Positions 1 through 33,003 of a stretch of 33,003 bases of DNA are shown piece after piece. Both the position numbers and the translations under genes were made by a program. The DNA lies in NCBI GenBank assembly GCA_902530685.1, contig CACAAZ010000015.1:1-33003 (forward strand), in the 5' to 3' direction. Source of the DNA: an uncultured Alphaproteobacteria bacterium. GTDB lineage: Bacteria; Pseudomonadota; Alphaproteobacteria; HIMB59; GCA-002718135. The first letter of the stretch is position 1; every line of letters begins with the position of its first letter. A model generated the notes under the pieces. The model ran no database searches. It saw only the letters and a program-made list of their open reading frames with translations, and was not told the DNA's origin.

Positions 1-1
1 C

Positions 2-589
2 ATAGATAGAGATTGTAATAAATGCCAAAAAAATAAAGATATAGAAATAGAACCAATACCTCTTGCTAATAAAATCCCTCCTATAGGTACAAAAGCCCAG
101 CATATATGTATCCCTGAGGAGAAAAAATATGGAAAAGGAATTATATCAATTCCCCATACTCTAAATGGGATGATCTATGGTGCTAAAACAACTAAGTGTT
201 CAAGACAAATAATCAAACATGATGGAATTGATAATCCTCCTATGCTTTTTGCAGGATGTTCTGGTAGTCCAGTTGTATATAGTGAGTGTGGTAGAAATGT
301 TATTCACGGATTGCATGGCAATGGTATGGATGAGGATAAAATTATGTACGAAATTTTACAACTCGTTCAAACTCAAAAAAAATGGTTGCAATCTCAAATA
401 TACGAATGGACTGGCAGAACAGATATGCTAGATGCTTGTGATCCATCTGGTAGAAGATCTTTTATGTCAGATCAAAAATTTGATATAGCTCAAAATGATT
501 GTCAAAAAAAACGAATTAAAGATAATGAATTTTATCCTTGTGAAATTATTAACTTAGATAATGCAATAAATTTTCCTTGGATGAATTAA
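2..589 (+). CDS. Trypsin-like serine protease, 5'-truncated C-terminal part
   Basis: The reading frame is open from the first full codon of the window, so the gene begins upstream and only about 195 C-terminal residues are visible. The ATG at 170 is internal, not the start. The visible part contains FAGCSGSPVV, which matches the G-x-S-G-x-P signature around the nucleophilic serine of chymotrypsin-fold (S1-like) proteases. The catalytic His and Asp would lie upstream and cannot be checked. About 90 residues follow the serine motif; they are Cys- and Asp-containing and match nothing I recognise. The signal peptide, if any, is outside the window. The gene precedes a small DUF1737 gene by 16 bases, so the two may be cotranscribed. 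The serine motif is convincing; the substrate and exact family are unknown. Confidence 0.6.
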   Translation: MDRDCNKCQKNKDIEIEPIPLANKIPPIGTKAQHICIPEEKKYGKGIISIPHTLNGMIYGAKTTKCSRQIIKHDGIDNPPMLFAGCSGSPVVYSECGRNVIHGLHGNGMDEDKIMYEILQLVQTQKKWLQSQIYEWTGRTDMLDACDPSGRRSFMSDQKFDIAQNDCQKKRIKDNEFYPCEIINLDNAINFPWMN

Positions 590-605
590 CTGGTAAGGAG
601 ATTAA

Positions 606-809
606 ATGAAAGGTTATAGATTTATTACAGATGATGATACTGTTGATTTTTGTCAAAGAGTAACAGAGGCACTCTCTAATGGATGGAAATTACATGGTGA
701 GCCTAAAATGACTTATGATGAAAAAAGGAAAATTATGAGATGTGGGCAAGCAGTAGTGAAAAATAGTAGCAAAAAATATAAAAAAGGTATGAATTTAGCT
801 AGTATCTGA
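606..809 (+). CDS. DUF1737 family small protein
   Basis: A 67-residue protein that starts MKGYRFITDDD and includes a stretch like NEAL-x-x-GW-x-x-HG (here EALSNGWKLHGEP), followed by a short segment ending in QAVVK. This layout is that of the small DUF1737 family, whose members are about 60-70 residues and have no established biochemical function. A ribosome binding site (AAGGAG, 595-600) lies six bases before the ATG, which supports this start. The C-terminal 18 residues are lysine-rich. It follows the protease gene by 16 bases on the same strand. I am fairly sure of the family and make no functional claim. Confidence 0.65.
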   Translation: MKGYRFITDDDTVDFCQRVTEALSNGWKLHGEPKMTYDEKRKIMRCGQAVVKNSSKKYKKGMNLASI

Positions 810-817
810 ATTTAAAA

Positions 818-846
818 TTGTTATTTTTTGATAATAATAGTAAACT
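818..846 (+). promoter_or_regulatory. Candidate sigma70 promoter, possibly giving a leaderless mRNA
   Basis: TTGTTA at 818-823 and TAAACT at 841-846 are separated by 17 bases and match four of six consensus positions each. Transcription would begin at about 852-853, which is the ATG of the next gene. That gene has no visible Shine-Dalgarno sequence, so a leaderless transcript is possible. In such AT-rich DNA matches of this quality also occur by chance; a second -10-like box (GATAAT, 830-835) is nearby. Confidence 0.3.
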
Positions 847-851
847 AAGTT

Positions 852-1703
852 ATGCGGTTCCTCCAAGTATTACTGATATCAATTCTTCTTGTATTTCCAC
901 AAGCCAATATGTTTGCATTCAATGAGCCTTTTTACAAAAATATTGATTACTCAAATATAGATTTTATTGGAATAGTAAAAAATAAGGGTAAGGGAGAATA
1001 TAAAATCAGAACAGTTCAGCCTTTAAATATTAATGAGAAAAGTGGTGATACAATTTTCATTCAGGGTATGATTGGAAATTTTGATCAATTCGGTAAATAT
1101 CGAATTGGCACTAACCTTGGACTTGGTTTTAGGAACTTTAGTGATGATAATACTAAAATGTATGGTTACAATTTTTTTTATGATAGCGAACCAGATCCTG
1201 GACACCACAGATTAGGTTTAGGATTAGAACTAAAACAGTCCAGATTTGGAATTTCAAATAATTATTACAAAGGTTTGACGGGTAAAAAATCTTATGGTGC
1301 AAGTGGTATGGAAGAAGAGGTCCTAGATGGTGTTGATATCATTGTATCAGGCTTAATTCCAAGATTTGAATGGATTGAAACAGATTTAAGTTATGCTTAT
1401 TGGGACTCTGTAGCATCAAGTGATTTATACGAAATTAAATTAGGTTTAAATTTTAGTTTAAATGATTATCTTACTCTAAACCTTAAAGCTGAAGATGATA
1501 ATAAGAACTCAACAACATACAACGCTGGTATAAGCATTAATTTTGGTGGAAAAAAATCTACCAAAGTGACGTTATCTGGTAGTAATCAAAATATAGTTGC
1601 AGAAGATATGAGAGCTTATAATTTAATTCCTGTGAAGAGATCAGAAAAATTAACACTTGAACAAACTGGTGGTTTTTCTGTGAAAGTTAAAAAGTCTGGT
1701 TAA
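852..1703 (+). CDS. Inverse-autotransporter-type outer-membrane beta-barrel protein
   Basis: A 283-residue protein with an N-terminal signal peptide (hydrophobic stretch to about residue 22, MFAFNEP). Residues about 60-235 resemble the intimin/invasin beta-domain: a TNLGLGFR strand, a GYNFFYD strand followed by HRLGLGLEL, then an NNYYKGLTG segment, and repeated alternating polar/hydrophobic strands ending in NAGISINFGG. In the known family this barrel sits in the outer membrane and exports a long C-terminal passenger of Ig-like repeats. Here only about 45 residues follow the barrel, so no passenger is attached. No Shine-Dalgarno is visible. The stop codon is directly followed by the ATG of a second secreted protein (TAA-ATG, no gap), so the two are very likely cotranscribed and may act together. 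The barrel family is well supported; the role is unknown. Confidence 0.7.
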   Translation: MRFLQVLLISILLVFPQANMFAFNEPFYKNIDYSNIDFIGIVKNKGKGEYKIRTVQPLNINEKSGDTIFIQGMIGNFDQFGKYRIGTNLGLGFRNFSDDNTKMYGYNFFYDSEPDPGHHRLGLGLELKQSRFGISNNYYKGLTGKKSYGASGMEEEVLDGVDIIVSGLIPRFEWIETDLSYAYWDSVASSDLYEIKLGLNFSLNDYLTLNLKAEDDNKNSTTYNAGISINFGGKKSTKVTLSGSNQNIVAEDMRAYNLIPVKRSEKLTLEQTGGFSVKVKKSG

Positions 1704-2552
1704 ATGAAAATTCTCTCATTAATTTTTTTTATTTTAATTTTTTTATCAGGATATAATTTTACCTTTGCAGCAGCGTGTTCAGCTGATTCAGGTTCTGATT
1801 TTGATTGTTGTCAGGCAAATGGATCAACATCGGGAACTAAGAAAACATTATCAAACACAGATGAATCAACTAGAAAATGCTCATGGCCTGCAGATAGTAC
1901 TTTTCAATTTACAATAAAAAAATTTGGATTATTACCAAAAGGAGGAACAGAGGCAGATATAGTTTATAGAGGATCTTCAACTGTTTTTAATGCAGGATCA
2001 TTAGATGCAGGTGCAACAATGGGAAATTTTTTAGCAGGTGCTAATTTTCCAGCAGGTACTTATGAAGCAATGATACCGGAGCTAGCACTAAGTGAAACGG
2101 TAAAATCAGCAACGGCACCAACTATTACGTATAGTGGAACAAATTATACGTGTTCAACAAATTCTGTGACACATTTACAACTGCCTGGTGAATCAGATGA
2201 CTACATGTGTGCTGGACAATCTACAATATCAGTTGATGAAGATGGCGATGGTAGTAATGATTACAATGTATCTGCTGGAACATTTAGAAGTGATTATGGT
2301 CCTGGAGGAGAAGTCTGCTTCTTAGACGAAGATGGTGACGGTGATGCTGATACAATGAGGATTTTTGATAATCAACTTGGAGACATAATTATATCTTCCA
2401 CAACAACCTATTCGATATCATTTAATTTTAATACTTCAGATGGTGTACTTTATAGTGTCTTTGATGATTACGGTTTTGGTGATGTTTCAAGCCCAGTTGC
2501 TTGCACAGCCGTTGATGTTGGCGACCTAGATGTTACTTTAACTAAAGAGTAA
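1704..2552 (+). CDS. Secreted cysteine-rich protein with two DxDxDG calcium-loop motifs
   Basis: A 282-residue protein with a clear signal peptide (hydrophobic residues 4-22, likely cleavage after TFA, residue 21-22). There is a Cys at 25 but the preceding AAA is not a good lipobox, so a soluble or surface-located product is more likely than a lipoprotein. Eight cysteines (25, 35, 36, 59, 150, 169, 205, 267) suggest disulfides. Two loops, DEDGDGSND (178-186) and DEDGDGDAD (208-216), have the D-x-D-x-D-G pattern of EF-hand, dockerin and thrombospondin-3 calcium sites. The rest is Ser/Thr/Gly-rich and beta-like, ending VGDLDVTLTKE. I recognise no named family. It starts immediately after the stop of the outer-membrane barrel gene, so it could be a partner or cargo of that barrel; this is inference. 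Its stop abuts the stop of the convergent hydrolase gene. Confidence 0.6.
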   Translation: MKILSLIFFILIFLSGYNFTFAAACSADSGSDFDCCQANGSTSGTKKTLSNTDESTRKCSWPADSTFQFTIKKFGLLPKGGTEADIVYRGSSTVFNAGSLDAGATMGNFLAGANFPAGTYEAMIPELALSETVKSATAPTITYSGTNYTCSTNSVTHLQLPGESDDYMCAGQSTISVDEDGDGSNDYNVSAGTFRSDYGPGGEVCFLDEDGDGDADTMRIFDNQLGDIIISSTTTYSISFNFNTSDGVLYSVFDDYGFGDVSSPVACTAVDVGDLDVTLTKE

Positions 2553-3515
2553 CTAATTAAAAATTTTGTTTAAATAATCTACTATATAATTGTTTTTTTT
2601 CTCCCATTTAGTAAAACAACTATCATTTTCTGGAATAATAGGAAATATGTGAGCTTTGTATTTACCACCAAGAGGAAACTCACATCCAAAATCTGTGTAA
2701 TTAATTGTCTGGACTTTATTCATTTTTGTTAAAAAAGATAAAGTTGTACTATCTTCTAATCCATCATCATCATGAATAAATACTAAGGATTTAATCTCAG
2801 AAAATTTCAACATTTCTTTTTCCCAATTGTCTCTCAAAACTTGACGTGGTGGATAAGCATTTTTAGATAATTTACCCTGATAAGCGGCGGGGTTGAATAT
2901 AATACTACCATTAATTTTGTCAGGAAAGTGTGCTGTTAAATAAAATGATAAAAAACCACCTGCAGATAACCCAGATAGAATAATATTATCGTAACCTTTC
3001 TCTATAAGATTATCAATTGTATCTATTACAACTTGTCTTCTTAAATGTTGTTGAACTTTGTCATACAATTTTATTCCATCGTAATCAATAAGATCAATAA
3101 AACCATTGGGGTTACCTTCACTCTCAAAAAGTTTATGTACTCTATCAAAATGATGGTCACCAAGTCCTCTCACACCTGAACACATACGGTATATTCTTAT
3201 TGTCATATTGTTTATTTTTTTATTATGTAAACTGGAAATAACTTCAGGAATTCTCCCTGCTCCTTTAATGCACTCTTCTCTTCTCTGTTCTGGGGTATAT
3301 GAACCATGATTATAGATAATGATAATAGTATTTTTTTTATCCAAAATTGTTTCCTCATCATATGGTTTTAATTCGTTATCTATGAAACCACTTATTTTAG
3401 ACAGTTTATCAATATCTTTCTTAAGTCTTTTTTCAAATTTAGTTTCTTTAGAAAATAATTGATTAGAGATGCTAATGATAAAAATAAGGATTAATGTAAT
3501 TACTGTTTTATGCAT
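2553..3515 (-). CDS. Exported alpha/beta hydrolase, paralogue A
   Basis: A 320-residue protein with an N-terminal signal sequence (hydrophobic residues 5-20). The alpha/beta-hydrolase features are an oxyanion-type NHGS loop (residues 69-72), the nucleophile elbow G-L-S-A-G-G with Ser184, an acidic cluster HDDD (248-251) after a hydrophobic strand, and a late His289 (KAHIFP). These can form a Ser-Asp-His triad. A motif R-M-C-S-G-V-R-G (residues 109-116) is shared with the upstream paralogue and is not one I know from standard families. The start codon overlaps the stop of the upstream paralogue by one base (TAATG), which indicates translational coupling. The substrate is unknown; an exported esterase or depolymerase-like role is possible. 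The fold is well supported. Confidence 0.6.
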   Translation of the reverse strand: MHKTVITLILIFIISISNQLFSKETKFEKRLKKDIDKLSKISGFIDNELKPYDEETILDKKNTIIIIYNHGSYTPEQRREECIKGAGRIPEVISSLHNKKINNMTIRIYRMCSGVRGLGDHHFDRVHKLFESEGNPNGFIDLIDYDGIKLYDKVQQHLRRQVVIDTIDNLIEKGYDNIILSGLSAGGFLSFYLTAHFPDKINGSIIFNPAAYQGKLSKNAYPPRQVLRDNWEKEMLKFSEIKSLVFIHDDDGLEDSTTLSFLTKMNKVQTINYTDFGCEFPLGGKYKAHIFPIIPENDSCFTKWEKKNNYIVDYLNKIFN

Positions 3516-4462
3516 TAAAAAATACTCTTTAAGTAATTTAAAATAAATTCATTTTGATTTTCATATTCTACAAAACAACTAGATTGGGGTATAGCGTGTC
3601 CAGCTTCTTTGGGCATGGTTTTATTTACATCAGCCCAAGTACAATCAGTTGCTTTTAATTCGCTATAATCAATCATATTAATTTCATTGAAATTGTATAA
3701 AAAAGAGAGAGTTTCCGGTGTTTCAAATTCATCATTTTTATGGACAAATACTAAAGCATTTAAAGTATCAGTTTTTTTTAGCTGATTAATTTGCTCTTCT
3801 CTAAAAAACCCCCAGTTTGGAAGTGCTTTATTCCACTCTTGTTTAGGGCCAGCAAATGCAGGATTGAATGCTATAGCGCCTTTAAACTTGTCAGGATATC
3901 GAGACATTAAATTTAAAGAGGCCCAACCTCCTGCAGAATAACCACCTATAACAATATTATAAAAACCTTTCTCAATAAATTTTTCTACCTCATTAATAAT
4001 TATATTTTGCCGCTTTTGTTGTTTTAATTCAGAATAATTGTCAATTTTTTTTCCTTTTTTTATTAAATTTAATATCTCGTCCTGTTCTTTACCACTCATA
4101 CCTTTAACTCCTGAACAAAGTCTAAAAATTTTAATTTCAAGATTTTTAATTTGTTTATTATGAAATTGTAATATAGCTGGGGATACAGCTCCATCCCACG
4201 TATAACCAAATTTTGGTTTTTTTTTACATTTATCTGTTTTAGTATCTTGTCCACTTCCATGATTCCAAATTAATAGTAATGTATTTTCTTTATCAGTAAT
4301 TAAATCAGGTGCATATGGAATGCCTTTGTCATCCATAAAAGAATTGTTTTTAGAAATTTTTTTTAGACCTTTGTAATCTGCAAAAGAATAATTTGAAAAA
4401 AAGGATATTAATAAAATGAGTGTTATTCTTAGAAAGAAACTATATATGGATTGCTCTACCAT
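3515..4462 (-). CDS. Exported alpha/beta hydrolase, paralogue B
   Basis: A 315-residue protein with a signal peptide (hydrophobic residues 8-28, SFA then DYKG). It is clearly a paralogue of the following gene: both share NHGS (here 67-70), R-L-C-S-G-V-K-G (residues 114-121), the IEKGFYNIVI strand, G-Y-S-A-G-G with nucleophile Ser176, PDKFKGAIAFNPA, an Asp candidate in HKND (Asp244) and a late His289 (AGHAIP). Cysteines before the last His and after it also align between the copies. The ATG at 4462 lies 23 bases inside the 3' end of lpdA; no other in-frame ATG precedes the signal peptide, so this start is favoured. The pair may therefore be the tail of the TCA operon. Substrate unknown; the fold and tandem duplication are certain from the sequence, the enzymatic role is inferred. 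Confidence 0.6.
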   Translation of the reverse strand: MVEQSIYSFFLRITLILLISFFSNYSFADYKGLKKISKNNSFMDDKGIPYAPDLITDKENTLLLIWNHGSGQDTKTDKCKKKPKFGYTWDGAVSPAILQFHNKQIKNLEIKIFRLCSGVKGMSGKEQDEILNLIKKGKKIDNYSELKQQKRQNIIINEVEKFIEKGFYNIVIGGYSAGGWASLNLMSRYPDKFKGAIAFNPAFAGPKQEWNKALPNWGFFREEQINQLKKTDTLNALVFVHKNDEFETPETLSFLYNFNEINMIDYSELKATDCTWADVNKTMPKEAGHAIPQSSCFVEYENQNEFILNYLKSIF

Positions 4463-5837
4463 CTACACTTAAAGCTGCTTCTTTTACTGCTTCACTAGTT
4501 GTAGGATGAGCATGACAAACTCTAGCGATATCTTCTGCACTTCCTCCAAATTCAATAGTAGTAACTATCTCTGCAATGAGCTGGCCTGCATCATGACCAA
4601 TTATATGAGCACCCAAAATTTTATCCGTTTTTTTATCAACTAAAATTTTAACAAACCCTTCTGATGCAGAGGTAGTTAAAGCACGACCGTTTGCCATAAA
4701 AGGAAATTTTCCAACCTTGAAGTCTTTCATTTCTAGCTTAAGTTGTTCTTCTGTTTTTCCTACTGATGCAATCTCTGGGTTGGTATAGACAATTGCTGGT
4801 ATAGCATCATAGTTTATATGAGGTTTTTGACCGTTTATAAATTCAACGCAAGCTACTCCTTCTTCTTCGGCTTTGTGTGCTAGCATTGGTCCAGGTGCTA
4901 CATCGCCAATCGCGAAGATTCCTTCAACGGAAGTTTGAAAGTTATTTTTAATTTCAATGGATTTTTTTTCGGTTAATTTAATACCAATTTTTTCGAGACC
5001 CAGTCCCTCTGTGTTTGGTTTTCTTCCTACTGACATTAAAACTATTTCAAAGTTTTCTTTTATTTTCTTTTTATCTGATGTTTCCATTTCTACATCTACA
5101 CCAGACTTACTAGATTTTGCAGAACTCACTTTATGAGATAATTTAAATTCTAATCCTTGTTTAGTTAACATTTTCATAAACTCTTTTGCGATTTCACCAT
5201 CCATAGTTGGAACAATTCTGTCAAGAGCTTCAACGACTGTTACCTTTGAACCTAATCTATTCCATACTGAACCCATCTCTAATCCAATATATCCACCACC
5301 AATAACTAGGAGTGATTTTGGTATTTTAGATAGAGAAAGAGCACCCGTTGAAGATACTATTTGTTTTTCATCGACAGGAATATTTAGTATCTCAGTCGAA
5401 GATGATCCTGTTGCGATTATAAAATTTTTAGCACTAGCAGTTATTTCATTTTTTCCATTTGTAATAGAAATAGTATTTTTATCTACAAATGAAGCCGTGC
5501 CCGGAATATGAGTTATTTTATTTTTCTTAAATAAAAAACCAATCCCTGTTGTGAGCTTTTTTACAATCTTTGTTTTTCGATCCATCAAAACATTTAAATC
5601 TAAATCTATCTTTGATGTTTTTATGCCATGTTCTGCAGCATGATTTAAGATTTCAACAAATTTTTCAGATGAATTTAATAATGCTTTAGAAGGTATGCAT
5701 CCAATGTTCAAACAAGTTCCACCAAGTGATGGCTCTTTTTCTATACAAGCAACCTTCATTCCGAGTTGAGCTGCTCTGATTGCAGCTACATATCCACCGG
5801 GTCCCGCACCAATTACTATTAAATCAAAATCTTCCAT
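4440..5837 (-). CDS. lpdA: Dihydrolipoyl dehydrogenase (E3 of 2-oxoglutarate dehydrogenase)
   Basis: This flavoenzyme reoxidises dihydrolipoyl groups on E2 and passes electrons to NAD. The 465 residues show, in order: the FAD-binding GAGPGGYVAA motif (residues 10-19), the redox disulfide GGTCLNIGCIPSK with Cys42 and Cys47, the NAD-binding GGGYIGLEMG motif, the second FAD motif AIGDVAPGPMLAHKA, and the C-terminal HAHPTTSEA with the catalytic His that completes the partner subunit's active site. Length and layout are normal. It lies one base downstream of sucB, so it belongs to the 2-oxoglutarate dehydrogenase complex, although alphaproteobacteria may share E3 with the pyruvate complex. The next gene, a hydrolase, begins within its last 23 bases. 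Confidence 0.96.
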   Translation of the reverse strand: MEDFDLIVIGAGPGGYVAAIRAAQLGMKVACIEKEPSLGGTCLNIGCIPSKALLNSSEKFVEILNHAAEHGIKTSKIDLDLNVLMDRKTKIVKKLTTGIGFLFKKNKITHIPGTASFVDKNTISITNGKNEITASAKNFIIATGSSSTEILNIPVDEKQIVSSTGALSLSKIPKSLLVIGGGYIGLEMGSVWNRLGSKVTVVEALDRIVPTMDGEIAKEFMKMLTKQGLEFKLSHKVSSAKSSKSGVDVEMETSDKKKIKENFEIVLMSVGRKPNTEGLGLEKIGIKLTEKKSIEIKNNFQTSVEGIFAIGDVAPGPMLAHKAEEEGVACVEFINGQKPHINYDAIPAIVYTNPEIASVGKTEEQLKLEMKDFKVGKFPFMANGRALTTSASEGFVKILVDKKTDKILGAHIIGHDAGQLIAEIVTTIEFGGSAEDIARVCHAHPTTSEAVKEAALSVDGRAIHI

Positions 5838-5838
5838 T

Positions 5839-7020
5839 TTATATTCCTAATACTAATTCGGATGGATCTTCTAGAAGTTCCTTCACCTTTACTAAAAATC
5901 CAACGCTTTCTTTACCATCAATAATTCTGTGATCATAACTTAATGCAACATACATCATTGGCCTAATTACTATTTCATCTTTTACAACTACTGCTCTTTT
6001 TTGAATATTATGCATCCCTAAAATTCCAGATTGAGGTCTATTGATTATTGGGGTACTTAGCATTGATCCGTAAACGCCACCATTTGAAATTGTAAAAGTT
6101 CCACCAGTCAAATCGTCCATGGTCAATGTTCCGTCTTTGGCTTTTGTACTAAGATCAATAATTTTAGTTTCTATTTCTCCAAAACTCAATTGATCTGCGT
6201 CTTTAAGTATTGGTACAACTAATCCTTTTTCAGTTCCAACAGCTATACCTACATCAAAATGGTTTTTATAAATTATATTTTCATCTTTGATTTCTGCATT
6301 TACAGCTGGATATTCTTGCAAACTTTTTACTACAGCTTTTACAAAAAATGACATAAAACCTAATTTGACATCATACCGACTTTGAAATTCTTGATTTTTT
6401 GATTTTCTAATTTCCATTACTTTGGACATATCAATTTCATTAAAAGTTGTAAGTATGGCTGCTGTATTTTGAGCCTCCTTTAAGCGTTTAGATATTGTCT
6501 GTCTAATTTTAGACATTTTAACAACTTCTTCTCTTTCACCTTTGTTAGTGGTTGTATTATTTGAAGAAGAAAGATGAGAAACTACATCTTCTTTATTAAT
6601 TCTTCCATCAGAACGTGATGAAGTAACATCTTCTAGTTTAATATTATTTTCCTCAGCAATTTTTCTTGCAGATGGTGAAGATTTGACAGGTGAGGATTTT
6701 GTTTCAACCTTAATTTCTTTTACCTCTTTTTTTACTTTTTCTTCTTTAGTTTCAGTTTCTTTAGGAGTTGGTTTTTTGCCTTTTGATTCATCTAAGATTC
6801 CTAAAATACCACCAATTTCAACATCAGTTCCTTCAGAAACTTTTATTGCTTTTAAAGATCCTGCATGAGGCGCTGGTACTTCAACTGTAATTTTGTCTGT
6901 TTCAATTTCAACTAAAGGTTCATCTGCTTCAAAATTATCGCCAATATTCTTAAGCCATTTTGAAACAGTTGCTTCAGTAATTGACTCTCCAAGTGTTGGA
7001 ACTATTAATTCAGTACTCAT
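5839..7020 (-). CDS. sucB: Dihydrolipoyl succinyltransferase (E2 of 2-oxoglutarate dehydrogenase)
   Basis: The E2 core transfers the succinyl group from the lipoyl arm to CoA. The 393 residues contain an N-terminal lipoyl domain (about 1-75) with the lipoylated Lys43 in [11 protein letters not shown], a charged Lys/Glu-rich linker, a peripheral E3/E1-binding domain (about 117-155, [13 protein letters not shown]), and a C-terminal catalytic acyltransferase domain ending with the active-site SYDHRIIDG motif and [13 protein letters not shown] single lipoyl domain and this length are typical of SucB rather than pyruvate-complex E2. It sits between sucA and lpdA in one operon, 31 bases downstream of sucA. 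Confidence 0.96.
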
Positions 7021-7051
7021 TAATTAAATGCTTAATAACATTTAAATCAAT

Positions 7052-9955
7052 TTATTCAATTGGCAGATTAGTCTTTAATTTTGTTGAAATACCTGCCCAA
7101 GATTTGGTGATTTTGCTAATCGAATCTTCAGTTGCCATTTTTATGATAGTTTCTTGATTACTTAAGTGTCTTTCTAAAGAACCAGCCGCAGGAGAGGCAG
7201 CCGGGCTTCTTCCAACATAGAGTATTTTTTCTTGTTTAACTTTTGCCTCCTGCATAACACTTTCCAATCTACCCTTAACAAAACCCCAGGCACCCATATT
7301 TTTTGGTTCCTCTTGTGCCCAGATAATTTCTGCATCCGTATAATGTTTTAATTCATCTCTAAAGTTTTCATAAGGAAATGGATAAATCTGCTCCAATCTA
7401 ATTATGGAGAGATTTTTAATTTTATTTTTTGCAATATGATCTGCTAATTCAAAATAAATTTTTCCAGAACAAATTATTAGTCTTTTGTTTTTTCTTTTTT
7501 CTTTAACTGATAATTTATCAGTAAGAATTCTATGGAAAGTGGATCCATTAATATAATCCTCAATATTGGAAACATTAGATTTATGTCTAAGTGTAGATTT
7601 TGGTGTAAATATAATTAGAGGTTTCCTAAAGTTTCTGTGTAGTTGCCTTCTTAAAACATGAAAATAATTTGCAGGACTTGTGCAATTAACAATTTGCATA
7701 TTATCTTCTGCACACATCTGTAAAAATCTTTCTAATCTTCCACTTGTATGCTCAGGACCCTGGCCTTCATGACCGTGAGGAAGTAGCATCGTTAAACCAG
7801 ACATTCTCAACCATTTTCTTTCTCCAGAACTAATGAATTGATCTATCATAATTTGTGCACCATTTGCAAAATCACCAAACTGTGCTTCCCATATAACAAG
7901 TGTCTTAGGATCAACTTGTGAATATCCATATTCAAAACCAAGAACACCAAACTCAGATAAAAAACTATCTATAATTTCAAAGTAACCTTGCTTATTTTGA
8001 AAGTGTCTTAATGGAACGAAACGATTTTCGTTTTCTTGGTCATATAGTACACCATGTCTATGACTAAATGTTCCTCTTCCAACATCTTGTCCAGATATCC
8101 GAACACCGTATCCTTCATCTAAAAGTGTTGCTAAAGCTAAACTTTCAGAAGTTGCCCAATCAATACCTTTTCCGTTGATTACGCTTGCTAATCTATCTCT
8201 ATAAATTTTTTTTATTCTTCTATGAGCGTTGAAATCTGATGGTATTTCATGAATTTTTTTCGCTATACTAATTAATGTTTTTTCTTTTACAGAAGTTTTT
8301 CCTTTTCTTGCATCAAATGTTGCAGTAGATAAACCTGTCCAAGTCCCCTCTAACCAATCTACTTTATTTGGCTTATAATTTTTAGTCGATTCAAATTCTT
8401 TATCCAAAAAATTTTTGAAAGAAACTACAATTTCTTTAGATTCTTCTTCAGAAAGGGTACTATCGTCAATTAATTTTTTTTCATATTTTTTTCTAGTTGT
8501 GATTTGTTTTTTGATGGCCTTATACATAAGTGGCTGAGTAAAAGAAGGTTCGTCAGCTTCGTTATGTCCTGATCTTCTGTAACAAAACATATCTACAACA
8601 ACATCAACTTTAAATTTATTTCTAAATTCTGTTGCAAGTCTACAAACATGAACTACTGCTTCTGGATCATCGCCATTAACGTGAAATATCGGAGCCTGAA
8701 CCATTTTTGCAATTTCCGTACAATATGGTGCGGATCGTCCATATTGTGGCATAGTTGTAAAACCTATCTGATTGTTAATTACAAAATGAATGGTTCCACC
8801 TGTTTTAAAACCTCTTAATTGTGACATAGCAAATGTTTCCGCTACTACTCCTTGTCCAGCTATTGCTGCATCTCCATGGATTAGTAAACCTATAACTTTA
8901 TCTGTTGTTTTATCTTTAGTTAAAGTTTGTTTAGCTCTTACTTTTCCTGCCACAACAGGGTTAACTGCTTCTAAATGGGAAGGGTTAGAAGTGAGGGATA
9001 AATGAATTTTCTTTTTTTCAAATTCACGATCAGCAGAAACCCCTAAATGATATTTTACATCACCAGAACCTAGTACCTCATTCGGATCGTTTAAAGAGCC
9101 TTGGAATTTTGATAATATTTTTTTGTAAGGCATTTCTAAAACACTTGATAGAAGTGTTAATCTACCTCGATGAGCTGTTCCGATAATGATATCTTCTATT
9201 CCAGACAAACATGCTTGTTTAACAATTTGTTCTATGCCAGGTATCATTGCTTCACCACCTTCGATACCGTATCTCTTTGTGCCTAAAAACTTTTTATCTA
9301 AAAACTGTTCAAATAGTTCTGATTCGACTAATCTTTTATAGATTGCTTTTTTGCCTTCATTTGTAAAATTTGTTTTATTTCTTACTTCTTCTATCCTTTC
9401 TTGTACCCATTGTTTTTGATCGGCTTGTTGTATATGTAAAAATTCAACACCAATTGAAGCAGAATAGGTTTCTTTTAATATTTTAATAATATTTTTTAGC
9501 TTACCTTTTTCTAGGCCCAAACTTCCGTCAATGAATATTTCTTTTTCTAAATCTGATTCATTAAAACCATAGCTTCTATAATCTAATTCTTGGGGATACT
9601 CTCTTTTAGATATTCCTAAAGGATCAAGATCTGCAATTAAGTGTCCGTTAATTCTAAAAGCTCTAATTAACCTTAATGCTCTAATTGAATCTAAAGTTGA
9701 AATTCTAAATTCTTCGGAATTGTAATTCGTATTTGATTTTATAACCTTATTTAAGTAATTTTTATCTATTATACTTGATGGACGTTCTTTCCATTCTGGT
9801 CCTCCGAAATCTTTAAGAACAGAGTAGTCATCTTCATTTAAGTTATTAAAAAAATCTTTCCAAGTTGTGTCAACACTTTCAGGATCATTTCGAAATTTAG
9901 AATACAGCTCTGCCACATATGGCGCATTAGCGCTATTTAAGAAAGTATCATTCAT
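7052..9955 (-). CDS. sucA: 2-oxoglutarate dehydrogenase E1 component
   Basis: The thiamine-diphosphate-dependent E1 decarboxylates 2-oxoglutarate and succinylates the lipoyl group of SucB. The 967 residues match the family's usual length. Visible landmarks are the N-terminal YVAELYSKFRNDPESV segment that docks in the complex, HRGRLTLLSSVLEM, the SNPSHLEAVNPVV block, HGDAAIAGQGVVAE, NNQIGFTT, the ThDP/Mg site around NGDDPEAVVHV, and near the C-terminus the RRQLHRNFRKPLI block. It lies between sucD (51 bases upstream) and sucB (31 bases downstream). The 51-base gap before it is the largest junction inside the operon and shows no recognisable signal. Confidence 0.96.
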   Translation of the reverse strand: MNDTFLNSANAPYVAELYSKFRNDPESVDTTWKDFFNNLNEDDYSVLKDFGGPEWKERPSSIIDKNYLNKVIKSNTNYNSEEFRISTLDSIRALRLIRAFRINGHLIADLDPLGISKREYPQELDYRSYGFNESDLEKEIFIDGSLGLEKGKLKNIIKILKETYSASIGVEFLHIQQADQKQWVQERIEEVRNKTNFTNEGKKAIYKRLVESELFEQFLDKKFLGTKRYGIEGGEAMIPGIEQIVKQACLSGIEDIIIGTAHRGRLTLLSSVLEMPYKKILSKFQGSLNDPNEVLGSGDVKYHLGVSADREFEKKKIHLSLTSNPSHLEAVNPVVAGKVRAKQTLTKDKTTDKVIGLLIHGDAAIAGQGVVAETFAMSQLRGFKTGGTIHFVINNQIGFTTMPQYGRSAPYCTEIAKMVQAPIFHVNGDDPEAVVHVCRLATEFRNKFKVDVVVDMFCYRRSGHNEADEPSFTQPLMYKAIKKQITTRKKYEKKLIDDSTLSEEESKEIVVSFKNFLDKEFESTKNYKPNKVDWLEGTWTGLSTATFDARKGKTSVKEKTLISIAKKIHEIPSDFNAHRRIKKIYRDRLASVINGKGIDWATSESLALATLLDEGYGVRISGQDVGRGTFSHRHGVLYDQENENRFVPLRHFQNKQGYFEIIDSFLSEFGVLGFEYGYSQVDPKTLVIWEAQFGDFANGAQIMIDQFISSGERKWLRMSGLTMLLPHGHEGQGPEHTSGRLERFLQMCAEDNMQIVNCTSPANYFHVLRRQLHRNFRKPLIIFTPKSTLRHKSNVSNIEDYINGSTFHRILTDKLSVKEKRKNKRLIICSGKIYFELADHIAKNKIKNLSIIRLEQIYPFPYENFRDELKHYTDAEIIWAQEEPKNMGAWGFVKGRLESVMQEAKVKQEKILYVGRSPAASPAAGSLERHLSNQETIIKMATEDSISKITKSWAGISTKLKTNLPIE

Positions 9956-10006
9956 AGATTTCTATTAAACTAAAACCATTTCGCATAACTATCATACTAG
10001 TGAAAA

Positions 10007-10891
10007 CTAATTATTCCCATTTTGCATTGCTAATTTCATTGTTTCCCCCAATGATGCTGGTGATTTAGATACAAAAACTCCAGCATTTTCTAAAGATTTA
10101 ATTTTGGAATGTGCTGTACCTTTTGATCCTGAAACAATAGCACCTGCATGACCCATACGCTTTCCTTTAGGCGCCGATTGTCCAGCTATAAATGCTGAAA
10201 CTGGTTTTTTTACTTTCGAATTTAAAATAAATTCTGCCGCATTTTCTTCTTCCTCACCACCAATTTCTCCAATCATTAAAATTCCCTCGGTTTCATCGTC
10301 ATCTAAAAATAACTTTATGCAATCTACAAAATCCATTCCATGTATTGGATCTCCACCAATACCAACACATGTTGATTGACCTAATCCTACCTCAGTTGTC
10401 TGTGCAACAGCTTCATAAGTCAATGTACCTGATCTACTCACTATACCTATTTTACCTTTTTTATGGATGAAGCCAGGCATGATTCCAATCTTGCATTCAG
10501 AAGGTGTAATTAATCCTGGACAGTTGGGTCCTATCAAATATGTTTTATTATTAATAATTCTTTTTTTTATATCGATCATATCTAAAACTGGGATACCTTC
10601 TGTGATACACACAATTAATTCAATATTTGCATCTAAAGCTTCGTGAATAGCTTTAGCGGCAAACTTAGCAGGCACATAAATTACTGTTGCATTTGCTTCT
10701 GTTTGCTTAACTGCATCAGCAACAGTATTAAATACTGGTAAATTTAAATGAGTTTGTCCTCCCTTACCAGGCGTGACACCGCCAACAAGGTTTGTACCAT
10801 ATGCTATAGCTTGTTCAGAATGATATGTTCCTTGTGAACCAGTAAAACCTTGGCAAATAAGTCTTGTATTTTTATTAACTAAAATTGACAC
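10007..10891 (-). CDS. sucD: Succinyl-CoA synthetase alpha subunit
   Basis: The alpha subunit carries the CoA site and the phosphohistidine used in substrate-level phosphorylation from succinyl-CoA. The 294 residues include the Rossmann-type [10 protein letters not shown] motif (residues 15-24), [29 protein letters not shown], and the phosphohistidine His248 in [10 protein letters not shown]. Length is normal. The start is GTG at 10891, overlapping the sucC stop by one base (TAGTG), which implies translational coupling and equal subunit supply. No other good start is nearby. Confidence 0.96.
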
Positions 10892-12075
10892 TATTCTGAT
10901 AACTCCACAGCTTTCTGGGCTGCATTTGAAAAATCATCAATTGAAATTAGTCCTAATGATGAATTATTTATAATGTCTCTTCCTTCTTTGGAATTTGTTC
11001 CTTGAAAACGTACAACAACAGGAAGTTTAAAATCTAATTCTTTAATTGCATCAATAATACCATTAGCAATCATATCACAATGGATAATTCCTCCAAAAAT
11101 ATTTATGAAAACCGATTTTACGTTTTTATCTGATTGAATAATCTTGAAAGCTTTAATGGCTCTTTCTTTATTTGCTGTACCGCCTAAATCTAAAAAATTG
11201 GCTGGCTCCATTCCAAATTGTTTAATAATATCCATGGTTGCCATAGCTAGCCCAGCTCCATTAACCATACAGCCTATTTTTCCATCCAGCTTAATGTAAA
11301 CCATATCGTTTTCAGAAGCTTCAAGTTCCAAATCATTTTCTTCTGAAGTATCTTTTAATTTTTCAATGTCAGCCTGTCTATAAAGAGCATTATCATCAAT
11401 ATTAATTTTAGCATCTAAAAGAATTAGTTTTTCATCTTTAGTCACAACAAGAGGATTGATTTCAATTAAAGATGCATCTATTTCGACATAGGCTTTACAT
11501 AAATTTGAAACAATTTCTTTAAATTGGGTAAACTCATTAATGGAAAAGTTTAATTTATTTTGAAGACTATCACTAATTGTAAAATCTTCTAAGTTGTCAA
11601 AATAAACATATTGAATTCTTTCTGGTGTTTTCTCAGCTACATCTTCTATGTCCACACCACCAGCATCAGATACCATCATCATTAATTTTGATTGTTTCCT
11701 ATCAAGAAGAATACTTAAATAATATTCTCTATCAATTTCACATCCAGATTCTAAGTAAATTCTGTTTACTAATTTTCCCTCATTACCTGTTTGTTTTGTA
11801 ATCAATATGTTACCCATCATTTCTTTTGCAATTTTTTTTGCATCATCAATTGATTCTGTTATTTGCACTCCACCTCTTGTATTAAATGGTTTTAAAAATT
11901 TCCCTGCTCCTCTTCCTCCAGCATGTATCTGTGATTTGATAACCCAGGGTGGTCCTTTTATATTTTGTAAATCATTTTCTAAATTGTCAACATTTTCAAT
12001 GTAACTTTTGCCTTCAAGTATAGGTAAATTGTACTTTCTTAGTAAATCTTTAGCTTGATATTCATGCAAATTCAT
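10891..12075 (-). CDS. sucC: Succinyl-CoA synthetase beta subunit (ADP-forming type)
   Basis: The beta subunit binds nucleotide and succinate. The 394 residues begin [15 protein letters not shown], the family's signature N-terminus, followed by an ATP-grasp domain with [16 protein letters not shown], an acidic metal-binding region (EINPL), and the C-terminal [13 protein letters not shown] block that contacts the alpha subunit. [11 protein letters not shown] and FLDLGGTA are also present. It is the gene before sucD in the operon and lies 41 bases after mdh, an order typical of alphaproteobacteria. Confidence 0.96.
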
Positions 12076-12116
12076 TTTGATAAAAAGGTAATAGTTAGAT
12101 TAGATGAAAAATACAA

Positions 12117-13097
<981 letters not shown>

Positions 13098-13889
13098 TTA
13101 TAATTCTGTAACAATAGCCTTTTTAAGTCCAGCAATTTCTTTGGCTGGATTTAGACCTTTGGGACAAGACCTAGTACAATTCATTATTGAATGACATCTA
13201 TAAAGTTTTAATGAATCATTTATTGCTTTCAATCTCTCTTTTCTTTCTGAGTCTCTAGAGTCACTTACCCATCTTGCTGCTTGTAAAAGGACTGCAGGTC
13301 CTAAATATTCATCTCCATTCCACCAATAACTTGGACAAGAAGTAGTGCAGCAAAAACATAATACACACTCCCATTTACCATCTAGTTTTTCTCTATCTTT
13401 TGGTAATTGTTTTTTTTCGTCTCGCGAGTTTTTTTCTTCTTCATTTGTTTTTTTTCTCTGCAACCAAGGTTTAATGGAAGCTAGTTGTTCATAAGCTTTA
13501 CTTAGATCTGGAACTAAATCTTTTACAACTCGCATATGTGGAAGAGGATAAATTTTAATTTCATTCTTAACTTCGGACATGCTTTTCAAACATGCTAATG
13601 TGTTAACACCATCAATATTCATAGCACAAGAACCACAAACACCTTCTCTGCAAGATCTTCTAAATGTTAAAGTTGGATCAATTTCGTTCTTTATTTTCAT
13701 AAGAGCGTCTAATACCATTGGTCCACACTTTTCTTGATCTATCTCATAATTATCTATCCTAGGATTTTTATCATCTTCAGGATCCCATCTGTAGATTGCA
13801 AGTTGCTTTGGATCTTTTGAAGGTTCTTTTGGTTGGTGGGTTTTTCCCATGGTTAATTTTGAATTTGCAGGAAGTGTAAACTGAGCCAT
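13098..13889 (-). CDS. sdhB: Succinate dehydrogenase iron-sulfur subunit
   Basis: SdhB passes electrons from SdhA flavin to ubiquinone through three Fe-S clusters. The 263-residue protein has the [2Fe-2S] ligands Cys80, Cys85, Cys88 and Cys100 (CREGVCGSC plus LAC), then two ferredoxin-like motifs, [17 protein letters not shown] and [17 protein letters not shown], for the [4Fe-4S] and [3Fe-4S] clusters. Between the two halves is a charged insert ([20 protein letters not shown]), longer than in E. coli but usual in alphaproteobacteria. The ATG overlaps the sdhA stop by one base (TAATG). Confidence 0.96.
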
Positions 13890-15682
13890 TAATAAACTCT
13901 TCTTTTAGGTGGTATTGGTTGAACATGGTTTGTTAGAGTATTCATGTGAACACCTCTTGAACCCATGCTGACATCTCCATTTTCGTTTAACCAGGCTAAA
14001 GAATGGACTAGCCAGTTATTATCGTCTCTTTCTTTATAATCTTCACGTGCATGCGCACCTCTGCTTTCAGTTCGATTTAGTGCAGAATGAAGAGTAACTT
14101 TTGATTGTGCCATTAAATTGTGTAGCTCTAAAGCTTCGACTAAGTCAGTATTAAAAATTAAGGATTTATCTTTAATATCTATCTCATCCATCGAACTTTC
14201 TACTTTTGAATACTCTTCAATACCTTTCGAAATAAGGTCGTGCGTTCTAAATACTGCACATTTTTGCTGCATTATATGTTGCATTGAAGTTCGCAGTTCT
14301 CCAGTTGTAGAGTTTCCTTTGCTGTTTCTAATTTTATCAAATCGTTCAATAATATTATCTGTTTTTGATTTACTAATTTCAATTTTTTTAGAATTTGGTT
14401 TTACTTTTTCTTTGCATGTTAAACTTGCTGCTTTGCCAAAAACAACAAGATCAATTAATGAATTTGTTCCTAATCTGTTTGCACCATGTACAGAAACACA
14501 TGCAGCTTCACCAACAGCCATCAAACCTTCACACACATTATCTGGATTTTCATTTGTTGGTCTTAGTACTTCTGTTCTATAATTTGTCGGTATACCTCCC
14601 ATATTATAATGGACCGTTGGCAAAACTGGTATTGGATCTTTGGTCAGATCAACTCCAGCAAATATTTTTGCAGTTTCTGAGATGCCGGGCAATCTTTTAT
14701 GCAATGTATCAGCATCAATATGTTCTAAATGAAGTAACACATGATCAGCATTATCTCCACAACCTCTACTCTCACTTATTTCAATTGTCATCGCTCTACT
14801 TACCACGTCCCTTGATGCTAAATCTTTTGCGTTTGGAGCATATCTTTCCATAAATCTTTCACCATCACTATTTGTTAAATATCCTCCCTCTCCTCTTGCG
14901 CCCTCTGTGATCAATACTCCAGCACCGTAGACGCCAGTTGGATGAAACTGAATAAATTCCATATCAGAAAGAGGAAGATTTTGTCTCAAGGCCATAGCAC
15001 TTCCATCACCAGTACAAATGTGTGCGCTGGTGGATGAAAAGTAAGCTCTCCCATATCCACCAGTAGCTAGAATTGTCTGATGAGATAGAAAGCGATGAAT
15101 TGTTCCGTCTTCTAAGCACCATGTAACAACACCAATACAGTTTCCTTGATCATCAGAAATTAAATCTAAAACAAAATATTCTATATAAAATTCAACATTA
15201 TTTTTAAGTGATTGTTGATAGAGTGTATGAAGCAGGGCATGTCCAGTTCTATCTGCTGCTGCGCAAGCTCTCATAGCAGGAGCTCCTTCACCATTGTTAG
15301 TTAAATGTCCACCAAATGGTCTTTGATAAATCCTACCGTCATCTGTTCTGCTAAAAGGCATTCCGTATTCTTCTAGTTCAATAACCGCTTCAGGAGCCTT
15401 AGAGCATAAATATTCGATTGCATCTTGATCTCCCAGCCAATCCGAACCTTTAACAGTATCATACATATGCCATTTCCAATTATCTTCACCCATATTGCCT
15501 AAAGCTGCACCTATTCCTCCCTGTGCTGCTACAGTATGACTTCGTGTTGGAAATACTTTTGATATACAGGCTGTTTTTAAACCAGCTTCAGCGCAACCAA
15601 GCGTAGCTCTTAGCCCTGATCCACCTGCTCCTACTACTACAACATCATAGTGGTGATCAATAATTTTATATGATGTATTCAT
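13889..15682 (-). CDS. sdhA: Succinate dehydrogenase flavoprotein subunit
   Basis: SdhA oxidises succinate to fumarate on a covalently bound FAD. The 597 residues contain the dinucleotide motif [12 protein letters not shown] (15-26), His49 in [10 protein letters not shown], the FAD attachment site, the active-site block around [31 protein letters not shown], and the C-terminal [15 protein letters not shown] with active-site His/Arg. Length is normal. The stop of sdhD directly abuts its start (no gap) and its own stop overlaps the sdhB start, so the four sdh genes are tightly coupled. Confidence 0.97.
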
Positions 15683-16012
15683 CTAAAACACCATTCTTAC
15701 TAAATTAATTGTTATTAAAATCATGATAAAATAAACAAGACAATTAATTACTACATTAATCAATTTAGCTGTTTTTTTCGATGTGACATAATCTTCAATA
15801 ATTGTTTGAAGTCCTAATTTTGAATGAAGAAGCATAGATTGCATCATAATAAAAAATAAGAATGCATTAAAATAGGATTGAAAAAAAATTTCAATTTCAG
15901 AATAAGTCATTTTTGATAACGATATTGCAGAATATATAAACCAAAAGGTTAGCGGAATTAAAATAGAAGCAGTAATTCTTTGGGTTAGCCATTTAAAAGC
16001 ATAGTTTTTCAT
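15683..16012 (-). CDS. sdhD: Succinate dehydrogenase membrane anchor subunit D
   Basis: A 109-residue protein with three predicted membrane segments that, with SdhC, anchors the enzyme and forms the ubiquinone and heme b site. It carries LLHSKLGLQTIIEDYV, in which His63 corresponds to the SdhD heme ligand and Asp74-Tyr75 to the conserved quinone-site pair. I chose the ATG at 16012 because it forms a four-base ATGA overlap with the sdhC stop; a TTG at 16024 would add four residues. The N-terminal WLTQRITASIL segment is typical of the family. Confidence 0.9.
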   Translation of the reverse strand: MKNYAFKWLTQRITASILIPLTFWFIYSAISLSKMTYSEIEIFFQSYFNAFLFFIMMQSMLLHSKLGLQTIIEDYVTSKKTAKLINVVINCLVYFIMILITINLVRMVF

Positions 16013-16389
16013 GCAAAATACCAAACGACTAAACTTGAAATTAAAGTAAGAAACAATACTACATAGCCAGATTTATAAACTTGAGATAATTCCATTCCAA
16101 TACCAAACGACCAATATAATTTTCTACAGCCATTAAACAAATGGTAAAAAATACCAATAGTCCAAATCATTAATACTAATTTGAACAAAATACTTTTAGA
16201 GAGAATTTCAAAATAATTATAGAATTCAGGACCAGAACTTATTAAGAAAAACCAAATCGAAATCAACAATGCCCCTATACTTAACCCAATTCCAGATATT
16301 CTGTGGAAGATTGAAAAGACTGCTGTGAGCACTTTTTTATGAATGGATAGATGAGGTGATAATGGTCTATTATCAGTCATTTTTTTCAT
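16009..16389 (-). CDS. sdhC: Succinate dehydrogenase cytochrome b556 subunit C
   Basis: First gene of the TCA operon. The 126-residue protein has RPLSPHLSIH near the N-terminus, SIFHRISGIGLS (Ser26 and Arg30 match quinone-site residues of E. coli SdhC), three membrane segments, and YHLFNGCRKLYW, where His83 matches the heme b ligand. A second His seven residues later in E. coli (GIRH) is Lys here (GCRK); that residue is not the axial ligand. Two starts are possible: ATG at 16389 or the in-frame ATG at 16380, which gives MTDNRPLSPH and is closer to typical family N-termini. Neither has a clear Shine-Dalgarno sequence. Confidence 0.92.
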   Translation of the reverse strand: MKKMTDNRPLSPHLSIHKKVLTAVFSIFHRISGIGLSIGALLISIWFFLISSGPEFYNYFEILSKSILFKLVLMIWTIGIFYHLFNGCRKLYWSFGIGMELSQVYKSGYVVLFLTLISSLVVWYFA

Positions 16390-16582
16390 TTTTATTACAA
16401 TTTTTATTTAGTAATTTATTCATAAATATCAAAATATAAGTGAATTTATATTCTAACTTACTATCATGGAACTAAACTGAAATGTTGATAAAAAATGCTG
16501 AAATTCATCAAAATGAAAGGAAATTGCAATCAATTTTAACTAAAAATCTTGTAATTTAATTAGATAGATATTACTCTAACTG
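16390..16582. other. Intergenic region upstream of the sdhC-lpdA operon
   Basis: This 193-base AT-rich stretch must hold the control region of the minus-strand TCA operon and the plus-strand start of the adjacent RNA candidate. I see no ORF and no known riboswitch. On the minus strand there are several AT-rich -10-like boxes (for example TAGAAT about 110 bases from sdhC) but none has a convincing -35 partner, so I do not assign an operon promoter. A short inverted repeat, TTCAT-CAAA-ATGAA near 16503-16516, is too small to interpret. Confidence 0.4.
16549..16577 (+). promoter_or_regulatory. Candidate promoter of the structured RNA
   Basis: TTGTAA (16549-16554) and TACTCT (16572-16577) are separated by 17 bases. 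A start six bases further on, about 16583, coincides with the first paired base of the closing stem of the RNA candidate. The -10 box is weak (three of six matches, but with the key TA and final T), so the support comes mainly from this positional agreement. Confidence 0.4.
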
Positions 16583-16718
16583 AGCCGGATTATACTCGCT
16601 TCTTAGCTTCGGAGGAACGCCAGGAAATTTGATCGTCTTACCCGCCGTTTGATGGTTATATGAGTTTCAATACTAGAGAAGTGTCTGCCAAGGTACCTAC
16701 TAGTTGAGAAATCCGGCT
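16583..16718 (+). ncRNA. Structured non-coding RNA candidate (possibly 6S-like)
   Basis: By hand count 62 of 136 bases are G or C (46%), far above the flanking AT-rich DNA, as expected for a structural RNA in a low-GC genome. The ends form a perfect closing stem: 16583-16591 pairs with 16710-16718. Inside, 16597-16604 pairs with 16676-16683 (eight pairs, two of them G-U), leaving a short left strand and a long right strand (16684-16709) as a large asymmetric internal bubble; the apical part is weakly structured. The G-U pairs become A-C mismatches on the other strand, which favours the plus strand, as does the promoter-like pair upstream. No ORF fits. Size and the stem-bubble-stem plan recall 6S RNA, but I cannot match conserved sequence; tmRNA, SRP RNA and RNase P hallmarks are absent. 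The 3' end touches the stop codon of the convergent hydrolase gene. No clear terminator is visible. Confidence 0.6.
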
Positions 16719-17704
16719 TATTTCAGAACTTTATTAAAAAATTCCTCCATCTTATCAGAATATATATCAGGATACTTAAACATAGAGTCTATGTGATAAG
16801 CATTTTCTACTAACCAAAACTCAGCATTGATTTTATTTTTATTTGAATATTCTTTAAAATAATTAAAATGTTTTTTTAAGACTCTAGTATCAGAGCCACC
16901 ATGAGTAAAAAAATAGAATTGTTTATTTGATAATTTTTTAGCTGGAGATAAGCCATTTGGATCTATTCCTGTTAAAATTCTACCTGCCAAACTTACAGCT
17001 GGTCCAAATTCTATTGCAAGACCGTATCTTGCTATTTCATCTTTTAAAATCATATTAAATTCAGCAAGTGAACTATCAGCCCACACTGCAAGTATTTCTG
17101 ATTCTGCATTTGCTGCAAAAATAGATGTACTGGCTCCAAGAGAGATTCCATGCAAACCTATACTATTAGACTTGAAACCAATCTTTTTTAAAAAATCGAA
17201 TGCACCAAGAATATCATTATAAGACTTTAAACCTAAATCATCATAACGACTTACAGTATCACTTTGTCCATAGTTTCTTAAATCTATTGTAAGAACATTA
17301 AATTTTTTATTAACTAAAAAACTTGCAATGATGTTAGACTCAGCCTTACACTTACCATTTGGACTGATACCGTGTGTTACAATTATTATTGGTCTATTTG
17401 GAAAATAATTAAACAACCATCCATTAATCTTAATATCAGCGTCACGAGATGTAAAATATACATCTTGCCATTCATCTAAATAATAGTCTTTAAAGTTAAA
17501 GTTTTTTCTAACTGTTTGTCTTTCAAGAATTGAATATTCATTTAAATCAACAGTTGTACTCCATGAATTAGGTAAGGATCCCTCATGTTTACCACAAGTT
17601 GGATCTATTTTTAAAATTTGATAAGCAACATAAAAACCTATGGTAAAATAAAGTACTGCCAATAAAACTATTGCACTAATTAAAATTCTAATAGTGTGTT
17701 TCAT
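16718..17704 (-). CDS. Membrane-anchored alpha/beta hydrolase
   Basis: A 328-residue protein with one N-terminal membrane segment (about residues 5-29), which likely anchors the enzyme facing the periplasm. The hydrolase domain shows the oxyanion HG dipeptide in IIIVTHGIS (about 108-116), LRNYGQSD, and the nucleophile elbow G-I-S-L-G with Ser188 in LHGISLGAS. A late Asp (THGGSDTRV) and His (NAYHIDS) can complete the triad. It resembles the broad BEM46/serine-aminopeptidase-like group; the substrate is unknown. The start overlaps the zapE stop by one base, so it is the last gene of the chain 20753 to 16718. Its sequence is not close to the tandem hydrolases at 2553-4462, which carry different motifs. 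Confidence 0.7.
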   Translation of the reverse strand: MKHTIRILISAIVLLAVLYFTIGFYVAYQILKIDPTCGKHEGSLPNSWSTTVDLNEYSILERQTVRKNFNFKDYYLDEWQDVYFTSRDADIKINGWLFNYFPNRPIIIVTHGISPNGKCKAESNIIASFLVNKKFNVLTIDLRNYGQSDTVSRYDDLGLKSYNDILGAFDFLKKIGFKSNSIGLHGISLGASTSIFAANAESEILAVWADSSLAEFNMILKDEIARYGLAIEFGPAVSLAGRILTGIDPNGLSPAKKLSNKQFYFFTHGGSDTRVLKKHFNYFKEYSNKNKINAEFWLVENAYHIDSMFKYPDIYSDKMEEFFNKVLK

Positions 17705-18741
17705 TAATCTGGTTTCACGATTGTCATTTCATAAAGTCTGCTAGAAGTTCTTTTAAATTCTTCAGTAAGAGATTTGATATTATTTAAGGAATTTATTGGT
17801 TTAGACGCTAATATAACTATGGAGCATTTGTTCTTATAGAGCATATCTATTAAACTAATGAACCTACGGCAAGAGTCTTTTCTGTCTTTATTTAATTCAG
17901 GCACATTATTTAGAAAAATTAATTTAAATGTTTTAGCAATATTATCATAATCCTGATGACTTAAATTTTCTTCACAAATTTTATCAAAATCTGTCATCAA
18001 TATATTTGATGAACATTTATCAAATATAATTTCTCTACTATTAGATTTAACATTTATGGTTGTGATATGAGAACTGTCTACAAACCTATTAAATAGCTTG
18101 TTGAATTCGTTGATAGTTTCTTGGTTAATTGGAGTGAAGTATGTTTTTGATTGATTAAGTGTTTCTCTTCTATAGTCTTTATTTATATTAATATTAATAA
18201 TATTATAATTTTTTTTAACTAATTGTATAAAAGGCATAAAATCATTTCTTTGTAGTCCATCTTTATATAAATCCTCAGGATGAAAATTTGAGGAAATGAT
18301 TAGAAATATTTTATATTTTGATAAAAAGAAAAATATTTTTTTAATAATTAATGCATCTACAATGTTGAAGATGTGCATTTCATCAATGAAAAGTAATTTA
18401 AATTTTTGCCCCAAGTCCTTTATGTAATCTTCAATTGCTTCGTCTTTTGTTGATGAATCTTTTACTGCTTTGTGAATTTGATTCATTAAATTATTAAAAT
18501 GTATTTTAGTGCCTACTTTTGTATTTTGATAGAATAGATTCAAGAGAAATGTTTTCCCAGTTCCAACTCCTCCATATAAATATATACCATTCTTTTTATT
18601 ACTGTTTGAGAAAAGATTAGTTTTTTTGTTATTATTCCAAATAGTATCAATTTTTTTTAATACATCTAATTGTAAATCATTTGATTTAATAAAATTATTT
18701 TCAACAAAACTATTGTATTGATCAATTACATTAAAAGACAT
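17704..18741 (-). CDS. zapE: AFG1-like ATPase, cell division protein ZapE
   Basis: A 345-residue P-loop ATPase of the AFG1/ZapE family. Walker A is GVGTGKT (58-64, preceded by YLYG), Walker B is LLFIDE with Asp120-Glu121 followed by MHIF, a pairing characteristic of the family. An F-H-x-L/F-M-x-x-I-H-like block (HFNNLMNQIH, 81-90) follows Walker A, as in AFG1 proteins. A C-terminal SRLYEM segment is also conserved. In E. coli ZapE interacts with the division ring; mitochondrial AFG1 handles respiratory-chain subunits, which is notable given the nearby succinate dehydrogenase genes. It is coupled to the small ORF upstream (TAATG) and to the hydrolase downstream. Confidence 0.88.
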   Translation of the reverse strand: MSFNVIDQYNSFVENNFIKSNDLQLDVLKKIDTIWNNNKKTNLFSNSNKKNGIYLYGGVGTGKTFLLNLFYQNTKVGTKIHFNNLMNQIHKAVKDSSTKDEAIEDYIKDLGQKFKLLFIDEMHIFNIVDALIIKKIFFFLSKYKIFLIISSNFHPEDLYKDGLQRNDFMPFIQLVKKNYNIINININKDYRRETLNQSKTYFTPINQETINEFNKLFNRFVDSSHITTINVKSNSREIIFDKCSSNILMTDFDKICEENLSHQDYDNIAKTFKLIFLNNVPELNKDRKDSCRRFISLIDMLYKNKCSIVILASKPINSLNNIKSLTEEFKRTSSRLYEMTIVKPD

Positions 18742-18893
18742 TATTTTTTACTCAAAAAAGAGGACAGTTTTTTTAATGTTTCATTTTCTGAATTTGAAAT
18801 TTTATTCATTTCTTTCTTTTTTTTAAGTCTTTTATATTCTTTTAAAAGAAAAGTTAAACTTTCTGATATATCTTTCGTTACATCCTTAATCAT
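18741..18893 (-). CDS. Small hypothetical protein, 50 residues
   Basis: An ORF of 51 codons fills the whole gap between the MFS gene and zapE. Its ATG (18891-18893) lies within the last codons of the MFS gene (eight-base overlap), and its stop overlaps the zapE ATG by one base (TAATG). This exact nesting, the same type of junction as the neighbouring genes use, argues that it is translated. The predicted peptide begins MIKDVTKDISESLTFLLKEY, is rich in Lys and Glu, has no membrane segment or signal peptide, and looks helical with heptad-like leucines. I recognise no family. It could be a real small protein or a reading frame retained only to couple zapE translation. Confidence 0.5.
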   Translation of the reverse strand: MIKDVTKDISESLTFLLKEYKRLKKKKEMNKISNSENETLKKLSSFLSKK

Positions 18894-20076
18894 TTATATT
18901 TAGAACAATGGGTAAAACAGTTGCAACTATAATTATTAATAAAGAAACAAAAGCAATTAATCCAATACCAAAACCCCAATCAATTATATAACCAAAAATA
19001 ACTGGTGATAAAGCACTAGCCAGTACACCAATAGCATGAAAAAGCGCTTTTACTGTGCCTAAACTTTCTAATCCAAATAGCTCAGCCCATAATGATCCTA
19101 TGAAAGGAGCTGTAATTCCAAGATTAAAACCATAAAGAGACATATATAGTATAAGAAAGAAAAAACTATCTAGCCATATTAAAATTAATAATCCAAAAAA
19201 AATTGGAAACAAAATAAATAATATTGCTTTTTTTGGATTTAGTAGATCTATTAGTGGACCTCCTAAAAGAAGGCCAAAAATAGAAAACCCACCTAAAAAA
19301 ATAAATCCTGTACCTAACATTTCTATAGTCCATCCTTTTTGAGTGAAAATAAAAATTTGATGAAACATTAAACCAGTGCCTATGAAAGAAAAGGCGGTTG
19401 TAAGTGGAAGATAAATTAAGAATCGTTTATTTTTAATTACGTCAATAGTTTTCCATTTTTTACTATCTTTATTAATTAATTCTTTAAATTTTTCTTGTCT
19501 TGAACTTTGATTATTGAGCGTAAAATATAAAACTGGTAAAAAAATTAGCAAACTTAAAGAGCATAATAACCAGATTTGTTTGAAGTTAAAATAATAGTTT
19601 AAATAAACTACTAAAAAAGGAAGAAGCATCACTCCTATCATTCCTCCAAGATTTCCAATTGATATAGCCTTACCTCTATCTTTTCCAAAATATCTTGTCA
19701 TTGTTGTTATTCCAGCATGATTCATTGCTCCTTGCCCAAAGAATCTCAATGCAAAGATTATAAAAAAAAGATAAATCACACTTGGCGGTAAAAAATAAAT
19801 TGCTAAACAGGGAATAAATAATCCTAGAGTCACTAAAAAAGAATAAATTCTTAAATCAATAAAATCGATAAGTTTAGCAAAATTTATAAGCAATAATGAG
19901 CTTAATGTAGTGGACAATGCGTATACCAAACCAAATTGGCCATCTGTAAGAGAGTAAAGATTTTTTATATCATCATTAAAAAGAGCAATAAAAAATGTTT
20001 GACCATAACTGGCAAAAAAAATTATTAAAAATCCATAAATTAATAGTTTTGGATCATGAAAGAAAAATGTTCTCAT
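18886..20076 (-). CDS. Major facilitator superfamily transporter
   Basis: A 396-residue integral membrane protein with about 12 hydrophobic segments split by a charged central loop (around 190-215, NNQSSRQEKFKELINKDSKK), the standard MFS plan of two six-helix halves. The loop between helices 2 and 3 (NFAKLIDFIDLR) and GKAISIGNLGGMIG in helix 5 fit the superfamily. I cannot assign a substrate. The start overlaps the stop of the uracil-DNA glycosylase gene by four bases (ATGA), and its own end overlaps the next small ORF, so it is inside a translationally coupled chain rather than a transport operon. Confidence 0.85.
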   Translation of the reverse strand: MRTFFFHDPKLLIYGFLIIFFASYGQTFFIALFNDDIKNLYSLTDGQFGLVYALSTTLSSLLLINFAKLIDFIDLRIYSFLVTLGLFIPCLAIYFLPPSVIYLFFIIFALRFFGQGAMNHAGITTMTRYFGKDRGKAISIGNLGGMIGVMLLPFLVVYLNYYFNFKQIWLLCSLSLLIFLPVLYFTLNNQSSRQEKFKELINKDSKKWKTIDVIKNKRFLIYLPLTTAFSFIGTGLMFHQIFIFTQKGWTIEMLGTGFIFLGGFSIFGLLLGGPLIDLLNPKKAILFILFPIFFGLLILIWLDSFFFLILYMSLYGFNLGITAPFIGSLWAELFGLESLGTVKALFHAIGVLASALSPVIFGYIIDWGFGIGLIAFVSLLIIIVATVLPIVLNIND

Positions 20077-20753
20077 TTTTTTTCCAACTCTTTTTTAACT
20101 TTAATTAGTAAATTAACCATTTTAATTTTATTTATCTTTCCCGTATTTACATTTCTAGGACTAGGGTGATAGCTACCAATCAATATTTTATTGTCTGGGA
20201 GTTTTTTTTTACTTCCGTGACCAAAAATATAGTCTTTGTTTTTTATATCATAATTTTGTTTGTAGTAATTTATACAAGCATCATGTGCGATTTTACCTAG
20301 AGCCAATATAGTTGATGTATTTGTTAATAGATTTATCTCTTTATTAAAAAATTTAAAACAAGTTTTTAGCTCTGATGAAGTTGGCTTATCTCCTGGAGGA
20401 ACACATTTAAGAGCTGTAGTTAGATATAAATTTTTAAGTACAAGACCATCATTTTTATTTATTGAAATTGGTTGATTACAAAAACCAGCTTCAAATAAAC
20501 ATTCAAATAAAAAATCTGCTGACCTATCACCAGTAAAAACTCTTCCAGTTCTGTTACCTCCATGGGCGGCTGGAGCTAGGCCAACCATTAAAAGTTTAGC
20601 CTTTTGATCTCCATAACCTGTTATGGGTCTGCCCCAATATATTTCATTTTTGTATTGTTTTCTTTTTTCAGTAGCAATTTTTTCTCTAAATTTAACAAGA
20701 CGAGTACATTGTTGGCAATCTACTATTGATTTATTTAATTTACTTAATGTCAT
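20073..20753 (-). CDS. Family 5 uracil-DNA glycosylase (UdgB type, Fe-S)
   Basis: A 226-residue DNA repair enzyme that removes uracil and related deaminated bases. It has the four expected [4Fe-4S] ligands Cys13, Cys16, Cys117 and Cys132. Motif A is GLAPAAHGGNRTGRVFTGDR followed by Ser (58-78), where family 5 has Ala-His in place of the Asp-Tyr of classical UNG. The C-terminal motif is YHPSPRN with His196. These features separate it from family 4, which has a different motif A. It is the first gene of the minus-strand chain that runs through the MFS transporter to the hydrolase; the 30-base gap to the divergent DUF924 gene shows no clear promoter boxes. Confidence 0.9.
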   Translation of the reverse strand: MTLSKLNKSIVDCQQCTRLVKFREKIATEKRKQYKNEIYWGRPITGYGDQKAKLLMVGLAPAAHGGNRTGRVFTGDRSADFLFECLFEAGFCNQPISINKNDGLVLKNLYLTTALKCVPPGDKPTSSELKTCFKFFNKEINLLTNTSTILALGKIAHDACINYYKQNYDIKNKDYIFGHGSKKKLPDNKILIGSYHPSPRNVNTGKINKIKMVNLLIKVKKELEKK

Positions 20754-20783
20754 AAGGAAAATATTTATTTATATTACAGCAAT

Positions 20784-21347
20784 ATGATTAATAAAAGAGC
20801 TAAAGCAATATTAGATTTTTGTTTTATTGAAACAAAGCAGGAGCAATGGTTCAAAAAGGATGAAAATTTTGATTTAAAATTAAAAGAATTGTTTATTTCA
20901 GATTACAATAAGGCGATTAACAATGAATACGATGAGTGGCAAGATAAACCAGAAGAGTGTGTAGCATTAGTTTTAATTCTTGATCAATTATCCAGAAATT
21001 TTTTTAGAGATAGTTCTAAAGCATATGATCAGGATTATAAATGTAAATTAATTGTAAATGAAGCAGTTTATAGAGGCTATTTGGAAGAAATAGAAGTTGA
21101 AAAAATACATTTTTTATTATTACCTCTTATACATAGTGAAGATTTAAGTGATCATGTATTTGGCCACAACTTAGTAGATACATATTTAAAAAATCATAAA
21201 GAATATAAAAAAATTAAAAAAGTATGGGATGATCATACTATAGCAATCAAAAAATTTGGAAGATATCCTCATCGAAATAAATCTCTAAATAGAGTTTCTA
21301 CTAAAGAGGAAGAATTATTTTTAAAACAACCTGATAGTTCGTGGTAA
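20784..21347 (+). CDS. DUF924 family protein
   Basis: A 187-residue protein of the DUF924 family. It has the expected N-terminal ILDFCF...QEQWFKKDENFD block, an LILDQLSRNFFRDSSKAYDQD segment matching the family's LDQ-x-x-RN-x-FR signature (around residues 60-80), an internal LPLIHSEDL segment (family: hydrophobic-P-x-x-HSE), and the C-terminal KKFGRYPHRNKSLNRVSTKEEE signature. The family is made of all-alpha, TPR-like proteins of unknown function. It is divergent from the uracil-DNA glycosylase gene and is followed by tRNA-Arg after 15 bases, so it may share a transcript with the tRNA. Family assignment is firm, function is not known. Confidence 0.85.
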   Translation: MINKRAKAILDFCFIETKQEQWFKKDENFDLKLKELFISDYNKAINNEYDEWQDKPEECVALVLILDQLSRNFFRDSSKAYDQDYKCKLIVNEAVYRGYLEEIEVEKIHFLLLPLIHSEDLSDHVFGHNLVDTYLKNHKEYKKIKKVWDDHTIAIKKFGRYPHRNKSLNRVSTKEEELFLKQPDSSW

Positions 21348-21362
21348 TAATTATTAATTATA

Positions 21363-21437
21363 GGTCTCGTGGTGAAATGGATATCACACGTGTCTTCGGA
21401 ACATGGATTTGGGGTTCGAGTCCCTACGAGACCGCCA
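21363..21437 (+). tRNA. tRNA-Arg (anticodon UCG)
   Basis: A full cloverleaf can be drawn by hand. The acceptor stem GGTCTCG pairs with CGAGACC, the D arm is GTGA...TCAC, and the anticodon stem CGTGT/ACATG encloses the loop CTTCGGA with anticodon TCG, which reads CGA and probably other CGN arginine codons. The variable loop is short (four bases) and the T arm TGGGG-TTCGAGT-CCCTA has the standard T-loop. The discriminator is G and CCA is encoded (21435-21437). Confidence 0.96.
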
Positions 21438-21447
21438 AGAAATTGTG

Positions 21448-21872
21448 ATGAAAATAAATTATAGATTATTTACAAAAGTAGATAGGGAAGCTGTAATTGA
21501 TTTATGGAGAAGATGTGAACTTATTGTGCCGTGGAATGATCCTGAGAAAGATATTTTGAGATAATTATCTGTTAACGATGATCTATTTATTTTAGCTGAA
21601 GAAAAAGGAGTGATAATTGATTCTGAAATGGGAGGTTTCGATGGTCATAGAGGTAATATTTACTATTTGGATGTACTTACTGAGTTTCAAAAAAAAGGAG
21701 TTGGTTCAGAAATATTAAAAAAAATTGAAACAAAACTTTTAAATAAAGGGTGCCCTAAAATAAATTTATTTGTTAGAAACACAAATTTAAGAGTTCAGGC
21801 TTTTTACAAAAAAATAAATATAAAATCCAAGAATCACAAATTTATGGAAAAAGATTAATAGAAGATAATTAA
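21448..21872 (+). pseudogene. ypeA: Decayed YpeA-type GNAT acetyltransferase
   Basis: Starting at ATG 21448 the frame reads like YpeA: an N-terminal [20 protein letters not shown], then an in-frame TAA at 21562-21564 where the family has Lys (DIER-K in E. coli), then NDDLFILAEEKG, MGGFDGHRGNIYYLDV, the acetyl-CoA loop FQKKGVGSEIL and GCPKINLFVRN. After the seven-A run at 21808-21814 the family's C-terminus, ending YGKRLIEDN, continues only in the frame one base earlier; adding one A to the run restores it. So there are two separate lesions, a nonsense codon and a one-base deletion. An intact internal ORF from 21610 lacks the N-terminal strand and has a scrambled C-terminus. Either this is a recent pseudogene or the assembly has two errors. 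It follows tRNA-Arg and its true end overlaps the convergent asd stop. Confidence 0.75.
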
Positions 21873-22912
21873 ATATTTATGGAATTTGAATATTTTGAAA
21901 TAATTAATTCTGCAATTTGAACAGCATTAAGTGCTGCTCCTTTACGTAAATTGTCTGAGACTACCCATAAATTCAAACCATTATCTATTGATTGATCATT
22001 TCTAATTCTACTAATATAAACTTTATCCTCTCCTGCAATTTCAACAGGAGTCACATAACCTTCATCTTTTCGATGATCAATTACAGAAATACCTTCAGAG
22101 TTAGATAATATTTCGTTAGCTTCTTTTTCATCTAATGGTGAGTCAAACTCTATATTTACTGCTTCTGAATGACCAATAAAAACAGCCGTTCTAACACAAG
22201 TTGCTGAAACATTAATTCCCTCATCTAGAATTTTTTTTGTTTCATCAATCATTTTTTGCTCTTCTTCTGTATTGCCATTTTCTAAAAAAGCTCCAATGTG
22301 TGGAATGGCATTAAAAGCAATTTGTTTTGTAAACTTTTCTTTTTTTAATTCTTGGTTTGCATAAACATTTTGAGTCTGATTAAACAATTCATCCATACCT
22401 ATTTTACCTGCCCCAGATACAGCTTGGTATGTTGATACAACAACTCTGTTGATAATGGCTTTTTCATGAAGTGGTTTTAATGCAATAACCATTTGTATTG
22501 TTGAACAATTAGGGTTTGAAATAATATTAGTTCTGTTTTCATCATCAAAAAATTCATCAAGTGCATTAGCGTTTACTTCAGGTACGATTAAAGGAATATT
22601 TTTATGCATTCGAAAATGTGAAGTATTGTCTATAACAATACATCCTGCTTTAGCTGCTTTTGGTGCATATTCCGCAGAAATTTTACCTCCAGGTGAAAAT
22701 AAACCAATATGAGCTTTTGAAAAATCAAATTCTGATAAGTTCTCTATTATAATTTCTTTATCTTTAAATTCTACTTTTTTGCCTTTCGATTTTGATGAAG
22801 CGAGTAAATATAAATTGTCTATAGGAAAATCTCTTTGCTCTAATATTTGAACTATTTCTGTTCCTACCGCACCTGTTGCTCCTGCTACTGCTATATTATA
22901 TTTTTGAGTCAT
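21869..22912 (-). CDS. asd: Aspartate-semialdehyde dehydrogenase
   Basis: Asd reduces aspartyl phosphate to aspartate semialdehyde, the branch point to lysine/diaminopimelate, threonine and methionine. The 347 residues show the NADP-binding GATGAVGTE motif (11-19), SPGGKIS (74-80), the catalytic Cys136 in SNPNCSTIQM, and YQAVSGAGKIGMDEL. The HIGAF and GHSEAVNIEF segments are also conserved. It starts immediately after the leuB stop (no gap) and ends the minus-strand operon that begins with ffh. Together with dapF on the other side of ffh, it supplies the lysine and peptidoglycan precursor pathway. Confidence 0.96.
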   Translation of the reverse strand: MTQKYNIAVAGATGAVGTEIVQILEQRDFPIDNLYLLASSKSKGKKVEFKDKEIIIENLSEFDFSKAHIGLFSPGGKISAEYAPKAAKAGCIVIDNTSHFRMHKNIPLIVPEVNANALDEFFDDENRTNIISNPNCSTIQMVIALKPLHEKAIINRVVVSTYQAVSGAGKIGMDELFNQTQNVYANQELKKEKFTKQIAFNAIPHIGAFLENGNTEEEQKMIDETKKILDEGINVSATCVRTAVFIGHSEAVNIEFDSPLDEKEANEILSNSEGISVIDHRKDEGYVTPVEIAGEDKVYISRIRNDQSIDNGLNLWVVSDNLRKGAALNAVQIAELIISKYSNSINI

Positions 22913-24025
22913 TTAGTTGCCAGATAGAATTTTTAATTCTTCAATAACAGCATTTCCCATTTCTTGAGTAGAAATAATTTTTTCTGCTCCGTCTTTAATA
23001 TCAGCTGTTCTTAAACCTTTTAGTAATACATTTTGTACAGCTTTCTCAACCATTTGACTATCTTCTTGCATATCAAAACTATATTTCAACATCATAGCAA
23101 AACTCATGATCATTGCTAAAGGATTTGCTTTAGATTGACCAGCTATGTCTGGTGCACTACCATGAACTGGCTCATACATTGCTGCTCTTGTTCCATTTTC
23201 TTTAATTGGTCCAAGAGCTGCAGAAGGGAGCATTCCTAAAGATCCTGTTAGCATAGCTGCGGTATCACTTAAAAGATCACCAAATAAGTTATCTGTAAGT
23301 ATGACATCAAATTGTTTTGGATAACGAACTAATTGCATTGCACAATTATCTGCAAGCATATGTTCTAAATTAACATCAGAATATTCCTTATTGTGTAAAT
23401 CTGTTACAGTTTGTTTCCAAAATAAACCAGTTTCCATTACATTTGATTTTTCTACTGATGTAACTTTATTATTACGCAACTTTGCTAAATCAAATGCCAC
23501 TCGTGAAACTCTATTAACTTCTGAAGTAGTATAAAGTTGAGTATCAACTGCCTTACTTTCAGTCTCACTAATTTTTGATATACCTCTTGGTTGTCCAAAA
23601 TATACACCGCTTGTTAATTCTCTAATTATCAAAATATCTAATCCTTTAACAAGATCAGATTTTAAAGATGATGAATCTGAAAGAGCATCTAAAACAACAG
23701 CTGGTCTTAGATTAGCAAAGAGGTCTAGGTCTTTTCTTAATCTTAATAAAGCTGCTTCAGGTCTTTTATCTCTTTCTACATTATCCCATTTAGCGCCTCC
23801 TACAGCACCAAATAATACTGCATCACAATCCATAGCTACTTGCATTGTTTCATCACTTATAGAATTACCTTCTTTATCGAATGCTGTACCCCCAACTAAT
23901 CTTTCAGATATATCAAAAGATAAGGATTTAGTTTTTTCCATCCAATCAATTATTTTTAATACCTCAGCCATAACTTCATTGCCAATTCCATCACCAGGTA
24001 AAATTAAAATTTTTTTATTACTCAT
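22913..24025 (-). CDS. leuB: 3-isopropylmalate dehydrogenase
   Basis: LeuB oxidatively decarboxylates 3-isopropylmalate in leucine synthesis, using NAD. The 370 residues have the N-terminal [35 protein letters not shown], the substrate-loop segment [14 protein letters not shown], the metal-binding block [21 protein letters not shown], and [12 protein letters not shown]. All are standard for the enzyme and distinguish it from isocitrate dehydrogenase. It lies six bases after leuD and abuts asd. Confidence 0.97.
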
Positions 24026-24031
24026 TTTTGA

Positions 24032-24634
24032 CTACACTATCCAAGGTTGGATACTGTGTATTTTTTCTTCGTGAACATCAATTTTTTTATTTTTTTGGAG
24101 TGTCAAACCAATATCATCCAAACCTTCTAGTAAGCATTTTTTTCGAAATGCATCAATTTCAAATTCTATTGTTTTATCATTTTGATAAGTGATTTTTTGA
24201 TTTTCTAAATCAACTGAAACATCATTTTTATTTTCTGCTTCGTTCATTAATATATCTACATTTTGTTGATCTAACTTAATTGGCAGAATTCCATTTTTAA
24301 AACAATTATTATAGAAAATATCTGCGAAGCTTGGTGCAATAATTGACTTAAAACCAAAATCCAAAAGTGACCATGGTGCATGCTCTCTACTTGATCCACA
24401 ACCAAAATTTGCCCCAGCAATTAAAATTTTTGAAGTTTTATAAGGATCCCAGTTAAGAACAAAATCATTCTTTATTTTACCTTGAATATCGTATCTTAAT
24501 TCATGAAATAAGTTTTTTCCTAACCCAGATCTCTTTATTGTTTTCAAAAATTGTTTTGGAATAATCATATCCGTATCGACATTAATCATTGGCAGTGGCG
24601 CAGGTATGCAAGTTATTGTTTTAAATGATTCCAT
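24032..24634 (-). CDS. leuD: 3-isopropylmalate dehydratase small subunit
   Basis: LeuD is the swivelling small domain of isopropylmalate isomerase and pairs with LeuC. The 200 residues include DTDMIIPKQFLKTIKRSGLG near the N-terminus and the signature GANFGCGSSREHAPWSLLDF, followed by SFADIFYNNCFKNGILPI. Length is typical of the proteobacterial type. The ATG directly follows the leuC stop, with no gap, consistent with equal production of the two subunits. Confidence 0.96.
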   Translation of the reverse strand: MESFKTITCIPAPLPMINVDTDMIIPKQFLKTIKRSGLGKNLFHELRYDIQGKIKNDFVLNWDPYKTSKILIAGANFGCGSSREHAPWSLLDFGFKSIIAPSFADIFYNNCFKNGILPIKLDQQNVDILMNEAENKNDVSVDLENQKITYQNDKTIEFEIDAFRKKCLLEGLDDIGLTLQKNKKIDVHEEKIHSIQPWIV

Positions 24635-26038
24635 TTATAAATCCTCTACTGTTGCAAAAGAACCTTTGATTGCAGATGCAGCAGCTATTGCAGGGCTTAC
24701 GAGATGTGTTCTACCTTCTCTACCTTGTCTACCTTCAAAATTTCTATTTGATGTTGAAGCACATCTTTCTTGAGGTTTTAGTTGGTCTGGGTTCATAGCT
24801 AAACACATGGAGCAACCTGGTTCTCTCCAATCAAATCCTGCTTCAATAAAAATTTTATCTAAACCTTCTTCTTCAGCTTGTTTTTTAACTAGACCTGAAC
24901 CAGGAACGATCATTGAGTCTACAGAAACTTTTTTGCCTTTTACAACTTTAGCAACTTCTCTTAAATCCTCAATTCTTCCATTAGTGCAAGAGCCGATAAA
25001 CACTTTGTCAATTTTAATTTTTTGTATTTCTTGTTTGGGTTCTAAACCCATATATTCAAGAGAACGTTCCATAGCCTTCTTTCTATTTGGATTACTCTCT
25101 TCTTGAGGATTTGGTACTATACCATTTATAGCAACAACGTCTTGTGGGCTAGTGCCCCAGGTAATTTGTGGTGAAATATCTTCAGCATTAATTAAAATTT
25201 CTTCATCGTATTTTGCACCTTCATCAGATGGAAGAGATTTCCAAAATTCTACCGCTTTATCCCAATTATCTCCTGATGGAGCGTACGGTCTACCTTTTAT
25301 GTATTCAAAAGTTTTTTCGTCAGGAGCGATTAGTCCAGCTCTAGCACCTGCTTCAATACTCATATTGCAGATTGTCATTCTTCCTTCCATAGAAAGGGAA
25401 GAAATTGCATTGCCAGCATATTCGATAACATAACCAGTTCCACCAGCTGTTCCTATCTTGCCTATTATATGAAGAATTATATCTTTTGCTGTAACACCTA
25501 AGTTCAAGTTACCTTCAACAGAAATTTTCATATTTTTGGCAGGTTTTTGAATTAAGGTCTGAGTAGCTAATACATGTTCAACTTCACTAGTACCAATGCC
25601 AAAGGCTAATGCACCAAAAGCTCCATGTGTTGCCGTATGACTATCACCACAAACTATTGTCATGCCTGGCTGGGTAATACCTTGTTCTGGTCCAACTATG
25701 TGAACTATACCTTGTCTTCTATCTAATAATGGAAAGAGAGTAACATCAAAATCTTTACAATTTTTTTCTAGTGTTTCAACCTGAATTCTACTTTCTTTAT
25801 TTTCTATACCTTTAGATCTATCTGAAGTTGGGACATTATGATCAGCTACAGCAAAAGTACTTTGAGGCCTTCTAACTTTACGGTTATTATTTCTCAAACC
25901 TTCGAATGCTTGAGGACTTGTAACTTCATGAACAAGATGTCTGTCAATATATATGAGACAAGTTCCATCTTCTTGTCTATCGACAAGATGATGTTCCCAA
26001 ATTTTATCAAAAAGAGTTTTAGGATTATTTATTATCAT
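24635..26038 (-). CDS. leuC: 3-isopropylmalate dehydratase large subunit
   Basis: LeuC is the aconitase-like large subunit that isomerises 2- to 3-isopropylmalate with a [4Fe-4S] cluster. With the ATG at 26038 it is 467 residues, the usual length, and begins [19 protein letters not shown], the family's N-terminus. A further in-frame start 90 bases upstream would add a basic, Gln-rich segment that is only the out-of-frame reading of the rplS tail, so I reject it. Landmarks are the [20 protein letters not shown] block and the cluster ligands in [12 protein letters not shown] and [11 protein letters not shown], plus [11 protein letters not shown]. It starts 14 bases inside the 3' end of rplS, an unusual coupling of a ribosomal gene to amino-acid synthesis. 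Confidence 0.95.
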
Positions 26039-26630
26039 CCGATTTATTTTCGGCTGCTTTTTCCTCTTCTTTACTAGATTCATCTGCAGCTTCTGCTTTA
26101 GATTCTTCTGCTGGTTTGGCTTCTGCATCTTCTGCTTTTGTCTCTGCTTGTTTTGCCTCTACCTCTTCAGCTTTTAATTCATCTGCAGTATTTGCATCAA
26201 TATCTGCAGTTTTTGTTTCTTCTAGCGGAGGAGCCTCCTCTATATATTCATATTGATCAGCTTCATCGCCCCTATCTTTATCTGCGATCCTTGCTTTCTT
26301 TCCAGATAATTTTCTTAGATAATATAGCTTAGCTCTTCTTACATCGCCTTTTCTTACAACTTCGATTTTTTCTACTAATGGACTGAATAATGGGAATACT
26401 CTTTCAACACCCTCTCCATGAGATATTTTTCTCACAGTAAAGTTAGAGTTTACTGAATTATTTTTTCTTGCAATACAAATACCTTCAAATGCTTGAAGTC
26501 TCGACTTACTCCCCTCTGTAATTCTTACAGTAACTTTTAGAGTATCACCTGGACGAAAAGCAGGAACTCTTTTTTTTGAAGTTAACTTTTCAATTTGTTG
26601 TTTTTCAAATGTCTCTAATAAATTACTCAT
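26025..26630 (-). CDS. rplS: Ribosomal protein L19 with long acidic C-terminal tail
   Basis: Residues 1 to about 116 are a standard L19, a protein at the interface between ribosomal subunits: [45 protein letters not shown], and [23 protein letters not shown]19 is normally about 115-130 residues; this one is 201. The extra 85 residues are rich in Ala, Glu and Lys (for example [20 protein letters not shown]), probably disordered, and resemble in composition and short motifs the tail on S16 two genes upstream. It is one base downstream of trmD and overlaps leuC by 14 bases. Function of the tail is unknown. Confidence 0.95.
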
Positions 26631-26631
26631 T

Positions 26632-27330
26632 TTATATTTCCTTTTTATATAGATCTGGTCTTAATTTTTTAGTTTTTTCAACCGATTTTTCTTTTCTCCA
26701 CTTATCAATTTTTTCATGATGACCTGATGTTAAAACATCTGGAACTTCATGTTTATTTCCCTGAATATCTTCCCAGGTTTGTGGTCTGGTATAATGAGGA
26801 TATTCAAGCAGGTTATTAGAAAAAGATTCTTCTAATAAACTTTGTGGCTGCCCTAATACTCCAGGAATGAGACGAATACAACCTTCAACTAACACCTGAG
26901 CAGCAATCTCGCCACCAGAAAGGACGTAATCACCGATACTTATTTCCTGAAAATCAAGAATTTCTATAGCTCTTTGGTCAACCCCTTCAAATCTACCGCA
27001 CAAAATAAGCATTTCATCATGTTTTGATAGATCATTAAGTTTAGCTTGAGATAATTTCTGACCTGATGGTGTTAGAAAAATTTTGCAGTAATTATCGGTT
27101 TTGAACGTGATTGAATTTAATGCTTTTTCTATCACATCTGGACGAATAACCATTCCAGGGCCTCCCCCAAAAGGTTCATCATCAACACTTCTTCTTTTAT
27201 CAATTCCAAAATTATGTAGATTGACTATCTCGAGAGAAAATTTTTTTTTGTTTAATGCATTTCCGATTACAGAATATCCTAGTGAGCCAGGAAACATCTC
27301 AGGATAACAGGTTAAAATTACTACTCTCAT
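26632..27330 (-). CDS. trmD: tRNA (guanine-N1)-methyltransferase
   Basis: TrmD methylates G37 of tRNAs that read CNN codons, preventing frameshifts. With the ATG at 27330 the protein is 232 residues and begins [15 protein letters not shown], the family's N-terminus. A TTG at 27339 inside the rimM end would add three residues; the ATG is preferred. Family signatures are [28 protein letters not shown], the deep trefoil-knot SAM site [12 protein letters not shown], and HYTRPQTWE. It starts two bases after the rimM stop and ends one base before rplS, the usual rpsP-rimM-trmD-rplS order. Confidence 0.95.
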
Positions 27331-27331
27331 T

Positions 27332-27838
27332 TTAATCAAGAATACCAGGTATTGGATCAGCTATAATTTCTTTTTTATTGATATTAATTGATAAAATATT
27401 TGTTTTATCAAAAGGTATAAGAGTAAGTTTGGTATTATATTTGACTTCTAATAAATCACCTGCCCCAAAATTTTGAACGCTTAAAACTTTTCCAATACTA
27501 GTATTGTCTTTCAAGAAAATCATGCATTCGATTAGATCATTTATGTAAAATTCATTATCTTTTGTTTTTGGAAAAAACTTCTTATTTGAAAAAATTTTTT
27601 GACCTTTAAGCTCTAAAACATCTTCTCTAGAAAAGTATTTTTCAACTTGAACAACACACTTATTATTTTTAAATAAAATATTTTTAAAATTCCAAGCAAC
27701 TGAACCATCAGAATTATAATAGTTTTTTAAATTTTTAAAAACTTCAAACGAAGTAGTCATCATATTAACTCTTATTTCACCTTTTAATCCTAAAGGAGAT
27801 CCAAACTGACCAACAAGAATAATATTTTTATTACTCAA
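27332..27838 (-). CDS. rimM: Ribosome maturation factor RimM
   Basis: RimM helps assemble the head of the 30S subunit by binding ribosomal protein S19. The 168 residues have the N-terminal RimM domain (LVGQFGSPLGLKGEIRVN, about 8-25) and a C-terminal PRC-barrel with FYINDLIECMIF, GKVLSVQNFGAGDLLEV and the terminal IPFDKTNILSI...IADPIPGILD. Length is typical. It follows rpsP by 14 bases, as in most bacteria. Confidence 0.93.
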   Translation of the reverse strand: MSNKNIILVGQFGSPLGLKGEIRVNMMTTSFEVFKNLKNYYNSDGSVAWNFKNILFKNNKCVVQVEKYFSREDVLELKGQKIFSNKKFFPKTKDNEFYINDLIECMIFLKDNTSIGKVLSVQNFGAGDLLEVKYNTKLTLIPFDKTNILSININKKEIIADPIPGILD

Positions 27839-27852
27839 AGCAAAAATTGATT

Positions 27853-28365
27853 TTATTCTTTTTTAACTTCTGCTTCTTCTGCTTTTGGTTCTTCAGCAGG
27901 TTGTGCATCTTCAGCTGGCTTAACTTCTGCTTCTTCTGCTTTTGGTTCTTCAGCAGGTTGTGCATCTTCAGCTGGCTTAACTTCTGCTTCTTCTGCTTTT
28001 GGTTCTTCAGCCGCAGCTTTCGCAGATTCTTCTTTTTCTTTAGCGGCAGCTAAACGTTCCTGTGCTTTTTTCTTAGGTAGATGTTTTTTTGATTTTTCAG
28101 TAATAACTGGTTTTTCCATTACACCAAGATTACTAAGAAAAATAGATATTCTATCTGATGGTTTTGCTCCTTTTGCAATCCATTCTTTAGCTTTGTCTAA
28201 ATCCATTTTGACTCTATCAGCGCTATCCTTTGGAAGCATTGGGTTATAAGTTCCAATTTGATCAATAAATTTTCCATCTCTAGCTCTTCTAGAATCAGCA
28301 ACTACTATTCTATAAAATGGTCTTTTCTTTGCACCACCTCTTGATAATCTTATTCTTACTGGCAT
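27853..28365 (-). CDS. rpsP: Ribosomal protein S16 with long repetitive tail
   Basis: Residues 1 to about 85 are a standard S16: [40 protein letters not shown], and [17 protein letters not shown]. The usual length is 80-110, while this protein has 170. The tail (86-170) starts basic ([15 protein letters not shown]) and becomes acidic. It contains two perfect 19-residue repeats of the type [19 protein letters not shown] plus a partial third copy ending EVKKE, encoded by an exact 57-bp DNA repeat. The tail is probably disordered. A ribosome binding site (AAGGAAAT) precedes the ATG. The gene lies 12 bases after ffh. Confidence 0.95.
27865..28011. repeat. 57-bp tandem repeat in rpsP, 2.6 copies
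   Basis: Two identical 57-base units occupy 27865-27921 and 27922-27978, followed by 33 matching bases of a third (27979-28011). The unit length is a multiple of three, so the reading frame of rpsP is kept and each unit adds 19 residues. The full identity between units at third codon positions indicates recent duplication by slippage or unequal exchange. The repeat number may vary between strains or be miscounted in assembly. Confidence 0.93.
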
Positions 28366-28377
28366 TTTATTTCCTTT

Positions 28378-29742
28378 CTAATTTATGTTTGGAGGAAAAT
28401 TTCCTTGTAATTTTTGCATTAGATCACTGGGAATTCCTCCGTTACCCATTGATTTCATTCTCTTCATCATTTTTTGTGATTGGAGAAACTGTTTTAATAA
28501 CCTGTTAACGTCTTGAACTTTTGTTCCAGATCCTTTTGAAATTCTAATTTTACGTGAAGCCTTTATAATATCTGGATCAGCCCTTTCTTTTTTTGTCATT
28601 GAACTGATTATAGCTATTTGTTTATCAATCATTGAATTAGATATTTTATTTTCTGCCATTAACTTCTGTGCCTTTGAAACACCTGGCATCATAGAAAGTA
28701 AACCGGAGACTCCACCCATTTTACCCATTTGCTTTAATTGATTGGCAAAATCTTCAAGATCAAATTTTCCTTTAGCGATCTTTTTTGCCATATCTTCCAT
28801 TTCTTCTTTATCAATATTTTCAGCAGCCTTTTCGACAAGAGATACAATATCTCCCATACCTAAGATTCTTTGTGCAATTCTTTCAGGATGGAAAGGTTCA
28901 AAATTTTCTACTTTTTCACCTAGTCCTATAAATTTTATAGGAGAGTTTGTTATCGATTTAATTGATAGTGCTGCACCACCTCTGCTATCACCATCTATTC
29001 GAGTTAAAATTGATCCAGTAATATTTATTGCATCACTAAAACTTTTGGCTACATTTGCAGCATCTTGCCCTGTTAGAGCATCTGCTACTAATAATGTTTC
29101 GTCAGGTTTAAACTTATTTTCAATTTCTATTAATTCACTCATTAACTTTTTATCTACAACTTGTCGTCCAGCAGTATCTAAAATAAGAATATCGAATAAA
29201 TTTTTTTGAGCATAGTCTATAGAATCATCAACAATCTTACTGGCTGATGATAGATTGTTACTAAAAAAATCTGAGCCGGTTTCTTCAGCTAATATTTTTA
29301 ATTGTTCTTGTGCTGCTGGTCGATAAATGTCTGCTGATGCTAGTAAAATTTTTTTCTTTGAAGACTTCTTTAAAAAATAGGAAAGTTTGGCAATTGATGT
29401 TGTTTTCCCAGATCCCTGTAATCCACAAAACAATATTTTAGTTAATTGAGAAGAAGATAAATTTAGAGATTTATTTTCTGATCCAAGAATTTTTACAAGC
29501 TCATCTTGTACAAGCTTTATGATCATTTGATCTGGCTTAACAGATTTGAGAACTTCTTTTCCTAAAATGTTTGACTTGATGGAATTAATAAATTCTTTTA
29601 CTACAACTAAGGAAACATCTGCCTCTAAGAGAGCAATTCTTATTTCACGTAATGTAGATTCAAGATCTGTTTCTGATATAACAGCCTTACCCTGAATACT
29701 TTGAACAATTTTTTCAAATTTTGTGTTCAGTGTATCAAACAT
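28378..29742 (-). CDS. ffh: Signal recognition particle protein Ffh
   Basis: Ffh binds 4.5S RNA and signal sequences and targets nascent membrane proteins through FtsY. With the ATG at 29742 the protein has 454 residues and begins MFDTLNTKFEKIVQSIQGK, the standard N-terminus; the frame continues open for 20 codons upstream, but that part lies in the leader hairpin and has no family similarity. A GGAG sequence lies six bases before this ATG. Domains in order: N domain, G domain with P-loop GLQGSGKTTS (107-116), SADIYRPAAQEQL, LDTAGRQ and TRIDGDSRGGAALS, and the M domain with the SRKIRISKGSGTKVQDVN RNA-binding motif. It starts the minus-strand operon to asd. The 4.5S RNA gene itself is not recognised in the window. 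Confidence 0.96.
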   Translation of the reverse strand: MFDTLNTKFEKIVQSIQGKAVISETDLESTLREIRIALLEADVSLVVVKEFINSIKSNILGKEVLKSVKPDQMIIKLVQDELVKILGSENKSLNLSSSQLTKILFCGLQGSGKTTSIAKLSYFLKKSSKKKILLASADIYRPAAQEQLKILAEETGSDFFSNNLSSASKIVDDSIDYAQKNLFDILILDTAGRQVVDKKLMSELIEIENKFKPDETLLVADALTGQDAANVAKSFSDAINITGSILTRIDGDSRGGAALSIKSITNSPIKFIGLGEKVENFEPFHPERIAQRILGMGDIVSLVEKAAENIDKEEMEDMAKKIAKGKFDLEDFANQLKQMGKMGGVSGLLSMMPGVSKAQKLMAENKISNSMIDKQIAIISSMTKKERADPDIIKASRKIRISKGSGTKVQDVNRLLKQFLQSQKMMKRMKSMGNGGIPSDLMQKLQGNFPPNIN

Positions 29743-29762
29743 AAATCTCCAATAGCCTTTTA

Positions 29763-29793
29763 ACTCCAGGGCACGAAACTCGTGGGCTGGAGT
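29763..29793 (-). promoter_or_regulatory. Strong hairpin in the ffh leader
   Basis: The arms ACTCCAG (29763-29769) and CTGGAGT (29787-29793) pair perfectly, as do the inner arms CACGA (29772-29776) and TCGTG (29780-29784), with a symmetric two-base internal loop and a three-base loop. There is no T-run after it in either direction, so it is not a Rho-independent terminator. On the ffh strand it would lie within a few bases of the predicted mRNA 5' end and about 20 bases before the Shine-Dalgarno, so it may protect the transcript or control ffh translation. Confidence 0.55.
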
Positions 29794-29803
29794 ACCTATC
29801 ACA

Positions 29804-29831
29804 ATTGTAACAAGCTCAATTCGTTTACAAA
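29804..29831 (-). promoter_or_regulatory. Candidate ffh operon promoter
   Basis: On the minus strand, TTTGTA (29831-29826) and TACAAT (29809-29804) are 16 bases apart; the overlapping TTGTAA gives a 15-base spacer. TACAAT matches five of six -10 positions. The start would be near 29797, giving a leader of about 55 bases that begins just before the hairpin. The direction and distance fit the ffh-rpsP-rimM-trmD-rplS-leuCDB-asd operon. Confidence 0.45.
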
Positions 29832-29939
29832 TATAGGATTTATTCGTGACCCTCTATTAGCTGAATAATTGAAAGTCAAGTAATCTTAAATTTCCTATAT
29901 TTACTGAGATTTATTGATAAATTAGGTTATAAAACAAAT

Positions 29940-30758
29940 ATGCAAAAAGTAGACTTTATAAAAATGCATGGACTTGGGAACGATTTTGTTATCATAGATA
30001 AAAGGTCTAACAATATCGCAATTACTGAAGATCTTATTATAAGACTAAGTGACAGAAGAACTGGAGCAGGATGTGATCAATTAATCACAATTAATAATAC
30101 AAGTAATCAAAGTGCTGATGCTGAAATTGAAATTTTTAATCCTGGTGGTGATAGAGTCGAAGCTTGTGGTAATGGAACACGCTGCGTGGCAAAAATACTA
30201 TTTGATGAAGATTTAAATAAAGAAATTTTAAAAATTCAATCTGATGCAGGCATATTAGAATCAAAAAAAATAGATAACAATATAAGTGTAAACATGGGTT
30301 CAATGAAAAATACTTGGGATAAAATTCCTTTAAGTAAAGAAGTCGATACAATGAATATACCAATTTCAATTGATGGATATAGTTATGGAGTTGCTGTTAA
30401 TGTAGGTAATCCACATGTAGTTTTTTTTGGGAAATCGATCAAAGATACAGATCTTGAAAGTATAGGTCCTAGAATAGAAAATCATGAGCTCTTTCCAAAA
30501 AAAACTAATGTTGAAATAGTTGAAGTTATTAATTCAAATTTAATTGAAATGAGAGTTTGGGAACGTGGAGTTGGAATCACTTTAGCTTGTGGAAGTGGTG
30601 CCTGTGCGGCTGTATATGCGGCATGGAAAAAAGGATTGATTGAAAATAACGCTGAAGTGAAACTTGAAAAAGGATCACTGCACATAAATATAGTTAATAA
30701 TGAATCTATTATGACAGGACCTGCAGAAATAAGCTATCGGGGTAGTTTAGAGATATAA
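29940..30758 (+). CDS. dapF: Diaminopimelate epimerase
   Basis: DapF converts LL- to meso-diaminopimelate for lysine and peptidoglycan. The 272 residues contain both catalytic cysteines: Cys76 in NPGGDRVEACGNGTRC and Cys217 in ERGVGITLACGSGACA. The N-terminal KMHGLGNDFVIID (8-20) and VGNPHVVFF segments are also conserved. Length is normal. It is divergent from ffh across a 197-base intergenic region and followed by mtaB after three bases. A possible -10 (TATAAA) lies just before the ATG but without a convincing -35. Confidence 0.96.
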   Translation: MQKVDFIKMHGLGNDFVIIDKRSNNIAITEDLIIRLSDRRTGAGCDQLITINNTSNQSADAEIEIFNPGGDRVEACGNGTRCVAKILFDEDLNKEILKIQSDAGILESKKIDNNISVNMGSMKNTWDKIPLSKEVDTMNIPISIDGYSYGVAVNVGNPHVVFFGKSIKDTDLESIGPRIENHELFPKKTNVEIVEVINSNLIEMRVWERGVGITLACGSGACAAVYAAWKKGLIENNAEVKLEKGSLHINIVNNESIMTGPAEISYRGSLEI

Positions 30759-30761
30759 TTT

Positions 30762-32021
30762 ATGAAAAATAAAAACTACGTGGTCAATCTAGGTTGTAGA
30801 TTGAATATTTATGAAGGTGAAATTATTAAAAACCATCTTAAAACAAATAATTTAAATAATGTTACTGTAATAAACTCATGCGCAGTAACTGAAGAAGCTG
30901 AAAAAAAAGTTTCTTATGAAATTAGAAAGGCAAAAAAAAAATTTCCTAATAATAAAATAGTAGTTACAGGATGTGCTGCTCAAATCAATCCATTAAAATA
31001 TAAAGATTTAAAAGAAGTAGACTCAGTAATTGGGAACACAGAAAAATTAGAAACTTTAACATGGAAAAATATCGATCAGTCTAAAATTCTTAAAGTAGGA
31101 AATATATTAGAAGAAAGTAAAACAGTACCTAATTCAATTGAAAAATTTGAAGGAAAATCAAGAGCTTATATTGAAATACAACAAGGTTGTAACCATCGCT
31201 GTACTTTTTGTATCATTCCATTTGGCAGAGGCAATAATAGAAGTGTGCCTGCTGGAGAAATAATAAATAAAATAAAAAAAATTGTTAGCAATGGATATAA
31301 TGAAGTAGTCCTAACAGGGGTAGATATAACTGATTATGGAAAAGATCTTCCTGCAAAGCCTACTTTTTCTAACTTAATTAAAAGAATTCTAAAAATAGTA
31401 CCAGAATTAAGACAACTGCGTTTGTCTTCAATTGACTGCGCTGAAATAGACAAAGATTTTTGGGATGTTTTAAAGGACAAAAGATTGATGCCTCATTTTC
31501 ATATAAGTTTACAGGCTGGAAACAATTTAATTTTGAAAAGAATGAAAAGAAGACATTCAAGGGAAATGGCAATTAATTTTTGTAAAAAAGTTTTATCTAT
31601 TAGGGAAGATGCAACATTTGGTGCTGATATAATTGCCGGTTTTCCAACAGAGACAGAAACAATGTTTCAAGATTCAATTAAACTAGTCGATGAGTGTAAT
31701 TTAACTCATCTTCATATTTTTCCGTATTCACCAAGAGAGAACACTCCTGCATCTAGAATGCCTCAGGTTCAAAAAAATATTATCAAAGATAGAGCAAGAA
31801 GACTTAGAGAAAAAGGTATGGAAAAATTAATACAACATTTAAAAAAAAATATTGGAAAAAAGGAACAAATTTTAATTGAAAGTAGAAAAGAAAATTTTTC
31901 ACTTGGAAAAGATCAGCATTTTTTAAAAGTAAAACTTGAAGAAGAGTTTAAAGAGGGGAATATAATTTCCTGTATATACACAGGTGTAGAAAATGATACG
32001 TTATTAGCAAGAATAGCATGA
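30762..32021 (+). CDS. mtaB: tRNA t6A37 methylthiotransferase MtaB
   Basis: A radical-SAM methylthiotransferase that, in the MtaB family, adds a methylthio group to t6A at position 37 of tRNAs. The 419 residues have the N-terminal UPF0004 domain with cluster ligands Cys12 (NLGCRLN), Cys40 (NSCAVT) and Cys71 (TGCAAQ). The radical-SAM motif C-x3-C-x2-C is Cys143, Cys147 and Cys150 (QQGCNHRCTFC). A short TRAM-like C-terminal domain follows (ILIESRKENFSLGKDQHFL...). GADIIAGFPTE and FPYSPRENTPA are family-typical. The N-terminal NLGCRLNIYEGE pattern fits MtaB better than MiaB or RimO. It overlaps ftsY by four bases (ATGA). Confidence 0.88.
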   Translation: MKNKNYVVNLGCRLNIYEGEIIKNHLKTNNLNNVTVINSCAVTEEAEKKVSYEIRKAKKKFPNNKIVVTGCAAQINPLKYKDLKEVDSVIGNTEKLETLTWKNIDQSKILKVGNILEESKTVPNSIEKFEGKSRAYIEIQQGCNHRCTFCIIPFGRGNNRSVPAGEIINKIKKIVSNGYNEVVLTGVDITDYGKDLPAKPTFSNLIKRILKIVPELRQLRLSSIDCAEIDKDFWDVLKDKRLMPHFHISLQAGNNLILKRMKRRHSREMAINFCKKVLSIREDATFGADIIAGFPTETETMFQDSIKLVDECNLTHLHIFPYSPRENTPASRMPQVQKNIIKDRARRLREKGMEKLIQHLKKNIGKKEQILIESRKENFSLGKDQHFLKVKLEEEFKEGNIISCIYTGVENDTLLARIA

Positions 32022-32938
32022 GTTTGTTCTCAATATTTAAAGATAAGTTAAGTAAAACTTCAAATATACTTTCTTTTAATATTTTAGAGATTTTAAAAAA
32101 CAAAAAAATAGACGATTTAACTTTAGAAGAGTTAGAAAATGTTCTTATTTCATCTGATATTAGTTTGGATGTTGTCAATCAGCTAATAAATTCTATAAAA
32201 AAAATAAAAATTTCAAATGATGATGGAATAAATAATGTACTAGAAATCTTAGCTCAAAATATAGAAAGTATATTACTTCCAAGAGAACATGTTCTGATAA
32301 GTGAAAAAAATGATGAAAAAAAGATATTAATATTCGTTGGAGTAAACGGAAGTGGAAAGACAACCACTATTGGTAAAATTGCAAATAAAATTTTATCAAA
32401 TAAAAAAATTCTGATTGCAGCTTGTGATACATTTAGGGCAGCAGCTGTTGAGCAGTTGAAAAATTGGGCGAAAAGAAATAATAATGGTTTTATCGCTGGA
32501 GAAAGTAATCAAGATCCAGCAAGCGTAGCGTATCAGGCAACTGTAGAATTTGGAAAAGAAAATTATGATTTTTTACTTATTGATACTGCTGGAAGATTAT
32601 CAAATAATACTAACCTCATTAATCAGCTAATTAAATTGAAGAATGTTATCTCAAAAGTTAATTCCTCTTTTAATATTGAAACTGTGTTAGTTTTAGATGG
32701 AACAAATGGTTCGAACATGATTAAGCAAGTGGAAATCTTTGGAAATGAACTTGATGTATCAAGTCTTATAATAACTAAATTGGATGGAACAGCAAAAGGT
32801 GGAGCGTTAATTTCAATTGCAAATAAATTTGAAATCCCTATAAGTTATGTTGGTCTTGGAGAAAGTATTGAGGATCTTGTAACCTTTAATTCTCAAAACT
32901 TTGCTAGGTCTATTTTAAATCTAGAAGAACAAAAATGA
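32018..32938 (+). CDS. ftsY: Signal recognition particle receptor FtsY
   Basis: FtsY is the membrane-associated GTPase that receives the SRP-ribosome complex from Ffh. The 306 residues comprise an N domain (about 1-95) and a G domain with P-loop GVNGSGKTTTIGK (108-120), AACDTFRAAAVEQLKNW, LIDTAGRLSNN and TKLDGTAKGGALISI, ending YVGLGESIEDLVTFN. The long acidic A domain of E. coli FtsY is absent, as in many alphaproteobacteria; the N-terminal MSLFSIFKDKLSKTS may act as the membrane-contact helix. Its partner ffh is 2.3 kb away on the other strand. It overlaps mtaB and the next gene by four bases each. Confidence 0.95.
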   Translation: MSLFSIFKDKLSKTSNILSFNILEILKNKKIDDLTLEELENVLISSDISLDVVNQLINSIKKIKISNDDGINNVLEILAQNIESILLPREHVLISEKNDEKKILIFVGVNGSGKTTTIGKIANKILSNKKILIAACDTFRAAAVEQLKNWAKRNNNGFIAGESNQDPASVAYQATVEFGKENYDFLLIDTAGRLSNNTNLINQLIKLKNVISKVNSSFNIETVLVLDGTNGSNMIKQVEIFGNELDVSSLIITKLDGTAKGGALISIANKFEIPISYVGLGESIEDLVTFNSQNFARSILNLEEQK

Positions 32939-33003
32939 AGTCAGTTTATAAATTATTAATTGATATAGGACCACTTGCAGTATTCTTTATTTTTTATACA
33001 AGA
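32935..33003 (+). CDS. yciB: Septation protein A / YciB family, N-terminal fragment
   Basis: Only the first 23 codons are in the window. The sequence begins MKSVYKLLIDIGPLAVFFIF, which matches the hydrophobic N-terminus of the YciB/IspZ inner-membrane family (pattern K-x-L-x-D-x-x-P-x-x-x-FF). The ATG overlaps the ftsY stop by four bases (ATGA), and ftsY followed by this gene is common in alphaproteobacteria. The rest lies beyond the right edge, so the assignment depends on a short stretch and context. Confidence 0.7.
   Translation, partial: MKSVYKLLIDIGPLAVFFIFYTR

Follow-up and report, generated by a model that had tools for sequence, protein, structure and literature searches.

A Conserved Structured Small RNA Gene Divergent from sdhC in the Alphaproteobacterial Order HIMB59 and Its Candidate Pairing with the ftsZ Start

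A segment of about 134 nt lying between sdhC and an alpha/beta-hydrolase gene is almost certainly a plus-strand small RNA gene whose family is uncatalogued so far. The best reading of its function, suggested by sequence complementarity and held with modest confidence, is that the RNA probably pairs with the start of ftsZ and masks it without Hfq. The case for an RNA gene rests on conservation and covariation, not on folding energy, which is unremarkable (plus strand z −1.48, with 16 of 200 shuffles as good; minus strand z −0.79).

Position, Promoter, and Neighbors of the RNA Gene

The window, meaning the whole stretch of 33,003 nt that was analyzed, is contig C15 of genome G000, an assembly of 1.05 Mb in 45 contigs that is 56% complete. 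The order HIMB59 has two families, GCA002718135 (mean 1.70 Mb) and HIMB59 (mean 1.47 Mb), according to excerpts of PMC10734472. Hereafter, f1 is the window's family and f2 its sister family in the same order; genome G146 belongs to genus g5 of f1, and genome G061 to f2. The features around the RNA are as follows:

16549..16554, plus strand: −35 element TTGTAA (TTGAAW in relatives), from the sequence
16572..16577, plus strand: −10 element TACTCT, separated from the −35 element by 17 nt, a sequence reading
16584..16717, plus strand: small RNA of about 134 nt, predicted start 16583 or 16584, on the basis of relatives, covariation, and the strand test
16009..16389, minus strand: sdhC, which opens the divergent cluster, from Pfam domains
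16718..17704, minus strand: alpha/beta-hydrolase gene, convergent, its stop codon abutting the RNA 3' end

The minus-strand cluster has the order sdhCDAB-mdh-sucCD-sucAB-lpd (Pfam domains, with gene names inferred), and on the other flank of the RNA a gene for an AFG1-like ATPase comes after the alpha/beta hydrolase (Pfam domains). Elsewhere in the window, a tRNA-Arg (TCG) at 21363-21437 (+) is both the sole Rfam gathering-score match and the sole ARAGORN match.

An earlier sequence-only reading had singled out this segment for a GC content of about 46% in AT-rich surroundings, and the composition was borne out, with 45.6% at 16583-16718 against 19.3% at 16391-16582 and 31.1% in the whole window; only 0.4% of the window's 136-nt stretches reach the segment's value. 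The perfect nine-pair closing stem described there is present, the ends AGCCGGATT and AATCCGGCT forming 9 bp, as is the promoter-like pair predicting a start at the first paired base (TTGTAA, 17 nt, TACTCT, start at about 16583-16584). The −35 element is located 35-37 nt before the first base of the outer helix P1 in 44/44 distinct sequences, a count in which locus L135 was read by eye and L138 was read after shifting its start 24 nt upstream.

Distribution and Conservation

A covariance model was derived from alignment A2, which comprises 37 distinct sequences (40 distinct sequences minus L077, cut by the locus end, and with identical cores merged). It matched 80 of the 162 genomes of the order with one copy each. 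Of these, 73 belong to the genus of the window, counting G000, and 7 to five sister genera; the RNA is present in all six searched genera of f1. An exact pattern taken from the RNA occurred at 54 places in genome contigs. When G000 and 100 relatives were searched at the DNA level, 44 of the 101 genomes had matches at E<=0.1, two of these being short, chance-level matches in f2. Among genomes of the window's genus that had no RNA match, the absence looks like missing assembly: 23 of the 26 tested had no sdhC match, and the remaining three have contigs that break off within sdhC or directly beside it on the upstream side.

The gene neighborhood is retained together with the RNA. In all eight loci examined (the seven sister-genus loci and G060), sdhC adjoins the RNA, and an ORF of hydrolase length lies on the RNA's other side in the seven sister-genus loci, with a hydrolase confirmed by tblastn in both that were tested, L136 and L139. 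The identity of the RNA to that of the window is 67-88% in seven representatives; the DNA 51-150 nt upstream of it shows 52-60% identity versus 54% in shuffled controls.

In family f2, model R2 gave a single hit in 30 genomes, at E 0.24, which was not accepted, and the class-wide search with this model matched 3/385 genomes, these being G000, G137, and, weakly, G532. The G532 match (G532:C1:324802-324892; 21.7 bits, E 0.029) lies in another alphaproteobacterial family. Two viral contigs sharing an exact 18-nt match with the RNA were also considered and set aside; they look unrelated beyond those 18 nt.

Conserved Fold and Strand

The conserved fold is multibranched, with helix P1 enclosing both hairpin C and a helix P2 that in turn encloses hairpins A and B. 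All parts lie on the plus strand:

16584..16590, plus strand: P1 5' arm GCCGGAT, with compensatory changes at 4/7 P1 pairs, three of them in L139 only
16711..16717, plus strand: P1 3' arm ATCCGGC, from the covariation alignment
16594..16597, plus strand: P2 5' arm ACTC, with one-sided variation only
16662..16665, plus strand: P2 3' arm GAGT, from the covariation alignment
16600..16626, plus strand: hairpin A, loop GGAG, with GGAGGAAC in 21/21 family-wide sequences
16630..16658, plus strand: hairpin B, loop TTACCCGCCGTTT, with compensatory change at 5/8 stem pairs
16642..16650, plus strand: CCGCCGTTT in the loop of hairpin B, complement of AAACGGCGG at the ftsZ start
16673..16703, plus strand: hairpin C, CTAG...GTGTCT-GCCA-AGGTAC...CTAG, nearly invariant

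In alignment A2, 98.3% of cells are paired and six pairs show compensatory change. Covariation among relatives, which the sequence-only reading had proposed as a check, was observed. In the family-wide alignment A5 (21 sequences), 98.0% of cells are paired and 12/39 pairs are compensatory, four of them in P1, three in hairpin A, and five in hairpin B. None of 500 shuffles reached the observed A5 values and slid versions pair 31-45%, figures to be read with the fitting of A5 to the model, which favors the structure, and with a shuffle test that ignores relatedness. A single divergent sequence, L139, accounts for six of the 12, namely the three in hairpin A plus three of the four in P1; the hairpin B pairs and one P1 pair draw their compensatory support from other sequences. 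In hairpin C, the outer stem varies one-sidedly and the inner stem hardly varies. The model misplaced P1 in L138 by 24 nt in the downstream direction; both promoter and GCCGGA arm can be seen in that sequence.

The earlier observation of G-U pairs that are valid on the plus strand only extends to the whole family, with 142 G-U versus 0 A-C cells in A2 and 102 versus 1 in A5, and the fold therefore suits the plus strand alone. A weak match to the RNA model (28 bits) was observed at L135:3194-3300 on the minus strand, opposite a true copy; it was found with model R1, was left out of A5 by the E-value limit, and is probably a by-product of self-complementary stems. A short reading frame over hairpins A and B, seen by eye in the window, was discarded, since the alignments preserve neither its start codon nor its frame (a by-eye reading).

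Comparison with Known RNAs and the Neighboring Operon

Rfam gave nothing at gathering scores at the site; with the limit relaxed to E<=10, the hits were chance-level eukaryotic families, all in the flanks. The sequence-only reading was right to see a plus-strand gene for a structured RNA that is unassigned, specific to its lineage, and divergent from sdhC. No description of the RNA was found in the excerpts covered of the open-licence literature on HIMB59, SAR11, and Pelagibacter small RNAs, ftsZ, and 6S, nor is HIMB59 mentioned in the portions covered of the metatranscriptome paper PMC5069720.

RNase P RNA (RF00010) was rejected as an identity; it is located elsewhere, with a match in 45/61 genomes and, in G000, at C19. 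A possible likeness of hairpin A to a stretch of 16S prompted a test of rRNA mimicry or pairing, which was rejected: against the 5.4-kb contig bearing the 16S gene of the genome, shuffles scored as high in 123/200 (sense) and 102/200 (antisense). The suggestion that the RNA might regulate the sdh operon found no support when tested as pairing with the sdhC start region, where shuffled RNAs were often as good; 38 to 165 of 200 shuffled RNAs equaled the pairing in six of seven genomes, and 21/200 did so in the seventh (L139). Only its position ties the RNA to the TCA operon. Hfq (PF17209) was searched for in 13 genomes of the order, of which 12 have a completeness of 90% or more, and matched none, with a positive control in Caulobacter.

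The ftsZ Start as a Candidate Target

The 9-nt stretch CCGCCGTTT is found in 37/37 A2 sequences, and CCGCCG in 21/21 A5 sequences; this invariant loop is complementary to the ribosome-binding site of ftsZ. ORF starts, defined mechanically as the first ATG, GTG, or TTG in every ORF of 100 codons or more (spurious ORFs among them), were scanned from −40 to +15 across 393 kb of G000, 717 kb of G146, and 1.28 Mb of G061, whose ftsZ genes are FtsZ by TIGR00065. From motif density, the matches expected per start were 0.00038, 0.00031, and 0.00027 in G000, G146, and G061, respectively. In G000, CGGCGG occurs at 1/414 ORF starts, that of ftsZ, and the site with its flank offers nine contiguous pairs with CCGCCGUUU. 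The ftsZ start of G146 retains AAAAACGGCGGAGA and is the sole CGGCGG start among 763, the contiguous pairing between loop and ftsZ there being 6 bp; this match is not independent of that in G000 because it is shared by descent. Complementarity to the ftsZ ribosome-binding site is present in three genomes (G061, with the element of its own family, is treated below), which are all those in which ftsZ was seen.

Other measures bear on how specific this match is. By duplex energy it is not significant, as 41/300 shuffled loops had an equally good start, and in G000 one spurious-looking start outranks ftsZ. Nine-nucleotide complements between the whole RNA and ORF starts are common, at 9 starts in G000, 16 in G146, and 23 in G061. 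Folding predictions place 2/9 of the loop bases in pairs in G000 and 1/6 in G146. Loop B is no more invariant than hairpins A and C, which the ftsZ model leaves unexplained. The C-rich loop that would face a Shine-Dalgarno sequence has one candidate target, with mixed predicted accessibility.

A Different Element at the Same Place in the Sister Family

At nine f2 loci (L145-L153), the DNA upstream of sdhC holds a different structured element of 82-133 nt, whose orientation with respect to sdhC matches that of the f1 RNA. It consists of a closing stem AGGUCG/CGACCU, an inner stem, and a hairpin UCUCA-CCCCGCA-UGAG, whose loop CCCCGCA is identical in 9/9 loci; an example is L145:2019-2113 (+). 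In seven distinct rows, 91.3% of cells are paired and 4/18 pairs are compensatory, and the seven loci searched gave zero Rfam matches at E<=1. The branching order differs from that of the f1 RNA, a possible homologue. In G061, the gene next on the element's strand encodes a membrane protein, read as a transporter subunit, so the element may be a leader of that gene.

The test of the f2 loop against ftsZ was fixed in writing before the f2 ftsZ was located. The G061 ftsZ start is TTTGCGGGGATAAAATG, in which TGCGGGG exactly complements the loop CCCCGCA (7/7); this heptamer is present at 1/1340 G061 ORF starts, with 0.00027 expected per start, and under a laxer count (at least seven contiguous matches to a 9-nt loop query) 2/1340 starts qualify. 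The site is predicted to be largely paired within its own mRNA. The Shine-Dalgarno region of ftsZ and the loop read CGGCGG/CCGCCG in the two f1 genomes and UGCGGGG/CCCCGCA in the f2 genome, and the complement of the other family's loop is found at none of the three ftsZ starts (G000, G146, and G061).

Proposed Mechanism and Alternative Explanations

In the mechanism proposed, the RNA would act in trans and independently of Hfq. Hairpin B would expose its C-rich loop (CCGCCG, plus UUU in the window's genus), and this loop would pair with ftsZ mRNA at the complementary G-rich Shine-Dalgarno region. Such pairing would block ribosome binding and lower FtsZ synthesis. In f2, a different element at the same place would offer its loop CCCCGCA to the site UGCGGGG of its own ftsZ. 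The wider proposal, put forward tentatively, is that in these streamlined ocean bacteria the ftsZ start and a structured RNA beside the TCA operon have evolved in concert, the RNA being a chaperone-free, lineage-wide brake coupling respiratory metabolism to division.

The alternative that deserves most weight, rather unlikely as it is, would be a protein-binding structured RNA, regulatory or housekeeping, that acts via hairpins A and C on a partner such as RNA polymerase or a ribosomal or other RNA-binding protein, the ftsZ match being a coincidence or a side effect. The near invariance of hairpin C and of GGAGGAAC in hairpin A across the family, paired bases included, is what such binding could explain, and neither Hfq (13 genomes) nor 6S RNA was found in the genomes searched, so that a functional replacement of 6S is conceivable. 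However, the match between loop and ftsZ recurs in f2 with another sequence, and the fold is unlike that of 6S.

A pairing RNA acting in trans whose main targets are other mRNAs, reached through hairpin C or another segment, appears improbable. In G000, 14 nt at the start of a MarR-like ORF, its family assigned by eye (L175:6504 in G000:C6, + strand, ATGGCAGACACTTCT), are perfectly complementary to 16677-16690 in hairpin C, but that protein has no relative at E 1e-3 in the fetched stretches of G146 and G061, and on present data it therefore leaves the family-wide invariance of hairpin C unexplained.

The 6S RNA is one long hairpin with a central bubble that binds RNA polymerase and templates product RNAs. 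The sequence-only reading had been reminded of it by a plan of stem, large bubble, and stem, a plan that gave way to the multibranched fold, which is no single hairpin with a bubble; the resemblance found no echo in RF00013 either, which has zero matches at the site at E<=10. The likeness to 6S RNA comprises size class and paired ends, and the difference fold and profile. RF00013 matched none of 101 genomes, G000 among them together with 100 relatives, at E<=0.1 and none of 16 genomes of the order, 15 of them at least 90% complete, at E<=10, with a positive control in Caulobacter. A 6S RNA diverged past Rfam recognition is very improbable: the similar length class, the closing stem, and the 16 genomes without another 6S speak for it, and the compensatory support for a multibranched fold and the silence of RF00013 speak against it. 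For Pelagibacter, Meyer et al. 2009 give tmRNA, SRP RNA, and RNase P, and the main text, in the excerpts covered, is without the term 6S RNA (PMC2704228). Finally, a cis element on the minus strand, as an sdhC leader or the 3' end of the hydrolase mRNA, would suit the strand of both flanking genes and is the least probable of all, given the 142 G-U versus 0 A-C cells on the plus strand, the conserved plus-strand promoter, and the RNA of G060, intact at 132 bits where the hydrolase has decayed (L140:3393-3758, with residues 7-97 and 287-328 left).

Comparison with Known Systems and Significance

Pairing of the f1 RNA with the ftsZ start, the reading preferred here, would have precedents, since small RNAs that block ftsZ and C-rich small RNAs in a bacterium where Hfq lacks a global role are already known. 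Excerpts of PMC5069750 describe DicF, a 53-nt RNA borne by the Qin prophage of E. coli, as pairing with the ftsZ ribosome-binding site and repressing it, with Hfq important for this repression. The present RNA has the ftsZ ribosome-binding site in common with DicF, as a prediction here, and is without any Rfam match. In Klebsiella, DinR pairs at the ftsZ translation start; it is processed from the 3' end of the dinI mRNA, depends on Hfq, and is SOS-controlled (PMC10907235, in excerpt). The Hfq dependence of the DicF/DinR type is unlike the order of the present RNA, where 0/13 genomes had Hfq. In Bacillus subtilis, RoxS and FsrA reach their mRNA targets through C-rich regions and Hfq has no global role, as stated in portions of PMC8216469. 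The present RNA has a C-rich loop that may act likewise. RoxS and FsrA have metabolic genes as targets, sdh and suc among them; homology to them was compared through Rfam only. Two further alphaproteobacterial small RNAs, StsR and UpsM of Rhodobacter sphaeroides, are linked with the dcw cluster. Their likeness to the present RNA is by description only.

The ftsZ reading predicts CGGCGG at every f1 ftsZ start and GCGGGG in f2, and a new RNA family would be added in marine bacteria where neither Hfq nor 6S RNA was found. If the pairing with ftsZ is true, it would mean that RNA control of cell division has been kept across a family without Hfq, and the two families, with their different loops and targets, would amount to a natural compensatory experiment.
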